Positions 1-64,000 of a stretch of 64,000 nt of DNA are shown piece after piece. The position numbers were made by a program, and so were the translations under genes. Each line of letters starts with the position of its first letter. The stretch's first letter is position 1. The notes under the pieces were generated by a model. That model worked only from the letters and a program-made list of their open reading frames with translations, did no database searches and was not told the origin of the DNA. Source of the DNA: Rhizobium sp. PP-CC-3A-592 (GTDB lineage Bacteria > Pseudomonadota > Alphaproteobacteria > Rhizobiales > Rhizobiaceae); contig NZ_QJSR01000002.1 in assembly GCF_003217095.1 (NCBI RefSeq), forward strand, positions 682,001 to 746,000, read 5' to 3'.

Positions 1-851
1 CGGTCGGTGATGTCCATCGACAGTCCCGACATTTGGGAGGCCTGACCGTCAGCGTCGTAATAGACCAACCCGCGAATATGCACCCAGCGCAGCCGGCCAT
101 CGGGAAGCACGCACCGGTGCTCGACATCATATTCTTCGTGGCGTTCCACCGCCTTTCGGAAAGCGTCGCGCACCCGCGCCTGATCCTCCGGCAGAACGGC
201 ATCGAGAAGATTGTCGACCGTGAAATCCTGGTCCGGCGCATAGCCGAAGTTCGCCTTGCAATCCGGCGAGGCGACGAGTTCCATAGTGGAGATGTTGAGC
301 GTCCAATAGCCGAGATGGCCCGCCTCCATGGCAAAGCGCAGCTGCGTTTCATTGCGCTTCAGCTCCGCCGTGCGCTTTTGGACCTCGCCCTCCAGCAGGT
401 CGCGGTCGCGCTCCAGGCGCACGAGGAGATCACGCTCCACGGTGACATCAAGCTGGGACGCGAAGAAATAAGTGAGTTCGCCCATCTCATTGAAAACCGG
501 GGAAATCAGCAGGCGATTCCAGAAGGGCTCGCCATTCTTCTTGTAGTTTACGACGTCGATCTCAATCGGATGCCGATTGGCGATCGCCTCTCGCACCTTC
601 TGGATATCGCCGCGGTCCGTATCCGGCCCCTGCAGGAAACGGCAGTTCGTGTTGATGACCTCGTCGCGCTCGTAGCCGGTGAAGCGGAGAAACGCGTCAT
701 TGGCAAAGACGATCGGATTGTCCGGCTTGGAGGGATCCGTGATGATCATCGGCATGCGCGTCGAGCGCACGGCCGCTGCGAAGGGATCGGGCCCCAGATC
801 CTTCCGGACGATCTGGGCTTCGATGCGCTGGTGCTCTGTCACGTCGTTCAA
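1..851 (-). CDS. LOV-domain sensor protein, probably a blue-light histidine kinase (C-terminus beyond window)
   Basis: Reading from a TTG at 851 on the minus strand gives an open frame that runs off the left edge. A ribosome site AAAGGA lies 6 bases upstream and an in-frame stop lies a little further upstream. Residues about 20-130 form a PAS/LOV core: the flavin-cysteine motif NCRFLQG is present with the photoactive Cys at residue 70, followed by conserved N/Q positions and the FxN...LxISPV strand. A helical linker (about 130-160) leads to a second PAS domain with a PAC-like end (about 165-280). In rhizobia and Brucella this arrangement usually ends in an HWE/HisKA_2 histidine kinase, but that part is outside the window, so the output domain is inferred. 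No ATG fits the LOV N-terminus, so the TTG start is preferred. The flavin-binding call is strong and the kinase call moderate. Confidence 0.85.
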   Translation of the reverse strand, partial: MNDVTEHQRIEAQIVRKDLGPDPFAAAVRSTRMPMIITDPSKPDNPIVFANDAFLRFTGYERDEVINTNCRFLQGPDTDRGDIQKVREAIANRHPIEIDVVNYKKNGEPFWNRLLISPVFNEMGELTYFFASQLDVTVERDLLVRLERDRDLLEGEVQKRTAELKRNETQLRFAMEAGHLGYWTLNISTMELVASPDCKANFGYAPDQDFTVDNLLDAVLPEDQARVRDAFRKAVERHEEYDVEHRCVLPDGRLRWVHIRGLVYYDADGQASQMSGLSMDITD

Positions 852-943
852 TGGTCGTCCTTTCGGTGACCTTTCTCCTAGATGGTAAATTCAGGGCGGC
901 CATTTAAAAAAACAATGTCGGCTGTCGAAACTTGGCAATGTGA

Positions 944-976
944 ACCGCGTCCCGGCTGCTTTAAGCGGGACGCGGT
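944..976 (-). terminator. strong hairpin downstream of the entericidin-like gene
   Basis: An 11-bp perfect stem (944-954 with 966-976) encloses an 11-base loop. It lies between the small lipoprotein gene and the LOV gene, both on the minus strand. There is no clear T-tract on either side, so it could be an mRNA-stabilising hairpin or a Rho-assisted end rather than a classic terminator. Confidence 0.45.
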
Positions 977-1036
977 GATCGCGTGAGGTTGGTCAACGGA
1001 GAAGACGGCGCGTGACCGCTTGAATGTTTTGCCGCT

Positions 1037-1189
1037 TTATTTTCCGTTTTGCGACAGCACGCGGTTGCTCGCATTGTCGAGCGCCCGGCTCGTGTCCTGC
1101 CCGTCGCGCTTCAGGCCGTTTGCCGTATTGCCGCAGCCAGCCAGGGTGAGGGCGGCGATGCCGAGGATGGCGAAAAGGATCGGGCGCAT
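1037..1189 (-). CDS. entericidin A/B-family small lipoprotein
   Basis: A 50-residue protein with a short hydrophobic signal sequence and a lipobox (LTLAGC, Cys at residue 19), followed by a GNTANGLKRD segment typical of entericidin (EcnA/EcnB) peptides. It should be lipidated on the Cys and anchored in the membrane. The start was chosen at 1189 because AGGAGA lies directly upstream and the signal peptide begins there. A longer in-frame start exists but would put charged residues before the signal. A second family member is at 25250-25408. The role in rhizobia (envelope stress, toxin-antidote-like) is not established. Confidence 0.8.
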   Translation of the reverse strand: MRPILFAILGIAALTLAGCGNTANGLKRDGQDTSRALDNASNRVLSQNGK

Positions 1190-1251
1190 GATGTCTCCTG
1201 TGGGTTGCGTATGTTTTCTCGGACAGAAAAATGTGGCGTGACGGGACTTTT

Positions 1252-1851
1252 TCAATCCTCATTTGGGGGTGTGTTTAAAACCCGTGTCGATGCCGGTTTC
1301 CTCTGCGTGAAACTGCGGCTGACATAGCCAGAACCGGCGAGGCCGAACCGCCAGGGATGGTCGATCGCCTTGGTGATGCCGATCCGGGGGCCTGCGATCA
1401 CCTCTGGGGGTGCCTCAAGGCCTGAGAGAAAGAAGGGGACCGCAAACAGGGACAGACCGTCATGCCCGCCATCGATGCCGAGCGCCTGGCAGACCCGGCC
1501 GGGACCGGCGCAGAGGAGTCTTGGCTGATCGAGCCCGCGGCGTTGCGCCATGACATCCTGTCCGGATGTCGGCTGTAGGGCCCGGATCAACACGGCACTG
1601 CCCGGCCGGCAGACCATGTTGACGCACCAGTGAATGCCGTAGGACCTGTAGACATAGGCATGCGCCGGTGGCCCGAACATGGCGCGGTTGCGGGGCGTCG
1701 GACCGCGAAAGCTGTGCGACGCGGCATCATCGGGCTCATAGGCCTCGGTCTCCACGATGACCCCGCCAATGCCATCGACGAACAGGGACGCACCGATCAG
1801 ATCCCGGGCAACGTCCACGGCGGAGCGGTCGAAAAAGTCAGCGTCGATCAT
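1252..1851 (-). CDS. 3-methyladenine DNA glycosylase (AAG/MPG family)
   Basis: A 199-residue base-excision-repair glycosylase that should remove alkylated purines such as 3-methyladenine. It carries the family motif VIVETEAY with the catalytic Glu, the [25 protein letters not shown] block that lines the base-flipping pocket, and the [13 protein letters not shown] block near the C-terminal third. Length is normal for bacterial AAG proteins. The start at 1851 (MIDADFF) matches the usual N-terminus. An upstream in-frame ATG at 1914 would add 21 residues without similarity, and neither start has a strong ribosome site. It is a single gene, divergent from the secreted protein at 1953. Confidence 0.88.
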
Positions 1852-1952
1852 CAGGTTTTCTGTCGTTCCGAGCCTGCAGGTGCGGGCGATCCGGATGGCT
1901 TCCGAGGGAACCATACCGGCATTATCCCGTTTTCAGCAAAAGGAGATTTGTC

Positions 1953-2258
1953 ATGTTCGTCAAGGATTTCATTCGTGTAACGCTTCTTTCCGCCGCATTG
2001 GTTTTGCCCGCGGGCGCCACCTTCGCGCAAGCGCAGCAGGGTGAATGCGCCGTTGGCGTGCCGCCGTCGGGAACCGCGCCGAATGCCAATCCCGGCAGCG
2101 GCTCGCTGACCGAGAAACTCGACGACTGCAACGGCGTGCTCAAGCCGCCAGCCGTCGGCGATGGCGAAATCGTCGAGCCGGCGCCTCAAACGGGTCAGAT
2201 GCCGGTGATCACGCCAAATGATGTGCCGCAGGATGGAAATCCGCCGCAACAGCCGTAA
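1953..2258 (+). CDS. small secreted protein of unknown function
   Basis: A 101-residue protein with a clear Sec signal peptide (hydrophobic stretch about residues 8-25, cleavage after ATFAQA). The rest is a low-complexity Pro/Gly-rich chain with two cysteines (about residues 32 and 59) that could form one disulfide. AAGGAG precedes the ATG. No catalytic motif is seen, and similar short Pro-rich periplasmic proteins in rhizobia have no assigned role. It lies 29 bases before the BrkB-type gene and may be cotranscribed with it. Confidence 0.7.
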   Translation: MFVKDFIRVTLLSAALVLPAGATFAQAQQGECAVGVPPSGTAPNANPGSGSLTEKLDDCNGVLKPPAVGDGEIVEPAPQTGQMPVITPNDVPQDGNPPQQP

Positions 2259-2287
2259 GTCTCTCTCAAAGACTGTGAGAGGGTTCC

Positions 2288-3310
2288 ATGGCAGACGGAC
2301 ATCAGGCCGGCAGGCAAGCGGCGACAATCGGCGGCGTACCGCTCAAGGATAGCACCGGGGAAAGCGACAGAAGGGGGCGCCTGGCGGAAAAGCCATCGGC
2401 CATTCCCTATCCCGGGTTGAAGGATGTCTTCTGGCGGGTCATCGCCGAGATCGGCGAGGACCGAGTGACGCTGATTGCGGCCGGCGTCACCTATTATCTT
2501 CTGCTCGCGCTCTTCCCCGCTCTTGCCGCGCTCGTTTCGATCTACGGCTTCGTTGCGGACCCCGGCGCGATCGGTGCCCAGGTTACCCTCCTCTCCGATG
2601 TCGTGCCCACCGGGTCTCTCGACATCATTCTCGACCAGTTGAAGACGCTGGCGACGCAGAAGACGTCGACGTTGTCGATCGGCTTCGTCTTCGGTCTCGT
2701 TGTCGCGTTGTGGAGCGCGCATAACGGCATGCGCGCCTTGTTCGACGCGATGAACATCGCCTATGGCGAAACCGAGAAGCGCGGCTTCTTGAAGATGACG
2801 GGTCTGGGTTTCCTCTTCACGCTCGGCGCGCTGGGCGTGGCGGTCGTCGTGATCTCCGCGATCGGCATTCTGCCAGCTGTGCTGTCCTTCCTGTGGCTCG
2901 ATCGCTGGGTGGAGCTTCTCGCACGGTTCGCGCGCTGGCCGCTGATGCTGGCCATCGTCTGCTTTGCCACGATGATGCTTTATCGCTACGGCCCCAGCCG
3001 GGAGACGGCGCAGCTGCGCTGGCTGACCTGGGGTGCGGCATTCACCAGCATCGCCTGGCTCGGCGCATCGCTCGGCTTTTCCTACTACATCGAGAACTTC
3101 GCCAACTACAACGCGACCTATGGCACCCTCGGTGCCCTGATCGGCTTCATGGTGTGGACCTGGATGTCGGTGATCATCCTGATCGTCGGAGCGGAGATCA
3201 ACGCCGAACTCGAGCACCAGACGACCATCGATTCCACGACCGGTCATCCGAAGCCGATGGGCGAGCGCGGTGCCTATGTGGCCGACACCATCGGCGATCC
3301 CGCAGCGTAA
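2288..3310 (+). CDS. YihY/BrkB-family inner membrane protein
   Basis: A 340-residue polytopic membrane protein. After a charged cytoplasmic N-terminus (about 1-55) come the family hallmark AAGVTYYLLLALFPALAAL (first membrane segment), a second segment with ALWSAHNGMRALFDAMNIAYGE, and four further hydrophobic segments ending with FMVWTWMSVIILIVGAEINAELE. This is the complete YihY/UPF0761 (formerly RNase BN) family layout. The older names 'ribonuclease BN' and 'serum resistance BrkB' are not reliable for this family, and the transport substrate is unknown. It follows the secreted-protein gene closely on the same strand. Confidence 0.85.
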   Translation: MADGHQAGRQAATIGGVPLKDSTGESDRRGRLAEKPSAIPYPGLKDVFWRVIAEIGEDRVTLIAAGVTYYLLLALFPALAALVSIYGFVADPGAIGAQVTLLSDVVPTGSLDIILDQLKTLATQKTSTLSIGFVFGLVVALWSAHNGMRALFDAMNIAYGETEKRGFLKMTGLGFLFTLGALGVAVVVISAIGILPAVLSFLWLDRWVELLARFARWPLMLAIVCFATMMLYRYGPSRETAQLRWLTWGAAFTSIAWLGASLGFSYYIENFANYNATYGTLGALIGFMVWTWMSVIILIVGAEINAELEHQTTIDSTTGHPKPMGERGAYVADTIGDPAA

Positions 3311-3349
3311 ACACGCTGCATGAGGCAAGCCCCTCGTGACCCGGGCATG

Positions 3350-3384
3350 AAAAAAGCGACTGTCGCATCTCCGCGGCAATCGCT
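3350..3384 (-). terminator. intrinsic terminator of gstI
   Basis: On the minus strand an 8-bp stem (3377-3384 with 3355-3362, one G-U pair) is followed by TTTTTT. It lies about 35 bases after the gstI stop codon, as expected for a Rho-independent terminator. Confidence 0.65.
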
Positions 3385-3417
3385 CCTAACGTCTGAAAGA
3401 ATGTCGCATCTGTACCC

Positions 3418-3594
3418 TTATTGGGGCTTTGTCTCGTTCATGGCAGCTTCGTGATACCAGCTGTCGATGATCACGGGAGAGGCCACAGCCTCGACCTTCG
3501 CATCCATGCCGGTCTTCCAGGTCTTCAGCCCCTTGAGGCCGCCGATCGGGAATTGATAGATTGTTGCCGAGTGGCGCTGTGGTGTCGTTGTCAT
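3418..3594 (-). CDS. gstI: GstI-like glutamine synthetase translational inhibitor (DUF2735)
   Basis: A 58-residue protein divergent from glnII. It contains the DUF2735 core (ATIYQFPIGG near residues 10-19, LKTWKTGMD, then IIDSWYHEAA near 42-51). In Rhizobium leguminosarum the gene in this position, gstI, encodes a small protein that represses translation of glutamine synthetase I. Family and position both match here, so the assignment rests on synteny plus motif. GGGAG lies upstream of the ATG at 3594. The sigma-54/NtrC features between gstI and glnII suggest joint nitrogen control. Confidence 0.82.
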   Translation of the reverse strand: MTTTPQRHSATIYQFPIGGLKGLKTWKTGMDAKVEAVASPVIIDSWYHEAAMNETKPQ

Positions 3595-3639
3595 GGCATC
3601 GGCTCCCTTTTCTGTGTTGGAGTTATATGACGTTCATAT

Positions 3640-3654
3640 GCACATATTTTGCGC
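3640..3654. promoter_or_regulatory. possible NtrC-type dyad upstream of gstI/glnII
   Basis: The dyad GCAC-N7-GCGC matches the spacing of the NtrC half-sites (GCAC-N7-GTGC) with one mismatch. It sits 46 bases before gstI and about 280 bases upstream of the glnII -24/-12 promoter, a reasonable enhancer distance. This is a motif match only. Confidence 0.35.
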
Positions 3655-3921
3655 TGAATGTCTAAAAATAAATCAAATCTTTGTTGGGTTTTCGCGCATT
3701 TTTCCATTGGGCGGCAGATTTCTGGTCGTCGCCTGGTGTTTCTGCCTTCATTTTCCACTTACCAACTGCCTCACTCGCGTCAGTGTTCCCCATGCTGCGC
3801 AACATGCTGCCGTTCCGGGCTGCAAATTGCCTCGTCTTTTCAACAGCGCCGCGGTGAGGCCCCGGTTTCCCTCGCTTCGGCCGTTAACAAAATCGTCATC
3901 TTCGCCAAGTGGGAGGCAAAC

Positions 3922-3937
3922 TGGCACGGCGTGTGCA
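3922..3937 (+). promoter_or_regulatory. sigma-54 (-24/-12) promoter of glnII
   Basis: TGGCACG-N4-GTGC matches the RpoN consensus (TGGCACG-N4-TTGC) with one mismatch, and the invariant GG and GC are exactly 12 bases apart (3923 and 3935). Transcription would begin near 3948, leaving a leader of about 70 bases before glnII. glnII is known to be NtrC/RpoN-controlled in rhizobia. The remaining 3595-4016 interval shows no convincing gene. Confidence 0.8.
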
Positions 3938-4016
3938 TTCCTCCAGTTCAGAGGGGCCGGTTTTCGGTTTCGGGCATCGACCTCCTGGATTGCTCACCAC
4001 CTATGAGAGATTTGTC

Positions 4017-5057
4017 ATGACCAAGTATAAGCTCGAGTACATCTGGCTCGACGGGTACACACCGGTACCGAACCTGCGCGGCAAGACGCAGATCAAGGAA
4101 TTCGACGCGTTCCCGGCACTGGAGCAGTTGCCGCTCTGGGGCTTCGACGGCAGCTCGACCATGCAGGCCGAAGGCCGCAGCTCCGACTGCGTTCTCAAGC
4201 CCGTCGCTCTCTATCCCGATCCGGCCCGGACGAACGGCGTTCTCGTGATGTGCGAAGTCATGATGCCGGATGGTGTCACGCCGCACCCGACCAATGCCCG
4301 CGCGACGATCCTCGACGACGAAGGCACGTGGTTCGGCTTCGAGCAGGAATACTTCTTCTACCAGAACGGCCGCCCGCTTGGCTTCCCTGAGCAGGGCTAC
4401 CCGGCGCCGCAGGGCCCATACTACACCGGCGTCGGCTACAGCAATGTCGGTGACGTTGCGCGCGAGATCGTCGAAGAGCATCTCGACCTCTGCCTGGAAG
4501 CCGGCATCAACCACGAAGGCATCAACGCCGAAGTGGCCAAGGGCCAGTGGGAATTCCAGGTGTTCGGCAAGGGCTCCAAGAAGGCTGCCGACGAAATCTG
4601 GATGGCGCGCTACCTTCTGCAGCGCCTGACCGAAAAGTACGGCATCGACATCGAGTACCATTGCAAGCCGCTCGGCGACACCGACTGGAACGGCTCGGGC
4701 ATGCACTGCAACTTCTCGACCGCCTACATGCGCGAAGTCGGCGGCAAGGCTTACTTCGAAGCACTCATGGCGCAGTTCGAAAAGAACCTCATGGACCACA
4801 TCGCCGTCTACGGCCCCGACAACGACAAGCGTCTGACGGGCAAGCACGAAACGGCGCCTTGGAACAAGTTCAGCTACGGCGTTGCCGACCGCGGCGCGTC
4901 GATCCGCGTTCCCCATTCCTTCGTCAAGAACGACTACAAGGGCTACCTGGAAGACCGCCGTCCGAACTCGCAGGGCGACCCCTACCAGATCGCTTCCGCC
5001 GTCCTCAAGACGATCTCGGAAGTTCCCACCGAAGGCTACGCTTCGGCTGCAGCCTGA
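4017..5057 (+). CDS. glnII: glutamine synthetase type II
   Basis: A 346-residue eukaryotic-type glutamine synthetase (GSII) that makes glutamine from glutamate, ammonia and ATP in the cytoplasm. It begins with MTKYKLEYIWLDGYTP and carries the beta-grasp segment GFDGSSTMQAEGRSSD (about 41-56), the EQEYFFY metal-binding strand, the NHEGINAEVAKGQWEFQ block and NGSGMHCNFST. Length is typical. GAGAGA precedes the ATG at 4017, and longer in-frame starts would fall inside the promoter. GSII is the heat-labile second glutamine synthetase of rhizobia, expressed under nitrogen limitation. The sigma-54 promoter upstream agrees. Confidence 0.95.
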   Translation: MTKYKLEYIWLDGYTPVPNLRGKTQIKEFDAFPALEQLPLWGFDGSSTMQAEGRSSDCVLKPVALYPDPARTNGVLVMCEVMMPDGVTPHPTNARATILDDEGTWFGFEQEYFFYQNGRPLGFPEQGYPAPQGPYYTGVGYSNVGDVAREIVEEHLDLCLEAGINHEGINAEVAKGQWEFQVFGKGSKKAADEIWMARYLLQRLTEKYGIDIEYHCKPLGDTDWNGSGMHCNFSTAYMREVGGKAYFEALMAQFEKNLMDHIAVYGPDNDKRLTGKHETAPWNKFSYGVADRGASIRVPHSFVKNDYKGYLEDRRPNSQGDPYQIASAVLKTISEVPTEGYASAAA

Positions 5058-5140
5058 CACCATCAGCACGTTCCGCCTCTTCGCCGCTGGCGCAAGGGGC
5101 GGAAGTTGATGAGCCTGCGACGCGGGCCAATTGAACAGAA

Positions 5141-5176
5141 TGACAAACGGCGCTGGGCAACCAGCGCCGTTTGTCA
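5141..5176 (+). terminator. 16-bp perfect hairpin downstream of glnII
   Basis: A perfect 16-bp stem with a GCAA tetraloop, about 85 bases after the glnII stop. It has no T-run, so it may act as a Rho-associated or 3'-end-protecting hairpin. Apart from this and the terminator at 5313-5342, the 349-base gap 5058-5406 holds no recognisable gene. Confidence 0.6.
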
Positions 5177-5312
5177 TTGTCGAGGCGGCAGGGTTCGAAC
5201 GGATCGATCTCGAGGTGGCCGCGCGTCTTACGTCGCGCACCCGGCTTGGTTGTTGCCGCCGTGGTTGCCCTGGATCACTGCACGCGACCAGGGAAGGGTG
5301 CAGATACAAGAA

Positions 5313-5342
5313 AGCCCTCCCGCCGGTTTCGGCGAAAGGGCT
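5313..5342 (-). terminator. intrinsic terminator of the terC-like gene
   Basis: On the minus strand the outer stem AGCCCT/AGGGCT with an inner GC-rich stem is followed by TTTCTTG. It sits about 65 bases beyond the stop of the TerC-family gene. Confidence 0.65.
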
Positions 5343-5406
5343 CGACGTTCTGGCAGTCTGCGACAATCAGCTGCAGACCAGTTGCGGTATGACGCTCTTC
5401 AGCGCG

Positions 5407-6117
5407 TTACGGCGCAGGCGCTGCGGCCGGAGGTGCTACCGGAGCGACTGCGGGCGGCGTGACCGGGGTCGTCGTCACGGCCGGCGTCGTGGCGGCGCTG
5501 CCGTCGATATAGGGCAGAATTTCCATGCCGCCGTGGTAGAGCATGCTGAGCGCCACGTAGAAGATGACGGCGAGGCCGACATAGGCAATCCAGCGGTGTT
5601 TGTGCAGCAGGTTGGCGATGAAGCTTGCGGCAAGGCCCATGAGCGCGATCGAGACGATCAGGCCGATGACGAGAACGGTCGGGTGATCCTGTGCTGCACC
5701 GGCGACGGCAAGTACATTGTCGAGCGACATGGAAACGTCGGCGATGACGATCTGCGTTGCCGCCTGCAGGAAGGTCTTGCGGACGCGGGTTTCGTCTGCG
5801 GCATCGCCTGTTTCATGCGAAGCATTCTGGTCGGCCTGCCGCAGTTCGCTCCACATCTTCCAGCATACCCAGAGCAGCAGCAGACCGCCGGCAAACTGGA
5901 GACCGACGATGGCCAGAAGCTGGACCGTGATGGCAGCAAAGGCGATGCGCAGCACGGTTGCGGCGATGATGCCGACGAGGATCGCCTTGCGGCGCTGGTC
6001 GGTTGGCAGTCCTGCTGCGGCAAGGCCGATGACGATGGCATTATCGCCCGCCAGCACCAGATCGATGGCGATGACCTGTAGAAATGCAGCCAGTCCGGCT
6101 GCGGTGAAAATTTCCAT
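5407..6117 (-). CDS. TerC/YjbE-family integral membrane protein
   Basis: A 236-residue protein with about seven membrane segments. The two inverted repeats each carry the acidic family motif (LVLAGDNAIVIGL near residue 20 and VSMSLDNVLAVAG near 130). A soluble loop with charged residues (about 90-112) separates them. The last 30 residues are an unusual Ala/Pro/Thr-rich tail. TerC proteins are linked to metal (Mn) export and tellurite resistance, but the substrate here is unknown. I looked for a yybP-ykoY manganese riboswitch in the 230 bases upstream and did not recognise one. Confidence 0.85.
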   Translation of the reverse strand: MEIFTAAGLAAFLQVIAIDLVLAGDNAIVIGLAAAGLPTDQRRKAILVGIIAATVLRIAFAAITVQLLAIVGLQFAGGLLLLWVCWKMWSELRQADQNASHETGDAADETRVRKTFLQAATQIVIADVSMSLDNVLAVAGAAQDHPTVLVIGLIVSIALMGLAASFIANLLHKHRWIAYVGLAVIFYVALSMLYHGGMEILPYIDGSAATTPAVTTTPVTPPAVAPVAPPAAAPAP

Positions 6118-6345
6118 ATCCGATACGTCTCCCTCGTGCCGTTCGCTTCGAATGACAATTTCGTTATCCGTCCGCTAAAGCCATTCAATCGGGGAAGGCA
6201 AGGAGAAATCGAGGAATTCGACATCCCATCGCTCATCGTGGTCGCGGGATGTAACAAATTGGCATTTTGGGAACGTATCGATGTCGCTCGATAGCGGGTT
6301 ACAGCCCAGCCATTCCCTTGCCTGGGACGGACGCCGGTCGATGTC

Positions 6346-6516
6346 CTATCGGCGCAACGGCTCGATGGGGATGCTCTCGCGTTGCGTCACATCATAGAGC
6401 GCCGGTTCGATCCGGCTGGTTTCGACATTGGGGAGATAGTAGAAGTGGACGAAGCCCAAGGCGAGCAGGCCGCCGATGACGTTCATGGCGGCGAAGATCA
6501 GGATTTCAGAGTCCAT
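6346..6516 (-). CDS. small single-pass membrane protein
   Basis: A 56-residue protein starting at MDSEIL, with one hydrophobic segment (about residues 4-26, ILIFAAMNVIGGLLALGFV) and a polar C-terminal tail. GAGAG lies upstream of the ATG at 6516. A longer reading frame adds 20 basic residues that overlap the ribosome site and is not favoured. Family and function are not recognised. It stands in a cluster of very small minus-strand genes. Confidence 0.5.
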   Translation of the reverse strand: MDSEILIFAAMNVIGGLLALGFVHFYYLPNVETSRIEPALYDVTQRESIPIEPLRR

Positions 6517-6603
6517 TTTGCGTCTCTCGTGAGAACGCCCCGGTTTCGGTGAGGGCGGTACGACCCTTTTGCCCAAGGGTCGCCCGGCCGGTGTCAGGCT
6601 GTC

Positions 6604-6786
6604 CTACAGCGCAGGTACGCGGCGCTTCGCCGCCATCAGAAGATCCAGTTCCGTCATGGAGGGCCCGAAGCGCTCATAGAGGCGTTTTGCCTCGTCGGTC
6701 TCCAGACCGTAGCGCGACTGGAACTCTTCCAGTGTGCAGGATTCGCCACGCACCGTCTTTCCCCGTATTCCCTTCAAATCTGTCAT
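6604..6786 (-). CDS. small conserved-type protein, possibly DUF3606-like
   Basis: A 60-residue cytoplasmic protein. Residues 18-42 (LEEFQSRYGLETDEAKRLYERFG) resemble the helix-turn-helix-like pattern of DUF3606 proteins (F-x3-[HY]G-x4-A-x3-[IL]-x4-G), which are common short stress-associated proteins in rhizobia. GGGAGCGG precedes the ATG. The family match is by pattern only. Confidence 0.5.
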   Translation of the reverse strand: MTDLKGIRGKTVRGESCTLEEFQSRYGLETDEAKRLYERFGPSMTELDLLMAAKRRVPAL

Positions 6787-6958
6787 GTCACCGCTCCCTT
6801 GCCCGTCTCAACTGCAAACTCGCATGTGAACGCCTCGGTGTCGGCGAAGTTCCCTGAGCGCCGCGCAATTCGGAGGCACGCAGGACGGTCGCGATGCCGA
6901 AGCGGGAAAAGGGCTTTGGTAGGCGCCGTTTGAAGCCACTAAGGCTCGCAACGGCCCC

Positions 6959-7135
6959 TCAAGCTTGCCGATTGCCCTCGAGAGCCTTCAGAGTGGCCAT
7001 CCCTGCCGCCTGCGCCTGAAGTTGGGACGCGAATTTTCCGGATGCGGGGTGGGTGACGCCGCGAAAGGTCAGCGTGAAGCTCCAATTGCCATCCCGCTGC
7101 TTGGCAACGGTTACGCTTGAATTCGCCTGTGTCAT
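6959..7135 (-). CDS. small hypothetical protein
   Basis: A 58-residue protein beginning MTQANSS, preceded by a good GAGAGAGACG ribosome site. It has an alternating beta-strand pattern (VTVAKQRDGNWSFTLTFRG) followed by a helix rich in Ala/Gln. The fold may be a small RNA- or ligand-binding beta-sheet, but no family is recognised. A longer in-frame version is unlikely because it lacks a ribosome site. Confidence 0.5.
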   Translation of the reverse strand: MTQANSSVTVAKQRDGNWSFTLTFRGVTHPASGKFASQLQAQAAGMATLKALEGNRQA

Positions 7136-7329
7136 CTCGTCTCTCTCCCGCTTGAGGCTCCGCCATCTGTCTTGGCGCTGCCGTCCGTATCGATGGTTCT
7201 CCCTTAGTCCATCTCGACCGCAGCGGAAATCGCTTTCGCATGTCAGGCTGCGGAGAGGCGCTCTCTTCGCATGTGCAAAACGCATAGCTGCGATGCAATA
7301 AATCTGCTCGCACGAGCGCCGGAAAATTG

Positions 7330-7335
7330 TATGAT
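7330..7335 (+). promoter_or_regulatory. -10 hexamer of the small RNA
   Basis: TATGAT lies 6-7 bases before the first base of hairpin 1, giving a predicted RNA start near 7341. No strong -35 element was seen. Confidence 0.4.
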
Positions 7336-7340
7336 GAACA

Positions 7341-7502
7341 TATCGAAGCGATGCACCTCCTCCCGCAAAGCTTCGACGTCCTTGACGATCCTATCCTCCT
7401 CCCGGGATTGTTGATGGTGGTTGCAGCTTATCCTCCTCCCGAGCTGCCAACCGGAATTGAGAGCCTGCTGCACCTCCTCCCGCAGCGGGCTCTTTTCGTT
7501 TT
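7341..7502 (+). ncRNA. trans-acting small RNA with four anti-Shine-Dalgarno hairpins (alpha-r14/NfeR1-like)
   Basis: Four successive stem-loops each expose CCTCCTCCC in the loop (7356-7364, 7395-7403, 7432-7440, 7473-7481). The stems are 7343-7349/7370-7376 (7 bp), 7384-7391/7405-7412 (8 bp with G-U pairs), 7423-7428/7442-7447 (6 bp perfect) and 7461-7471/7482-7492 (two perfect 5-bp blocks). The last is followed by TTTTCGTTTT, so it is both the fourth anti-SD loop and the terminator. This is the architecture of the rhizobial alpha-r14 sRNA family (NfeR1 in Sinorhizobium), which base-pairs with ribosome-binding sites of mRNAs for transport and nitrogen metabolism. The family assignment is by structure and motif; expression is not shown. 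Confidence 0.8.
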
Positions 7503-7672
7503 GGGTGATGTTCTGTCGCTCAGCCATGACAGCGCCGTCAATCTGTGCGGCAGGGTGGGCGCCTACAAGACACCGGGCCACCTCCGGATCCACGCGCCGT
7601 CTCCCATCTCAATCCACCGTCTTGCGCCGACGCGGCATCGATAAGCATCTGTCATTTCATCACCACGCCGCT

Positions 7673-7957
7673 ATGTCAGAGGAACATCAAACATGGGCAC
7701 GCGTTCCGACTGTTCGTTCACAAGATGAACCGGAGGCCGGTCGGGGTCGCCGCGAGCCTGTGGTCCGTAGAGTGATTGTCGAGGAGAGCGTATTGCCAGT
7801 TCGTACCATCATGCTGGGGGTCTTCGGCTTCGTGATTGCGGCGATCCTGAGCGTCGTCGTCGTCCAGCGCCTCGAAGGAAAATCCGGCGACCAGTCCATT
7901 ACCCCGCCGGATCCGCTCGTCGTCGCGCCGGAAAAGGCCGCCGGGCAGAACCCTTGA
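7673..7957 (+). CDS. small single-pass membrane protein, hypothetical
   Basis: A 94-residue protein: a charged, Arg/Glu-rich cytoplasmic part (1-44), one membrane span (about 46-64, IMLGVFGFVIAAILSVVVV) and a Pro-rich outer tail. The start ATG at 7673 is the first one compatible with this layout. No strong ribosome site or family is seen. High Arg/Glu content before a single span is common in rhizobial unknown proteins. Confidence 0.5.
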   Translation: MSEEHQTWARVPTVRSQDEPEAGRGRREPVVRRVIVEESVLPVRTIMLGVFGFVIAAILSVVVVQRLEGKSGDQSITPPDPLVVAPEKAAGQNP

Positions 7958-8078
7958 GAGTCGCAAGCTCGCCAAATCCTCAAGGCCGTCGGCGCTCGTC
8001 ATGCCCGTCCCGGCGGCAGCCTTCATATTCTGCCGTTCACCCTCACGGATGCTGAACGCGTCGTAAAGGTGGTCACAA

Positions 8079-8315
8079 ATGCCTCTGTTCTATTTCAATC
8101 TGTTCGATCATGAAGGCTTCTCTCGGGCGGAGGAGCCCTATGCTTTCACGGATGTTGCCGCAGCGCTGGCCGAGGCCGAGGTCGTCCTTGCTGAGATGGC
8201 GCTCGATGGTCTTCCACGAGGGCCCGATAGCCGCATCGAGGTCGAGGTGCTCGATGTGAACAGAACCTGCGTCGCAAAGGTCAGCCTCGAACTCCGGCGG
8301 CAGATTTTCACCTGA
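8079..8315 (+). CDS. DUF6894-type small protein
   Basis: A 78-residue protein beginning MPLFYFNLFDHEG, a signature opening of DUF6894 proteins (MPRYYFDIHDG...). It continues with a helical AAALAEAEVVLAEMA stretch and a C-terminal beta pair (IEVEVLDVNRTCVAKVSLEL). It is cytoplasmic and of unknown function, and is abundant as multiple paralogues in Rhizobiales. It ends just before the converging acyltransferase gene. Confidence 0.7.
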   Translation: MPLFYFNLFDHEGFSRAEEPYAFTDVAAALAEAEVVLAEMALDGLPRGPDSRIEVEVLDVNRTCVAKVSLELRRQIFT

Positions 8316-8328
8316 AGCCCATCGTCGC

Positions 8329-10362
8329 TCAACGGCTCGTGGAAGCGGTGGCTGTCAGACCACGTACCGCGTCGATGATTGGCGGCATCAGCAGCGCGGC
8401 ACCGGCATTCGACAGGTGGTCGTCGTCGAAGTAGAAGATCCGGTCCGTCGAAAGGCTGTTGATGCAGCGGCCCTGAACGTAGCTGTCGCAGAAGATGGCG
8501 GATGGTTTGATCTTCGCGAGGCGGGGATGCTCGAGCGTGTCGAAAGCCGCGATGACCGCGGCGTTGCGGGCGCGATACCGATCCGACGACGTTCCCAACG
8601 GCTCGACATCCGTCGATGTCATGGCCGCGCGGGCCAGCAGATCCGGTACGTTCCAGCCCGCTTCCGGTATGGGGTAGACGAGCACCACGTTCACGCCGTG
8701 GTCGAGATAGGCATGGATATCGGCGAGAAACGCAGCGAGCACGCGCTCCTTGCGGGCAGGGTCGGTCTCGCTGCCCATGTCGTCGCGACGGTCGTAGAGG
8801 TCGGCATAGGTCGGCTTCAGGGCCTCGACGCCCCCCTCGCCATTGTCGAACGCATTGCCATCGAGATAGAGCGACCAGCGGCTGACCATGATGACGGTCC
8901 TGATGCCGCTCTTGGCGATATAGTCCTCCACGCCTTCGAAGAAGAGGTTGCAGCGGAGGCGGTATTTGGCGTTCGAGACCACGAAGCCGGAAAAGCCGGC
9001 GCAGGAGGAGTGCGACAGAGCGTAGAGGTCCAGCCCCGCACGCCCAAAAGCCCGCAGTGCCTCGCCGGTGATCGCACCGGCATGGGAATCGCCGATCAGG
9101 ATCGTGTCGCTCTTCTCCGTGTTCGGCGTCATGCAGGCACGGATCGGATGCGGAAGCGTCGCCTCGCCCTTGTCGAACAGACAGGTCGTCATCGCCGGGT
9201 CGGGGTGAGCCTGCACCTCGAGTGCTGCGAGGGCCGCAGGTGGCAGGCGGAACGACAGGCCGTCGTCCAGCCGCCCCGCTGCTCCGATCGCCATCATCAC
9301 AAGGGCAACCGCTCCGGTCGTGGCGAGAATACGGGGGCCGCTGGCGAGAGCCTTGATGCGGCCGGTGCGAAACGGCGTCTCGACGAAGCGCCAGGACAGG
9401 ATGGCGAGGAGCACGGCGGCAACGGTGAGGAGTGCCATCAAAAAAGGCGTCGGCTCGGTCAGGCTGCGGATACGCGCGAAGGCGAACAAAGGCTGGTGCC
9501 AGAGATAGAGGCTGTAGCTGATCAGCCCGATGCCGGTCAGCAGCCGCAGAGAGAGGAGTCGGTACACGAGCGTGCCGGGACCGGCAAACAGGATGATCAG
9601 CGCGGTGCCGCCAACCGGCGCCAGTGTCCAGGCCGAGGGGAAGGGCGTGCCATCGTCATAGAGGAAGACCCCGGCGAGCACGGCGGCAAGCCCGATCAGG
9701 GAGAGGACGTCGTTGCCGGGCTGCTCGCGCTTGAGAAGAATGAGCGCGCAGAGCGAGCCGGCCAGCAGCTCCCAGGCGCGGGTGTGGGGAAGGTAGAAAG
9801 CTGCGTTCGGAAAGGCCACGGCGCCGTAGACGGCGAGCGCGAAACTGGTGAGAGCCGCCAGGAAAACGGCGGAAAAACGGACGCGGGCGCCGTAGCGATG
9901 GAGAGCCATGAGCAGGATCGGGAAGACGACGTAATACTGTTCCTCGACTGCGAGGCTCCAGGTGTGCAGCAGAGGCTGCTTCTCGGCGGCGGCGGCGAAA
10001 TATCCGCTTTCCTGCCAGAAGAGCACGTTCGACAGGAACAGGCAGACGGCGATGATGCTCTCGCCAAAACTTTTCATCTGCGCCGGCAGCATCCAGGCCC
10101 AGGCGAAGGGCAGGCAGCAGAGGATCACGGTAAAGAGCACGGGCATGATGCGCCGCGCCCGCCGCTCGTAGAAGCCGAGGATGGTGAAGGTGCCCTTGTC
10201 CTGCGCGGCGGCGATGATCGTGGTGATCAGGTAGCCGCTGATGACGAAGAACACATCGACGCCGACATAGCCGCCGGCGAACCAGCCGACGCCCGCATGG
10301 AAGAGGATGACCGGGACGACGGCCACGGCCCGGAGGCCATCGATTTCTGGTCGGTGCTGCAT
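8329..10362 (-). CDS. OafA/YrhL-type membrane acyltransferase with C-terminal SGNH domain
   Basis: A 677-residue protein. Residues 1-350 form the acyltransferase-3 membrane domain with about ten spans; it opens with HRPEIDGLRAVAVVPV and includes GYVGVDVFFVISGYLI and the WSLAVEEQYYVVFP motif. Residues about 420-665 form an SGNH/GDSL-like periplasmic domain with the Ser motif IGDSHAG and the catalytic pair DDDHLS near the C-terminus. Such fusions transfer acetyl or other acyl groups from cytoplasmic acyl-CoA to extracellular polysaccharide or O-antigen. No polysaccharide genes are adjacent, so the acceptor is unknown. The gene stands alone, downstream of the cys operon terminator. Confidence 0.9.
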   Translation of the reverse strand: MQHRPEIDGLRAVAVVPVILFHAGVGWFAGGYVGVDVFFVISGYLITTIIAAAQDKGTFTILGFYERRARRIMPVLFTVILCCLPFAWAWMLPAQMKSFGESIIAVCLFLSNVLFWQESGYFAAAAEKQPLLHTWSLAVEEQYYVVFPILLMALHRYGARVRFSAVFLAALTSFALAVYGAVAFPNAAFYLPHTRAWELLAGSLCALILLKREQPGNDVLSLIGLAAVLAGVFLYDDGTPFPSAWTLAPVGGTALIILFAGPGTLVYRLLSLRLLTGIGLISYSLYLWHQPLFAFARIRSLTEPTPFLMALLTVAAVLLAILSWRFVETPFRTGRIKALASGPRILATTGAVALVMMAIGAAGRLDDGLSFRLPPAALAALEVQAHPDPAMTTCLFDKGEATLPHPIRACMTPNTEKSDTILIGDSHAGAITGEALRAFGRAGLDLYALSHSSCAGFSGFVVSNAKYRLRCNLFFEGVEDYIAKSGIRTVIMVSRWSLYLDGNAFDNGEGGVEALKPTYADLYDRRDDMGSETDPARKERVLAAFLADIHAYLDHGVNVVLVYPIPEAGWNVPDLLARAAMTSTDVEPLGTSSDRYRARNAAVIAAFDTLEHPRLAKIKPSAIFCDSYVQGRCINSLSTDRIFYFDDDHLSNAGAALLMPPIIDAVRGLTATASTSR

Positions 10363-10402
10363 GAGGTTTTCGCGTCAGGGGGCGGGCGGATATGGAGAAC
10401 GT

Positions 10403-10430
10403 AAAAAGACGGCGGACCATCGATCCGCCG
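10403..10430 (-). terminator. intrinsic terminator of the sulfate operon
   Basis: On the minus strand a 7-bp stem (CGGCGGA/TCCGCCG) is followed by TCTTTTT. It lies about 100 bases beyond the cysA stop and before the acyltransferase gene, separating the two transcription units. Confidence 0.65.
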
Positions 10431-10533
10431 CCTAAAGGAATAGGCCACCGCCGGCATTCTTCAAGACGCTAATGGAGCAGCGCGCCCGCATTCTCCGTAG
10501 GTGTGGCGGCGGTGCACGTCCGGTCCTGTCGTT

Positions 10534-11571
10534 TCACGACCGGAACAAGCGCCAGCGATTGGGGCGGAAAGCGATGCGCGTGCCGGGGGTGGCTGCGACA
10601 TCGGAGGGCAGTTCGATCTCGATCCGGCGCGTGCTGCCGGCGATATCCAGTTCGACATGCCGCGTGCCGGCAACGCGCCGGCTGAGCGTGACGACGCCGG
10701 CGAGACAGCCGCCGCAGCCGTCGAGCAGGTCGATGTCGTGCGGGCGGAAATAGAGTTCGGCCGGTCCTTGCCGCTCTCCCGGCGCGCTGACGCCGATCGA
10801 GCGATCTTCGAGCCATAGCTGTCCGTTCTCGACACGCACCGGCAGGGTGTTGGACTGCCCGATGAAGCCGAAGACGAAGGGGGAGTTCGGCGTGTCGTAG
10901 ATCTCGTCCGGCGTCCCCACCTGCTCGATCCGGCCCTTGCTCATGACCACGACGCGGTCTGCCAGTTCCAGCGCCTCGTCCTGGTCGTGCGTCACGAAGA
11001 CGGTGGTGTGGCCCGTGCGGTCATGGATCTCGCGCAACCAGCGGCGCAGCTCCTTGCGCACCTGCGCGTCCAGCGCCCCGAAGGGTTCGTCGAGCAGCAG
11101 CACGTTCGGCTCCACCGCCATGGCGCGGGCAAGTGCGACGCGCTGGCGCTGACCGCCGGAAAGCTGCGCGGGATAGCGCTTCTCCAGGCCGCCGAGCTGC
11201 ACGAGGTCGATGAGATCTTCAGCACGCTTGCGAATGTCGGCCGCAGCCGGGCGACGGGACGAGGGGCGCACCTTGAGGCCGAAGGCGACATTGTCGATCA
11301 CCGTCATATGCCGAAAGAGGGCGTAATGCTGGAACACGAAGCCGATATTGCGCTCCTGCACGGTCTTCTTCGACGCGTCGTCGTCGCCGAAGAAGATCGT
11401 GCCGTCGGTCGGGCTTTCCAGACCCGCAATCAGCCGCAGCAGCGTCGTCTTGCCCGAGCCGGATGGGCCGAGGAGAGCGATGAGCTCGCCGGAGCGGATG
11501 TCGAGTGAGACCTTGTCGAGTGCCGGGAACCGGCCGAAGTCCTTGCGGATGTCCTGAACGCGTACTTCCAT
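10534..11571 (-). CDS. cysA: sulfate/thiosulfate ABC transporter ATP-binding protein CysA
   Basis: A 345-residue ATPase that drives sulfate uptake through the CysT/CysW channel. It has Walker A GPSGSGKTT (about 35-43), the Q-loop FVFQHYALF, signature LSGGQRQRVALARA, Walker B VLLLDEPFGALD and the switch His in FVTHDQDEAL. The C-terminal part (about 240-345) is a TOBE-type regulatory domain. It is the last gene of the sbp-cysT-cysW-cysA operon, 17 bases after cysW. Length and motifs are standard. Confidence 0.95.
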   Translation of the reverse strand: MEVRVQDIRKDFGRFPALDKVSLDIRSGELIALLGPSGSGKTTLLRLIAGLESPTDGTIFFGDDDASKKTVQERNIGFVFQHYALFRHMTVIDNVAFGLKVRPSSRRPAAADIRKRAEDLIDLVQLGGLEKRYPAQLSGGQRQRVALARAMAVEPNVLLLDEPFGALDAQVRKELRRWLREIHDRTGHTTVFVTHDQDEALELADRVVVMSKGRIEQVGTPDEIYDTPNSPFVFGFIGQSNTLPVRVENGQLWLEDRSIGVSAPGERQGPAELYFRPHDIDLLDGCGGCLAGVVTLSRRVAGTRHVELDIAGSTRRIEIELPSDVAATPGTRIAFRPNRWRLFRS

Positions 11572-11588
11572 GAAACCGTATACCTTTT

Positions 11589-12476
11589 TCAGTGCTTGCG
11601 TGCGGCGGCGATCTGCGCACTGAATTTGAATTCGAGCAGCGACTTGATGACGAGCGTGACCAGCGCCAGCAGGGCGAGTAGCGTGGCCACGGCAAAGGCG
11701 CCGATGAAATTATATTCGTTGTAAAGGATCTCGACCTGCAGCGGCATCGTGTTGGTCATGCCGCGAATATGACCGGAGACGACCGAGACGGCGCCGAACT
11801 CGCCCATGGCGCGCGCATTGCAGAGCAGCACGCCATAGAGCAGGCCCCATTTGATGTTCGGCAGAGTCACGTACCAGAAGGTCTGCCAGCCGCTGGCGCC
11901 GAGCGACAGCGCTGCCTCCTCGTCGCTCGTGCCCTGTTCCTGCATCAGCGGGATCAGTTCGCGGGCGACGAAAGGGAAGGTGACGAAGACCGTGGCAAGC
12001 ACGATGCCAGGCACGGCAAAGAGCACCTTGATGCCGTGGCTGCTAAGCCAGGGGCCAAGCAGGCTGTGCGATCCGAACAGGAGCACGAAGACGAGGCCGG
12101 AAATGACCGGCGACACCGAGAAGGGCAGGTCGATCAGCGTGGTGAGGAACGCCTTGCCCTTGAACTCGAACTTGGCGATGGCCCAGGCGGCAGCAATGCC
12201 GAAAACGAGATTGAGCGGTACCGCGATGGCCGCGACCAACAGCGTCAGCCGGATCGCCGCCCATGTTTCCGGATCGGCGATCGCTTCGAAGAACGCGCCC
12301 GGCCCCTTGCGCAGCGCTTCCGTGAAGACGATGGCGAGGGGAAGCACGAGGAACAGGCCGACGAAGGCGAGCGACAGGGCGATCAGGCCGTAGCGGGCGA
12401 GGCGGCTTTCCGAGGTTGCCGACCGCACCATTTCGGAGGTGCCGCTGGAGGCGGGAGCGACAGCATCATGCGCCAT
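11589..12476 (-). CDS. cysW: sulfate ABC transporter permease CysW
   Basis: A 295-residue permease with six membrane spans and the cytoplasmic EAA coupling loop (near [27 protein letters not shown]). It pairs with CysT. The start at 12476 was chosen because GGAGG lies 7 bases upstream; another ATG six bases earlier lies only one base after GGAGG. The start overlaps the cysT end by 11 bases, which implies translational coupling. The N-terminal 30 residues are Ser/Ala-rich and cytoplasmic. Confidence 0.92.
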
Positions 12477-13323
12477 AACCATACCTCCGCCGGCTCCAGG
12501 CCTGGATGGAATTGATGACGAGCAGCATGACGAAGGAGATGATGAGCATGACGGCGGCAATCGCGGTTGCGGCGGGATAGTTGAATTCCTCCAGCCGGAT
12601 GACGATGAGCAAGGGTGCGATCTCCGAGACGTAAGGCAGGTTGCCGGCGATGAAGATGACCGAGCCGTACTCGCCGACGCCGCGGGCAAACGCCAGCGCG
12701 AAACCGGTCAGCACGGCCGGCGCGAGGCCCGGCAGCAGCACGCGGCTGACGGTCTGGAAGCGCGTCGCGCCGAGCGTTGCCGCCGCTTCCTCGACCTCGC
12801 GGTCGATCTCTTCCATGATCGGCTGCACCGTGCGCACCACGAAGGGCAGGCCGACGAAGATCAGCGCGAAGACGATGCCGAGCGGCGTGAAGGCGACCTT
12901 GAGCCCAAGCGGTGTCAGCAGGCTGCCGATCCATCCGTTCGGCGCGTAAAGCGTGGTGAGCGCGATACCGGCCACCGCCGTCGGCAGGGCGAAGGGCAGG
13001 TCCACCATGGCATCGATGACGCGCCGGCCGAAGAAGCGGTAGCGCACCAGCACCCAGGCCAGCAGCACGCCGAAGACGACGTTTGCCAGTGCCGCGAGGA
13101 AAGCGGTACCAAAACTGATCTTCAGCGCGTTCAGCGTGCGCTGGTCGGTCGCCAGCGTCCAGAACGTGCTCCAGCCGAGCGTGCTCGATCGCCAGGCAAG
13201 GCCGGAGAGCGGAATGAGAATGACGAGAATGAGCCATGACAAAGTGACGCCGAGCGCCAACCCGAATCCCGGGATGACGCTCGGCTGTCGAAATTGCCAC
13301 CGCTGAGGGAGGCTTATGGTCAT
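12466..13323 (-). CDS. cysT: sulfate ABC transporter permease CysT (CysU)
   Basis: A 285-residue permease. It has six hydrophobic spans, the EAA loop ([23 protein letters not shown]) and the conserved [24 protein letters not shown] segment found in CysT/CysU. It forms the membrane channel for sulfate or thiosulfate with CysW. It starts 6 bases after the binding-protein stop and overlaps cysW at its end. Confidence 0.93.
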
Positions 13324-13329
13324 GTAATC

Positions 13330-14355
13330 TTATTGCCCCGGCTTGTAGATCTGGTCGAAGACGCCCCCGTCTCCGAAGAATTTCGGCTGAGCTTCCTTCC
13401 AACCACCAAATTCGTCAATGGTCGAGAGCTTCACGTCGGCAAAGCGCTTGATATCGTTCGGATCGGCCACTTCCGGCTTGAACGGGCGATAATAATGCTT
13501 GGCGGCGATCTTCTGCCCGACATCCGAGTAGAGATACTGGAGATAGGCCTCGGCCACCTTGCGGGTGCCCTTCGTGTCCACATTGCCATCGACCAGCGCC
13601 ACCGGCGGCTCGGCCTTGATGGAAATCGAGGGGGTAACGATGTCGAAGCTGTCGGGGCCGAGTTCCTCGAGCGAGAGATAGGCCTCGTTCTCCCACGCGA
13701 TCAGCACGTCGCCAAGGCCGCGCTGGACGAAGGTCGTGGTCGCGCCGCGGGCGCCGGTGTCGAGAACCGGCACGTGCTTGAAGAGTTGGGCGACATATTC
13801 CTGCGCCTTGGCATCGTCGCCGCCGTTCTGCGCGCGGGCCCAGGCCCAGGCGGCCAGGAAGTTCCAGCGTGCGCCACCCGAGGTCTTCGGGTTCGGCGTG
13901 ATCACCTGGATGTCGTCCTTGACCAGATCGCCCCAGTCTTTGATGCCCTTCGGATTGCCCTTGCGGACGAGGAAGACGATCGTGGAGGTGTAGGGCGCGC
14001 TGTTGTTCTCGAACTTCGTCTTCCAGTCGGCGGGGATCTTGCCGCTTTCCTTGGCGATGGCGTCGATATCGGCTTCGAGCGCGAGCGTTACGACGTCGGC
14101 CTCGAGACCATCGATGACGGAGCGGGCCTGCTTGCCGGAGCCGCCGTGAGAGGTCTGGATCGTCAGCGTTTCCCCGGTGTCGGTCTTCCACTTCTCGGCG
14201 AAGGCGGCGTTGAAGTCCTTGTAGAGTTCGCGTGTCGGGTCATAGGACACATTCAGGATGGTCTGATCGGCAAAGGCGAACCCCATACCCCCGACCTGAA
14301 TGCTGGTGGCCAGCAGGGCCACCGTGAAAAAGCGGGATAGTCCCTTTGCGTTCAT
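13330..14355 (-). CDS. sbp: periplasmic sulfate-binding protein
   Basis: A 341-residue solute-binding protein with a signal peptide (about 1-29, cleavage after GFAFA). The mature part opens with the sulfate-binding family block LNVSYDPTRELYKDFNAAF and has SHGGSGKQARSVIDGLEADVVTLAL, NPKTSGGARWNFLAAW and DVLIAWENEA, all characteristic of Sbp/CysP. It delivers sulfate to CysTWA. It is first in the operon, and the promoter must lie in 14356-14500. The paralogues Sbp (sulfate) and CysP (thiosulfate) cannot be separated with certainty. Confidence 0.93.
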   Translation of the reverse strand: MNAKGLSRFFTVALLATSIQVGGMGFAFADQTILNVSYDPTRELYKDFNAAFAEKWKTDTGETLTIQTSHGGSGKQARSVIDGLEADVVTLALEADIDAIAKESGKIPADWKTKFENNSAPYTSTIVFLVRKGNPKGIKDWGDLVKDDIQVITPNPKTSGGARWNFLAAWAWARAQNGGDDAKAQEYVAQLFKHVPVLDTGARGATTTFVQRGLGDVLIAWENEAYLSLEELGPDSFDIVTPSISIKAEPPVALVDGNVDTKGTRKVAEAYLQYLYSDVGQKIAAKHYYRPFKPEVADPNDIKRFADVKLSTIDEFGGWKEAQPKFFGDGGVFDQIYKPGQ

Positions 14356-14501
14356 TGATCTCGACCTCCGTGTTGTCGGACGTACTCTAGCGAGTCTGTC
14401 GAATAGGATAACGAAGAAGTTTGCGATTGCGACGCCCTTTGGAGAAAAGTCCTGCCGTCAGGTCTCCCGCTCGCGCAAGATTGATGCAACAAGGCACTCT
14501 G

Positions 14502-14764
14502 ATACCAAGTGTCGATGATAGAAACCTATAGGACAGGCTTCTCGGGTTTTCTGGCTAGGAGAGGTTCGCAGATCGATGCTGTCGCATCGGTCAAGAGCCT
14601 CGACAACGCCAGAAAGCCCGAGAAGCCTGCCGAAGGTGGTTCAGTGCTGATCTCTGGCGGTGTTGCGATGCTTGCCCGATGCGACAGCATCGCGCTGCGC
14701 ACCGCGCCTAGCCAGAGATCAGCACTGAACCATCCTATAGGTTCCTATCATCGACACTTGGTAT
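14502..14764. repeat. 263-bp nested palindromic element with complementary hairpin loops
   Basis: The outer arms 14502-14533 and 14733-14764 are inverted 32-mers with one mismatch. Inside them are two 22-bp hairpins: A (14534-14555 with 14608-14629, one mismatch) and C (14637-14658 with 14711-14732, perfect). The loop of A holds a 17-mer (14574-14590) exactly complementary to a 17-mer in the loop of C (14676-14692). Short further complementarities join the A and C flanks. It fills most of the gap between sbp and the DUF924 gene and has no coding potential. It is most likely a mobile or amplified intergenic palindrome (MITE-like), or an element forming a cruciform or kissing-loop structure. 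Confidence 0.85.
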
Positions 14765-14783
14765 TACATCCGGCAAAGAGGGG

Positions 14784-15341
14784 ATGCCCATGGAAACGCT
14801 GTGCACGCCGCAGGAGGTCGTTTCGTTCTGGTTCGAGGATATCGACTCGGAACATTGGTACAAGGCGCACCCGGAGCTGGATGCGGAATGCGACCGGCGT
14901 TTCCGCGCCACGCATCTTGCCGTGTCGCGCAATGTGGGCCCGGACTGGCGGGAGACGGCGGAGGGACGGCTGGCGACCCTCATCCTGTTCGACCAGATGT
15001 CGCGCAATATCTATCGCGGTTCGCCGCTCGCCTTCGCCACGGATGGCCTCGCGCGCCGCGAAGCGCGGCTGGCGCTGGAAGCGGGCGCCGACCAGGCGGT
15101 CGCGCCGGTGCAGCGCGCGTTCTTCTACCTGCCGTTCGAGCATTCCGAGGCGATTTCGGACCAAGACCTTGCGGTCCAGCTCTTCACGGCGCTGGGCGAT
15201 CCCGTGCTTCTCGATTTTGCCGTGCGCCACCGCGAGATCGTCGCCCGGTTCGGTCGCTTTCCGCATCGAAACGCCATTCTCGGGCGCATGCCGAGCCCGC
15301 AGGAGGAAGCCTTCCTGCTGCAGCCGGGGTCGCGCTTCTAG
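14784..15341 (+). CDS. DUF924 family protein
   Basis: A 185-residue cytoplasmic helical protein. It opens with the family pattern VVSFWFEDIDSEHWYKAHPELD and contains LATLILFDQMSRNIYRGSPLAFATD and FFYLPFEHSE, the conserved core of DUF924 (TPR-like fold). Biochemical function is unknown. The start at 14784 begins only 20 bases after the palindromic element, so the promoter or leader may lie inside that element. It ends well before the MscS gene. Confidence 0.85.
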   Translation: MPMETLCTPQEVVSFWFEDIDSEHWYKAHPELDAECDRRFRATHLAVSRNVGPDWRETAEGRLATLILFDQMSRNIYRGSPLAFATDGLARREARLALEAGADQAVAPVQRAFFYLPFEHSEAISDQDLAVQLFTALGDPVLLDFAVRHREIVARFGRFPHRNAILGRMPSPQEEAFLLQPGSRF

Positions 15342-15526
15342 CCTCGGACCGGGAGAGCCTGCGGCGGGAGGCCCAAAATTCGCCATACCGAGCCGCCAAC
15401 CGGAGCGCGTATGGCGTTCTCCTGCCGCATGATTCTCTCGGCCGCGTGCCGCGTTCTTTCTTTCAGTACCTTTCGGCCTCGTCCGTCGGGAAGACAGACC
15501 CAACCGTGAAAGCGTGTTCCCCAACG

Positions 15527-18367
15527 ATGCTTCGTTTCCTCGCCATTCTGCTCCTTCTCGTTTCCAGCCTGTCGCCGGTCCTCGCGCAGCAGCCGGCCCC
15601 CAGCCAGCCGCTCCCCAGCCAGCCGGCCCAAAGCCAGCCAGCCGCGCCCGCGCAGCCAACGCCTAGCCAGCCCCCGGCAACACCCGCCACACCGGCTGCG
15701 AGCGTCGGACGGCAGAATGCCGGCGATGGCGGGGCGGTGCGGGACAGGCTGGACGATGCGCAGGCCGATACGGCACAGCAGCTTGACGCGGCGCGCAAGC
15801 GGCTCGATTCGCTTACGGCACAGGTCGAGACGGCCGACGCTGCGGAAACCGCACGCTCGACCCAGGCCAACAATTCGAATGCTGCCGACAACCGGCTGGC
15901 CGAAATCAAGGCGCAGGTCGATGATCTGTCGCAGCAGGTCGGCGGCCAGATGGATGCGGCCCGCACCCGCATCGAGCAGATCAAGGCGCGGCTGACCGAA
16001 CTCGGCGATCCGCCGTCGGCCGGTGCCGAGCCCGAAGCTTCCGTCGTGACCGAGGAGCGCGGCCGCCTGATCGCCGAGCGCAACGCCCTGAACGCCGTGA
16101 CCGGAACGGCCGAAACGCTCGTTGCGGATGCCAACGCGCTCTCGACGACGATCACCGAGAAGCGCCGCGTTCTGTTTTCCAGCACGCTGCTGCGGCACAC
16201 GGACATCAACATCGACATGCTGGTCGATGCGGGCCAGGCGCTCGTGGTCGAGGCACAGGCGTTCTCCCGCAACATCGGTAGCTGGCTGACCTTCGTCTTC
16301 ACCTTCAAGCGCGTGCCGCTGATGTCGGCCATGTTCCTGTCGCTCTGCTCGGCGCTGGTGCTTCTGGCCGGCACGCATCGGCTTTTCGCGCCGCTTCTGC
16401 GCCGCTCGGTGCGGGATCTCAACCCGACCTACATCGCCCGCCTGTCGCGCGCCTTCGGTTCGACGCTGGTGCCCACCATCGCATCTGCCACCTTCGCGAC
16501 GACGGCCTTCTTCTTTCTCCAGTCCTTCAATGTGCTCAGGCCGGATATCGCGCCGATCGTGGTGACGTTTCTGGCGCTCTGCGTCGCCCTGCAATTCGTC
16601 TGGACGATCTCGACGGCGGTGCTTGCGCCCGGCCAAGCCGTCTGGCGGCTGGTGCGGGTGTCGGATCGTGGCGCGCGACTGCTGGTCGCCCTCATCATGG
16701 CGATGGCCTTCGCAAACCTGTTCGATTATCTGCTGGAGACGATCAGCGTCACGCTCGGCTCGCCTTTGGTGCTGACGGTCGCCAAAAGCCTGATCGCCTC
16801 GATCCTCATCGGCCTGCTCCTGATGGCGATCGCGCTGATCCGCCCGGTCATTCCGCAAGGCGAGCCGCTGGACGGGCAGGGGCGGCCGTGGCCGCGCGCC
16901 ATCACCATTCTCCTGCTGCTTGCCGGCCTCGGGCTGATCACGGCGGCGCTCTCCGGCTATGTCGGGCTGGCGCGCTTCATCGCCACGCAGATCGTCGTCA
17001 CCGGCGCAATCTTCGTCACCATGTATATCGGCATCCTCACAGGCAAGGCGCTGGCCAAGCAGAACGCGCTCGCCAAGACCGTTGGCGGCCGTTACCTGTC
17101 GCATCGTTACCGGCTGGAGCCGATGGCGCTCGACCAGATCGGGCTTGCGGTCGGTCTCAGCATCTACCTGCTCGTCGCCATGTTCTTCGTGCCGCTGCTG
17201 CTCCTGCAATGGGGCTTCAAGATCGCGGATATCGAGGCCTGGGCCTACCGGATCTTCACCGAGATCCGCATCGGCACGATCACCATCTCGCTGGTCGGTA
17301 TCTTCGCCGGCATCCTGCTCTTCGTGCTCGGCTTCGTCATCACCCGCTGGCTGCAGCGCTGGATCGATGGCAGCGTGCTGGCGCGCAGCCGGGTCGATCT
17401 CGGCGTGCGCAACTCGGTCAAGACGGGCATCGGCTATCTCGGCATGGGCATTGCCGGCCTGATCGGCATTTCCGCCGCGGGCCTCGACCTGTCGAGCCTT
17501 GCGCTGGTCGCCGGTGCCCTGTCCCTCGGTGTCGGTTTCGGCCTCCAGAACATCGTCTCGAACTTTGTCTCCGGCCTCATCCTGCTCGTCGAGCGACCGT
17601 TCAAGGTGGGCGACTGGGTCATCTCCGGAACGACCGAGGGCTTCGTCAAGCGCATCTCGGTGCGCGCGACCGAGATCGAGACGTTCCAGCGGCAGACGAT
17701 CATGGTGCCGAACTCGCTGTTCATCAACGCGTCCGTCGGCAACTGGACCCACCGCAACAAGCTCGGACGTGTCGATATCACCTTTTCCGCGCACTCCTCC
17801 AACGATCCGCGCAAGGTGGTGGAATCGCTGCGAGCTGCGGTGACGGGGCTTCCAAACATCCTGCGCAACCCCGAGCCGATCATCGTCTTCCGCGGCTTCA
17901 CGTCGTCCGAGCTCGAGTTCGAGGTGCGCGTGTTCCTCGCCGATATCCTGCAGGGCATCTCCGTTCGCACGGATGTCCGCATGGCTGTCTTCGAGCGCTT
18001 TCAGGCCGATGGCATCGCGCTGGGCGGTCCGGCGGCACCCGAAGTGCCGATCAAGATCTCGCCGGAGGATGCCGAAGTGCTCTCGGCCATCTTCCAGGGG
18101 ACGCGGTCTGAGGCTGCAAGGGGGTCCTCGCTGTTGCCGGGGGACGCCGGCGGCTATGTGGAGCAGCCGAGCGTCGAGCCGCCGGATAGCCGCGGCAATG
18201 ATGTGCCGGACTCTTCCGAGAGCGACCGGCGTGATGCGCTGCGGGGCGAGGAGCTGCGTGCCGACGCCAAGCCCGGCGTTTCCGCTGCGGCATCGCCCGC
18301 ACCGGAGAAGGGCACGGACGGGACGAAAAGCGGTCCCCGCAAGCGCCGGCCCGGCCGTCCGCGCTGA
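15527..18367 (+). CDS. large mechanosensitive channel of the DUF3772/MscS family
   Basis: A 946-residue protein. It has a signal peptide (1-20, LAQQ junction), a Pro/Gln/Ser-repeat segment (about 22-60), a periplasmic coiled-coil DUF3772-type region (about 65-220), roughly eleven membrane spans (about 245-640) and a C-terminal MscS core (about 645-830). The core includes GLSSLALVAGALSLGVG-type pore residues, GFGLQNIVSNFVSGLILL and the beta domain IMVPNSLFIN. A charged, disordered Arg/Lys-rich tail follows. It should open under membrane tension during osmotic downshock. A GTG at 15506 is an alternative start adding seven residues. Very high GC gives a long open frame on the opposite strand that is not a gene. 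Confidence 0.92.
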   Translation: MLRFLAILLLLVSSLSPVLAQQPAPSQPLPSQPAQSQPAAPAQPTPSQPPATPATPAASVGRQNAGDGGAVRDRLDDAQADTAQQLDAARKRLDSLTAQVETADAAETARSTQANNSNAADNRLAEIKAQVDDLSQQVGGQMDAARTRIEQIKARLTELGDPPSAGAEPEASVVTEERGRLIAERNALNAVTGTAETLVADANALSTTITEKRRVLFSSTLLRHTDINIDMLVDAGQALVVEAQAFSRNIGSWLTFVFTFKRVPLMSAMFLSLCSALVLLAGTHRLFAPLLRRSVRDLNPTYIARLSRAFGSTLVPTIASATFATTAFFFLQSFNVLRPDIAPIVVTFLALCVALQFVWTISTAVLAPGQAVWRLVRVSDRGARLLVALIMAMAFANLFDYLLETISVTLGSPLVLTVAKSLIASILIGLLLMAIALIRPVIPQGEPLDGQGRPWPRAITILLLLAGLGLITAALSGYVGLARFIATQIVVTGAIFVTMYIGILTGKALAKQNALAKTVGGRYLSHRYRLEPMALDQIGLAVGLSIYLLVAMFFVPLLLLQWGFKIADIEAWAYRIFTEIRIGTITISLVGIFAGILLFVLGFVITRWLQRWIDGSVLARSRVDLGVRNSVKTGIGYLGMGIAGLIGISAAGLDLSSLALVAGALSLGVGFGLQNIVSNFVSGLILLVERPFKVGDWVISGTTEGFVKRISVRATEIETFQRQTIMVPNSLFINASVGNWTHRNKLGRVDITFSAHSSNDPRKVVESLRAAVTGLPNILRNPEPIIVFRGFTSSELEFEVRVFLADILQGISVRTDVRMAVFERFQADGIALGGPAAPEVPIKISPEDAEVLSAIFQGTRSEAARGSSLLPGDAGGYVEQPSVEPPDSRGNDVPDSSESDRRDALRGEELRADAKPGVSAAASPAPEKGTDGTKSGPRKRRPGRPR

Positions 18368-18539
18368 CCGTCGTTCGGGAGTTGACGGTATGAACGTGAC
18401 GCCGGCGAAGAATGTTTTTGTATTCTCTGCCGGTTTGTCGCGGTATTCCTGAAAAAGCCACCCTAGGTAGCGGCCTTTTAACGACTGCGAAAACCTTTTT
18501 TGCTAATGTCTCCCTCAGTGTAGAAAAAGAGAGCGCGCA

Positions 18540-19373
18540 ATGTCGTTTTTCGGTGTGTCGGGGATGTATTACTCCGGAGAGTCCCTGCAACAGCACCGTA
18601 TCGTGCTCGCGGAAGATAGTAATCTCTTCGCGGCAATGGTGTCGAAGCGTCTCAAGGAACTCCTCGATATCGATGTCATCGTCTGTAAGGACTATGACGA
18701 AGTCACTTTCGCCATCGAGAACGCTTCCTTCCCCGCGACGCTTGCGATCTCGAATATCAATCTGCCCGGCGCTGAGAACGGCGAGGCCCTGTCCTATCTG
18801 GTCGATATGAGCATTCCGACCATCGTGTTCACGGGCACGTTTCAGGAGAGCACGCGCGAGTCGATCCTCGCCAAGGACATCGTCGATTACATCATCAAGG
18901 ACAGCGTCTTCGCCGTCGATATGCTGGTGGAATCCGTCTGCCGCTTTCTGACCAATCACCGGCACCACGTGATGATCGTGGACGACAGCCCGACGGCGCG
19001 TGCGCTTCTGACGACGCAGCTCAAGCGGTTCAATTTCCGCGTCAGCACCGCCGATTGCGGCGCGACCGCGCTGGAACTCCTCAAGCGCCACTCGGATATC
19101 GGCCTCGTCATCACCGACTACAACATGCCCGATATCGACGGCTTCGAGCTGACCCGGCGCATTCGTGGCGCCTATGGTCCGCACCAGCTGCGCATCATCG
19201 GCGTATCCTCCTCCACGAACCGTCTTCTGTCCGCGCGCTTCCTGAAGGCCGGCGGCAACGACTTCATCATGCGGCCGTTCGTCAACGAGGAGTTCTACTG
19301 CCGCGTCAACCAGAACCTGGACACGCTGACGAAGATCCGCACGCTCGGCTCGCAGATGGCGCTCAGCGCCTGA
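18540..19373 (+). CDS. double-receiver (REC-REC) response regulator, first receiver lacking the phospho-acceptor Asp
   Basis: A 277-residue protein with two CheY-like receiver domains (about 20-140 and 143-265) and no output domain. Receiver 1 keeps the acidic pair (ED, 25-26), the FTG Thr and the IIK Lys, but the phospho-acceptor site reads NINLP with Asn72 in place of Asp. Receiver 2 has DD (148-149) and the acceptor Asp193 (TDYNMPDIDG), while its usual KP pair is RP. It lies upstream of a paralogue with a GGDEF domain, and the two share clear similarity across both receivers. It probably acts as a phosphorylated adaptor; the partner kinase is not in the window. Confidence 0.88.
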   Translation: MSFFGVSGMYYSGESLQQHRIVLAEDSNLFAAMVSKRLKELLDIDVIVCKDYDEVTFAIENASFPATLAISNINLPGAENGEALSYLVDMSIPTIVFTGTFQESTRESILAKDIVDYIIKDSVFAVDMLVESVCRFLTNHRHHVMIVDDSPTARALLTTQLKRFNFRVSTADCGATALELLKRHSDIGLVITDYNMPDIDGFELTRRIRGAYGPHQLRIIGVSSSTNRLLSARFLKAGGNDFIMRPFVNEEFYCRVNQNLDTLTKIRTLGSQMALSA

Positions 19374-19666
19374 TCTGACGAACGGAGACACTCTCGGGTC
19401 CAATGTCACCGACATGACGCTTGCGCGTGCCTGATGCGCACCAGGCGCCCGTTCCCGGGCGCTTGGTGTTTGCGTTGCGCCACGCCGATCCCCCCGATCT
19501 TCCATCCGTGGCGACGTGTACCCTGTACCGTTTTCGGGTCGCGTTAACGGAACACAAAACCCTTTGTGGTAAGTCATACGAGACATAACAGATCCCGCCT
19601 GCGCAGCGTCGACGGCCGGGATCTTGAGGGGAGCAGAACCGGCATACGGTATCCTGCTCGAAAAGG

Positions 19667-20995
19667 GTGGGGACCTTGACGTTCAGCAAGCAAGAGCAGA
19701 CCGGCGATGTCGCGCTGAAGCGGAGCGGCAGGCATCTGCTGCTGATCGAAGATTCCCGCGTCTTCTCGACGCTCATCCGTCACGAGATCCAGAACGGCGA
19801 GGCGATGACGGTGACGCATTGCGCCTCGCTCGGCGACGTCACGCGGGCGCTGGAGTGCCAGAGCTTCGATGTCGCCGTGCTCGACCTCAACCTTCCCGAC
19901 GCGCCGAACTGCGAGGCGCTCGACCTCGTGCTCTCGCACGGCATTCCCGCCATCGTCTTCACCGGCAGTTTCAACGACAGCACGCGCGAGCGCGTCATGG
20001 CGCGCGGTGTCGTGGACTGCATCATCAAGAACGAGCGCGACTCGGTGTCTTCGGTCGTCGCGGCCGTCCATCGCATGCTCAGCAATGCCGGCACGAACGT
20101 GCTGGTGGCGGACGACGATGCGGAACGCCGGCAGGCGCTGGCGTCGGTCCTGCGCGAGCAGCGGTTTCAGGTGACCGAGGCGACGACGGGGCAGGACGTG
20201 CTCAGCGCCGTGATGGAGGGCCGCGTCGATCTCGTCATCTCGGAATATGCATCTAGCGATCTCTCCGCGCAGCAGCTTCTCGTCGGCCTGCGGTCCTATG
20301 AATGCGAAACGACGGTGCCGATCATCGCCATGGCCCCACAGTCTGCCCGGGGGCAGGCGGCGCGCTTTCTCAAAGGCGGCGGCGCCGACTTCGTCGAGCG
20401 GCCGTTCGACCGCGACGAGTTCATCAGCCGCATCAACCGGTCGATCACCGTCCACCGGCGCATCGCCTCGCTGCAGCGGCTGGCGTCGCGCGATTACCTC
20501 ACCGACCTCTACAACAGACGCTTCTTCTTTCAGGAGGGGCCACGCATTGTCGAGCAGTGCTTCCGCCGCAATGCGGGTTCCTCGATCGCCATTCTCGACA
20601 TCGACCACTTCAAGCGCCTGAACGACACGTTCGGCCACGAGGTGGGCGATCTCGTGCTGAAGGCGGTCGCACGCACGCTGCGCAATTTCGTCGGCAACGA
20701 CCACCTGCTCGCCCGCCTCGGCGGCGAGGAGTTCGGCGTGTTGTTCGACGGGCTCGATATCTCCGCCGCCACCCTCTATTGCGAGCAACTCCGGGAGACG
20801 ATCGCAAGGACGCAGGTCGTCACCGACGACGAGGACCTGTCAGTCACCGTGTCGATCGGCCTTGCGCCCATCGAGCAGCGCGAGGTGTTCGACAACTATC
20901 TCCACGCCGCCGACCAGTTCCTGTACATGGCCAAACATGCCGGTCGGAACCGGATCGTCTCGGAACTTACGATGATCAATACGATGGCGTCCTGA
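19667..20995 (+). CDS. REC-REC-GGDEF diguanylate cyclase
   Basis: A 442-residue protein. Receiver 1 (about 22-140) has acceptor Asp73 (LDLNLPD). Receiver 2 (about 143-262) has Glu193 where the acceptor Asp should be (SEYASSD), a natural phosphomimic or dead site. The GGDEF domain (about 275-435) has DxLTxLxNRR, the DIDHFKRLNDTFGHEVGD metal/GTP site and the active signature GGEEF (352-356). No RxxD inhibitory site precedes the signature. It should make c-di-GMP when receiver 1 is phosphorylated. The frame allows GTG at 19667 or TTG at 19676; AAAAGGG is better placed for the TTG. Confidence 0.9.
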   Translation: MGTLTFSKQEQTGDVALKRSGRHLLLIEDSRVFSTLIRHEIQNGEAMTVTHCASLGDVTRALECQSFDVAVLDLNLPDAPNCEALDLVLSHGIPAIVFTGSFNDSTRERVMARGVVDCIIKNERDSVSSVVAAVHRMLSNAGTNVLVADDDAERRQALASVLREQRFQVTEATTGQDVLSAVMEGRVDLVISEYASSDLSAQQLLVGLRSYECETTVPIIAMAPQSARGQAARFLKGGGADFVERPFDRDEFISRINRSITVHRRIASLQRLASRDYLTDLYNRRFFFQEGPRIVEQCFRRNAGSSIAILDIDHFKRLNDTFGHEVGDLVLKAVARTLRNFVGNDHLLARLGGEEFGVLFDGLDISAATLYCEQLRETIARTQVVTDDEDLSVTVSIGLAPIEQREVFDNYLHAADQFLYMAKHAGRNRIVSELTMINTMAS

Positions 20996-21024
20996 GACTC
21001 GACAAGCGGATTGGGCGAGCGGAC

Positions 21025-22047
21025 TTAACGAGCGGACTGGGCGAGCGTCACCTTGCGGTCGGCGCGCTCCTGCTGCGGGGAGCGGTTGTAGAGTTCGCGA
21101 TAACACTTGGAGAAGTGCGACGCGGAGACGAAGCCGCAGGCGACGGCCACCTCGACCACCGGCATGGCCGACTGGACGAGGAGGTGGCGCGCGCGGTCAA
21201 GCCGGATTTCCAGATAGTAGCGGGCAGGCGAGCGTCCCATCTCCTGCCGGAACAGCCGCTCGATCTGGCGCCGGGAAAGTCCGGCACTGTCGGCAAGTTC
21301 CAGCAGCGACAAAGGTTCGGCGAGATTGCCTTCCATCAGCTCGATGATCGACAGAACCTTGGCATTCTGCACGCCGAGGCGCGCGCGCAGCGGCAGGCGC
21401 TGGCGATCGTGCGGGCCGCGGACGCGATCCGTCAGCGCCTGTTCGCAGACGCGATTGACGAGGTTCTCGCCGAAATCCTGATCGATCAAATTCAGCATCA
21501 TGTCGAGCGAGGCGGTGCCGCCGGCGCAGGTGTAGATGTTGCTGTCGATCTCGTAGAGATCCGCAAAGACGTCGACCTGCGGGAAGGCTTCGGCGAAGCC
21601 CGGCAGGTTTTCCCAGTGGATGGCGCAGCGCTTGCCCGTCAGCAGGCCGGCGGAAGCCAGCACATGGGCGCCCGTACAGAGGCTACCGACGGCGACGCCG
21701 CGATTGTAGACCTCACGAAGCCAGGCATTGACGGATTTGTTCTGAAAATCTTCCACGAAGACGCCGGAACAGACCAGCACCATCGACGGCCGGCTCTCGC
21801 CGCCCAGATGCTTGCGTTCGTCGGCGACCGACGAGTTGACCTCCAGCGCGATACCGCTGGAGGAGACGACCTGTGCGCCGTCCGTCGAGGCGAGCCGCCA
21901 GGAATAGGCGTCGTAGCCCAGCATCCGGTTGGCGATCCGCAGCGTCTCGATGGCGGCTGCGAAGGGCAGAAGCGAAAAATTGGGAACAAGGAAGAAGACC
22001 AGCGAGCGCTTGGCAGTGAGCGGCTTGTTCACGAGCGATATCTCCAT
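21025..22047 (-). CDS. GlxA-family transcriptional regulator (DJ-1/PfpI-like domain plus AraC HTH)
   Basis: A 340-residue regulator. Residues about 13-195 form a class-I amidotransferase/DJ-1-like domain including the nucleophile-elbow segment GSLCTGAHVLASAGLL and HWENLPGFAEAFP. Residues about 225-325 form the double AraC helix-turn-helix (LSLLELADSAGLSRRQIERLFRQEMGRSPARYYLEIRLDRAR, then VAVACGFVSASHFSKCYRELYNRSP). The family includes regulators of choline, glycine-betaine, carnitine and arginine use. The ligand here is unknown. ATG 22047 was chosen at the natural domain start, as longer frames run into intergenic sequence. It converges on the diguanylate cyclase gene with a 29-base gap. Confidence 0.9.
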   Translation of the reverse strand: MEISLVNKPLTAKRSLVFFLVPNFSLLPFAAAIETLRIANRMLGYDAYSWRLASTDGAQVVSSSGIALEVNSSVADERKHLGGESRPSMVLVCSGVFVEDFQNKSVNAWLREVYNRGVAVGSLCTGAHVLASAGLLTGKRCAIHWENLPGFAEAFPQVDVFADLYEIDSNIYTCAGGTASLDMMLNLIDQDFGENLVNRVCEQALTDRVRGPHDRQRLPLRARLGVQNAKVLSIIELMEGNLAEPLSLLELADSAGLSRRQIERLFRQEMGRSPARYYLEIRLDRARHLLVQSAMPVVEVAVACGFVSASHFSKCYRELYNRSPQQERADRKVTLAQSAR

Positions 22048-22450
22048 GCAGGGCAGATGGCTATTCGTCGCTTGGGCACGGCCGACGAGCTTGCCTGAAT
22101 GCGACACTGGCATGGATGGTCGCGACTGCCAAGGAACAAAATTTGCGACATCCTGCGCCGTGCCTGAAAAAGCATCTGCCGATGGTGCAAACGCCCAATT
22201 ATGTTGCTTTGCAGCATATGGGCTGGAGGATGGAGCCGGCGATAAAGGCCCGGTCTCTGTTTCGACTGATCTGTTTGCGACGCATGGATATGCGGTGGCT
22301 TTGTCGGAAACAGAAGGATCGAAAGTCATCTCGTTCGGGCGTGAGCACGACACAAAAAAGGGCGTCCTGCCGGTCGGCAAAACGCCCTTTTGTCAGGACC
22401 GCGGCGTCCTGGACACGGCGGGTCGTTTTTGGCTTCTTTGGCGGACGGGA
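22048..22450. other. intergenic region upstream of the GlxA-type regulator
   Basis: This 403-base stretch holds the promoter region of the AraC regulator and, at its right end, the terminator of the DUF1127 gene. Base composition is less GC-rich than in neighbouring genes. No further gene or RNA was recognised. Confidence 0.5.
22356..22391 (-). terminator. bidirectional-looking intrinsic terminator
   Basis: A perfect 10-bp stem AAAAGGGCGT/ACGCCCTTTT encloses a 16-base loop. The T-run is present in both orientations. It lies 60 bases beyond the stop of the minus-strand DUF1127 gene, its most likely target. Confidence 0.75.
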
Positions 22451-22657
22451 TCATTGCGCAGGCGTGTTCCGGTTGTCGGTTGATGCGGGAAAGCCGATGT
22501 CCTTGAGCGTGTCATAGGACAGCGATGCCAGAGCGCGTTCCGAGCGTCTGTCCTGCCATGTCTTGACGATGCGATGTGCGAGCGACGTTGCGCCAGCAAG
22601 CGCACGCGATCCGAATGATGGGGTCGAGGGTGAACTCGAGAGGCTGAAGGTAGACAT
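22451..22657 (-). CDS. DUF1127 (YjiS-like) small protein
   Basis: A 68-residue protein: a Ser/Pro-rich N-terminus followed by the DUF1127 core (IVKTWQDRRSERALASLSYDTLKDIGFP, about 30-57). In Agrobacterium and Rhodobacter, small DUF1127 proteins are involved in RNA turnover and phosphate or stress physiology, and several bind RNA through the Arg-rich helix. It ends at the terminator 22356-22391. A second DUF1127 gene lies about 100 bases upstream on the same strand. Confidence 0.85.
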   Translation of the reverse strand: MSTFSLSSSPSTPSFGSRALAGATSLAHRIVKTWQDRRSERALASLSYDTLKDIGFPASTDNRNTPAQ

Positions 22658-22760
22658 TCTACTGGTTCCTTTTGATGGGGTTCTTCAAAAGGTCGCGACC
22701 ATGAAGGCATCATGTCGCAACCCGGTCTATCAATCCAACGAATAGAATTGATGCGTCAGT

Positions 22761-22982
22761 TCAGTATTCTTGATGGTCGTTGACGGCGGACACCCCGATG
22801 TCGCGGCGGACCACCGCGGGAAGATTCTGCAATTGCCGGCGCGTGATCCGGCGTGTCGCCAAAAGTTTTTGCCGGTCGATGATCGCCCTCACGATGCGGA
22901 TGATCGCGCCGACGGGATGGCGGGCCGATTCCGCCGGATCCGAGATGGTTCTCGTCTTGAAGGGAATGATGTTGCTGTTCAT
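22761..22982 (-). CDS. second DUF1127-type small basic protein
   Basis: A 73-residue Arg-rich protein. The C-terminal half (RRITRRQLQNLPAVVRRDIGVS) matches the DUF1127 pattern of an L-x2-L-x4-L/V-RRDIG motif. The start at 22982 (MNSNIIPFKT) is preceded by GGAG at about ten bases. Longer in-frame starts would overlap the LysR promoter region and are less likely. It is divergent from the LysR gene, so it could be its target. Confidence 0.68.
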   Translation of the reverse strand: MNSNIIPFKTRTISDPAESARHPVGAIIRIVRAIIDRQKLLATRRITRRQLQNLPAVVRRDIGVSAVNDHQEY

Positions 22983-23088
22983 GGCCGGCGTCTCCGTTGC
23001 CCGTGCCTTGACAATGCGCGTCGGTCGATGTTCAATCAAACGAAATGAACTCATGGTATCGTTCAGTTTTTCTGATGATGGATCCGAC

Positions 23089-23973
23089 ATGAACATGATG
23101 ATGCGGCATGCGCTGCCGATGCTCGAAATCGACGTGCTCAAGACCTTCGTGGCCATTGCCGAGACCGGCAATTTCACCACGGCAGCCGAGGCCGTCTATC
23201 GCACGCCGTCGGCCGTCTCGATGCAGATCAAGAAGCTGGAGGAGCTTCTTGGTTGCGCGCTGTTCCTGCGGGATGCGCGCTCGGTGTCGCTGACGCCGAA
23301 GGGGGAGGTTCTGCTGGGCTTTGCCCGGCGCATGCTGGCGCTCAACAATGAAGCGGTCACGCGCTTCCTCATGCCGGACATGCACGGTGTGGTGCGCCTC
23401 GGCGCGCCGGAAGATCTTGGCGAGCGTATCCTTCCCGACGTTCTCAAACGGTTCGGGGAGACCTTTCCGAACGTCACGGTCGATGTCACCATCGGGCAGA
23501 GCAATGTCATGCGCAAACGCGTCGAGGAGCGGCGCATGGACATCGTGATCTACAACAGCTTTCCGAGCGAGACGCTCCTCGACGGCGAGATCCTCATGGA
23601 GGAACGGCTCGTCTGGGCGGGTACAAGGTGCGGCACCGCCCATCTGCGCGAGCCACTGCCCGTCTCGATGTGGGAAGACGGCTGCGTCTGGCGGGCCGAT
23701 GCGATCGACAAGCTGAACAAGGCGGGGCGCGCCTACCGCGTGGCTTTTCTCAGCGCACACACAACCGGCCAGAAGGCGGCGATCCTCGCCGACCTCGCGA
23801 TTGCGCCGCTGCCCCGCTATCTCGTGCAGGGCGACCTCGTGGAGCTTGGGCCGGCGGAAGGCCTGCCGGATCTCGGAACCTACAATATCGGCATCCAGAT
23901 GATCGAGGACGCCTCGGCGCCGGTGCTGGCGGTTGCCGAGCATGTCCGGGCCGCCTGCATCGCGCTTGTCTGA
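23089..23973 (+). CDS. LysR-family transcriptional regulator
   Basis: A 294-residue regulator with an N-terminal winged HTH (about 11-70, including LKTFVAIAETGNFTTAAEAVYRTPSAVSMQIKKLEELLG) and a periplasmic-binding-like effector domain (about 98-285). The effector domain is in the subgroup with the VRLGAPEDLGERILP opening common in rhizobia. Possible starts are 23053, 23089 and 23119; 23089 is preceded by GGATCC at a usable distance. It is divergent from the second DUF1127 gene and converges on topoisomerase IB with 3 bases between stops. The effector is unknown. Confidence 0.88.
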   Translation: MNMMMRHALPMLEIDVLKTFVAIAETGNFTTAAEAVYRTPSAVSMQIKKLEELLGCALFLRDARSVSLTPKGEVLLGFARRMLALNNEAVTRFLMPDMHGVVRLGAPEDLGERILPDVLKRFGETFPNVTVDVTIGQSNVMRKRVEERRMDIVIYNSFPSETLLDGEILMEERLVWAGTRCGTAHLREPLPVSMWEDGCVWRADAIDKLNKAGRAYRVAFLSAHTTGQKAAILADLAIAPLPRYLVQGDLVELGPAEGLPDLGTYNIGIQMIEDASAPVLAVAEHVRAACIALV

Positions 23974-23976
23974 TCG

Positions 23977-25071
23977 TCAGGCGCTGTCCGTCGTCTTCTT
24001 CAGCCAGCGCAGCACGCGGATTTCGTCGTCGTTCATCCAGCGCGTCATTTTTTCGCTGGTGCTCTTGCGCTGCGCGCGGAGCGTGCGCAGTTCCCCATTC
24101 TCGAAATCCTCGAACACCTTGGGGTGGATGTAGGAGCTCCGGCACACGGCGCGCGTATTGACCAGTGCGGCTGCGATGCCATCCACCGCCTCGTTGATCT
24201 GGCGCTTGCGCTGCCGCTCGCTCGTTGCCGGCTCCACGGTCGAAAGCGCCGTCGCCGCCATCTGCGTTGCGCCCCAGGTGCGGAACTGGCGCGAGGAGAA
24301 CTCACCGCCGGTCGCCTCGCGTATATAGGCGTTCACGTCCTGCGAGCGGATCTGGTGGCGCTCGCCGTCCTCGTCGAGATACTGGAACAGGTGCTGGCCG
24401 GGCAACTCCTGCAGCGAGCGGATGATGCGGGTGATCCGGCGGTCATTGTGGCTGAGGCGCCATTCCTTGCCCGATTTGCCCTTGAACTGGAAGTGCACGC
24501 TTGATCCCGACACTTTCACATGCCGATTTTTAAGCGTCGTCAGGCCATAGGAGCCGTTTTCTTCGGCATAGACCGTATTGCCGACGCGGATGAACAGGTG
24601 GTCGAGCAGCCAGACGATGGTGGCGAGCGCCTTTTCCATGCCCGGCGTGCGTATGCGCAAATCGTGATCCACGCGCTCGCGGATTCGCGGCAGGCGTGAC
24701 GCGAAGGACGGCAGCAGCGCGAACTTTGCCTTGCCGCGCTCGGCGTGCCAGTCGGCATGGTAGCGATATTGCTTGCGGCCGCGCGCATCCTTGCCGATCG
24801 CCTGCAGATGCGTCTGCGGATCGGGCGAAATCAGAACCTCGGTATAGGCGGGGGGAATGGCGAGCGCCGCGATGCGCTCGACTTCACCCGGATCGGAGAT
24901 GCGCTGGCCATCGGGTCCGTAGTAGAGGAAGCCGTTCTTCCCCTGCTTGCGGGTGATGCCCTCTTCAAGACGGGAGAGATAGACGAGTTCGGGCACCGGC
25001 GTATCGCCGGCTTGCCCGGCGTCGCGTTTTTTGCCGACCGAAGCGGCGATCGAGGCTGTGATCTGGTCCAC
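23977..25071 (-). CDS. DNA topoisomerase IB (poxvirus/eukaryotic type)
   Basis: A 364-residue enzyme that relaxes supercoils through a 3'-phosphotyrosyl intermediate. The N-terminal beta domain (about 25-100) has GKNGFLYYGPDGQRI and the DPQTHLQAIGKDARGRKQYRYH block. The catalytic domain has VWLLDHLFIRVGN, YGLTTLKNRHV, the catalytic Arg/Lys/His helices and the active Tyr314 in SSYIHP. Length is normal for bacterial TopIB. These enzymes are accessory to the essential TopA and are scattered in alphaproteobacteria. It is a single gene. Confidence 0.92.
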   Translation of the reverse strand: MDQITASIAASVGKKRDAGQAGDTPVPELVYLSRLEEGITRKQGKNGFLYYGPDGQRISDPGEVERIAALAIPPAYTEVLISPDPQTHLQAIGKDARGRKQYRYHADWHAERGKAKFALLPSFASRLPRIRERVDHDLRIRTPGMEKALATIVWLLDHLFIRVGNTVYAEENGSYGLTTLKNRHVKVSGSSVHFQFKGKSGKEWRLSHNDRRITRIIRSLQELPGQHLFQYLDEDGERHQIRSQDVNAYIREATGGEFSSRQFRTWGATQMAATALSTVEPATSERQRKRQINEAVDGIAAALVNTRAVCRSSYIHPKVFEDFENGELRTLRAQRKSTSEKMTRWMNDDEIRVLRWLKKTTDSA

Positions 25072-25249
25072 GGCCGTATGAACTTTATCGACAAGCGGAA
25101 GTTCCGGTGCGAGGCACTCGATAGCGCAAATTTTTCGACAACAGCGTCTCGATTTTTGTCACGATCACGTGAACCTTTTTGAAGGCCCGGCGTTATGTGG
25201 TCGAAGACACATGTCTTTCTTCCACTGGCGTTATTCAAGGACCCAAGCC

Positions 25250-25408
25250 ATGACCGCAAAGACCATCGCTACCGTCGGCATCGTACTCGTTTCTCTCGTT
25301 TCGCTTTCCGCTTGCGGTAACACGATCCGCGGCGTGGGCCGGGACACGGCAAACACCGTCAACGCCACGCAGGATGCAGGCCGGAGCGTCGAACGCGCCG
25401 CCAACTGA
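25250..25408 (+). CDS. entericidin A/B-family small lipoprotein (second copy)
   Basis: A 52-residue lipoprotein with a hydrophobic signal (5-20), lipobox LSACG (Cys at about 21) and the family segment GNTIRGVGRDTANTVNATQDAG. AAGGA lies before the ATG at 25250. It resembles the 50-residue lipoprotein at 1037-1189 (both have CGNT followed by a G-x2-RD element), so they are paralogues. Its short length and lipobox make it a membrane-anchored peptide of uncertain role, with stress-related expression in relatives. Confidence 0.82.
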   Translation: MTAKTIATVGIVLVSLVSLSACGNTIRGVGRDTANTVNATQDAGRSVERAAN

Positions 25409-25487
25409 TCCGACCCGATTTTGTAAAGCGCCGGCGGCCAAGGGTCTGCCGGCGTTTTCGTGTCTGGCAACATGGCGCCGGTCGCCT

Positions 25488-26270
25488 ATGATGGCGCCCA
25501 TGTTCGCAAAGCTTCTCCTGGCGCTGGTCCTGATGGTCTCTCTTTCTCCCGACGCCCGTGCCGCCTGCCGTATCGTTCAGCACCTCGGCACCGACTACGC
25601 CGTATGCGATGTCGATCCGGCGACGGCGTCTCTCACGATTTTCCATGCAGACGAGACAGGCCGGCCCTATGGCGGCTTTACCGCTTTGAAGACCGATCTT
25701 CTTCGCGATCAGACTCGGCTCGATTTCGCCATGAATGGCGGCATGTACGAGAAGGACCTCTCACCTGTCGGGCTTCTGGTCATCGACGGCGTCGAGCGCA
25801 AGCCGATCGCGACCGGCGAGGGCTGGGGCAATTTCTATTTGCTTCCGAACGGTGTCTTCGCCCTCTCGAACGGCAAGGCTATCGTCAGGGAAACCGAGGC
25901 CTATCGCCGTTCGGTGGTGGCCACGCCCGATGTCGCGACACAATCCGGGCCGATGCTCGTCATCGATGGCGCGCTCCACCCGGCTTTCAAGCCGCAAAGC
26001 GACAGCCTGCAGATCCGCAATGGCGTCGGGGTCGATGAGAAGGGCCTCGTGCATTTTGCCGTCGCGCTATCGCCGGTGCGCTTTCACGATTTCGCGACGC
26101 TCTATCGCGACGCGCTCGGCTGTCCGAATGCGCTGTTTCTCGACGGGCACATTTCCAGTCTCTATGCGCCCGACCTTGGCCGCATCGACGAGACCTATCC
26201 GATGGGGCCGATCATCGCGGTGACGACGCCGATGTGGCATGGCGCCGTGCTTTCCAAGCCCGCTCCTTAG
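25488..26270 (+). CDS. secreted phosphodiester glycosidase-like protein (NAGPA/DUF2233 domain)
   Basis: A 260-residue protein with a signal peptide (cleavage after DARA) and one NAGPA-type domain. Recognisable blocks are FAMNGGMYEKDLSPVGLLVIDG (about 80-101), GNFYLLPNGVFAL, ATQSGPMLVIDG and the C-terminal NALFLDGHISSLYAPDLGR. The family includes the human uncovering enzyme and phage or periplasmic glycosidases that cleave N-acetylglucosamine phosphodiesters, but the bacterial substrates are mostly unknown. Starts 25488, 25491 and 25500 are all possible, and none has a strong ribosome site. Confidence 0.82.
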   Translation: MMAPMFAKLLLALVLMVSLSPDARAACRIVQHLGTDYAVCDVDPATASLTIFHADETGRPYGGFTALKTDLLRDQTRLDFAMNGGMYEKDLSPVGLLVIDGVERKPIATGEGWGNFYLLPNGVFALSNGKAIVRETEAYRRSVVATPDVATQSGPMLVIDGALHPAFKPQSDSLQIRNGVGVDEKGLVHFAVALSPVRFHDFATLYRDALGCPNALFLDGHISSLYAPDLGRIDETYPMGPIIAVTTPMWHGAVLSKPAP

Positions 26271-26273
26271 AAC

Positions 26274-26642
26274 TTAAGCCTTCGGAAACGCCCGCTCCAG
26301 TCCGCCCGACTTGGTGAGCCCGGTGCGGAAAGCCTGATAGGCGGCATGCTGCGATGAGCGTGCGGCCTCCATCAGGCGGATCTGAAGCCGGGCAGGGGCG
26401 ACATTGCCGAGCCAGAAGCCGCGCTGCTCCAGCTTCAGCGTGTGCAGGAAGCGTGCGCCGGCCGAGCGGTCGAGGAAGCGGTGCAGCCCGTCGATCAGCG
26501 CGTCGTCCTGTTGCGGGTTGTCCATCATCAGCGACAGAAAGGCCGTGTCCGCCGTCTGAAAGCGCTCGATGACGTCGGCAACCGCATCGCGGTCCGTCGG
26601 CGTCGGCTGCTGCATGGGGCTGATCGTCGTGTGCGTGTTCAT
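26274..26642 (-). CDS. hypothetical helical protein
   Basis: A 122-residue cytoplasmic protein, mostly alpha-helical by composition, with conserved-looking segments AVADVIERFQTADTAFLSLMMDN and LHTLKLEQRGFWLGNVAPARLQIRLMEAA. GAGGGACC precedes the ATG at 26642; an in-frame ATG at 26654 would add four residues. No family is recognised. It converges on the glycosidase-like gene with 3 bases between stops. Confidence 0.55.
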   Translation of the reverse strand: MNTHTTISPMQQPTPTDRDAVADVIERFQTADTAFLSLMMDNPQQDDALIDGLHRFLDRSAGARFLHTLKLEQRGFWLGNVAPARLQIRLMEAARSSQHAAYQAFRTGLTKSGGLERAFPKA

Positions 26643-26732
26643 GGGGTCCCTCAAGCCGGTGTCTGCATTCTCGCGCCGTCATGCCATATGAGGCTGAAGC
26701 CGGACTGGAGTGCTGCGCCGTGAAGGGAACGG

Positions 26733-27788
26733 TCAGAGGGCGGCCTTGACCTTCGCAGCGATGTCGGCAGGCAGCCAGGTGGTCCAGACAGGCTCGAAGG
26801 TCTTCAGGAAGTAGAGCGCCGCATCCTCGCGGCTGCCGTTGGTCTGGTCCATATGCGCCAGCACGCTGTTGACCGTCTGATTGTCCCATTGCCGTTTCGA
26901 GACATAGGCGAGGGCCTCGGGGCCGGCCTTTTCGGAGAAGCCCCGCGTGACGATCGTGTAGACATCGGTGGTGGGATAGCCGTTGACGACGGGCGCGCTG
27001 CAATCCGGCACCGCCGTGCAGTTGTTCCACTCGGCCCGGTCGTGGGTGACGCCGAAGGAGAGTTTGACCATCTCGTATTTGCCAAGGATCGCGGTGGGCG
27101 CCCAGTAATAGCCGAGCCAGCCCTTTTTTTCCTCGAAGGCCCGGGCGATCGAGCCGTCGAGATCGGCCGCCGATCCCGAATTGATCAGCTGGAACCCGGC
27201 ATCGTCGCCCTTCAAGGCCCGGTAGAGGTTGGATGTCGGGATCTGGCAGTTCCAGTCCGAGGGACAGTTGTGGATCGCGCCCTTCGTGGCGTCCTGCGGC
27301 GAGGGGAAGAGTTCCGGGTGCTTCAGCGCATCCTGCACCGTCTTGATGTCGGGATGCGCATCGCTGATGTAGCGGGGGATCCACCAGCCTTCGACACCGC
27401 CGTCTGTCAGGACACGCGCCGCTTCGACCAGCCGGCCATCCCGCAGCGCGTCGGTGAGCGGTGCCTGCAACGAGGCCACCCAGATCTCAGGCGCCATGTC
27501 GGGGCGCCCCTCCGCATTCATCGAGGCGAAGGTCGGCATGGTGTCACCGGGCACGAGCTGGACCGTGCAGCCATAGCCCTTCTCCAGAATGAACCTGTCG
27601 ATATGGGCCGTGATGGCGGCCGATCCCCAGGTCATTTCGGCAATCGACAGCGTGCCGCAGCCTGCAGCCCGGGCAGGCGTGCCCGACAGCAGGAGGACGC
27701 TGCCGGCGAGAAGGCCGAGCGCGGTCGCTAAGGTCGGGCCGACGGCGGCCTTCGTCATCTTCTCGCAGACGTCGCGAATGTTCTTCAT
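26733..27788 (-). CDS. glycine betaine/choline-type ABC substrate-binding protein (OpuAC family), orphan
   Basis: A 351-residue binding protein with a signal peptide ending at PARAA (about 41). The mature part has the OpuAC/ProX features: IAEMTWGSAAITAHIDRFILEKGYGC near the start, PEIWV, a quaternary-amine-type WW pair (VEGWWIPRY), GWLGYYWAPTA and a C-terminal ...WLPADIAAKVKAAL helix. It should capture betaine, choline or a related quaternary amine in the periplasm. No permease or ATPase is adjacent, so it must use a transporter encoded elsewhere. The start at 27788 gives a normal signal sequence. Confidence 0.85.
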   Translation of the reverse strand: MKNIRDVCEKMTKAAVGPTLATALGLLAGSVLLLSGTPARAAGCGTLSIAEMTWGSAAITAHIDRFILEKGYGCTVQLVPGDTMPTFASMNAEGRPDMAPEIWVASLQAPLTDALRDGRLVEAARVLTDGGVEGWWIPRYISDAHPDIKTVQDALKHPELFPSPQDATKGAIHNCPSDWNCQIPTSNLYRALKGDDAGFQLINSGSAADLDGSIARAFEEKKGWLGYYWAPTAILGKYEMVKLSFGVTHDRAEWNNCTAVPDCSAPVVNGYPTTDVYTIVTRGFSEKAGPEALAYVSKRQWDNQTVNSVLAHMDQTNGSREDAALYFLKTFEPVWTTWLPADIAAKVKAAL

Positions 27789-28335
27789 CAGACCGACGCC
27801 TCCAGTGCGAACGCACGATGTCCCGCGATCATGTGTTGCCGATATTTTTCCGTCCGACCAGCCTAGAAGCTCTGGGACAGAAATCAACCGCTGTTCTTGC
27901 CGTTTCGAATCGGAATTACCGTGCAAGCCATTGAATTTCATCTCTTTCGAATGTTCGGTTCCATGAGCGCTCTTAACCCTCGGCGCATCCTTCCGACAGA
28001 CGCGCCGATCCTGCGGGAGATCGGGGCCCGTTCGTTTGAGATGACGTGATTGTGACAAAAACGGAGGTCGGTCCCTGCGGGTAACTCTCTGGTAACTCTC
28101 ACGGCCTAAGGATGGTGCCGTGGCTGGTCACAGCTGCTCTGCCGGATCAGGTTTTGCGTCCCGGCAATCTGCCAGCCTCGTGGCATCCGTTCGATGCCTC
28201 CGCTTGCCCGCCCCGCGCCGTGCGTTTCTCGGTGTCGAGGGCGGAAAACCGCAGGGCTCCGGCTGCTGCGGTTTTTGCGCGTGATCATCCCGACCTGTCC
28301 ATGGCGCCCACCACTTGCGGGTGATATCAGGCCGC
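27789..28335. other. intergenic region between the binding-protein gene and cobQ
   Basis: A 547-base gap. The decamer GGTAACTCTC occurs twice (about 28080-28101). A terminator-like hairpin with a T-run lies at 28245-28275. I looked for a cobalamin riboswitch in front of cobQ and did not find the conserved boxes. An unannotated small RNA or leader ending at the hairpin is possible, but no firm gene is seen. Confidence 0.4.
28245..28275 (+). terminator. intrinsic terminator or attenuator-like hairpin upstream of cobQ
   Basis: A perfect 10-bp stem AAAACCGCAG/CTGCGGTTTT is followed by T on the plus strand, 60 bases before cobQ. The opposite orientation also ends in TTTT. It could end an upstream small transcript or control cobQ read-through. 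Confidence 0.55.
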
Positions 28336-29793
28336 ATGACAAAATCGATCATGCTTCAGGGGACGGGTTCGGATGTCGGCAAGACCGTGCTCGTCGCCGG
28401 TCTCTGCCGGCTCGCCTCCAATCGCGGATGCCGCGTCGCGCCGTTCAAGCCGCAGAATATGTCCAACAACGCGGCGGTGTCGGCCGATGGCGGCGAGATC
28501 GGCCGGGCGCAATGGCTGCAATCGCTCGCCGCCCGCATCCCGTCCTCGATCCACATGAACCCCGTGCTCCTCAAGCCGCAGTCGGAGACCGGCAGCCAGG
28601 TCGTGGTGCAGGGCAAGGTCGTCGGGCAGGCGCGCGGGCGCGACTATCAGACGATGAAGCCGACGCTGCTCGGTGCGGTGCTGGAAAGCTTCGAGACGAT
28701 CCGCGCCGGCCGCGATCTCGTGATCGTCGAGGGCGCGGGCTCGCCGGCCGAGATCAACCTGCGGGCCGGCGACATCGCCAATATGGGGTTTGCGACGCGC
28801 GCGGGCGTGCCCGTGGTGCTGGTCGGCGACATCGACCGCGGCGGCGTCATCGCCTCGCTTGTTGGAACGCATGCCGTGCTCACGCCCGAGGATCGGGCCA
28901 TGGTCACGGGATACCTGATCAACAAGTTCCGGGGCGATGTGACGCTGTTCGACGATGGGCTCACCGCCATTGGCGGCTTTACCGGCTGGCCCTGTTTCGG
29001 CGTGGTGCCCTGGCTGAAGGCCGCGCGCCAGCTTCCGGCGGAGGATTCCGTCGTTCTCGAACGCCTGTCGCGGGGAACGGCGCGGGCGCTGACCATCGCC
29101 GTGCCCGTGCTGCCGCGCATTGCCAATTTCGACGATCTCGACCCGCTCGCCGCCGAGCCGTCCGTGGACCTCCGCTTCATCCAGCCCGGCGACCGCCTGC
29201 CGGAGGATGCGGCGCTCGTCATTCTCCCCGGTTCGAAAGCGACGATCTCGGATCTCGCGGCCCTCAGGGCTGCGGGCTGGGACAAGGATCTTGAGCGTCA
29301 CCTGCGACGTGGCGGACGGGTGATCGGACTTTGCGGCGGCTACCAGATGCTCGGGCGCCGAATCTCCGATCCGCTCGGCATCGAAGGCGGAACCGCCGAG
29401 ATCGATGGCCTCGGCCTGCTCGACGTGGAAACCGAGATGGCGCGCGAAAAGGTGGTGCGCAACAGCGGCGCCCGTTCCACGGAACACGATGTCGCGCTGG
29501 AGGGCTACGAGATCCACCTCGGCAAGACCACCGGGCCCGACTGCGCCCGACCGCCCGTTATCATCGAGGACCGCCCGGACGGTGCTCTCTCGCCCGACGG
29601 TCGTGTCATGGGGACCTATCTCCACGGGCTGTTTGCCAGCGACGCCTACCGCGCGGCCCTCCTGCGCAGCTTCGGCATCGAGGCGGAGGCCTTCGATTAT
29701 CGCGGTTCCGTCGATGCGGCGCTCGATGCGGTCGCCGGGGAACTGGAGGCCGTGCTCGATCCGCGCTGGCTCGACGGGCTCATGGGTCGCTAG
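28336..29793 (+). CDS. cobQ: cobyric acid synthase CobQ
   Basis: A 485-residue ATP- and glutamine-dependent enzyme that amidates four side chains of adenosylcobyrinate a,c-diamide. The N-terminal dethiobiotin-synthetase-like domain (1-235) has [12 protein letters not shown] and the [11 protein letters not shown] block. The C-terminal glutamine amidotransferase domain (250-485) has the nucleophile segment [12 protein letters not shown] and the His of YLHGLF. The start at 28336 matches the normal N-terminus. A single cob gene on this side, it is separated from the cobU operon by the ClC gene on the opposite strand. Confidence 0.95.
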
Positions 29794-29823
29794 AGCGTCG
29801 TCGCCTGCGTCGCTGAAATCGCT

Positions 29824-31701
29824 CTAGAATTCGCCGGATGCCTCGCGGCGGCGGCGATCGAGTTCCTCGCTGTAGCGGCGCAGGGTGTAGCTCTCGGTGA
29901 GCACGCCGACGACGCGGCGCTCGATCAGGTTGTTGCAGACGGCGAGCGCGTCGCTCTCCGTCTTGTCGAACAGGGTCGCCGCCTGCCGGGCGTTCATGTT
30001 CGGCTGCAGGAAGTCGTTCGGCAGCTTGATGTAGTCTTCGATTCCCTTGCCGGGTGCATCCTTCTCCACCGGGCTCGCATAGACCTCGGGAATGAGGATG
30101 ACGCCGCCATAGCGGTTGTTGTCGTCGACGACGATGGCGCGCTGGGCCGATCCGAGCGGGAATTCGGCTTTCAGCTCGTCCAGCGTCGCCTTTGCGTTGA
30201 TGGTGCGGACATCGGGCCGCATCAGCCGTCCCACGGTCAGATTGCGGATCCAGCCGACATCGTGCGCGCTGCGAATGCTCTCGCCGCGCAGATGGAAGCG
30301 CCATGTGGCAAACGAGTAGCCGAAGGTGGTGCGCACGACCAGCGACGAGGTGATGACGGCTGCGAGCACCAGCGTGGTGATCGGAAAGTCGCCGGTGATC
30401 TCCAGCGCGAGGAACGTCATGGTCAGCGGCCCGCCGATGATGGCCACCGCAAGCGAGCTCATGCCGACCACGGCATAGATGACCGGCGTCAGCGTGGTGT
30501 CGCCGAAGACGTAAGGAACGACGCCGGCAAAGACCTTGCCGAGCAGAGCGCCCATGAACAGCGAGGCGAAGAACAGCCCGCCGCGAAAGCCCGAGCCGAT
30601 CGACACCGCCGTCGCGACCGACTTCATCAGGAACAGGCCGATCAGCATGGCGATGGGCGTGGCGTGTGCGAGGTTCAGATGCAGGGCGCCGTGACCGCCG
30701 GAGAGGACCTGCGGCGAGATGGTGGCGAGCAGCCCCACCACGACGCCGCCGATGGCCGGGCGCAGCGGCGCGGGGATGTCGCTCTTGCGGGCGACCTCTT
30801 CCGTCAGCGAGACGCCTTTCATGATGAGGATGGCGACACCGGCGCAGAGGGCGCCGAGGAGGATGGCCGGCACGTAGTCTCCGGGGACGACATCGCCGAA
30901 CGCGCCGATGTCGATGGTGAACTCCTCGCCCCAGAGCAGGCGCGTCACGAGGTTGGCGACAAGCGCGGAGACGACGACCGGGGTCAACGAAGCGATGGTG
31001 TAGGAGCCGATGATCAGCTCGAAAGCGTAAAAGGCGCCGGTCAGCGGCGCGTTGAAGGCGGCGGCGATGGCGCCTGCCGCGCCGCAGCCGAGCAGCGTGC
31101 GCAGATCGTTGCGCCGTAATTTCAGGTTCACGCCGATCTTCGAGGCGAGGCCGGAGGCGAGCTGCGTGTAGCCGGCTTCCAGGCCGACCGAGGCGCCGAA
31201 GCCGTTGGAGACGAGGTTCTGTACCGCAACAACGATGCTGTCGGTCAGGGACATCCGGCCCCCGTGCAGCGCATTCGCCTCGATCGGGTCGACCATCGCC
31301 TTCTTGCGCCAGAGCGCAAGGCCCATCATGAGCAGCCCGAGCAGCAGCCCGCCGACGATCGGCGCCATGAGAATGGCGATCTGGCCCTTGAGGTCGGCCG
31401 AGCTGACGCGCTCATATTCGGAGATGCCGAAGATCAGCTTGTGGAGCTGCAGCGAGATGAAGCTCATGGCGATGACGGCGAGCCCCGAGGTAAGGCCGAC
31501 GACGATGCCCGCCACCAGCAGCCCGATTTCGCTGCGCCGGGCGAAAATGCGCCATTCCGAAAAGGTGACGGATTTCCGGGCCAGGCGCTTCACGCGGGCA
31601 AGGGTCAGGGACTTCAGGACGTCGGGCATGGGAGGCTCGATCTCGTCGGGCGTCTCCGCTAAGGAAACGCTTGAGCTTCGGGTCGGGCGAAGTGCGGACA
31701 T
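29824..31701 (-). CDS. ClC-family chloride channel/antiporter with CBS domains
   Basis: A 625-residue protein. The ClC membrane core (about 60-450) shows GASVGLEAGYTQLASG (GREGP-like region, keeping the gating Glu), CGAAGAIAAAFNAPLTGAFYAFE and GSGFRGGLFFASLFMGALLG. Two CBS modules follow (about 478-610) with VGRLMRPDVRTINAKATLDEL and RRVVGVLTESYTLRRYSEELDRR. The GREGP and GxGIP motifs are diverged, as in a bacterial ClC subgroup. An alternative start at 31629 removes 24 residues; neither start has a clear ribosome site. It is inserted on the opposite strand between two cobalamin units, with no obvious functional link. Confidence 0.87.
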   Translation of the reverse strand: MSALRPTRSSSVSLAETPDEIEPPMPDVLKSLTLARVKRLARKSVTFSEWRIFARRSEIGLLVAGIVVGLTSGLAVIAMSFISLQLHKLIFGISEYERVSSADLKGQIAILMAPIVGGLLLGLLMMGLALWRKKAMVDPIEANALHGGRMSLTDSIVVAVQNLVSNGFGASVGLEAGYTQLASGLASKIGVNLKLRRNDLRTLLGCGAAGAIAAAFNAPLTGAFYAFELIIGSYTIASLTPVVVSALVANLVTRLLWGEEFTIDIGAFGDVVPGDYVPAILLGALCAGVAILIMKGVSLTEEVARKSDIPAPLRPAIGGVVVGLLATISPQVLSGGHGALHLNLAHATPIAMLIGLFLMKSVATAVSIGSGFRGGLFFASLFMGALLGKVFAGVVPYVFGDTTLTPVIYAVVGMSSLAVAIIGGPLTMTFLALEITGDFPITTLVLAAVITSSLVVRTTFGYSFATWRFHLRGESIRSAHDVGWIRNLTVGRLMRPDVRTINAKATLDELKAEFPLGSAQRAIVVDDNNRYGGVILIPEVYASPVEKDAPGKGIEDYIKLPNDFLQPNMNARQAATLFDKTESDALAVCNNLIERRVVGVLTESYTLRRYSEELDRRRREASGEF

Positions 31702-31753
31702 AGCGCGGAAGATTGACTTGATCCAGCGACGCGCCTAATCTTAGGTCTATGGA

Positions 31754-32120
31754 TGGTTCCCGTGCGGCGCGTGTCGTTCGGGAGTAAATGGGAATGCGAA
31801 GGGATGGACCCACACAGGGCATCCTCATCGCAGCCGACCCCGCGACTGTAGAACGGTCAGGGTTCGCCATCCGGTCTCGCCTCATGGGCGACGGATAATG
31901 CCGCGTGGTGCGGCTGGCGTCATCTGAAGGGCAGGGCCGGAAAAGCCACTGAAGCAGCGATGCGAGCAACCGGGGTCGGACGCCTCCTTTTCTACGAATC
32001 GTCCACCTCTTCGACATCGACCCGGCCGTCAAACGCCAGGCAAACTGTTTCGGGAAGGCGAGGCGAACCCGTTCTCAGGGTTTTGACCCTGCGTGACGCC
32101 GTGAGCCAGGAGACCTGCCA
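31754..32120 (+). ncRNA. cobalamin (AdoCbl) riboswitch upstream of cobU-cobW-cobN-cobO
   Basis: The conserved boxes occur in order: TAAATGGGAATGCG near 31785 (GGGAA box), GACCCCGCGACTGTAGA near 31832 (core CCGCAACTG), GCCACTG near 31945, CGGGAAGGCG near 32050 and the B12 box GAGCCAGGAGACCTGCC at 32103-32119. About 95 bases lie between the core and GCCACTG, and about 100 between GCCACTG and CGGGAAGG, so both variable arms are much longer than usual. It should repress the downstream cob genes when adenosylcobalamin is bound. The region 32200-32230 (short CCGGG/CCCGG stem then TTTTT) could be the expression platform. Confidence 0.88.
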
Positions 32121-32323
32121 GCCACACCGCGCCGCATCCTCATGATGCAGCGTTCCAGCGCCAGCACGGAGGTTGTCGTGGCACACGAGACGTTCGCCCA
32201 CCGGGTCTCCCGGGCCGGCGATTTTTACGCATGCGATTTCGGTGCATGCCCGGCAGGCGCCTGCAGACCCCGCGGATCGCGTTGGCTTTTACGTTATGGG
32301 AGCAGCGGGATAGCCGCGCGATC

Positions 32324-32848
32324 ATGACATCCCCCCTTCATGGTACCACGCTCGTGCTCGGCGGCGCACGCTCCGGCAAGTCGAACTTTGCCGAACGGCT
32401 GGCCTTGGAAACGGGCCTTGTCCGGCATTACATCGCCACCGGCCGCGCCTTCGACGACGAGATGCGGACGCGGATCGACACGCACCGCACGTCGCGCGGC
32501 GATCTCTGGACGACGCATGAAGAGCCGTTCGATCTCGTCGGTCGGCTGTCCGCCATCGACGCCGTCGGCTGTGTCGTTCTCGTCGATTGCCTGACGCTGT
32601 GGGTCACCAATCTCATGCTGGAGGAGCGCGATGTCGCGGCGGAATCCGCGCGTCTTGTCGATAGCCTCCCGGCGCTCCGCGCCTCCGTCATTTTCGTTTC
32701 CAACGAGGTGGGTCTCGGGATCGTGCCCGACAACCGCATGGCGCGGGACTTCCGCGATCATGCCGGCCGGCTCCACCAGCAGGTCGCGGCACAGGCGCGC
32801 GACGTTTATTTCGTGGCGGCAGGACTGCCGCTCAAGATGAAAGGTTAG
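32324..32848 (+). CDS. cobU: adenosylcobinamide kinase / adenosylcobinamide-phosphate guanylyltransferase
   Basis: A 174-residue bifunctional enzyme (CobU, named CobP in aerobic producers) that phosphorylates adenosylcobinamide and adds GMP. It has the P-loop GGARSGKS (about 11-18), [12 protein letters not shown], the D-C-L-T-L-W block and [23 protein letters not shown] 32324 starts the domain cleanly; upstream frames run into the riboswitch leader. It is the first gene after the riboswitch, 3 bases before cobW. Confidence 0.93.
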
Positions 32849-32851
32849 TTC

Positions 32852-33934
32852 ATGACATTTTCCAAAACCGGCGACCGTAAAGCCTCGGGCGCCAAGATCC
32901 CCGCGACCGTCATCACCGGCTTTCTCGGTGCGGGCAAGACGACGATGATCCGCAATATCTTGGAAAACGCCGATGGCCGGCGGATCGCGCTGATCATCAA
33001 CGAGTTCGGCGATCTTGGTGTCGATGGCGACGTGCTGAAGGGCTGCGGGGCCGAGGCCTGCAGCGAGGACGATATCATCGAGCTGACCAATGGTTGCATC
33101 TGCTGCACCGTGGCCGACGATTTCATTCCCACGATGACCCGTCTTCTGGAGCGGGAGGGCCGTCCCGACCATATCGTCATCGAAACCTCCGGTCTCGCGC
33201 TGCCGCAGCCGCTGATCGCCGCGTTCAACTGGCCGGATATCCGCACGCAGGTGACGGTGGACGGCGTGATCACCGTGGTGGACAGCGCCGCCGTCGCCGC
33301 CGGTCGTTTCGCCGACGATCATGACAAGGTGGATGCCGCGCGCGCCGAGGACGACAATCTCGACCACGAGAGCCCGATCGAGGAGCTGTTCGAGGACCAG
33401 CTGACCGCCGCCGACCTCATCGTCCTCAACAAGACCGACCTGCTGGATGCCGCCGGCATCGAAGCCGTTCGCCGCGAGGTCGCCGCGCGCACCACCCGCA
33501 AGCCGATGATGATCGAGGCCGCGAATGGCGCGGTGCCGGCGTCTGTTCTGCTCGGCCTCGGCGTCGGCACGGAAGACGATATCGCCAACCGCAAGTCCCA
33601 TCACGAGATGGAGCACGAGGCGGGCGAAGAGCACGACCATGACGAGTTCGCGAGCTTCGTCGTCGAACTCGGCCCGATCGCCGACTCTACAGGCTTCGTG
33701 TCGCGACTGAAGGAGATCGTTGCCGCGCATGACGTCCTTCGGCTGAAGGGTTTTGCGGATGTTCCCGGCAAGCCGATGCGGCTTCTGATCCAGGCGGTGG
33801 GAACGCGGATCGATCCCTATTTCGACCGCGCCTGGGCGGCCGGTGAAGCGCGTCGTACGCGCCTTGTCGTCATCGGGCTGCACGATCTGGACGAGGCTGC
33901 GGTGCGCGCTGCCATCGTCGCAGCAGCGGCGTAA
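32852..33934 (+). CDS. cobW: CobW GTPase / cobalt metallochaperone
   Basis: A 360-residue COG0523 GTPase with Walker A GFLGAGKTT (about 23-31), the zinc/cobalt motif CICC (about 81-84), a Walker B (VIETSGLALPQP), NKTD and a histidine/glutamate-rich metal-binding loop (HHEMEHEAGEEHDHDEF, about 249-265). CobW supplies cobalt to the CobNST chelatase. The gene order cobU-cobW-cobN-cobO is a standard aerobic cobalamin arrangement. The 21-base gap to cobN suggests one transcript. Confidence 0.93.
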   Translation: MTFSKTGDRKASGAKIPATVITGFLGAGKTTMIRNILENADGRRIALIINEFGDLGVDGDVLKGCGAEACSEDDIIELTNGCICCTVADDFIPTMTRLLEREGRPDHIVIETSGLALPQPLIAAFNWPDIRTQVTVDGVITVVDSAAVAAGRFADDHDKVDAARAEDDNLDHESPIEELFEDQLTAADLIVLNKTDLLDAAGIEAVRREVAARTTRKPMMIEAANGAVPASVLLGLGVGTEDDIANRKSHHEMEHEAGEEHDHDEFASFVVELGPIADSTGFVSRLKEIVAAHDVLRLKGFADVPGKPMRLLIQAVGTRIDPYFDRAWAAGEARRTRLVVIGLHDLDEAAVRAAIVAAAA

Positions 33935-33955
33935 AACAGGCAGGATCAGCGGCGG

Positions 33956-36900
33956 ATGCATCTTCTTCTTGCGCAGAAAGGCACGATCTCGGACGGGGAC
34001 GAGGCCATCGACCTCGGCCAGTCCCCTGGCGAGATCCTGTTCCTGTCCGCCGCCGATACGGAGCTTTCCGCCATCGCCAGCGCCTGCAAGACCGCGCACG
34101 GCGGGCGAACCCTGCGGGCGGCAAGCCTTCTGTCGCTGAAGCACCCGATGTCGGTCGATACCTATGTCGAGCGCACCGCGCAGCATGCAAAGCTGATCGT
34201 CGTGCGCGCACTCGGCGGTGCGTCCTACTTCAGTTATGTGCTGGAAGCGCTTCACGCCACGGCCGTCACCCATCGCGCCAAGATTGCCGTTCTTCCGGGC
34301 TACGACAAGCCCGATCCGGCGCTCGACGCCTATTCCACCGTGTCGGCCGAGGATCGGGCAGCGATGCTCGCCTACTTCACCGAAGGTGGTCCCGACAATA
34401 TGCAGCGGTTCCTCGCCTATGCCGGCGCGGTCGTCGATGACGGCGAGCGGCCGCCGGCCGCAACGCCGTTGCTGCGGGCCGGCATCTGGTCGCCGGAGGA
34501 GGGCATCATCGGTGCTGCGGATTGGGCACGCGCGCATGCAGGGCAGCAGCCGATCGTGGCGCTCTGCTTCTATCGCGCACTCGTCCAGTCGGGCGAGACG
34601 CGACCGGTGACCGCACTGGTCGAGGCTCTTGTCGCCGAGGGGATGCGGGTTCTCCCGGTCTTCGTCTCCAGCCTGAAGGATGCCCTGTCCGTCGGCACGG
34701 TCGAGGCGATCTTCGCGCGGTTCACACCGGATGTCGTCCTCAACGCCACGAGCTTTGCGGTGTCCGTACCGGGCGGCGATCACAAGGGCACCGTGCTCGA
34801 CGCCGGTGGGGCGCCGGTGCTGCAGGTGCTGTTCTCCGCCTCGACCCGGCAGGCCTGGGAAAGCTCGTCGCAAGGCCTGATGGCGCGCGATCTCGCGATG
34901 AACGTCGCGCTTCCCGAGGTGGACGGACGCATTCTTTCCCGTGCGGTCTCCTTCAAGGCGGCCGCGATCTATGACGAGGCGGTGGAGACCAACATCGTCG
35001 GCCACGCGCCCCTCCCGGATCGGGTCGCCTTCGTGGCGAAGCTTGCGGCGAACTGGGCGCGCCTGCGCCACACGTCGCCCGCCGACCGCAAGATCGCCAT
35101 CGTGCTCGCCAATTATCCGAACCGCGACGGGCGGCTTGGCAACGGCGTCGGGCTGGATACGCCGGCCGGCACGATCGAGGTGCTGCGCGCCATGGCCAAG
35201 GCGGGGTATCCTGCGACCGATCTGCCCGCAGACGGCGATGCGCTGATCCGGCATCTCATGGAAGGCCCGACCAATGCCGCCCGCGACGGGCGGCATATCC
35301 GCGAGACGCTATCCTTCAAGGATTACAACGCGTTCTTCGCAACGCTTCCCAAACGGATTCAAGCCGAGGTCACGGCACGCTGGGGAGATCCCGCGCGTGA
35401 CCCCTACGCGGATGGCGACCGTTTCGCGCTGCCGCTCGCGCGTCTCGGCGGCGTGCTGATCGGCATCCAGCCGGCGCGCGGCTACAATATCGACCCGAAG
35501 GAAACCTACCATTCGCCGGACCTCGTGCCGCCGCATGGCTATTTCGCCTTCTATGCTTTCCTGCGCCGCGCCTTCGGCGCGCATGCGGTGATCCACATGG
35601 GCAAGCACGGCAATCTCGAATGGCTGCCGGGCAAGGCCTTGGCGCTGTCGGAGAGCTGCTACCCGGAAGCCGTGTTCGGCCCTCTGCCGCATCTCTATCC
35701 GTTCATCGTCAACGATCCCGGCGAGGGAACGCAGGCCAAGCGCCGCACCGCGGCGGTCATCATCGATCACCTGACCCCGCCGCTGACCCGCGCCGAGACC
35801 TATGGCGCGTTGCGCGACCTCGAAGGTCTGGTCGATGAATATTACGACGCGGCCGGCGGCGATCCGCGGCGCTTGCGGCTGCTCTCCAACCAGATCCTGC
35901 ACCTGGTGCGCGATATCGGGCTCGATGCGGATGCCGGCATCACCGAGACGGATGGCGAGGATGCGGCGCTGCAGAAGCTCGACGCCTATCTCTGCGATCT
36001 GAAGGAGATGCAGATCCGCGACGGTCTCCACGTCTTCGGCGTCTCGCCCGAAGGACGGCTCCTGACCGACCTGACGCTGGCGCTCGCCCGCGTGCCGCGC
36101 GGCAGCGGCGAGGATGGAGACGCGAGCCTGCAGCGGGCGATTTCGCGGGATTGCGCGCTGGTCAACGGGGGGGGCACGGACATACCGGTGTTCGATCCAC
36201 TGGATTGCGCGCCCGCCACGCTCTGGCAGGGGCCGCGCCCGGCAATGCTCTTGGCCGTCAGCGACGATCCGTGGCGCAGCGAAGGCGACACCGTCGAGCG
36301 CATCGAGCTTCTCGCGGCAAAGCTCGTCGGCGGTGAGATCGCATGTCCCGTGGGCTGGCCGGCGACGCGCGGCGTTCTCGACTGTGTCGAGGCGCGTTTG
36401 AAGCCATCGCTGACCGCCTGCGGTCCGGCTGAGATCGCCGGTCTGCTGGCCGGTCTCGACGGCCGGTTCGTCGCCCCCGGACCCTCCGGCGCGCCGACGC
36501 GCGGGCGGCCGGACGTGCTGCCGACAGGGCGCAACTTCTATTCCGTCGATAGCCGCGCCGTGCCGACACCCGCGGCGTTTGAGCTCGGCAAGAAATCGGC
36601 CGATCTCCTCATCCGGCGCTACCTGCAGGATCATGGCGAGTGGCCGACGGCGCTCGGCCTCACCGCCTGGGGCACCTCCAACATGCGCACCGGCGGCGAC
36701 GATATCGCGCAGGCGCTCGCTCTCATCGGCGCAAAGCCGCTCTGGGACCCGATGTCGCGGCGGGTCACGGGCTACGAGATCGTGTCCCCGGCGCTTCTCG
36801 GCCGCCCGCGCGTCGATGTCACCCTGCGCGTCTCCGGCTTCTTCCGCGATGCCTTTCCCGAGCAGATCGCGCTGTTCGACAGCGCGGTGCGGGCGATCGG

Positions 36901-37717
36901 TGCGCTGGAGGAGGACGATGAGGACAATGCCATCGCCGCCCGGATCCGCCGCGAGAGCGCGGAATGGCGCGAGAAGGGACTGAGTGCCGCGGATGCTGAA
37001 CGCCGCGCCTCCTACCGTGTCTTCGGCTCCAAGCCCGGCTCCTACGGCGCCGGCCTGCAGGCGCTGATGGACGAGAAGCGCGGCCCCGAACGCTCCGAGC
37101 TTGCCGACGCCTATCTCACCTGGGGCGGCTATGCCTATGGCGCGCATGCGGAGGGCCGCGACGCGCGCGAGGTGCTGGAAACACGCCTCGCCGGTGTGCA
37201 GGCCGTGGTGCAGAATCAGGACAATCGCGAGCACGATCTCCTCGACAGCGACGACTACTACCAGTTTGAAGGCGGCATGAGCGCGGCCATCGAGCAGCTC
37301 TCGGGCACGCGGCCCGTGATCTACCACAACGATCATTCCCGGCCGGAAAAGCCGGTGATCCGGTCGCTCGAGGAGGAGATCGGCCGCGTCGTGCGCGGGC
37401 GGGTGGTCAATCCGAAATGGATCGCCGGCATGATGCGGCACGGCTACAAGGGCGCCTTCGAGATGGCGGCGACCGTCGATTATCTCTTCGCCTTCGCCGC
37501 CACCACGGGTGCCGTCCGCAGCCAGCATTTCGAGGCGGTCTACCAGGCCTTCGTGCTCGACGACGCCGTGCGCGCCTTCATGGAGGCGGCGAACCGCCAT
37601 GCCTTCCGCGACTTGGCAGCCCGGCTGACCGACGCCATCGACCGGGGATACTGGCAGCCGCGTTCCAACTCGGCGCGCTTCGAGCTTTCCAACAGCCTGA
37701 CGCTCAGGGCGTCGTGA
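33956..37717 (+). CDS. cobN: cobaltochelatase subunit CobN
   Basis: A 1253-residue subunit of the ATP-dependent cobaltochelatase that inserts Co2+ into hydrogenobyrinic acid a,c-diamide. It belongs to the CobN/BchH family, with the characteristic segments VLNATSFAVS (near 262), NYPNRDGRLGNGVGLDTPAG (near 385), GYFAFYAFLRRAFGAHAVIHMGKHGNLEWLPGK (near 525), NPKWIAGMMRHGYKGAFEMAAT and a C-terminal ...QPRSNSARFELSN. CobS and CobT are not in the window. High GC makes long open frames on the other strand that are not genes. Confidence 0.96.
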   Translation: MHLLLAQKGTISDGDEAIDLGQSPGEILFLSAADTELSAIASACKTAHGGRTLRAASLLSLKHPMSVDTYVERTAQHAKLIVVRALGGASYFSYVLEALHATAVTHRAKIAVLPGYDKPDPALDAYSTVSAEDRAAMLAYFTEGGPDNMQRFLAYAGAVVDDGERPPAATPLLRAGIWSPEEGIIGAADWARAHAGQQPIVALCFYRALVQSGETRPVTALVEALVAEGMRVLPVFVSSLKDALSVGTVEAIFARFTPDVVLNATSFAVSVPGGDHKGTVLDAGGAPVLQVLFSASTRQAWESSSQGLMARDLAMNVALPEVDGRILSRAVSFKAAAIYDEAVETNIVGHAPLPDRVAFVAKLAANWARLRHTSPADRKIAIVLANYPNRDGRLGNGVGLDTPAGTIEVLRAMAKAGYPATDLPADGDALIRHLMEGPTNAARDGRHIRETLSFKDYNAFFATLPKRIQAEVTARWGDPARDPYADGDRFALPLARLGGVLIGIQPARGYNIDPKETYHSPDLVPPHGYFAFYAFLRRAFGAHAVIHMGKHGNLEWLPGKALALSESCYPEAVFGPLPHLYPFIVNDPGEGTQAKRRTAAVIIDHLTPPLTRAETYGALRDLEGLVDEYYDAAGGDPRRLRLLSNQILHLVRDIGLDADAGITETDGEDAALQKLDAYLCDLKEMQIRDGLHVFGVSPEGRLLTDLTLALARVPRGSGEDGDASLQRAISRDCALVNGGGTDIPVFDPLDCAPATLWQGPRPAMLLAVSDDPWRSEGDTVERIELLAAKLVGGEIACPVGWPATRGVLDCVEARLKPSLTACGPAEIAGLLAGLDGRFVAPGPSGAPTRGRPDVLPTGRNFYSVDSRAVPTPAAFELGKKSADLLIRRYLQDHGEWPTALGLTAWGTSNMRTGGDDIAQALALIGAKPLWDPMSRRVTGYEIVSPALLGRPRVDVTLRVSGFFRDAFPEQIALFDSAVRAIGALEEDDEDNAIAARIRRESAEWREKGLSAADAERRASYRVFGSKPGSYGAGLQALMDEKRGPERSELADAYLTWGGYAYGAHAEGRDAREVLETRLAGVQAVVQNQDNREHDLLDSDDYYQFEGGMSAAIEQLSGTRPVIYHNDHSRPEKPVIRSLEEEIGRVVRGRVVNPKWIAGMMRHGYKGAFEMAATVDYLFAFAATTGAVRSQHFEAVYQAFVLDDAVRAFMEAANRHAFRDLAARLTDAIDRGYWQPRSNSARFELSNSLTLRAS

Positions 37718-37736
37718 GAACCCAAAGGGACGAGAT

Positions 37737-38366
37737 ATGACCGAGGAAACACCGGCCGCGGAAGTCGATCTGGAGCGTCACGCCATGAAGATGGCGAAGA
37801 AGAAGGTCGCGCGCGAAAAGATCATGGCGACGAAGACCGACGGCAAGGGCCTCATCATGGTCCATACCGGCAAGGGCAAGGGCAAGACCACCGCCGGCTT
37901 CGGCATGATCTTCCGACACATCGCCCACGGCATGCCGTCCGCCGTCGTGCAGTACATCAAGGGCGGCTGGGAGACGGGCGAGCGCACGCTGATCGAGACG
38001 CATTTCCAGCATCTCTGCCGCTTCTATACGCTCGGCGAAGGCTTTACCTGGGAAACGCAGGACCGCGCCCGCGATGTGGCGATGGCGCAGAAGGCCTGGG
38101 AAACCTCGAAGGAACTGATCCGCGATCCTGCAAATTCCATGGTGCTGCTGGACGAGATCAACATCGCGCTGCGCTACGATTACATCGATATCCACGAGGT
38201 CGTGCGGTTCCTCAGCGAGGAGAAGCCGCCGATGACGCATGTGGTGCTGACTGGCCGCAATGCCCGCGAGGAGCTGATCGAGATCGCCGACCTCGTGACC
38301 GAGATGGAACTCGTCAAGCACCCGTTCCGCTCGGGCATCAAGGCGCAGGTAGGGGTGGAGTATTAG
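37737..38366 (+). CDS. cobO: cob(I)yrinic acid a,c-diamide adenosyltransferase CobO
   Basis: A 209-residue enzyme that attaches the 5'-deoxyadenosyl group to the cobalt of cob(I)yrinate a,c-diamide. It has the P-loop-like HTGKGKGKTTAGFGMIFRH (about 41-59), the VVQYIKGGWETGERTL block, VLLDEINIALRYDYID and the C-terminal VTEMELVKHPFRSGIKAQVGVEY. It starts 19 bases after cobN. Its stop overlaps the convergent TSUP stop by 4 bases. Confidence 0.94.
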   Translation: MTEETPAAEVDLERHAMKMAKKKVAREKIMATKTDGKGLIMVHTGKGKGKTTAGFGMIFRHIAHGMPSAVVQYIKGGWETGERTLIETHFQHLCRFYTLGEGFTWETQDRARDVAMAQKAWETSKELIRDPANSMVLLDEINIALRYDYIDIHEVVRFLSEEKPPMTHVVLTGRNAREELIEIADLVTEMELVKHPFRSGIKAQVGVEY

Positions 38367-39148
38367 ATCCCGAACCAGACCCGAACCGGATTTGCCGGGT
38401 CGGCAAGCAGGCGGATGGCGAGCGCGATGCAGGTAACGACCAGCAGCGGCTTGATGATCTTGGCGCCGCGCTTCATGGCAAAGCGCGAGCCGACCTGCGC
38501 ACCGGCAAACTGCCCGACGCCCATCATCAGCCCGACCTTCCACAGCACGACGCCATACCAGGCGAGCACGAGGAAGCCGCCGAGATTGGAGCCGAAATTG
38601 AGGAGCTTGGTATGCGCCGTCGCCTTGAGCACGCCGAAGCCGGCAAGGGCGATGAAGGCCAGCATGAAGAAAGAGCCGGTGCCGGGGCCGAAGATGCCGT
38701 CGTAGAAGCCAATGGCGGGCACGATGGTGAGGCCGAAGACGAAGGGCGTGATGCGCTGGGCGCGATCGAGATCGGCGACATTCGGCTTCAGCGCGAAGTA
38801 GAGCGCGATGCCGATCAGCAGGAAGGGAAGCACGGCGCGCAGCACGTCGCCCGGCACGACGGTCGCCACGATGGCGCCGATGGCGCCGCCGGCCAGCGAC
38901 AGAAGGGCCATGGGCAGCTGGCTTTTCAGGTCGACATGGCCGGCCCTCGCATAGGCAAGGCTCGCCGAGCCCGAGCCGAACAGCGACTGCAGCTTGTTGG
39001 TGCCGAGCGTTTCCAGCGGCGGAAGGCCGGCGAGCAGCATGGCCGGCACGGTGATCATGCCGCCACCGCCGGCGATGCTGTCGATGAAGCCGGCGATGAA
39101 CGCCGCGAGGAAGAGGAAAAGGAGCAGATGAAGGGCGAGATCGTGCAC
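38363..39148 (-). CDS. TSUP-family permease (sulfite exporter TauE/SafE-like)
   Basis: A 261-residue membrane protein with about eight spans in two repeats. The opening FIAGFIDSIAGGGGMITVPAMLLAGLPPLETLGTNKLQSLFGSGSA and the second-half IGFYDGIFGPGTGSFFML are TSUP hallmarks. Substrates in this family are sulfite, sulfolactate and other organosulfonates, and some members are found near cob genes, but no substrate can be stated here. It is convergent with cobO; the two stop codons share bases (38364-38365). Confidence 0.87.
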   Translation of the reverse strand: MHDLALHLLLFLFLAAFIAGFIDSIAGGGGMITVPAMLLAGLPPLETLGTNKLQSLFGSGSASLAYARAGHVDLKSQLPMALLSLAGGAIGAIVATVVPGDVLRAVLPFLLIGIALYFALKPNVADLDRAQRITPFVFGLTIVPAIGFYDGIFGPGTGSFFMLAFIALAGFGVLKATAHTKLLNFGSNLGGFLVLAWYGVVLWKVGLMMGVGQFAGAQVGSRFAMKRGAKIIKPLLVVTCIALAIRLLADPANPVRVWFGI

Positions 39149-39604
39149 GATGGACCTTGGGCCGTGACGCTGGCAGCGGGATATCTAGGGGTGCGAGCGC
39201 TCGGCGCGCAGACACGCACGCTCTTTGGCAGAGCCGGCGGGGAAAAGGAAGGGCCCGCAGAGGCACAGGCTGTTGCCGACCGACCGGTATCGTCAAACCC
39301 GGGTTCGCCGATTCTGCCATGGAATCTTCATAATCCATTCCGGTTCGCGCAAATCTCTTGTAAGACACGCGTCATGCGACGGCGCCCGGTTCGGGCTGAA
39401 AACGCGTCCGGTGCGGCCGACCCTGTTCGGGGGCTCATGCCGGAGCTGTCGAGGCCTCGACCGGGGAGCGATCCCCGGCCGCCTGGCGTCTGCGCGACTG
39501 TAGCCTGTGGCGTCGTCATCGACCGCCACTTCGCTGCGGGATCTGAAACGCGGCTTACTGTTCGGCCCCTTCGGGCACAGGCGGCGTGCAGCGGAGAGCG
39601 TGGA
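39149..39604. other. intergenic region between the TSUP permease and the cobE operon
   Basis: A 456-base gap upstream of cobE. Parts resemble cobalamin-riboswitch boxes (TCCGGTG near 39405, GCGACTGTAGCC near 39492, GCCACTTCGCTGCGGGA near 39525), but the order is broken by a hairpin at about 39455-39480 and the terminal B12 box is missing. It may be a diverged or degenerate regulatory leader. No gene is seen. Confidence 0.35.
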
Positions 39605-40102
39605 ATGACCATGAGCGGTGGGATGACGGAGTGCGGGCTCGTTCTCGGCCTCGGCTGCCGGCCGGGTGCAGCCGTTGCCGACGTCCTCGATCTCGCGCGC
39701 GCCGTGCTGGCGGATGCCGGCTACCCCAAGCTGCCGCTTCGCGCCATCGCCTCGCTCGATGCTCGCGCCGGCGAACCCGCCCTTCTCGCCCTTGCCGATC
39801 ATTTCGCCGTTCCGCTCCTGACATTCGACGCCGCCCGACTGGAGGCGGAGACGCCGCGCATCGCGACGCCATCGCTGGACGTCTTTCGCCTGACCGGATG
39901 CCATAGCGTCGCGGAGGCATCGGCCCTTGCCGCTGCCGGGGTTGGCGGACGGCTGGTGGTGGAAAAGCGTACCTCCCGCCAAGCGACCGCTGCCGTGGTG
40001 GAAGCCGAGTCGAAACAACTGCTTGCCGCGATGTCTTCGACTTGTCTGGCCGCATCCTCCCAGATGGAATCATGCTCTCCCGCCCTGGAGCTGGCGGGAT
40101 GA
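39605..40102 (+). CDS. cobE: CobE-type cobalamin biosynthesis protein (CbiG C-terminal-like)
   Basis: A 165-residue protein with the CobE/CbiG-C fold: LVLGLGCRPGAAVADVLDLARAVL (about 12-35), LRAIASLDARAGEPALLALADHFAVPLLTFDAARLE and FRLTGCHSVAEASALAAAG. In anaerobic producers this domain is part of CbiG; in Pseudomonas and rhizobia it stands alone near the aerobic cob genes, with a poorly defined role in corrin ring contraction or handling. It is first in the cobE-cobA-cobB-cobC-cobD operon; its TGA overlaps the cobA start (ATGA). Confidence 0.82.
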   Translation: MTMSGGMTECGLVLGLGCRPGAAVADVLDLARAVLADAGYPKLPLRAIASLDARAGEPALLALADHFAVPLLTFDAARLEAETPRIATPSLDVFRLTGCHSVAEASALAAAGVGGRLVVEKRTSRQATAAVVEAESKQLLAAMSSTCLAASSQMESCSPALELAG

Positions 40103-40920
40103 GCGTTTTCCCCTTCGAAGGCCTGCCGCTGATGGCGCCGGGCGCGGTCTGGCTCGTCGGGGCGGGTCCGGGCGATCCCGGCCTACTGACGCTGCATGCG
40201 GTCAACGCCCTGCGACAGGCGGATGTGATCGTGCATGACGCGCTGGTGGATGCCGCCTGCCTGTCTCTCGCGCGGCCCGGTGCCGTGCTGGAATTCGCCG
40301 GCAAGCGCGGCGGCAGGCCCTCGCCAAAGCAGCGCGATATTTCGCTCCGCCTCGTCGCGCTCGCCCAGGAGGGCAAGCGGGTGCTGCGGCTGAAGGGCGG
40401 CGATCCCTTCGTTTTCGGCCGTGGCGGGGAAGAGGCGCTGGTGCTGGTCGAGCACGGCATTCCCTTCCGGGTCGTGCCCGGCATCACCGCGGGTATCGGC
40501 GGTCTCGCCTATGCGGGTATCCCGGTCACCCATCGCGATATCACCCATGTCGTCACGTTTCTCACCGGCCATGATTCCTCGGGCCTCGTGCCGGATCGCG
40601 TCGATTGGGCGAGCGTCGCCAAAGGCTCACCCGTCATCGTGATGTATATGGCCATGAAGCATATCAGCGAGATCACCGCGAACCTCCTGGCCGCCGGCCG
40701 CGCGCCGGACGAGCCGCTGGCCTTCGTCAGCAATGCGGCAACATCTCGCCAGTCTGTTCTTGAAACGACGCTGGGGCAGGCCGCGACGGACGCCGCCTCC
40801 GCCGGCGTCTCGCCGCCCGCCATCGTCGTCCTCGGCGAGGTCGTTCGGCTGCGCTCCGTTCTCGACTGGCTCGGCTCCGCGCAGGCGGGTACGGCATCGG
40901 CGAGGGAACGCACGGCATGA
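40099..40920 (+). CDS. cobA: uroporphyrinogen-III C-methyltransferase (SUMT)
   Basis: A 273-residue SAM-dependent methylase that converts uroporphyrinogen III to precorrin-2, the entry step to cobalamin (and siroheme). It has WLVGAGPGDPGLLTL (about 15-29), VLRLKGGDPFVFGRGGEE, PGITAGIGGLAYAGIPVTHRD and TLGQA, all canonical. Although the symbol cobA is also used elsewhere for an adenosyltransferase, here it means SUMT. The start overlaps cobE and the end overlaps cobB, each by 4 bases. Confidence 0.93.
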   Translation: MSVFPFEGLPLMAPGAVWLVGAGPGDPGLLTLHAVNALRQADVIVHDALVDAACLSLARPGAVLEFAGKRGGRPSPKQRDISLRLVALAQEGKRVLRLKGGDPFVFGRGGEEALVLVEHGIPFRVVPGITAGIGGLAYAGIPVTHRDITHVVTFLTGHDSSGLVPDRVDWASVAKGSPVIVMYMAMKHISEITANLLAAGRAPDEPLAFVSNAATSRQSVLETTLGQAATDAASAGVSPPAIVVLGEVVRLRSVLDWLGSAQAGTASARERTA

Positions 40921-42242
40921 GCGGCATCCTGATCGCCGCCCCGTCCTCCGGCTCCGGCAAGACCACAATTACGCTCGGCCTTTTGCGGGCGCTCAGCCGG
41001 CGCGGCGTTGCTGTATCTCCCGGCAAGGCGGGCCCGGACTATATCGACCCCGCCTTCCACACCGCGGCCTGTGGCATCGCCTGCGTCAACTACGACCCCT
41101 GGGCCATGCGTCCTGCCTTGCTCGACGCGCAGGCATCCCGCGCGCGGGACGATGGCCGCCTTCTCGTCATCGAGGCCATGATGGGCCTCTTCGATGCGGC
41201 GATGGACGGCACCGGCGCGCCGGCCGATCTCGCGGCGTCTCTGGGTCTGCCTGTCGTGCTGGTGGTCGATTGCGGACGCATGGCACAGTCCGTTGCGGCG
41301 CTGGTTTCCGGCTACGCCCGCTTCCGCGCCGATGTTCGGCTCGCCGGGGTCATCCTCAACAAGGTCGGCAGTCCGAAGCACGAGGCCATGCTGCGCGGCG
41401 CGCTTGATGCCATCGATATGCCGATGCTCGGCGTCATCGGCCGCGATCCCGGCCTCGCCTTGCCGGAGCGCCATCTCGGCCTCGTGCAGGCCGGCGAGCA
41501 TGGCGGGCTCGATCGCTTCATCGACCATGCCGCCGATGCCGTCGAGGCGGGGTGCGATCTCGATGCGCTGGTGGCGCTCGGACGTCACGCCCGTCTTGTG
41601 CAGCCTGCAACGGACCACGTCGTCGCCATGGACCCGCTCGGGTCGCGAATCGCGATCGCGCGCGACGTCGCGTTTGCCTTCGCCTATCAGCACCTGCTGG
41701 CCGGATGGCACGCAGCAGGCGCGAGCCTCTCCTTCTTTTCACCGCTGGCGGACGAGGCGCCGGCAGACGATGCCGATGCCGTCTATCTCCCCGGCGGCTA
41801 TCCGGAACTGCATGCGGGTACGTTGTCGGCGGCAGAAACCTTCCGCGCCGGCATGCAGGCAGCAGCCCTCCGCGATGCCCGTGTCTTCGGCGAGTGCGGC
41901 GGCTACATGATGCTCGGCGAGGGGCTTGTGGATGCGTCGGGCACGCGCTACCCGATGCTTGGCCTCCTGCCGCTGACCACCAGCTTTGCCGAACGACGCC
42001 GGCATCTCGGTTACCGCCGCGTCCGGCCACTGGACGAAACGGGATTTTTCAAGCCGATGATGGCGCATGAGTTTCACTATGCGACGATCGTCTCGGAAGG
42101 CGACGCCGCACCGCTGTTCGCCGTCGAGGATGCCGCAGGCACCTCGCTTGGCACCGCCGGCCTTCGCGTCGGGTCCGTGTCCGGCTCCTTCATGCACCTG
42201 ATCGACCGCGCGCCCGACCTCGCCAGCGCGGAGCCGGCATGA
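40917..42242 (+). CDS. cobB: hydrogenobyrinic/cobyrinic acid a,c-diamide synthase CobB
   Basis: A 441-residue glutamine-dependent amidase that amidates the a and c side chains of hydrogenobyrinate before cobalt insertion. The N-terminal part has a P-loop-type APSSGSGKTT (about 8-17) and PGKAGPDYIDPAFH. The C-terminal class-I amidotransferase-like part has YLPGGYPELH, the Cys/Gly turn GECGGYMMLGEGL and the HEFHYA motif. ATGA overlap with cobA at the start and with cobC at the end shows tight coupling. Confidence 0.94.
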   Translation: MSGILIAAPSSGSGKTTITLGLLRALSRRGVAVSPGKAGPDYIDPAFHTAACGIACVNYDPWAMRPALLDAQASRARDDGRLLVIEAMMGLFDAAMDGTGAPADLAASLGLPVVLVVDCGRMAQSVAALVSGYARFRADVRLAGVILNKVGSPKHEAMLRGALDAIDMPMLGVIGRDPGLALPERHLGLVQAGEHGGLDRFIDHAADAVEAGCDLDALVALGRHARLVQPATDHVVAMDPLGSRIAIARDVAFAFAYQHLLAGWHAAGASLSFFSPLADEAPADDADAVYLPGGYPELHAGTLSAAETFRAGMQAAALRDARVFGECGGYMMLGEGLVDASGTRYPMLGLLPLTTSFAERRRHLGYRRVRPLDETGFFKPMMAHEFHYATIVSEGDAAPLFAVEDAAGTSLGTAGLRVGSVSGSFMHLIDRAPDLASAEPA

Positions 42243-43240
42243 CGGCGCCGATCCAGCACGGCGGCGGCCTCTCCCGGACCATAGCGCAATATGGTGGCGC
42301 GGCTTCGGACTGGCTGGACCTGTCCACCGGCATCAATCCCTGCCCACCGCCGCTGCCGGACATTTCCGCATCCGCGTGGCACCGCCTGCCGGATGTGGAT
42401 CTCGTGCACCGCGCCGAAGTGGCCGCTGCCGCATTCTACGGCACCGGGGAGCACCGTCCGCTGGCCGTTCCCGGCACGCAGTCCGTCATCCAGCAATTGC
42501 CGGCGCTCGCCGCGCCCGGCCGCATGGCCGCCATCCTCGGGCCGACCTATGGCGAATATCAGCGGGTCCTGTCGCTCTCCGGTTTCCCCGTCGATCCGAT
42601 CTCCGATCCGAGCGAACTTCGGCCTGATCACGGCCTCGCCGTCATCGTCAATCCGAACAACCCGACGGGACGCCTTCTGCCGCGAGACACGCTGCTCGAT
42701 ATCGCCGACCACATGGCCGCGCGGGGCGGACGGCTGGTCGTGGACGAAGCTTTCGGCGACGGGGTGTCGGGAAACAGCGTTGTGGCCGAGGCGTTCGCGC
42801 ATCCCGGCCTCATCGTCTTCCGCTCCTTCGGCAAGGTCTTCGGCCATGCCGGCATCCGCCTCGGCTTCGTCATGGCCGTGCCCGCCGTGCTGGAGGCACT
42901 GGCCGCAGCACTCGGCCCCTGGGCCGTCTCCGGGCCGGCGCTGGCGGTTGCTGAGCAGCTTTTGCAGGGTGACATTGAAGGCCTCCGGTCGCGAATCGCC
43001 GAGAGGAAGACAGGGCTGGACGAGGTCCTATCGCAAGCCGGCCTCCCCACGATCGGCGGCACGCATCTGTTCTCGCTTATCGAGGTCGCCGATGGCGCTG
43101 CCTTGCAGCACGCCCTTTGCGAGCGGCATATCCTCACCCGCAGCTTCGATTACGCACCCGGCTGGGTGCGAATCGGCCTGACGCCCGATCCGGCATCCGA
43201 TCTCCGGCTTCTCGACGCCCTTTGCAAGGTTGCTGCCTGA
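42239..43240 (+). CDS. cobC: CobC, aminotransferase-like L-threonine-phosphate decarboxylase
   Basis: A 333-residue class-I/II PLP enzyme. It has the substrate loop DLSTGINPCPPP (near 22-33), VNPNNPTGRLL (near 138-148), VVDEAFGDG and the PLP-lysine segment RSFGKVFGHAGIRLGF. In aerobic producers CobC supplies the aminopropanol phosphate linker (from threonine phosphate) to CobD for cobinamide formation. The last codons overlap cobD (TGATG). Confidence 0.9.
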   Translation: MTAPIQHGGGLSRTIAQYGGAASDWLDLSTGINPCPPPLPDISASAWHRLPDVDLVHRAEVAAAAFYGTGEHRPLAVPGTQSVIQQLPALAAPGRMAAILGPTYGEYQRVLSLSGFPVDPISDPSELRPDHGLAVIVNPNNPTGRLLPRDTLLDIADHMAARGGRLVVDEAFGDGVSGNSVVAEAFAHPGLIVFRSFGKVFGHAGIRLGFVMAVPAVLEALAAALGPWAVSGPALAVAEQLLQGDIEGLRSRIAERKTGLDEVLSQAGLPTIGGTHLFSLIEVADGAALQHALCERHILTRSFDYAPGWVRIGLTPDPASDLRLLDALCKVAA

Positions 43241-44214
43241 TGCGCCTTCTCATTCTCGCGGCCGGGCTTGCAATCGATCGTATCGTCGGCGATCCCGATT
43301 GGCTCTGGCGCCGCCTGCCGCACCCCGTGGTGCTGTTCGGCACGGCGATCGCCGCCTGCGAACGCCGGCTGAACCAGCCGCATCTCAGCGACGAGCAGCT
43401 TCGCAGACGCGGCGTGGTGGCAATATCAGCGCTTCTTCTGCTGTCCGCTGCGATCGGCCTTCTTGTCCACCTCGCGCTGTCGCCGCTCGGTCTTGCCGGC
43501 GCCGCGATCGAGGCCCTGATCGTCGCGATCTTCCTCGCGCAGAAGAGCCTGTCCGATCACGTCCTGCGCGTCGCCGCCGGCCTGACCGAGGGCGGGCTTG
43601 CCGGCGGGCGGCGGGCAGTCGCGATGATCGTCGGGCGCGATCCCGAGAGCCTCGACGAGGCCGGCGTCTGCCGGGCTGCCATCGAGAGCCTAGCCGAGAA
43701 CTTCTCAGATGGAGTCGTCGCGCCCCTCTTCTGGTACGCGATCTCAGGGCTTCCGGGCTTGCTGGCCTACAAGATGCTGAACACGGCCGATTCGATGATC
43801 GGCCACAAGACCGAGCGCTATCTCCACTTCGGCTGGGCGTCGGCGCGCCTCGACGATGTCGCAAACCTCCCGGCTGCGCGGCTGTCGATGCTGCTCATTG
43901 CCGGCGGAGCGTGGTGGCGGCTTGGCCAGCGGGCAGGGCGGGATGCGCTGTCCGTCGCCCTGCGCGATCAGGGGCTTCACCGGTCGCCCAATTCCGGCTG
44001 GCCGGAGGCGGCGATGGCAGGCGCGCTCAATCTACAGCTTGCAGGCCCCCGCCTTTACGCCGGTGGCCGGGTCGAGGAGCCGATGATGAATGCCGCCGGA
44101 CGGCCGGTCGCCACGGCAGACGACATTTTGCGCGGCGTCAGGGTCTTCCAGGCCGCCTGCACGCTGGCGCTGGCTGCGGTGATCTCTGTAGCCGTATTTC
44201 AGAATGTATTTTAA
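43240..44214 (+). CDS. cobD: adenosylcobinamide-phosphate synthase CobD (CbiB)
   Basis: A 324-residue inner-membrane protein with about five spans that joins (R)-1-amino-2-propanol phosphate to adenosylcobyric acid. It has AIDRIVGDPDWLWRRLPHPVVLFG (about 11-34), VGRDPESLDEAGVCRAAIESLAENFSDGVVAPLFWY and MLNTADSMIGHKTERYLHFGWASARLDD, the family signatures. It is the last gene of the operon. Confidence 0.93.
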   Translation: MRLLILAAGLAIDRIVGDPDWLWRRLPHPVVLFGTAIAACERRLNQPHLSDEQLRRRGVVAISALLLLSAAIGLLVHLALSPLGLAGAAIEALIVAIFLAQKSLSDHVLRVAAGLTEGGLAGGRRAVAMIVGRDPESLDEAGVCRAAIESLAENFSDGVVAPLFWYAISGLPGLLAYKMLNTADSMIGHKTERYLHFGWASARLDDVANLPAARLSMLLIAGGAWWRLGQRAGRDALSVALRDQGLHRSPNSGWPEAAMAGALNLQLAGPRLYAGGRVEEPMMNAAGRPVATADDILRGVRVFQAACTLALAAVISVAVFQNVF

Positions 44215-44314
44215 CGCTCTGTTTCCACTGCTGTTTAAGTCTTTCTCCGTCCTCTTCCGGTAGCATCGTCCGCAGTGGGGACATCGTGCCGTTGCGGTAC
44301 GCTAGGGGGATCGG

Positions 44315-44755
44315 ATGCGTCGTTTTTTTCTCGCCGCTGTGGCGGTATCGTGCATGACCATGGCAACCGCTGTCATGCCGGACACGGCAAGCGCCGCGAC
44401 GCTCGTCGCCCGCATCAGCCTTGCCAGCCAGACGATGACGGTGAGCGAAAACGGCATTGTCCTGCACCAATGGCAGGTTTCCACGGCGCGCCGGGGCTAT
44501 GTCACGCCGCAGGGCAGCTGGAGTGCGAAATGGCTCTCTCGCGATCACCGCTCGCGGAAATACAACGACGCGCCCATGCCCTTCGCCGTCTTCTTCAACG
44601 GCGGCTATGCCGTTCACGCGACCTTTGATCTGAAGCGCCTGGGACGGCCGGCGTCGCATGGCTGCGTGCGGCTGCATCCGCGGAACGCGGCGGCGTTTTT
44701 CTCGCTGGCCAGCCAGGCCGGATTGCGGAACACGCGCATCGTCATCGCCGACTGA
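44315..44755 (+). CDS. L,D-transpeptidase (YkuD domain)
   Basis: A 146-residue secreted protein with a signal peptide (cleavage after ASAA) and a YkuD catalytic domain (about 29-146). The catalytic motif SHGCVRLHP gives Cys117 and His115; a second His (HATFD, near 101) completes the site. It should form 3-3 peptidoglycan cross-links or attach proteins to the wall in the periplasm. The short form with no LysM or PG-binding domain is common in rhizobia. It lies between the cob and acpXL clusters without obvious link to either. Confidence 0.88.
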   Translation: MRRFFLAAVAVSCMTMATAVMPDTASAATLVARISLASQTMTVSENGIVLHQWQVSTARRGYVTPQGSWSAKWLSRDHRSRKYNDAPMPFAVFFNGGYAVHATFDLKRLGRPASHGCVRLHPRNAAAFFSLASQAGLRNTRIVIAD

Positions 44756-44905
44756 AGATCGCCCCCGGAGGTCGCCCATGCTGCAACGCGGTCCTTTCGG
44801 CAACAGGGCCGCGCAAAAATCCCGGCACGGCCGGAAGGCCATTGGCTTTTCTCACGCAGTTACCCTATAGCTTCGGCAAAACTTGCCACTCAAAGAGGTC
44901 CGCGC

Positions 44906-45184
44906 GTGACAGCCACATTCGACAAGGTCGCCGATATTATTGCAGAAACCAGCGAGATCGATCGCGAGACGATCACGCCGGAAAGCCACACAATTGACGA
45001 TCTGGGCATCGACAGCCTCGATTTCCTCGACATCGTGTTTGCGATCGACAAGGAATTCGGCATCAAGATTCCGCTGGAAAAGTGGACGCAGGACGTCAAC
45101 GAAGGCAAGGCGACGACCGAGGAATACTTCGTTCTGAAGAACCTCTGTGCCAAGATCGACGAACTGCGCGCTGCCAAGGCCTGA
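44906..45184 (+). CDS. acpXL: specialised acyl carrier protein AcpXL
   Basis: A 92-residue acyl carrier protein with the phosphopantetheine site IDSLDFLDI (Ser37). It is longer and more divergent than AcpP and carries the 27-hydroxyoctacosanoate chain for lipid A. It starts with GTG at 44906 after AAAGAGG. It heads the fabZXL-fabF2XL-fabF1XL-adh-lpxXL cluster, the unique very-long-chain fatty acid locus of rhizobia and Brucella. A 186-base gap separates it from fabZXL. Confidence 0.95.
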
Positions 45185-45370
45185 TCGGCCTTTCCACCTG
45201 CACCCGTTCCGCGATGCCGCCTGACGCCGCTCTTGCGCGCTTGACAGGCGGCATCGCCGTTTCTACCTGACGGCCTCGAACGCAATGTCCGGGTGCCGCC
45301 GTCACCGGTCCTCGATACCTGTTGCGGGTCTCCCGTCATGGGTTTGAAACTGGTAAGCGGATGATGTCTT

Positions 45371-45889
45371 ATGCTGCTTGAATATTTCCAGATGATCGAC
45401 CGTGTCGAGGCCGTCGACATGACGGCGAAGACGTTGCGCGCCCGCTCCGTCGTGCCGGCCCGGAGCCCGGTCTTCGAGGGGCATTTCCCCGGCTATCCGC
45501 TCGTTCCCGGCGTCCTCCTCATCGAGACGATGGCGCAGGCCTCCGGCTTCCTCGTCCTCGCCGTGACCGATTTCGCTGCGATGCCGTTTCTGATGACGGT
45601 GGATGGCGCCAAGATGCGTTCCTTCGTGGAGCCGGAAGCCGTGCTCGACATCGAGGTCGTGCTGGAGCATGACGGCTCGGGTTTTGCCGTGACGAAGGCG
45701 AAGATTTCGTCTGGCGGCAAGCGGATCGCCGATGCCCAGCTAAAACTGCGGACCGTCCCTTTCGACCAGGTGCCGCTCGGCCCCATCGTCCGCAAGCGAG
45801 CCGACGAGGTCGGGCTCACGGCAGCGCTGGCCGCCCAGCCATCCCCGGAATTGCGTCCAGAATCGCCCCCAGAATCACCCAAGGAGTGA
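45371..45889 (+). CDS. fabZXL: 3-hydroxyacyl-ACP dehydratase FabZXL
   Basis: A 172-residue hot-dog-fold dehydratase. The FabZ active site reads SPVFEGHFPGYPLVPGVLLIETMAQ, with His38 and catalytic Glu52. It has a C-terminal tail of about 25 residues beyond the usual domain (Pro/Glu-rich). It works with AcpXL-bound substrates in the elongation cycle for the C28 chain. It is 4 bases before fabF2XL. Confidence 0.9.
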   Translation: MLLEYFQMIDRVEAVDMTAKTLRARSVVPARSPVFEGHFPGYPLVPGVLLIETMAQASGFLVLAVTDFAAMPFLMTVDGAKMRSFVEPEAVLDIEVVLEHDGSGFAVTKAKISSGGKRIADAQLKLRTVPFDQVPLGPIVRKRADEVGLTAALAAQPSPELRPESPPESPKE

Positions 45890-45893
45890 CCGC

Positions 45894-47111
45894 ATGAAGG
45901 CCGCCAACGATGTCGTGATAACCGGGGTGGGGATCGTCACCAGCCAGGGCGTGGGTGTCGCGCCGCATGTCGCCATGCTCACGGCGGGCGAGGCGCCTGC
46001 GGTGGTGGTGGAGACGGAGCGCTTCGCGCCTTACCCCGTCCACCCGCTGCCGGCCATCAACTGGTCGGCCCAGATCGCCAAGCGCGGCGACCAGCGGCAG
46101 ATGGAGAACTGGCAGCGCCTCGGCGTGTTCAGCGCGGGCCTTGCGCTCGACGATGCCGGGCTGAAGGACGACACGGAGGCCTGCGGCACGATGGACATGA
46201 TCGTCGCGGCCGGCGGCGGTGAGCGCGACATCGCGGTCGACAGCCTGATCGTGGACGAGGGTCTGAAGCGCAACGACCGCGAACATCTGCTGAATGAAAA
46301 GCTGACCACGGAACTGCGCCCGACGCTGTTCCTCGCGCAGCTCTCCAACCTGATGGCCGGCAACATTTCCATCGTCCACAAGGTCACGGGCTCTTCCCGT
46401 ACCTTCATGGGCGAGGAAGCCGCCGGCATTTCCGCCGTCGAAACGGCCTTTGCCCGCATCAAGGCGGGCCAGTCGAGCCATACGCTGGTCGGCGGCGCAC
46501 TGTCGGCCGAGCGGCTCGATATCATCCTGCTCGTGGAAGCGCTACAGGCGCATGCGACCGGTCCATGGCTTCCGCTGTGGTCGCGCGCGGACGGTGAGGG
46601 CGGCGGCATCATCCTCGGCTCGGTCGGCGCTTTCCTGGTGCTCGAATCGCGCGAACATGCCGAAAGCCGCGGCGCGCGGATCTATGCGACCATCGATGCC
46701 GTCGGCGGCGACCGCGGCAGGCGCGATGGCGGCGGGCTGGAACGCCGGCTGGACCAGTTGAGCGAGGCCGCACCGGGCGAGGATACCATCGTGTTTTCCG
46801 GCGCCAGCGGCCTTGCCGTCCTTGCCGCGCAGGAGCTGACTTGGCTGACCAAGCGGTTCCCGAATGCGCCGGTGCGCGGCTATAGCGGCGCCGTCGGACA
46901 TGGGATCGAGGCGCAGTTTCCGCTGGGTCTCGCGCTGGCCGCGCTTGCGCTCGATGCCGGGGCCGTCGTGCCGCCCTTCGATCCGTCGGAGCCGTCCATG
47001 ACGCGCGCGCCGAAGCATGCGATCGTCACGACGCTCGGCCACGGCCGAGGCGAGGGGATCGCCGTACTCACAGCCCATGCCAAAGCGGGTGCAGAGGAGC
47101 TTTCGTCATGA
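45894..47111 (+). CDS. fabF2XL: ketoacyl-ACP synthase-like protein FabF2XL without catalytic Cys
   Basis: A 405-residue thiolase-fold protein of the FabF family. Alignment by eye to FabF1XL places Glu175 (FMGEE) where the catalytic Cys of TACASG should be. The first active-site His is also lost (SGASG in place of HGT), while the second (GHG, His336) is kept. It is therefore unlikely to condense acyl chains itself and resembles the chain-length-factor (KSbeta) partner of type II polyketide synthases. It overlaps fabF1XL by 4 bases, which fits a stable heterodimer made in equal amounts. Known as part of the very-long-chain fatty acid cluster in rhizobia. Confidence 0.88.
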   Translation: MKAANDVVITGVGIVTSQGVGVAPHVAMLTAGEAPAVVVETERFAPYPVHPLPAINWSAQIAKRGDQRQMENWQRLGVFSAGLALDDAGLKDDTEACGTMDMIVAAGGGERDIAVDSLIVDEGLKRNDREHLLNEKLTTELRPTLFLAQLSNLMAGNISIVHKVTGSSRTFMGEEAAGISAVETAFARIKAGQSSHTLVGGALSAERLDIILLVEALQAHATGPWLPLWSRADGEGGGIILGSVGAFLVLESREHAESRGARIYATIDAVGGDRGRRDGGGLERRLDQLSEAAPGEDTIVFSGASGLAVLAAQELTWLTKRFPNAPVRGYSGAVGHGIEAQFPLGLALAALALDAGAVVPPFDPSEPSMTRAPKHAIVTTLGHGRGEGIAVLTAHAKAGAEELSS

Positions 47112-48391
47112 CCAATGCCTATAAGGACCATCTGGGCCGCCCGCTGATCGCCGTTACCGGCATGGGCGTCATCACATCGCTCGGCCAAGGTCTTGAGGAC
47201 AACTGGGCTGCGCTCACCGGCGGCGTGTCCGGCATCCACAAGATCACCCGCTTCCCGACCGACGGACTGTCGACGCGGATCTGCGGAACGGTCGATTTCA
47301 TTGATGTTCCCAACGAAAACTCCGTCGAGCGGTCCTATGCCATGGCGCGGGAGACGACGCTGGAAGCGCTGGCGCAAGCCGGCATTTCCGGGGATTTCGA
47401 CGGCCCCCTCTTTCTCGCAGCGCCGCCGATTGAGCCGGAATGGAGCGCCCGCTTTGCGCTTGCCGACCGCTCGCCGCCGTCGGAAAAGCCGGCCGACGCC
47501 TATAACCGCTTCCTCGCCGCGATGCGCGAAAAGGCCGATCCGGTGTTCTACGAGGCCGCCCTGTTCGGCGCCATCTCCGAGCGTCTGTCCGACCGGTTCG
47601 GAACGCGCGGGCTCCCGGTGACCTTATCCACTGCCTGCGCCTCGGGTGCCACCGCGATCCAGCTCGGCGTCGAGGCCATCCGCCAGGGTCGCACGACCCG
47701 CGCGCTGACCGTCGCCACCGACGGCTCGGTGAGCGCGGAAGCGTTGATCCGCTTCTCGCTGCTCTCGGCCCTCTCCACCCAGAACGACCCGCCGGAAAAG
47801 GCTTCAAAGCCCTTCACGCGCGATCGTGACGGTTTCGTCATCGCCGAAGGTGCCGCCACGCTGGTGCTCGAATCGCTTGAAGCCGCGGTCGCGCGCGGCG
47901 CAAAGGTTCTCGGCATTCTCAAGGGCTGCGGCGAAAAGGCCGATCTCTTCCATCGCACGCGCTCCTCGCCGGATGGCGGGCCTGCCATTGCCTCGATCCG
48001 TGCGGCGCTGGCCGATGCCGGCATCGCCGAGAGCGATATCGGCTACGTCAACGCGCACGGCACCTCGACGCCCGAGAACGACAAGATGGAATATGGCGCG
48101 ATGTCCGCCGTCTTCGGCGAAGGGCTTGCCCGCATCCCGGTCTCCTCGAACAAGTCGATGATCGGCCACACGCTGACGGCGGCCGGCGCCGTCGAGGCGG
48201 TGTTTTCGCTGCAGACGATTCTCACGGGCACCCTGCCCCCGACCATCAACTACCAGAACCCCGATCCGGCCATTGCCCTGGATGTGGTGCCGAACGTCAA
48301 GCGCGATGCGCAGGTGACGGCCGTGCTCTCCAACTCCTTCGGCTTCGGCGGACAGAATGCCAGCCTGGTCATGACGGCGGAACCGGCCTGA
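47108..48391 (+). CDS. fabF1XL: ketoacyl-ACP synthase FabF1XL
   Basis: A 427-residue condensing enzyme with the full Cys-His-His triad: Cys177 (STACASG), His317 (NAHGTSTPEND) and His354 (MIGHTLTAAG). It carries out the elongation steps toward the C28 hydroxy-acid on AcpXL. The start overlaps fabF2XL by 4 bases (ATGA), so translation is coupled. A 45-base gap precedes adh. Confidence 0.92.
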   Translation: MTNAYKDHLGRPLIAVTGMGVITSLGQGLEDNWAALTGGVSGIHKITRFPTDGLSTRICGTVDFIDVPNENSVERSYAMARETTLEALAQAGISGDFDGPLFLAAPPIEPEWSARFALADRSPPSEKPADAYNRFLAAMREKADPVFYEAALFGAISERLSDRFGTRGLPVTLSTACASGATAIQLGVEAIRQGRTTRALTVATDGSVSAEALIRFSLLSALSTQNDPPEKASKPFTRDRDGFVIAEGAATLVLESLEAAVARGAKVLGILKGCGEKADLFHRTRSSPDGGPAIASIRAALADAGIAESDIGYVNAHGTSTPENDKMEYGAMSAVFGEGLARIPVSSNKSMIGHTLTAAGAVEAVFSLQTILTGTLPPTINYQNPDPAIALDVVPNVKRDAQVTAVLSNSFGFGGQNASLVMTAEPA

Positions 48392-48436
48392 GGCCGGCGG
48401 CATTGACGACCTCGCGGAAACGATAAGGAAAAGACC

Positions 48437-49465
48437 ATGCGCGCGCTGCAACTGATCGACGACCGGAAGCTCGAAGTCACCGACCTGCCGGAGCCCGATG
48501 CACCCGGTCCGGGCGAAGTGACGCTGCGCGTCAAGGCCGTGGCGCTCAACCATATCGACGTGTGGGGCTGGCGCGGCATGGCGTTCGCCAAGCGCAAGAT
48601 GCCGCTCGTCATCGGCGCGGAGGCTGCCGGCGTGGTCGAGACCATCGGGCCGGGTGTCGCCAACGTCCTGCCGGGTCAGCTCGTGTCGATCTACGGCGCC
48701 CGAACCTGCGGCCTCTGCCGCCCGTGCCGCGAGGGCCGCGACAATCTCTGCGAACATGTGAGCGGTGTTCACGGCTTCCATCTCGATGGCTTTGCGCAGG
48801 AGAAGGTCAATCTTCCCGCCCGCCTCCTCGTGCCCGCACCGCCCGGCATCGATGCCGTTGCTGCAGCGCTCGCGCCGGTTACCTTCGGCACGGTGGAGCA
48901 CATGCTGTTCGACAATGCCAAGCTCGAGCCGGGCGAGACCATCCTCATCCATGCCGGCGGGTCCGGCATCGGCTCGGCCGCCATCCAGCTCGCCAAGAAG
49001 ATCGGCTGCACGGTCATCACCACGGTCGGCTCCGACGACAAGATCGAGAAGGCCAAGGCGCTCGGTGCCGATCACGTCATCAACTACCGCACCGACCGTT
49101 TTGAAGGCGTGGTGCGCAAGCTGACGAAGAAGAAGGGTGTCGATGTCGTGTTCGAGCATGTCGGCAAGGACACCTGGGCCGGCTCCATGCTCTGCATGAA
49201 GCGGGGCGGGCGCCTCGTCACCTGCGGCTCCACCTCGGGCGTTTCCGCGGACATGAACCTCATGATGCTGTTCCAGCAGCAGCTCAAGCTCATCGGCTCG
49301 TTCGGCTGCCGGATGGAGAACATGGCGGATGCCATGCAGAAGATGGCGCGCGGCCTCGTTCATCCCGTCATCGATACGGAAGTGACCTTCGAAAACATCG
49401 ACCGCGCGCTGGAGCGCATGGAAGGCCGTCAGGTGTTCGGCAAGATCGTCCTGCGGCTGGATTGA
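48437..49465 (+). CDS. zinc-type alcohol dehydrogenase-like oxidoreductase of the lipid A cluster (AdhXL)
   Basis: A 342-residue medium-chain dehydrogenase/reductase. It has GAEAAGVVETIGPGV (near 57), the structural-zinc Cys cluster CGLCRPCREGRDNLC (about 91-105), the nucleotide-binding GGSGIGSAAIQLAKKIG (near 174) and GGRLVTCGSTSG. In rhizobia this gene lies between fabF1XL and lpxXL and is thought to act in making or modifying the very-long-chain acyl group. The reaction is not proven. Confidence 0.86.
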   Translation: MRALQLIDDRKLEVTDLPEPDAPGPGEVTLRVKAVALNHIDVWGWRGMAFAKRKMPLVIGAEAAGVVETIGPGVANVLPGQLVSIYGARTCGLCRPCREGRDNLCEHVSGVHGFHLDGFAQEKVNLPARLLVPAPPGIDAVAAALAPVTFGTVEHMLFDNAKLEPGETILIHAGGSGIGSAAIQLAKKIGCTVITTVGSDDKIEKAKALGADHVINYRTDRFEGVVRKLTKKKGVDVVFEHVGKDTWAGSMLCMKRGGRLVTCGSTSGVSADMNLMMLFQQQLKLIGSFGCRMENMADAMQKMARGLVHPVIDTEVTFENIDRALERMEGRQVFGKIVLRLD

Positions 49466-49469
49466 TCGG

Positions 49470-50429
49470 GTGCGCATTCTGATCACGCGGCTCGTTCTGT
49501 TCTACAGGCATGCGAGCGACTGGATCGTGGCGCAGCTGGCCTTCCTGCCGCTGATGCTGCTGAAACTGCTTCCGCCGGACACGGCTCTCGGCTTCATGGA
49601 CCGCGTGGCGCGGCTTGCCGGGCCGCGCTTCATGCGGGGCCGTCATCTGTTGACGCTCGCCAATCTGCGCGCCGCCTTCCCGGAGAAGAGCGAGAGCGAG
49701 ATCGAAGCGATCGCGATGGAAAGCTGGGGGTCCATCGGCCGGCTTGCCGCCGAATACGTGTTTCTCGACCGGTTGTTCGACTATGATCCGACACGCGGCA
49801 CGCCGGGCCGGGTGGAGGTGGTCGGCGCGCCGATCTTCCTCGACCTGCGCGACAAACCGCGTCCCTTCATCGTCTTTACCGGCCATACCGGCAGTTTCGA
49901 GATGTTGCCGGTGGCAGGATCGGCGTTCGGTCTCGACGTCACCGTGCTCTTCCGCCCGCCGAACAATGCGACCATGGCGAAGAAGGTCTACGATTTCCGC
50001 GCCAAGCGCATGGGAACGCTGGTGCCGTCCCACGCCGGATCGTCCTTCACGCTGGCGCGCAAGCTGGACGAAGGGCAGGGGATCGGCGTTCTGGTCGACC
50101 AGAAATTCAAGAAGGGTTTGAGCACAACGTTTTTCGGTCAGCCGGTCAAGACCAATCCGCTGCTCGCAAAGCTCGTGCGTCAGTTTGGCTGCGAGGTTTA
50201 TCCGGCGCGCTGCATCCGCTTGCCCGGCAATCGATTTCGCCTGGAAATCGAGCCCGCCGTCGCGATTCCCCGCAAGGAGGGCGGCAGCGTGGATGTCGAG
50301 GCGACGGCGCAGCTTCTGAACGACACGGTGGAGCGCTGGGTGCGGGAATATCCCGGCCAATGGCTCTGGTATCATGATCGCTGGCAGGTCAAGCGCAAGC
50401 TGGCCCGCGAGACGAATACGAAAATGTAG
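49470..50429 (+). CDS. lpxXL: lipid A 27-hydroxyoctacosanoyl acyltransferase LpxXL
   Basis: A 319-residue lysophospholipid-acyltransferase-like membrane enzyme of the LpxL/HtrB family. It has an N-terminal membrane segment (about 17-36), the active motif H-x4-E (His139, Glu144 in FTGHTGSFE), the second block FRPPNNATMAKKVYDFRAKRMG and a C-terminal EYPGQWLWYHDRW. It transfers the C28 hydroxy-acid from AcpXL to lipid A. It starts with GTG at 49470, 4 bases after adh. Confidence 0.92.
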   Translation: MRILITRLVLFYRHASDWIVAQLAFLPLMLLKLLPPDTALGFMDRVARLAGPRFMRGRHLLTLANLRAAFPEKSESEIEAIAMESWGSIGRLAAEYVFLDRLFDYDPTRGTPGRVEVVGAPIFLDLRDKPRPFIVFTGHTGSFEMLPVAGSAFGLDVTVLFRPPNNATMAKKVYDFRAKRMGTLVPSHAGSSFTLARKLDEGQGIGVLVDQKFKKGLSTTFFGQPVKTNPLLAKLVRQFGCEVYPARCIRLPGNRFRLEIEPAVAIPRKEGGSVDVEATAQLLNDTVERWVREYPGQWLWYHDRWQVKRKLARETNTKM

Positions 50430-50643
50430 ACAGGGGAGCCTTTGGTTGGCTTTCTCAGTGTCAGCATACCTTATAAAAAAGACATATAAAATACACGATA
50501 TCGCGAAGGATCGGTTGAACGAGGCCGTCGCCTGTGTAGAGTGAAACCGCGCATTTTCGGGCGTTTCGTTGACTTGGTGTCCTGCGGTCAGAATAGACAT
50601 TCTATGTCTGTTGGCAGTGACGCATGGGTGTGGGGATAAGGTC

Positions 50644-51363
50644 GTGAAGACGCTGATCGATTTGTTCTGGGTGAAATACAGCCAGATCCAGCAGGCGGTG
50701 ACCGGCGGGGAAACCGTGCTGATCGACGTCCTCGACAGAGAGATCGAACCCCTTTTGAAGGCGATCGAGAGCGAACGTGCAAAGACGGTCGCGGACGCCC
50801 GCCTGCAGTTTCAGTTTCTGCTGGATCTTCTGAAAAAGGAAGCCGACGACAGCTCCAATGTCATGCGACACAGCAATGTGCTGTCGGATCTTGCCGAGCG
50901 CTATTTCGTCGAGTCGGAGACCGGAAATCTTATGGTGCGGTACCCGGGCATCGCCCCGGAACTGACGGCGCTGCTCCCGAAGGTCCGGGCGGATGAGGGG
51001 CTGTTGAACGAGGCCATTCTCGACAGTCTGCCGGATCGTGTCTGCGTCGTCACGCCCGATTACCGCTATCTCTATGCGAATGTCCTTCACGCACAGCATG
51101 TCCATCAAACCCCTCTGTCCCTGATCGGGCGGACGATTCTGGAATTCGCCGGGCTTCAGTTCTTCGAGGACAACCTGAAACCCCGCCTCGACCGCTGCTT
51201 TGTCGGCGAGACGGTGGATACGACCTATGCCCGCGAAATCGGTGGCCGGACGATCGTGATCCGGTCCCGCATGACCCCGTGCCGCACATCGACAGGGCAG
51301 ATCATCGGCGCCATCATCGTCTATCAGGAACTCGCCAACCGCCGCCGTGCCATCGCGGCCTGA
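50644..51363 (+). CDS. PAS-domain protein with N-terminal helical region
   Basis: A 239-residue protein starting at GTG 50644 (V-K-T-L-I-D-L-F-W). Residues about 1-110 are helical and charged (ERAKTVADARLQFQFLLDLLKKEADD). Residues about 118-235 are a PAS domain (LNEAILDSLPDRVCVVTPDYRYLYAN, LIGRTILEFAG, then IIGAIIVYQELANRRR). No kinase, DNA-binding or GGDEF domain follows, so it may be a sensor or adaptor subunit. An in-frame ATG at 50569 adds 25 residues with two Cys and is possible. It is a lone gene. Confidence 0.7.
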   Translation: MKTLIDLFWVKYSQIQQAVTGGETVLIDVLDREIEPLLKAIESERAKTVADARLQFQFLLDLLKKEADDSSNVMRHSNVLSDLAERYFVESETGNLMVRYPGIAPELTALLPKVRADEGLLNEAILDSLPDRVCVVTPDYRYLYANVLHAQHVHQTPLSLIGRTILEFAGLQFFEDNLKPRLDRCFVGETVDTTYAREIGGRTIVIRSRMTPCRTSTGQIIGAIIVYQELANRRRAIAA

Positions 51364-51383
51364 GTGCGCGGCCGCCGGTAAAT

Positions 51384-51797
51384 TCAGGCCGTAGCGTCTC
51401 CTTCGCCCTCCAGAAGAGCCTTGAGCCGGGTCAGGTCTTTCTGCACCCACGCGACATCGCGTGCGAAGCTGTCCTCACTCGTATCGGCCGGCTGCAACAG
51501 CGTGAACACGACCACGGCTCCCGAGCCGTTCGGTGTCACGCGGAAAGCATTGTAGCTTGTCACGCCTGTTTCCTCGACGACCGTATGGTCCATCACGCCG
51601 AGATCGTTCGCCGGCGTGAAGAATATCCTGACGGTTCCGAGCGGCCCGCTCGCGACCCAGTGATCGCCGGCAGGCTGGAGCCCGCTTGCAAGCCCGGATG
51701 CCCAGAGCGGCATCGTCTCGGGGCGGCTCGCATAGGCATAGACCGCGCCCGCATCCCGCTCGATGACGACCTCGACCGTTCGCACGTTCATCGTCAT
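51384..51797 (-). CDS. SRPBCC-fold protein
   Basis: A 137-residue START/SRPBCC-type protein. It opens MNVRTVEVVIERDAGAVYAYASRPETMPLWASGL, the family signature for polyketide-cyclase-like and Bet v1-like domains, and keeps the beta-strands and the C-terminal helix. It probably binds a small hydrophobic ligand. No partner is encoded nearby. It converges on the PAS gene. Confidence 0.8.
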   Translation of the reverse strand: MTMNVRTVEVVIERDAGAVYAYASRPETMPLWASGLASGLQPAGDHWVASGPLGTVRIFFTPANDLGVMDHTVVEETGVTSYNAFRVTPNGSGAVVVFTLLQPADTSEDSFARDVAWVQKDLTRLKALLEGEGDATA

Positions 51798-52078
51798 TTC
51801 GCTCTCTCCTTCTCCTCTTCGAGCATTCCCGGCGGTGCACGTGCGGACACCTTTGCAGGACGTCCTCGCGTCGCCGTCACATCTGCCGGCATCGGACGGG
51901 AAATGTAGCTGCGAACGTCAACAATGTCTTGTGGTTGACTCTTTCCGGTGCCAAAACTTGCGGCGTTCACCCATTCGGCAACCGGCTGCAACGGTCGGCA
52001 TTGCGGGTAAGACACATCAATGGAACGCCCGCCGATGACCGGCATCCCCGCGTTCCAGGATCTAATGGAGGCATATAC

Positions 52079-53518
52079 GTGGCACAGGCGGAAATCGGCC
52101 TAATCGGGCTCGGCGTCATGGGGTCCAACCTCGCGCTCAACATTGCCGAGAAGGGCAACACGATCGCAGTGTTCAACCGCACGGTCGAGCGCACGAGAGA
52201 GTTCTACGAAGAGGCAGGCGATCTGAAGGATCGCATCATCCCCTGCGAGACGATCGAGGCGTTCGTTGCGGCGATCAAGCCGCCGCGGCCGATCATCATC
52301 ATGATCAAGGCCGGCGAAGCGGTCGACCAGCAGATGGAAATCCTGAAGCCGCATCTCGAAGCGCACGACATCATGATCGATGCCGGCAACGCCAATTTCC
52401 GCGATACGATGCGCCGTTTCGACACGCTGAAAGACAGCGGCCTGACCTTTATCGGCATGGGTGTCTCCGGCGGCGAGGAAGGTGCGCGCCACGGTCCCTC
52501 GATCATGGTCGGTGGCCTGGAAGAAAGCTGGAAGCGCGTCGAAAAGGTCCTGACCTCGATCGCCGCCCGCTATGAAGGCGATCCTTGTGTCGCATGGCTC
52601 GGCGAGAACGGTGCCGGACACTTCGTGAAAACCATCCATAACGGCATCGAATATGCCGACATGCAGATGATCGCCGAGATCTACGGCATCCTGCGCGACG
52701 GCCTGAAGATGAGCGCGACCGAGATCGCCGAGGTTTTCGCGACCTGGAACAAGGGCCGCCTCAATTCCTTCCTGATCGAGATTTCCGAAATCGTGCTGCG
52801 CGCCGACGACCAGCTCGGTTCCGGTCCGCTTGTCGACGTCATCCTCGACAAGGCGGGCCAGAAGGGCACCGGCAAGTGGTCGGTGATCGAGGCGCAGAAC
52901 ATGGGCGTGCCGGCCACCGGCATCGAGGCGGCCGTCGCTGCCCGTAGCCTGTCGTCGATGAAGGCCGAGCGCGAGGCTGCCGAGACGATTCTCGGACTGC
53001 CGGACGTGCCGCCGCTGTCGATCGGCGACAAGGCGGCCTTCCTTGCCGATCTCGAAAACGCTTTGCTTGCGGCAAAGATCGGCGCCTATGCGCAGGGCTT
53101 CGCCGTCATGGCGGCTGCCTCCCGCGAGTTCGGCTGGAACCTGCCGATGCCGACCATCGCCCGCATCTGGCGTGCCGGTTGCATCATCCGCTCGCAGTTC
53201 CTCGATGAGATCACCAAGGCGTTCACCGAATCGCCGGATGCCGCGAACCTCATCGTCACCCCGGCCTTTGCCGCCATGGTCAAGGAAACCGATGGTCCGC
53301 TTCGCCGCGTGGTCTCCGCCGCCGTTCTCGGTGGTCTCCCGGTCCCGGCGCTCGCCTCGGCGCTCGGCTACTTCGACAGCTATCGCCGCGCTCGCGGCAC
53401 CGCCAACATGATCCAGGCCCAGCGCGATTATTTCGGCGCCCATGGCTATGACCGCACGGACGGCAAGGATTCGCATCACGGCCCGTGGGGCAGCGGCCTC
53501 GTCGCCGAACGGTCCTGA
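52079..53518 (+). CDS. gnd: 6-phosphogluconate dehydrogenase, decarboxylating
   Basis: A 479-residue NADP-dependent enzyme of the pentose phosphate pathway. The GTG start at 52079 follows GGAGG by 7 bases and gives the normal N-terminus (VAQAEIGLIGLGVMGSNLALNIAEKG). It has the coenzyme Rossmann motif GLGVMGSNLALN, the substrate block GVSGGEEGARHGPSIMVGG, GHFVKTIHNGIEYADMQ and the C-terminal RRARGTANMIQAQRDYFGAHGYDR. It is a single gene with a strong terminator downstream. An 18-base tandem repeat runs through its stop codon. Confidence 0.95.
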   Translation: MAQAEIGLIGLGVMGSNLALNIAEKGNTIAVFNRTVERTREFYEEAGDLKDRIIPCETIEAFVAAIKPPRPIIIMIKAGEAVDQQMEILKPHLEAHDIMIDAGNANFRDTMRRFDTLKDSGLTFIGMGVSGGEEGARHGPSIMVGGLEESWKRVEKVLTSIAARYEGDPCVAWLGENGAGHFVKTIHNGIEYADMQMIAEIYGILRDGLKMSATEIAEVFATWNKGRLNSFLIEISEIVLRADDQLGSGPLVDVILDKAGQKGTGKWSVIEAQNMGVPATGIEAAVAARSLSSMKAEREAAETILGLPDVPPLSIGDKAAFLADLENALLAAKIGAYAQGFAVMAAASREFGWNLPMPTIARIWRAGCIIRSQFLDEITKAFTESPDAANLIVTPAFAAMVKETDGPLRRVVSAAVLGGLPVPALASALGYFDSYRRARGTANMIQAQRDYFGAHGYDRTDGKDSHHGPWGSGLVAERS

Positions 53519-53558
53519 TCTGCCGAACGATCCTGATCTGCCGAACGATCCTGATCTG
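53505..53558 (+). repeat. 18-bp tandem repeat (three copies) across the gnd stop codon
   Basis: The unit CCGAACGATCCTGATCTG occurs at 53505-53522 (one G/A difference), 53523-53540 and 53541-53558. The first copy contains the gnd stop codon. It looks like a recent slippage duplication. Confidence 0.9.
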
Positions 53559-53582
53559 AAGGGTGGAACGACCCGACGAAGA

Positions 53583-53612
53583 AAGGCCGCGCGGCAGATG
53601 TCGCGCGGCCTT
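53583..53612 (+). terminator. bidirectional terminator between gnd and the LacI-family gene
   Basis: An 11-bp perfect GC-rich stem (53583-53593 with 53602-53612) has an 8-base loop and a T-rich tail on both strands (TTCTTTC and TTTCTTC). It would end both convergent genes. Confidence 0.8.
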
Positions 53613-53636
53613 CTTTCTGCTCTGAGAGAGGCGTCG

Positions 53637-54719
53637 TCAGATCTTCGATCTGTCGAGGCCGCTCAGACTCTGAAGCTCTTCCGGCGGTCTGCCGGCGATG
53701 CGGGCGAGGACCGCCTTGGCGAGCTCGTGGCCGGCGTGGCGGATATCTTCCTTCATGGTGATGACCTCCGGCCGCAGCCAGCCGAGGAAGTCGCTCGGCA
53801 CCTTTGAAACGACGTCGATGTCGGCGCCGATCTTGCGGCCGGTCGCCTCGATGGCGGCAATCAGGGCGATGGTTCCCGCACCGCTACCCGAGACGATGCC
53901 ATCCGGTACCGCCCCGCCGCGCAGCAGGCGTTCGAACGCGGTACGGATGTCGATCAGCGAATGGTCGATATCGACGGTGTCGAAGGGGATGGTCTCGACG
54001 CCAAAGTCGCGGACCGCGCGGTCGAAGCCGTTGCGCATGTGCCGGTGAAAGGTGAGGTGGGGCGGCGGCTGCAGCAGCGTGAGCCGACGCCGCCCGCGCT
54101 CCACCAGCGCCCGCACGGCCGCATAGGCGAAGCCCTCATTGTCATAGTCGTGATAGGGATGTGCCAGCCCCATATCGGTGCGTCCATGGGTGGCGAACGG
54201 GAAGTTTCGCTCCAGCATCAGCGCAACGCGGGCATCTTTCGGCTCCGTGCGCGAGATGATGACGCCATCGGCGGCACCCGTGTCCAGCACGTAGCGAACC
54301 GGGGCGAGGGCATCCCGGGAGGGGCTGTAGGGTGTGACGACGAGGTGGTAGGGCGTGGCCGCCAGCACTTCGGAAATGCCGACGACGATCGGGCTGGTGA
54401 GGCCCATGATCTCCTCCTCCAGCGACAGGACGAGGCTGATGACGTTGGTCTTGCCGGTGCGCAATCTCACGCCTGCGCGGTTCGGCTGGTAGCCGACCTG
54501 GCGCGCCACGAGGCGCACGCGCTCCTTCGTTTCCGCGCCGATATCGGGCGCGTCCTTCAAGGCGCGTGACACGGTGGTGATGCCGAGCCCGGTCATGAAG
54601 GCGATCGTCTTTAGGGTCGGGCGGTCGTTGCCGGGGAGGTGGAGTTGCGCGCCGCCGGTCTGCGGGCCGGCCTGCGCCGCCGTTTGTGGCAAACCATCGG
54701 TTTTCGTCGTCTCGTCCAT
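53637..54719 (-). CDS. LacI-family transcriptional repressor
   Basis: A 360-residue repressor. The DNA-binding helix-turn-helix (about 34-57) reads TLKTIAFMTGLGITTVSRALKDAPDIG, followed by the hinge (VRLVARQVGYQPNRAGVRLRTGKT) and a periplasmic-binding-like effector domain (about 90-350). It is divergent from a sugar ABC operon and resembles the AglR type of rhizobial alpha-glucoside regulators, though the genes it controls here point to a mannoside. ATG 54719 follows GGAAGGGC. Two operator-like sites (54828-54841, 55145-55156) lie upstream. Confidence 0.88.
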   Translation of the reverse strand: MDETTKTDGLPQTAAQAGPQTGGAQLHLPGNDRPTLKTIAFMTGLGITTVSRALKDAPDIGAETKERVRLVARQVGYQPNRAGVRLRTGKTNVISLVLSLEEEIMGLTSPIVVGISEVLAATPYHLVVTPYSPSRDALAPVRYVLDTGAADGVIISRTEPKDARVALMLERNFPFATHGRTDMGLAHPYHDYDNEGFAYAAVRALVERGRRRLTLLQPPPHLTFHRHMRNGFDRAVRDFGVETIPFDTVDIDHSLIDIRTAFERLLRGGAVPDGIVSGSGAGTIALIAAIEATGRKIGADIDVVSKVPSDFLGWLRPEVITMKEDIRHAGHELAKAVLARIAGRPPEELQSLSGLDRSKI

Positions 54720-54827
54720 CGATGCCTGCCCTTCCATCCGGCCCATGCAACCGGCGTGTCGCTGATCATCCTAGCCGGTTCGACGCGACTTGACCAATGT
54801 CACCCACCTCGTGCCTACACGAAAAAT

Positions 54828-54841
54828 CTGTAACGATACAG
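54828..54841. promoter_or_regulatory. LacI-family operator 1
   Basis: CTGTAACGATACAG has perfect 5-bp inverted arms and differs from the LacI-family consensus TGTAACGTTACA by one base. It lies 109 bases upstream of the LacI-type gene, suggesting autoregulation. Confidence 0.65.
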
Positions 54842-55144
54842 TTGATCATGACGATCGTTCACGGGTCTTCTGTCAGGTTGCAATCTTCGGACGATGCCTG
54901 CATGACCCTAGAATGATTGCTGCGCTGCAAATCGGCATGGTGCGATGAAGGAAGGCAACAAGGCCGAAAACGACGCCTATTCAATAAGCTTATTGCACCT
55001 GAAGCCGTATATTGCACTGCAGTCCCCAGAGAACATGACCTTACTGGCATGACAGAAATTCTCCTATAGGTTGAATTTTAAGACTCTCAGAAAATTTAGC
55101 GGTTGCTCTGTTGCGTGCTTGAAGCACATCCGCTACGTTTTTAC

Positions 55145-55156
55145 GGCAACGTTACA
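55145..55156. promoter_or_regulatory. LacI-family operator 2
   Basis: GGCAACGTTACA matches 10 of 12 positions of the LacI-type operator. It lies 17 bases before the ATG of the binding-protein gene, where bound repressor would block transcription. Confidence 0.55.
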
Positions 55157-55172
55157 GTGAGGGAGGAGACTC

Positions 55173-56408
55173 ATGATGACACGCTTTCGCGCAGCAATTC
55201 TGGCTGCCGGTGTGGTACTGCCGCTCGGTGCGGCTCATGCCACGGATCTGGAAGTAACGCATTGGTGGACGTCCGGCGGGGAGGCTGCGGCGGTCGCGGA
55301 ACTGGCCAAGGCGTTCGATGCCACCGGCAACAAATGGGTGGACGGCGCGATTGCCGGCTCGGGCGGCACGGCACGCCCCATCATGATCAGCCGCATCACC
55401 GGCGGCGACCCCATGGGCGCCACGCAGTTCAATCATGGCCGACAGGCCGAGGAGCTGGTGCAGGCCGGCCTGATGCGCGACCTGACCGATGTCGCGACCG
55501 CTGAAAAGTGGAAAGAGGTCATCCGGCCGGCGAGCCTGCTCGACGCCTGCACGATCGACGGCAAGATCTATTGCGCACCCGTCAACATCCACTCCTGGCA
55601 GTGGCTGTGGCTCTCCAACGCGGCCTTCAAGACGGCCGGCGTGGAAGTGCCGAAGACCTGGGACGAATATGTCGCGGCGGCCCCCGCGCTGGAGAAGGCC
55701 GGCATCGTGCCGCTGGCACTCGGCGGTCAGGCCTGGCAGTCGGCCGGCCTGTTCGACGTGCTCCTGATTTCGCTCGGCGGCAAGGATCTCTATCTCAAGG
55801 TCTACAAGGACAAGGACGGGGAGACGGCCACAGGACCGGAGATCGCCAAGATCTTCAAGGCCGCGGACGATGCCCGCAAGATGGCCAAGGGCAGCAATGT
55901 CCAGGATTGGAACCAGGCGACCAACCTCGTCATTACCGGCAAGGCCGGCGGTCAGGTCATGGGCGACTGGGCGCAGGGCGAATTCCAGCTGGCCGACCAA
56001 AAGGCCGGCACGGATTATTCCTGCCTTCCGGGTCTCGGCATGAACGGCTTTCTCGCAACGGCCGGCGACGCCTTCTATTTCCCGCTCCTGAAGGACGAGG
56101 ACAAGTCGAAGGCACAGGAAGCGCTTGCGAAGTCGCTGCTGGATCCGGCCACGCAGGTCGCCTTCAACCTGAAGAAGGGCTCGCTGCCCGTGCGCGGCGA
56201 TGTCGATATGTCGGCCACCAACGATTGCATGAAGAAGGGTCTCGATATCCTTGCCAAGGGCGACGTTGTTCAGGGTGCGGACGAGTTGCTCTCGGCCGAC
56301 ATCCAGAAGCAGAAGGAGGACCTGTTCTCCGAATTCTTCGCCAGCACCACGATGACCGTCGAAGACGCGCAGACGCGTTGGGCCGGCATCATCGCCTCCG
56401 CCGAGTGA
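55173..56408 (+). CDS. CUT1-family sugar ABC transporter substrate-binding protein
   Basis: A 411-residue periplasmic binding protein with a signal peptide ending at AHA (about 23). The mature protein starts TDLEVTHWWTSGGEAAAVAELAKAF, a CUT1 sugar-binding opening, with GSGGTARPIMISRITGGDPMGATQF, LGGQAWQSAGLFDVLLISLGG, VMGDWAQGEFQLAD and LKKGSLPVRGDVD. It resembles glucose/mannose-type binders (GtsA-like). With the beta-mannosidase downstream a manno-oligosaccharide ligand is likely but not shown. GGAGGAGA precedes the ATG. Confidence 0.9.
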   Translation: MMTRFRAAILAAGVVLPLGAAHATDLEVTHWWTSGGEAAAVAELAKAFDATGNKWVDGAIAGSGGTARPIMISRITGGDPMGATQFNHGRQAEELVQAGLMRDLTDVATAEKWKEVIRPASLLDACTIDGKIYCAPVNIHSWQWLWLSNAAFKTAGVEVPKTWDEYVAAAPALEKAGIVPLALGGQAWQSAGLFDVLLISLGGKDLYLKVYKDKDGETATGPEIAKIFKAADDARKMAKGSNVQDWNQATNLVITGKAGGQVMGDWAQGEFQLADQKAGTDYSCLPGLGMNGFLATAGDAFYFPLLKDEDKSKAQEALAKSLLDPATQVAFNLKKGSLPVRGDVDMSATNDCMKKGLDILAKGDVVQGADELLSADIQKQKEDLFSEFFASTTMTVEDAQTRWAGIIASAE

Positions 56409-56471
56409 TGAAGAGGTGGCGGCCTGTCGCCGTCACCATCCCCAACCAGCGATCACCCTCCGCATTCACCA

Positions 56472-56494
56472 CCCGGGCCTCGACGAGGCCCGGG
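56472..56494. repeat. 10-bp perfect palindrome in the binding-protein/permease gap
   Basis: CCCGGGCCTC and GAGGCCCGGG flank a 3-base loop (56482-56484). It lies between the binding protein and permease genes. Such hairpins often protect the upstream mRNA so that more binding protein than permease is made. Confidence 0.65.
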
Positions 56495-56510
56495 ACCGCC
56501 CCGCCCTAGA

Positions 56511-56607
56511 GTTTGTCAGGGATAAGTGGAACCCGCTTATCCCGAAGAGACAAACGACGACAAAAGAAGCCAGAGTCTGGCTGGTTCAGAATGAACCTGA
56601 CGGACTC
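56511..56607. repeat. RIME-type Rhizobium intergenic mosaic element
   Basis: Two adjacent palindromes. The first has arms GTTTGTC (56511-56517) and GACAAAC (56549-56555) around an inner stem GGGATAAG/CTTATCCC. The second has GAGTC (56573-56577), GGTTCA (56583-56588), TGAACC (56592-56597) and GACTC (56603-56607). This is the layout I recall for RIME1 elements found in many copies in rhizobial genomes. It is inserted inside an operon. Confidence 0.7.
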
Positions 56608-56663
56608 GTCTCATGTTTGCCGCGCTCCGCCCATCAGGGAGAGCCACGAGGAGGCGCCTGCCG

Positions 56664-57590
56664 ATGACGGTTCCAGCGACGACAGCTGCCCCACCGGCCC
56701 GGAAATCCACCCGGCCCAACCAGTATTTCCGCAATATGAGCGCGAAGATCGCGTCCATCCCGATGATCCTCACCGCCGTCGTTATCTTCGCGGGCGGCAC
56801 GCTCTGGACGGTGCTCTACTCCTTTACCAATTCGCGGCTGCTGCCGCGCATGAGCTTCGTCGGCCTCGACCAGTACGAGCGCCTGTGGGCCGCACCCCGC
56901 TGGACGGTGTCGATCGTCAATCTCGGCATCTACGGCATCTTCTCGCTGATCTTCAGTCTGCTCATCGGCTTTCTGCTCGCCGCGCTGATGGACCAGAAGA
57001 TCCGGTTCGAAAACACCTTCCGCACGATCTTCCTCTATCCCTTCGCTCTCTCCTTCATCGTTACCGGTCTCGTCTGGCAGTGGATCCTCAATCCGGAGTT
57101 CGGCATCCAGTCGGTCATCCGCTCGCTCGGCTGGACATCCTTCCGCTTCGATCCGCTCTACGATCCCGCCCTCGTGATGTACGGCATCCTGATCGCCGCG
57201 CTCTGGCAGGGAACGGGCCTCGTCATGTGCCTGATGCTGGCCGGCCTGCGCGGCATCGACGGAGAGATCTGGAAGGCCTCGCGCATCGACGGCATTCCCG
57301 CCTGGAAGACCTATCTCTTCATCGTCATCCCGATGATGCGGCCGGTCTTCATCACCACGCTCGTCATCATCGCCTCCGGCATCGTCAAGGTCTACGACCT
57401 CGTGGTGGCGCAGACCAGCGGCGGCCCCGGCATCGCATCCGAAGTGCCGGCGAAATACGTCTACGACTACATGTTCCAGGCCCAGAACCTCGGCCAGGGC
57501 TTTGCAGCCTCCACCATGATGCTGCTGGCCGTCGCGATCATCATCATTCCCTGGGCCTATCTCGAATTCGGAGGACGCAAGCGTGGCTGA
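56664..57590 (+). CDS. sugar ABC transporter permease 1 (CUT1)
   Basis: A 308-residue MalF-type permease. After a Thr/Ala-rich cytoplasmic N-terminus it has six membrane spans and the EAA-type coupling loop (IWKASRIDGIPAWKTYLFIVIPMMRP, near 209-234). The start 56664 has AGGAGG at 9-10 bases; an in-frame ATG at 56613 would add 17 residues and overlaps the RIME end. It overlaps the second permease by 8 bases. Confidence 0.9.
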   Translation: MTVPATTAAPPARKSTRPNQYFRNMSAKIASIPMILTAVVIFAGGTLWTVLYSFTNSRLLPRMSFVGLDQYERLWAAPRWTVSIVNLGIYGIFSLIFSLLIGFLLAALMDQKIRFENTFRTIFLYPFALSFIVTGLVWQWILNPEFGIQSVIRSLGWTSFRFDPLYDPALVMYGILIAALWQGTGLVMCLMLAGLRGIDGEIWKASRIDGIPAWKTYLFIVIPMMRPVFITTLVIIASGIVKVYDLVVAQTSGGPGIASEVPAKYVYDYMFQAQNLGQGFAASTMMLLAVAIIIIPWAYLEFGGRKRG

Positions 57591-58527
57591 TATCGCCTCC
57601 CTCAACACCACCGCCGTCGCCATCGACGCCGCCAAGCCGCAATTGGCCGCCGGGCCCCGCGGCAAGCGCCCGGCACGCGCCTTTTCCGGCACCAACATCA
57701 TGGTCTACGGCACGCTGCTGGTGTTTGCCTGCTACTACCTGCTGCCGCTCTACGTGATGGTCGTGACCTCGCTGAAGGGCATGCCCGAAATCCGGCTCGG
57801 CAACATCTTCTCGCCCCCGGTCGAGATCACCTTCGAGCCCTGGGTGAAGGCCTGGTCGAGCGCCTGCACCGGCCTCAATTGCGACGGCCTGTCGCGCGGT
57901 TTCTGGAATTCCGTGCGCATCACGGTGCCCTCGACCATCGCCTCCATCGCGCTCGCCTCGATCAATGGCTATGCGCTGGCCAACTGGCGCTTCAAGGGGT
58001 CCGAGACCTTCTTCATCGTCCTGATCATCGGGGCGTTCATTCCCTATCAGGTCATGATCTACCCGCTCGTCATCATCCTGCGCGAACTCGGTATCTACGG
58101 CTCGCTCACCGGCCTCATCATCGTCCATTCGATCTTCGGCATGCCGATCCTGACGCTGCTCTTCCGCAACTACTTCGTCTCGCTGCCGGAGGAGCTGTTC
58201 AAGGCGGCGCGCATCGACGGGGCAGGGTTCTGGATGATCTATTTCCGGATCATGCTGCCGATGTCGCTGCCGATCTTCGTGGTCGCCATGATCCTGCAGA
58301 TCACCGGCATCTGGAACGACTTCCTGTTCGGCGTCGTGTTCACCCGTCCCGAATATTATCCGATCACCGTCCAGCTCAACAATATCGTCAATTCGGTGCA
58401 GGGCGTGAAGGAATATAACGTCAACATGGCCGCCACGCTGCTGACCGGCGCCGTTCCCCTCATCGTCTATTTCGTTTCCGGGCGCCTGTTTGTCCGCGGC
58501 ATCGCCGCCGGCGCCGTGAAAGGCTGA
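57583..58527 (+). CDS. sugar ABC transporter permease 2 (CUT1)
   Basis: A 314-residue MalG-type permease with six spans and the EAA loop (LPEELFKAARIDGAGFWMIYFRIMLPMSLP, near 204-233). The first 40 residues are cytoplasmic. It starts with GTG at 57583 inside the end of permease 1, which couples translation. It forms the channel with permease 1. Confidence 0.9.
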   Translation: MADIASLNTTAVAIDAAKPQLAAGPRGKRPARAFSGTNIMVYGTLLVFACYYLLPLYVMVVTSLKGMPEIRLGNIFSPPVEITFEPWVKAWSSACTGLNCDGLSRGFWNSVRITVPSTIASIALASINGYALANWRFKGSETFFIVLIIGAFIPYQVMIYPLVIILRELGIYGSLTGLIIVHSIFGMPILTLLFRNYFVSLPEELFKAARIDGAGFWMIYFRIMLPMSLPIFVVAMILQITGIWNDFLFGVVFTRPEYYPITVQLNNIVNSVQGVKEYNVNMAATLLTGAVPLIVYFVSGRLFVRGIAAGAVKG

Positions 58528-58532
58528 TCCTC

Positions 58533-59621
58533 ATGACGTCAAGCGTTTCCATCCAGGATCTGTCGCTGAGCTTCGGCGCAGTCACTGTTCTCGAAAACCT
58601 CAATCTCGATATCCGCGACGGCGAGTTCCTCGTGCTGCTCGGTTCGTCCGGCTGCGGAAAATCGACCCTGCTCAACTGCATCGCCGGGCTTCTGGAAATT
58701 TCCGACGGGCAGATCTTCATCAAGGGCAAGAACGTCACCTGGGAGGAGCCCAAGGACCGCGGCATCGGCATGGTGTTCCAGTCCTATGCGCTCTATCCGC
58801 AGATGACCGTCGAGAAGAACCTGTCCTTCGGCCTCAAGGTCGCCAAGATGCCGCAGCCCGAGATCGACAAGCGGGTGGCTCGCGCCGCCGAGATCCTGCA
58901 GATCCAGCCGCTTCTGAAACGCAAGCCGGCCGAGCTTTCGGGCGGCCAGCGCCAGCGCGTGGCGATCGGGCGGGCTCTTGTGCGCGACGTCGATGTCTTC
59001 CTGTTCGACGAGCCGCTATCGAATCTCGATGCGAAACTGCGCTCCGAACTGCGCGTCGAGATCAAGCGGCTGCACCAGTCGCTGAAGAACACCATGATCT
59101 ACGTGACGCACGACCAGATCGAAGCGCTGACGCTCGCCGACCGCATCGCCGTCATGAAGAGCGGCGTCATCCAGCAATTGGCGGACCCGATGACGATCTA
59201 TAACGCACCCGAAAACCTCTTCGTCGCCGGCTTCATCGGCTCGCCGTCGATGAACTTCTTTCGTGGCACGGTGGAGGAGAAGGGCGGCCTCAAGATCGTG
59301 CACGTCGGCGGCGTCGATTTCGCGATCGACGCCTATCCCGCCCGCGCGCCGATCCTCTCCGGCACCAACGTCGTGCTCGGTATCCGCCCGGAGCATGTAA
59401 CGGTGGACGAGGTGCCGGCCGGTTGCGATGCCCATGCGGCGGTGGTCGATATCGAGGAGCCGATGGGCGCGGACAACCTTCTCTGGCTGAAGCTCGCGGG
59501 TCAGACCATGTCGGTGCGGATCGCCGGGTCGCGGCGCTATGCCCCGGGATCGCAGGTCCGCCTCGGCATCGACATGGGCATGGCGTCGATCTTCGATTCG
59601 GGCACGGAGCAGCGGTTGTGA
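58533..59621 (+). CDS. sugar ABC transporter ATPase (MsmK/UgpC-like)
   Basis: A 362-residue ATPase: Walker A GSSGCGKST (about 39-47), Q-loop MVFQSYALYPQMTV, signature LSGGQRQRVAIGRAL, Walker B VFLFDEPLSNLDAKLR and switch His VTHDQIEALTLAD. The C-terminal TOBE domain (about 240-362) is present. It energises the two permeases. It starts 5 bases after permease 2 and is the last gene before a pair of palindromes. Confidence 0.93.
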   Translation: MTSSVSIQDLSLSFGAVTVLENLNLDIRDGEFLVLLGSSGCGKSTLLNCIAGLLEISDGQIFIKGKNVTWEEPKDRGIGMVFQSYALYPQMTVEKNLSFGLKVAKMPQPEIDKRVARAAEILQIQPLLKRKPAELSGGQRQRVAIGRALVRDVDVFLFDEPLSNLDAKLRSELRVEIKRLHQSLKNTMIYVTHDQIEALTLADRIAVMKSGVIQQLADPMTIYNAPENLFVAGFIGSPSMNFFRGTVEEKGGLKIVHVGGVDFAIDAYPARAPILSGTNVVLGIRPEHVTVDEVPAGCDAHAAVVDIEEPMGADNLLWLKLAGQTMSVRIAGSRRYAPGSQVRLGIDMGMASIFDSGTEQRL

Positions 59622-59683
59622 CGGGTCGGCGTTGCTGCTGCATTGCTGGAACCGTTGCCGGGCGCCGCTGCCTCTCACCCTAG

Positions 59684-59761
59684 CCCTCTCCCCGCCTGCG
59701 GGGAGAGGGGACGTGCCTCAAGGCCGCTCCAAGTCCCTTCTCCCCGCCTGCGGGGAGAAGG
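59684..59761. repeat. pair of near-identical GC-rich palindromes
   Basis: Two 12-bp perfect hairpins, 59684-59709 and 59736-59761, have the same CCCCGCCTGCGGGG core and differ in one symmetric base pair (CTC versus TTC arms). This CTCCCCGC-type palindrome is frequent between rhizobial genes. It may end or attenuate the transporter transcript ahead of the mannosidase gene. Confidence 0.8.
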
Positions 59762-59841
59762 TGGCGGCAGCCGGATGAGGGGTTGCAACCTCGCAGCGAG
59801 TTGAGGGATTGCGGCCTTATCGCAGAACGAACTGAGCAAAC

Positions 59842-62316
59842 ATGACCGAGCAGAGACCCGAAATGACCACCACCGCCACCACCACCGCCACCACCGATCT
59901 CTCCGGCACCTGGACCCTGTCGAGCCTCGACGCGAAACACACTCTCACCATGCCGGTCCCCGGCGATGTCCACAGCGCGCTGCTCGCAGCCGGCATCATC
60001 CCGGACCCCTATGTCGGGCGCAACGAGGCGGACGTGCAGTGGGTGGCCGAGCAGGACTGGGTGCTGGAACGGACCTTCGACATCACCGATGCCGCCGCGA
60101 CCGACAGCTGGTATCTCGACCTCGACGGGCTGGACACGGTGGTCGATGTCACCCTCAACGATGCCCTCGTGCTCGAAGCCGACAACAGTTTCCGCCGCTA
60201 CCGGCCCGACGTTTCCGGCAAGCTCGTTCCCGGCACCAACCGGCTGAAGCTGGTGATCAAATCCTCCGTACGCGAAAGCGCCGAGCGGCAGGCCAGGCAA
60301 CCGTTCTACATTCCCTATTCCACCGCCAATTCCCCCATCCCGAACGGCAGCATGCTGCGCAAGGTCCAGTGCCATTTCGGCTGGGACTGGAACATCGCCA
60401 TCGCCCCCCTCGGCGTCTACGAGCCGCCGCTCCTGAAGCGGCTGGCAGAGGCGCGGATCGAGCAGGTGACGACCCGGCAGGACTGGCATGAAGACGGCTC
60501 TGTCGATCTCGTCGTCACCGCCGCGCTCTTCGCCACGAAGACCGGCCATGCCTCCGTCCGCTTCGATCTCGACGGCACCGTGCAGGTGCTCGATGTCGAT
60601 CTCGCCAAGGGCACGACCACGGTCGAGCACGTCTTTCCCGTCCGGCAACCGAACCTCTGGTGGCCGGCCGGCAGTGGCGAGCAGGCGCTGTCGAGCCTCG
60701 TCGTGTCCGTCGGAGAGGACCATGTCCGCAAGACCACCGGTTTCCGCAGAATCGAACTCCTGACCGATCCGGACGAGGCCGGCAGCCGCTTTGCCTTCCG
60801 GGTCAACGGCGTCGAGATCTTCTGCCGCGGGGCGAACTGGATCCCGGCCGATGCGCTGTTTTCGCGTGTCACGCAGGCCGGCGTCGAGGATCTGCTGCAG
60901 TCGGCGGTCGATGCGCATATGAACATGATCCGCGTCTGGGGCGGTGGCTTCTACGAGCCGGACTGGTTCTACGACCTCTGCGACCGGCTGGGCCTCATGG
61001 TCTGGCAGGACTTCATGTTCGCCTGCAACCTCTATCCCTCAACCACGGACTTCCTCGACAACGTCGCGGCCGAAGTGGACGATCAGGTGCGGCGCCTGTC
61101 GTCGCATCCCTCCATCGCGCTCTGGTGCGGCGATAACGAGCTCGTCGGCGCGCTGACGTGGTTCGAGGAGAGCCGGAAGGATCGCGACCGCTATCTCGTC
61201 TCCTATGATCGCCTGAACCGGACCATCGAGACGACGATGAAGACGGCGGCGCCGGACCTGATCTGGTGGCCATCGAGCCCGGCCGTGGGTCTGCTGAACT
61301 TCGGCGATGCCTGGCACGCCGATGGCGCCGGTGATATGCACTACTGGTCGGTCTGGCACGAGAACAAGTCGTTCGACAACTACCGCACCGTCCGCCCGCG
61401 CTTCTGCTCGGAGTTCGGCTTCCAGTCCTACACATCCATGCCGGTGATCCATCAATTCGCAGCGGCCAAAGACCTGAACATCGCCTCGCCGGTGATGGAG
61501 AGCCATCAGAAGAATGCCGGGGGCAACGAGCGGATTGCGGGCACCATGTTCCGCTATTTCCGCTTCCCCAAGGATTTTTCGAGCTTCGTCTATCTGAGCC
61601 AGATCCAGCAGGGCCTCGCCATCAAGACGGCGGTCGAGTTCTGGCGGTCGCTCAAACCCCATTGCATGGGCACGCTCTACTGGCAGCTGAACGACACCTG
61701 GCCGGTCGCATCCTGGTCGAGCCTCGACTATGGCGGCAGCTGGAAGGCCATGCATTACATGGTCCGCCGCTTCTTCCAGCCTGTCGCCGTCGCCGCCATC
61801 CCGTCGGACGATGGGAAGACCATTGCGCTGTCGATGGTCAATGACACGCGGGAAGCCGTCAGCATCGAGGTGCAGACCTTCCTCGTCTCGCTGTCGGGAG
61901 AGCGCCGCCCACTGATGGCGGCGAGCGGCACGTGCCCGGCCGATCGCGCCGCAACGCTCGTGGAGCTTTCTGCCGCCGACATCCCGGAAGGCATGCTGCT
62001 GTTCTGGACCTTTGAGGCCTCAGACGGCGCGCGGGGCGAGGGGCACCATGTTCCCACCTACAAGGCGCTCGATCTCGAACCTTCTAGCCTGCACCTGACG
62101 ACGGCCGGCCAGGATGGCGGCATCGACGTCACCGTTTCAGCGAAGGGCCTCGCCCTCCACGTGATGATCGAGGCCGATGTTGCCGGGCGCTTCAGCGACA
62201 ACGCCTTCGACCTGACCGCGGGGACAAGCCGCACGGTGCGCTTCACCCCATCGACTCCGGGCGAGGGCCCGTCGCCGGTCTTCACCGCCTACGACCTGCA
62301 ATCCTCGGCCGGGTGA
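59842..62316 (+). CDS. beta-mannosidase, glycoside hydrolase family 2
   Basis: An 824-residue GH2 enzyme. The sugar-binding domain (about 20-190) starts LSGTWTLSSLD and has VQWVAEQDWVLERTFDI and a FGWDWN-type block; an immunoglobulin-like domain follows (about 200-300), then the catalytic barrel (about 305-600). The acid/base is Glu433 in WCGDNEL and the nucleophile is Glu524 in CSEFGFQS. WGGGFYEPDWFYDLCDRLGLMVWQDFMFAC is typical of beta-mannosidases. No signal peptide is seen, so it is cytoplasmic and would split imported mannosides. It lies in the same orientation after the transporter genes. Confidence 0.92.
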   Translation: MTEQRPEMTTTATTTATTDLSGTWTLSSLDAKHTLTMPVPGDVHSALLAAGIIPDPYVGRNEADVQWVAEQDWVLERTFDITDAAATDSWYLDLDGLDTVVDVTLNDALVLEADNSFRRYRPDVSGKLVPGTNRLKLVIKSSVRESAERQARQPFYIPYSTANSPIPNGSMLRKVQCHFGWDWNIAIAPLGVYEPPLLKRLAEARIEQVTTRQDWHEDGSVDLVVTAALFATKTGHASVRFDLDGTVQVLDVDLAKGTTTVEHVFPVRQPNLWWPAGSGEQALSSLVVSVGEDHVRKTTGFRRIELLTDPDEAGSRFAFRVNGVEIFCRGANWIPADALFSRVTQAGVEDLLQSAVDAHMNMIRVWGGGFYEPDWFYDLCDRLGLMVWQDFMFACNLYPSTTDFLDNVAAEVDDQVRRLSSHPSIALWCGDNELVGALTWFEESRKDRDRYLVSYDRLNRTIETTMKTAAPDLIWWPSSPAVGLLNFGDAWHADGAGDMHYWSVWHENKSFDNYRTVRPRFCSEFGFQSYTSMPVIHQFAAAKDLNIASPVMESHQKNAGGNERIAGTMFRYFRFPKDFSSFVYLSQIQQGLAIKTAVEFWRSLKPHCMGTLYWQLNDTWPVASWSSLDYGGSWKAMHYMVRRFFQPVAVAAIPSDDGKTIALSMVNDTREAVSIEVQTFLVSLSGERRPLMAASGTCPADRAATLVELSAADIPEGMLLFWTFEASDGARGEGHHVPTYKALDLEPSSLHLTTAGQDGGIDVTVSAKGLALHVMIEADVAGRFSDNAFDLTAGTSRTVRFTPSTPGEGPSPVFTAYDLQSSAG

Positions 62317-62371
62317 CGCTCCCCGACGGAGCCAGAGACCGACCCGCATTTTTTAGAAAAAGGACAGTTCC

Positions 62372-63133
62372 ATGAGACCGCTCAGCTTCCAGCTCTACAC
62401 CGCCCGCAACTTTCCGCCGCTGTCCGATGCCCTGCATCTCGTGGCCAAAGCCGGCTATACACAGGTCGAAGGCTATGGCGCGCTCTATGGCGATCACGAC
62501 GACAGCGCGGTGAAGGCACTGAAGGCCGATCTCGACCGCAACGGGCTGACCATGCCGACCGGCCACTTCAGCCTCGACATGCTGGAAAGCCATCCGGAAC
62601 GCGCCATCGAGGTGGCGAAGATACTGGGCATCGAGACGATCTACTGCCCCTATGTCCTGCCCGAAAACCGTCCGACGGATGCCGCAGGCTGGAAGGCCTT
62701 CGGTGCCCGGCTGCAGAAGGCCGGAGAGACAGTCCGGGCGGCCGGGCTCGGCTTCGGCTGGCACAATCACGACTTCGAATTCGCAGCCCTGCCGGACGGC
62801 ACCGTCCCGATGGACCTGATCTTTGAAGGCGGTCCGGATCTCGAATGGGAAGCCGACATTGCCTGGGTGATCCGCGGCGGCGCCGATCCGCTGGCCTGGA
62901 TCGACAGCTATGCGGACAGGATCACCGCGGTTCACGTCAAGGACATTGCCCCGGCCGGCGAGAACACGGACGAGGACGGCTGGGCGGATGTCGGGCACGG
63001 AACGGTCGACTGGAAGGGTCTCTATGCCCGTCTCGCTTCGACGCCGGCCAAGACCTACATCGTCGAGCACGACAATCCGAGCGATCTCGCCCGCCTTGCC
63101 GAACGCTCCATCGCCTCCATCAAGACCTTCTGA
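62372..63133 (+). CDS. xylose-isomerase-like TIM-barrel sugar isomerase/epimerase
   Basis: A 253-residue AP-endonuclease-2-type TIM barrel. It opens RPLSFQLYTARNFPP and has the metal ligands in YTQVEGYGALYG, MPTGHFSLDMLESHP, GFGWHNHDFEFAA (His pair) and AVHVKDIAPAGENTDEDGWADVGHGTVDW. Such proteins act as sugar isomerases or epimerases, and several act on 3-keto-sugars made by adjacent Gfo/Idh dehydrogenases. It lies directly before a Gfo/Idh/MocA gene. Confidence 0.88.
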   Translation: MRPLSFQLYTARNFPPLSDALHLVAKAGYTQVEGYGALYGDHDDSAVKALKADLDRNGLTMPTGHFSLDMLESHPERAIEVAKILGIETIYCPYVLPENRPTDAAGWKAFGARLQKAGETVRAAGLGFGWHNHDFEFAALPDGTVPMDLIFEGGPDLEWEADIAWVIRGGADPLAWIDSYADRITAVHVKDIAPAGENTDEDGWADVGHGTVDWKGLYARLASTPAKTYIVEHDNPSDLARLAERSIASIKTF

Positions 63134-63163
63134 CAGCACGACCTTTTCAAAGGAGCATACGTC

Positions 63164-64000
63164 ATGACACAGGATCTCGGCGTCGGCATCATCGGATGCG
63201 GCAACATTTCCACCACCTATTTCCGGCTCGCGCCCTTGTTCAAGGGCATCGAAATTCGCGCCTGCGCGGACATCAATCCGGCTGCGGCCGAAACGCGGGC
63301 CGGCGAGTACGGCGTCAAGGCGCAGTCGATCGACGAGCTGCTCGCCAACCCGGATATCGACATCGTCGTCAATCTGACCATTCCGGATGCGCATTTCCCC
63401 GTCTCCAAGCAGATCCTCGAGGCCGGCAAGCACGTCTACTCCGAAAAGCCGCTCGTGCTGACGCTGGAGCAGGGCGAGGCGCTTCGCGCCCTTGCGACCT
63501 CGAAGGGCCTCACCGTCTGCTGCGCGCCGGATACGTTCCTTGGCGGTGCGCATCAGCTGGCGCGCGCTCAGGTCGATAGCGGTCGCATCGGCCGCGTCAC
63601 CTCCGGCACCTGCCATGTCATGAGCCCCGGCATGGAAATGTGGCATCCCAATCCGGACTTCTTCTTCCTGCCGGGTGCGGGTCCGGTGCTCGATCTCGGA
63701 CCCTATTACGTCGCCAACCTCATCAACCTCATCGGCCCGGTCAAGCGCGTCGCGGCACTGGCATCCAAGGCCGCAAAGACCCGCACCATCTCGAGCGAGC
63801 CCCGCAAGGGCCAGGTCATCCCCGTGAAGACGCCGACGAACATTCATGCGCTTCTCGAATTCCACAGCGGCGCAACCGTGACGCTGACGGCGAGCTGGGA
63901 TGTCTGGTCGCATCGTCACGGAAATATGGAGCTCTACGGCACTGAAGGCTCGCTCTATGTGCCGGACCCCAACTTCTTCGGCGGCAAGGTCGAGGTCAGC
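63164..64000 (+). CDS. Gfo/Idh/MocA-family oxidoreductase (C-terminus beyond window)
   Basis: Reading from ATG 63164 gives at least 279 residues, open to the right edge. The N-terminal Rossmann domain has GIIGCGNISTTYF (about 8-20), the conserved DINPAAAETRAGEYG and the EKP motif (SEKPLVLT, near 93-100). The catalytic-domain residues are GPVLDLGPYYVANLINLIGP (near 174-193). AAAGGAGC precedes the ATG. It should oxidise a sugar or sugar acid with NAD(P). With the TIM-barrel isomerase it may process the mannoside aglycone or product via a keto intermediate, which is an inference. Confidence 0.9.
   Translation, partial: MTQDLGVGIIGCGNISTTYFRLAPLFKGIEIRACADINPAAAETRAGEYGVKAQSIDELLANPDIDIVVNLTIPDAHFPVSKQILEAGKHVYSEKPLVLTLEQGEALRALATSKGLTVCCAPDTFLGGAHQLARAQVDSGRIGRVTSGTCHVMSPGMEMWHPNPDFFFLPGAGPVLDLGPYYVANLINLIGPVKRVAALASKAAKTRTISSEPRKGQVIPVKTPTNIHALLEFHSGATVTLTASWDVWSHRHGNMELYGTEGSLYVPDPNFFGGKVEVS

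Follow-up and report, generated by a model that had tools for sequence, protein, structure and literature searches.

A nested palindrome near a DUF924 gene of Rhizobium sp. PP-CC-3A-592: a probable MITE-type element with a conserved two-hairpin core

A 263-bp nested palindrome occupies positions 14502-14764 of the window, the whole 64,000-nt stretch of Rhizobium sp. PP-CC-3A-592 DNA analysed here, and ends shortly before a protein-coding gene. The preliminary description of this DNA placed two readings side by side, a MITE-like mobile palindrome and a structured regulator of the downstream gene. The question raised by the locus is which of them accounts for the palindrome.

Structure of the palindrome

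The nested palindrome was confirmed by an inverted-repeat scan and by folding. Its outer arms (14502-14533 and 14733-14764) were 97% complementary and enclosed two hairpins, each with a 22-bp stem and a loop of 52 nt. The first, designated beta, spans 14534-14629 on the plus strand, with a stem (14534-14555/14608-14629) of 95% complementarity and its loop at 14556-14607; the second, alpha, lies inverted on the minus strand at 14637-14732, with a stem (14637-14658/14711-14732) of 100% complementarity and its loop at 14659-14710. The hairpins are separated by the linker CCGAAGG (14630-14636) and together also gave a longer inverted match of 64 nt at 81%. The RNA fold predicted for 14490-14780 was a three-way structure with a minimum free energy of -193.1 kcal/mol, compared with a mean of -94.4 (sd 5.2) for 200 shuffled sequences (z = -19).

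The loops had been described as carrying 17-mers exactly complementary to each other, and the match itself is correct: CGATGCTGTCGCATCGG lies in the beta loop at 14574-14590 and its complement in the alpha loop at 14676-14692. Each 17-mer, however, forms a small hairpin of its own, CGATGC/GCATCG around TGTC, with about 4 nt left free for kissing. The match arises because one palindromic loop occurs twice in inverted orientation; since the two hairpins are inverted relatives, complementarity at their tips is expected. Among 37 non-redundant elements of the family described below, the longest word common to both loops was 17 nt only in the window element, 15 nt in two elements and 4-7 nt in 24. 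As long loop-loop words were not kept, a conserved kissing loop, and with it the pseudoknot suggested earlier, was rejected.

The gene downstream (14784-15341, plus strand) matched PF06041, in agreement with its naming as a DUF924 gene about 20 bp after the element. A divergent gene on the minus strand at 13330-14355 encodes a solute-binding protein (SBP_bac_11). Both are ORFs with domain matches and lie outside the element.

Copies and insertion sites in the genus

The genome of the strain (G000, 5.12 Mb in 27 contigs) contained three full copies of the 263 bp with identities of 100, 99 and 98%, a diverged and shortened copy (C1:1032345), a truncated copy (C1:481482), arm-only forms at C1:745442, C7:48821 and C8:40126 and, among the matches listed, two further single ends (C1:1143575 and C2:916240). 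In the arm-only form, a palindrome of 54 bp, the two arms have the core CCTATAGG in common. Elements with arms and only one hairpin, 158-169 bp long, were also found, no fewer than nine among those listed. The preliminary description had considered that a single-copy, unconserved structure lacking compensatory substitutions would be a chance relic; the copies found in the genome search show that it is not single-copy.

Flank searches were made in six other species of the genus. The sites of L001 and L002 were empty in 6 of 6 congeners and that of L003 in the three with both flanks matched (G001, G004 and G005), the remaining three giving only one flank match. The junction at L002 reads GCATG-TAA-[TACC...GGTA]-TAA-CCCGG, and its empty site, GCATGTAACCCGG, was exact in G003 and G005, carried one substitution each in G001 and G002, and was more different in G004. 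Comparison of L002 with the empty loci gives a unit of 261 bp and an exact duplication of 3 bp, TAA.

The mobile unit in the window is 14503-14763 (TACC...GGTA, 261 bp). It begins with the left arm, TACCAAGTGTCGATGATAGAAACCTATAGGA, at 14503-14533 on the plus strand, which is common to the 54-bp arm-only palindromes, and ends with the right arm at 14733-14763 on the minus strand. Thus the 263-bp palindrome is present as first reported, but its outermost A and T are part of the flanking TNA triplets, TGA at 14500-14502 and TTA at 14764-14766. The triplets were unequal in two of the three full copies, TGA/TTA in the window copy and TAA/TTA in L003. The empty site in G001 being TTA, one triplet of the window copy probably changed after insertion, the left TGA being a target-site remnant. 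The window element is a recent insertion. G000, G001 and G002, which represent three species, carry one arm-only form between shared flanks (L011, L037 and L025); this form is thus older than the full copies and probably predates the split of these species.

The two-hairpin core and its ends in other bacteria

BLAST matches to the element were obtained in 17 of 101 genomes, comprising its own and those of relatives, and in the complete genome G099 one of the elements gave 76 matches, both strands and fragments being counted. An inverted-repeat scan of 50 match places showed that elements in other families are built alike, although their arm sequences are unrelated: an arm, the beta hairpin, a short linker, the alpha hairpin in inverted orientation and the second arm. 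Forty hairpins (alignment A1, which includes one hairpin of L058 with reversed loop orientation) served to build R1, a covariance model of one hairpin, and in 25 of its 27 pairs one or more sequences differed on both sides and still paired. R1 scored 88.8 bits (E 2.3e-20) on the beta hairpin of the window and 95.4 bits (E 4.6e-22, minus strand) on the alpha hairpin, both of which are among the 40. In L058 (616-711), the alpha hairpin has its loop turned round with respect to the stem, as if the stem arms had recombined with each other.

At E <= 1e-5, R1 was detected in 66 of 397 genomes of the order, 44 of 385 of the class and 29 of 398 of a phylum sample, 15 of these 29 being outside the class; the counts are lower bounds, with strict filters and 10 candidates scored per genome, and come from overlapping samples that include G000. 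Twenty match places outside the class, from 10 of the 15 genomes, were examined. All 20 held the R1 hairpin, by which they had been chosen, a second, inverted hairpin was found in 10 at E <= 0.5, and enclosing arms about 199-233 nt apart were present in 18. In genome G1370, the flanks listed were TTA/TTA (L386, L388 and L389), TAA/TAA (L387) and TAA/TTA (L390), and the ends GAAC or GAGC. Bearers of the loop core among the matches listed included Rhizobium sp. NFR03, Neorhizobium galegae, Xaviernesmea rhizosphaerae, Hoeflea poritis, Roseibium sediminicola, Anderseniella MAGs and Inquilinus limosus. The element is thus a member of a large, diverged family and is not unconserved.

A script-based scan of the gathered loci, which needed arms plus a fuzzy loop core and to which other designs were invisible, detected 143 arm-enclosed elements; 82 of them passed the length and orientation filters and yielded 44 non-redundant elements. 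Alignment A2 comprised 39 of the 44, with L052, L076, L216, L243 and L307 excluded as too diverged. In its 84 pairs, 94.2% of the cells were paired. Shuffles reached 70.1% and slid structures 33-39%, the last comparison being favoured by a structure that was derived from the same alignment and that includes, of the alpha stem, only the inner part. Both-side changes occurred in 75 of the 84 pairs, and the covariation score was 0.636 against 0.183 (sd 0.007). These results indicate that the three-hairpin shape was preserved while most of the paired letters changed, and compensatory substitutions are plentiful.

Near-pairs were counted in 37 of the 44 elements, among which related rows are not independent, so that significance is overstated. 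Read in the orientation of their own loops, the hairpin stems had more G.U than A.C near-pairs (beta 59:23, alpha 78:45), with a per-element excess of G.U in 25:4 for beta (8 ties) and 22:9 for alpha (6 ties). The outer arms showed 19 G.U and 28 A.C near-pairs and no significant strand bias, which is what a site recognised at either end as double-stranded DNA should show. Beta and alpha, being inverted, favour different strands, so that any one transcript can have only one of them in its favoured sense. The bias suggests that the hairpins function as folded single strands of DNA or RNA, one per strand, with statistics weakened by shared ancestry.

Two types of ends were recognized, with 23 of the 143 elements left out of the flank counts for unclear ends and near-copies in one genome counted apart. 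TACC...GGTA ends were found in 44 elements, 43 of which had both flanks; TNA stood on both sides in 37 of the 43, and 31 had identical triplets, all of them TNA. TAG...CTA ends were found in 76 elements, and Y[TA...TA]R (YTAR) in 65 of the 75 with flanks; these ends were placed by their TA, and only the neighbouring Y and R test the rule. We infer that TAG-type elements duplicate TA at the target; in a search for the empty site of one of them, L073, no syntenic relative was found among the genomes tried. TNA and TA are both target rules of groups within the IS5 family.

On a quickly built maximum-likelihood tree of 116 cores (34 TACC-type and 82 TAG-type), in which support was weak at many forks and some branches were long, eight changes of end type were needed, three of them forced by well-supported (starred) branches. 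Compared with a shuffled mean of about 30, eight changes mean that the end types are also clustered on the tree. One starred clade of 18 rows with the same core joined 11 TACC-type elements, most from Anderseniella MAGs, with 7 TAG-type elements from other MAGs. One core is thus combined with ends that follow different target rules, TNA and TA in YTAR.

The window copy carries an end-to-end open frame, as did 30 of the 44 non-redundant elements compared with 19.5 in shuffles. Codon-position bias was absent in 47 same-length pairs of TAG-type elements (404, 389 and 352 differences), and a protein-coding element was rejected on this ground; the excess of open frames is read as shared ancestry and base composition.

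Two further variants were seen among the elements. In L028 (1618-1659), an arm-only palindrome of TAGAGC type lies inside a hairpin of a TACC-type element, at its conserved CTAG. The hairpin tips of G051 elements (L016, L031, L042 and L043) bear extra self-complementary inserts resembling TCCTCGGGTTTAAACCCGAGGA, and the elements are 282-313 bp long.

Mode of movement and comparison with known systems

The element has the defining features of a MITE that were tested, parent element apart. It has terminal inverted repeats (32-nt arms, 97% complementary), target-site duplication with an empty site (TAA at L002; identical triplets in 31 of 43 TACC-type elements) and multiple copies (full, partial and arm-only), and it is non-coding, with no transposase gene in its 261 bp. 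The earlier reading as a MITE-like mobile palindrome is thus borne out. The flank counts also gave the TNA and YTAR targets of MITEs mobilised by IS5 transposases, the TA duplication being deduced. We consider it likely that the palindrome is a MITE-type non-autonomous transposon whose arms are recognised in trans by an IS5-family DDE transposase, whose hairpins are structured cargo and whose position beside DUF924 is incidental. The enzyme would read the outer arms as double-stranded DNA; that insertion duplicates a 3-bp TNA target is shown by the empty sites and flanks. The two inner hairpins would be a conserved cargo that acts when folded as single-stranded DNA or RNA and that probably helps the element to persist or move; their inverted arrangement would let either strand offer one hairpin in the same reading direction.

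Movement in trans by IS5-family transposases through the outer arms is probable from the target rules and from the transposases present. The IS5-type domain PF13340 was found in 10 of 14 element-bearing genomes (nine above the cut-off and one below) and was absent in four, and several of its loci had YTAR-type ends. TACC ends were lacking in all inverted repeats listed at 30 PF13340 loci, some of which gave no such repeat. PF13359 matched in 3 of 11 genomes, none of them the strain's own, and yielded no parent; in a pattern search for an autonomous parent, TNATACCAAGTSTCG occurred in 15 of 297 genomes of the family, with no IS-like spacing among the first places listed per genome, and no parent element was found in plasmid and phage searches. 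The best match between an IS end and an element end was 11 of 12 bases, between the IS L327 and the TAG-type L383 from outside the class, and was equalled or passed in 7 of 200 shuffle rounds. At least 9 of 12 bases matched an IS end in 10 of 165 element ends, whereas about 2.5 would be expected; the two ends of an element entered this count separately. For TAG-type elements, this resemblance is only suggestive.

Regulation of DUF924 by a cis-acting structured RNA with a kissing-loop pseudoknot would agree with the distance of about 20 bp between the element end and the start codon and with the extreme folding (z = -19). However, the same flanks occur without the element in 6 of 6 congeners, and further copies have other flanks, one of them on a plasmid beside a helix-turn-helix regulator and a hypothetical gene. 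In addition, the long loop-loop complementarity is not kept across the 37 elements, and neither a sigma-70-like promoter nor an intrinsic terminator was found at 14300-14900. The regulator proposed earlier was rejected on the empty sites and is extremely unlikely; the DUF924 neighbourhood is incidental to the element. A known Rfam RNA was also rejected: one search gave no match at the element, and another gave a single match (E 0.49) far below its gathering score. Elsewhere in the window, Rfam matches were obtained to the small RNA ar14 (7376-7497, 86.3 bits) and the cobalamin riboswitch (31737-32136, 43.9 bits).

Two other readings concern the family as a whole. The first is a repeat with a function for the host, such as a site for RNA processing or DNA organisation, which host selection maintains and whose mobility is only a side effect. 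It would explain why the loop core is conserved across families and beyond the class, why covariation is strong and why the core is kept while the ends change. The patchy presence (66 of 397 genomes of the order), the recent insertions with duplications and the absence of a clear gene-orientation preference (22 convergent, 31 tandem and 15 divergent of 68, from noisy ORF calls) speak against this reading, which is unlikely. The second is a repeat that, like REP, BIME and REPIN sequences, is mobilised by a tyrosine (HUH) transposase of the REP-associated kind, which reads hairpins as single strands. It would fit the preference for G.U over A.C in one orientation of the stems and the resemblance of inverted hairpin pairs to BIMEs. 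Nevertheless, 3-bp target duplications and precise terminal inverted repeats point to a DDE enzyme, and 96-nt hairpins within arms are far from REPs of 20-40 bp; movement by an HUH enzyme is very unlikely.

Beyond the reading as a MITE-type element, it is possible, though doubtful, that the two-hairpin core defines an unrecognised mobile superfamily, in which ends were repeatedly exchanged and transposases switched (TNA, YTAR/TA), and in which the hairpins would serve as folded single strands, one per strand, in movement or in protection during transcription or replication in either direction. Small palindromic repeats of rhizobia and their relatives are often dismissed as noise in RNA-gene searches. 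If these proposals are true, many such repeats would be one old structured element family that spans Alphaproteobacteria and beyond, its shape under strong selection and its ends exchangeable. It would be a test case for gene-free elements that outlive or change their transposases, the covariance model could be used to annotate its members, and RNA gene finders would be warned that such elements resemble excellent structured RNAs.

Prokaryotic MITEs such as Correia/NEMIS, RUP and ERIC, as far as the available text describes them (PMC2229807), are likewise short, without coding signal, flanked by terminal inverted repeats and a target duplication, and present in several copies. Here, by contrast, the inner 200 bp fold into two hairpins whose pairing has been maintained by compensatory substitutions across family boundaries and even outside the class. 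One core carries different ends and target rules, and the searches gave no parent. The target rules of IS5-family insertion sequences, YTAR/TA or TNA, are the same, whereas the element contains no transposase gene and its TACC ends match none of the IS ends found. RIME1 and RIME2, the Rhizobium-specific intergenic mosaic elements, are also rhizobial intergenic palindromic repeats; they are reportedly 108-109 bp long, with two palindromes, and limited to Rhizobiaceae. The element, at 261 bp with three nested helices and occurring far outside Rhizobiaceae, is set apart from RIME by this description, in size and in number of palindromes.

CIR of Caulobacter and Brucella (PMC2229807) and Bru-RS (PMC2267715, PMC2266754) are alphaproteobacterial intergenic palindromic repeats, CIR having two hairpin arms and a linker. 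In the available portions of these sources, the repeats measure about 103-118 bp, end-to-end pairing is not part of the description of CIR, which has GANTC at a loop, and IS711, which targets YTAR and duplicates TA (PMC2266754), prefers Bru-RS. By these descriptions, the 261-bp element with end-to-end pairing differs from both in size and from CIR in pairing and so falls outside CIR/Bru-RS; GANTC occurs in an arm in 35 of 120 elements here. Br-REP1 of Bradyrhizobium shares with the element three palindromes, described in the available part of the report as three stem-loops in a row around CCGGAATCTCGAGATTCCGG, with no nesting or target duplication mentioned there (PMC5082802). REPs, in the available text, are palindromes of 20-40 bp (PMC3733652), and REP/BIME membership was rejected for an element in which 32-bp arms enclose two 96-nt hairpins. 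No element of the same design was recognised in the literature searched, which left most subscription papers outside and is no proof of novelty. In size or design, the family stands apart from RIME, CIR, Bru-RS, REP/BIME and Br-REP1, for RIME, CIR and Bru-RS as judged by description.
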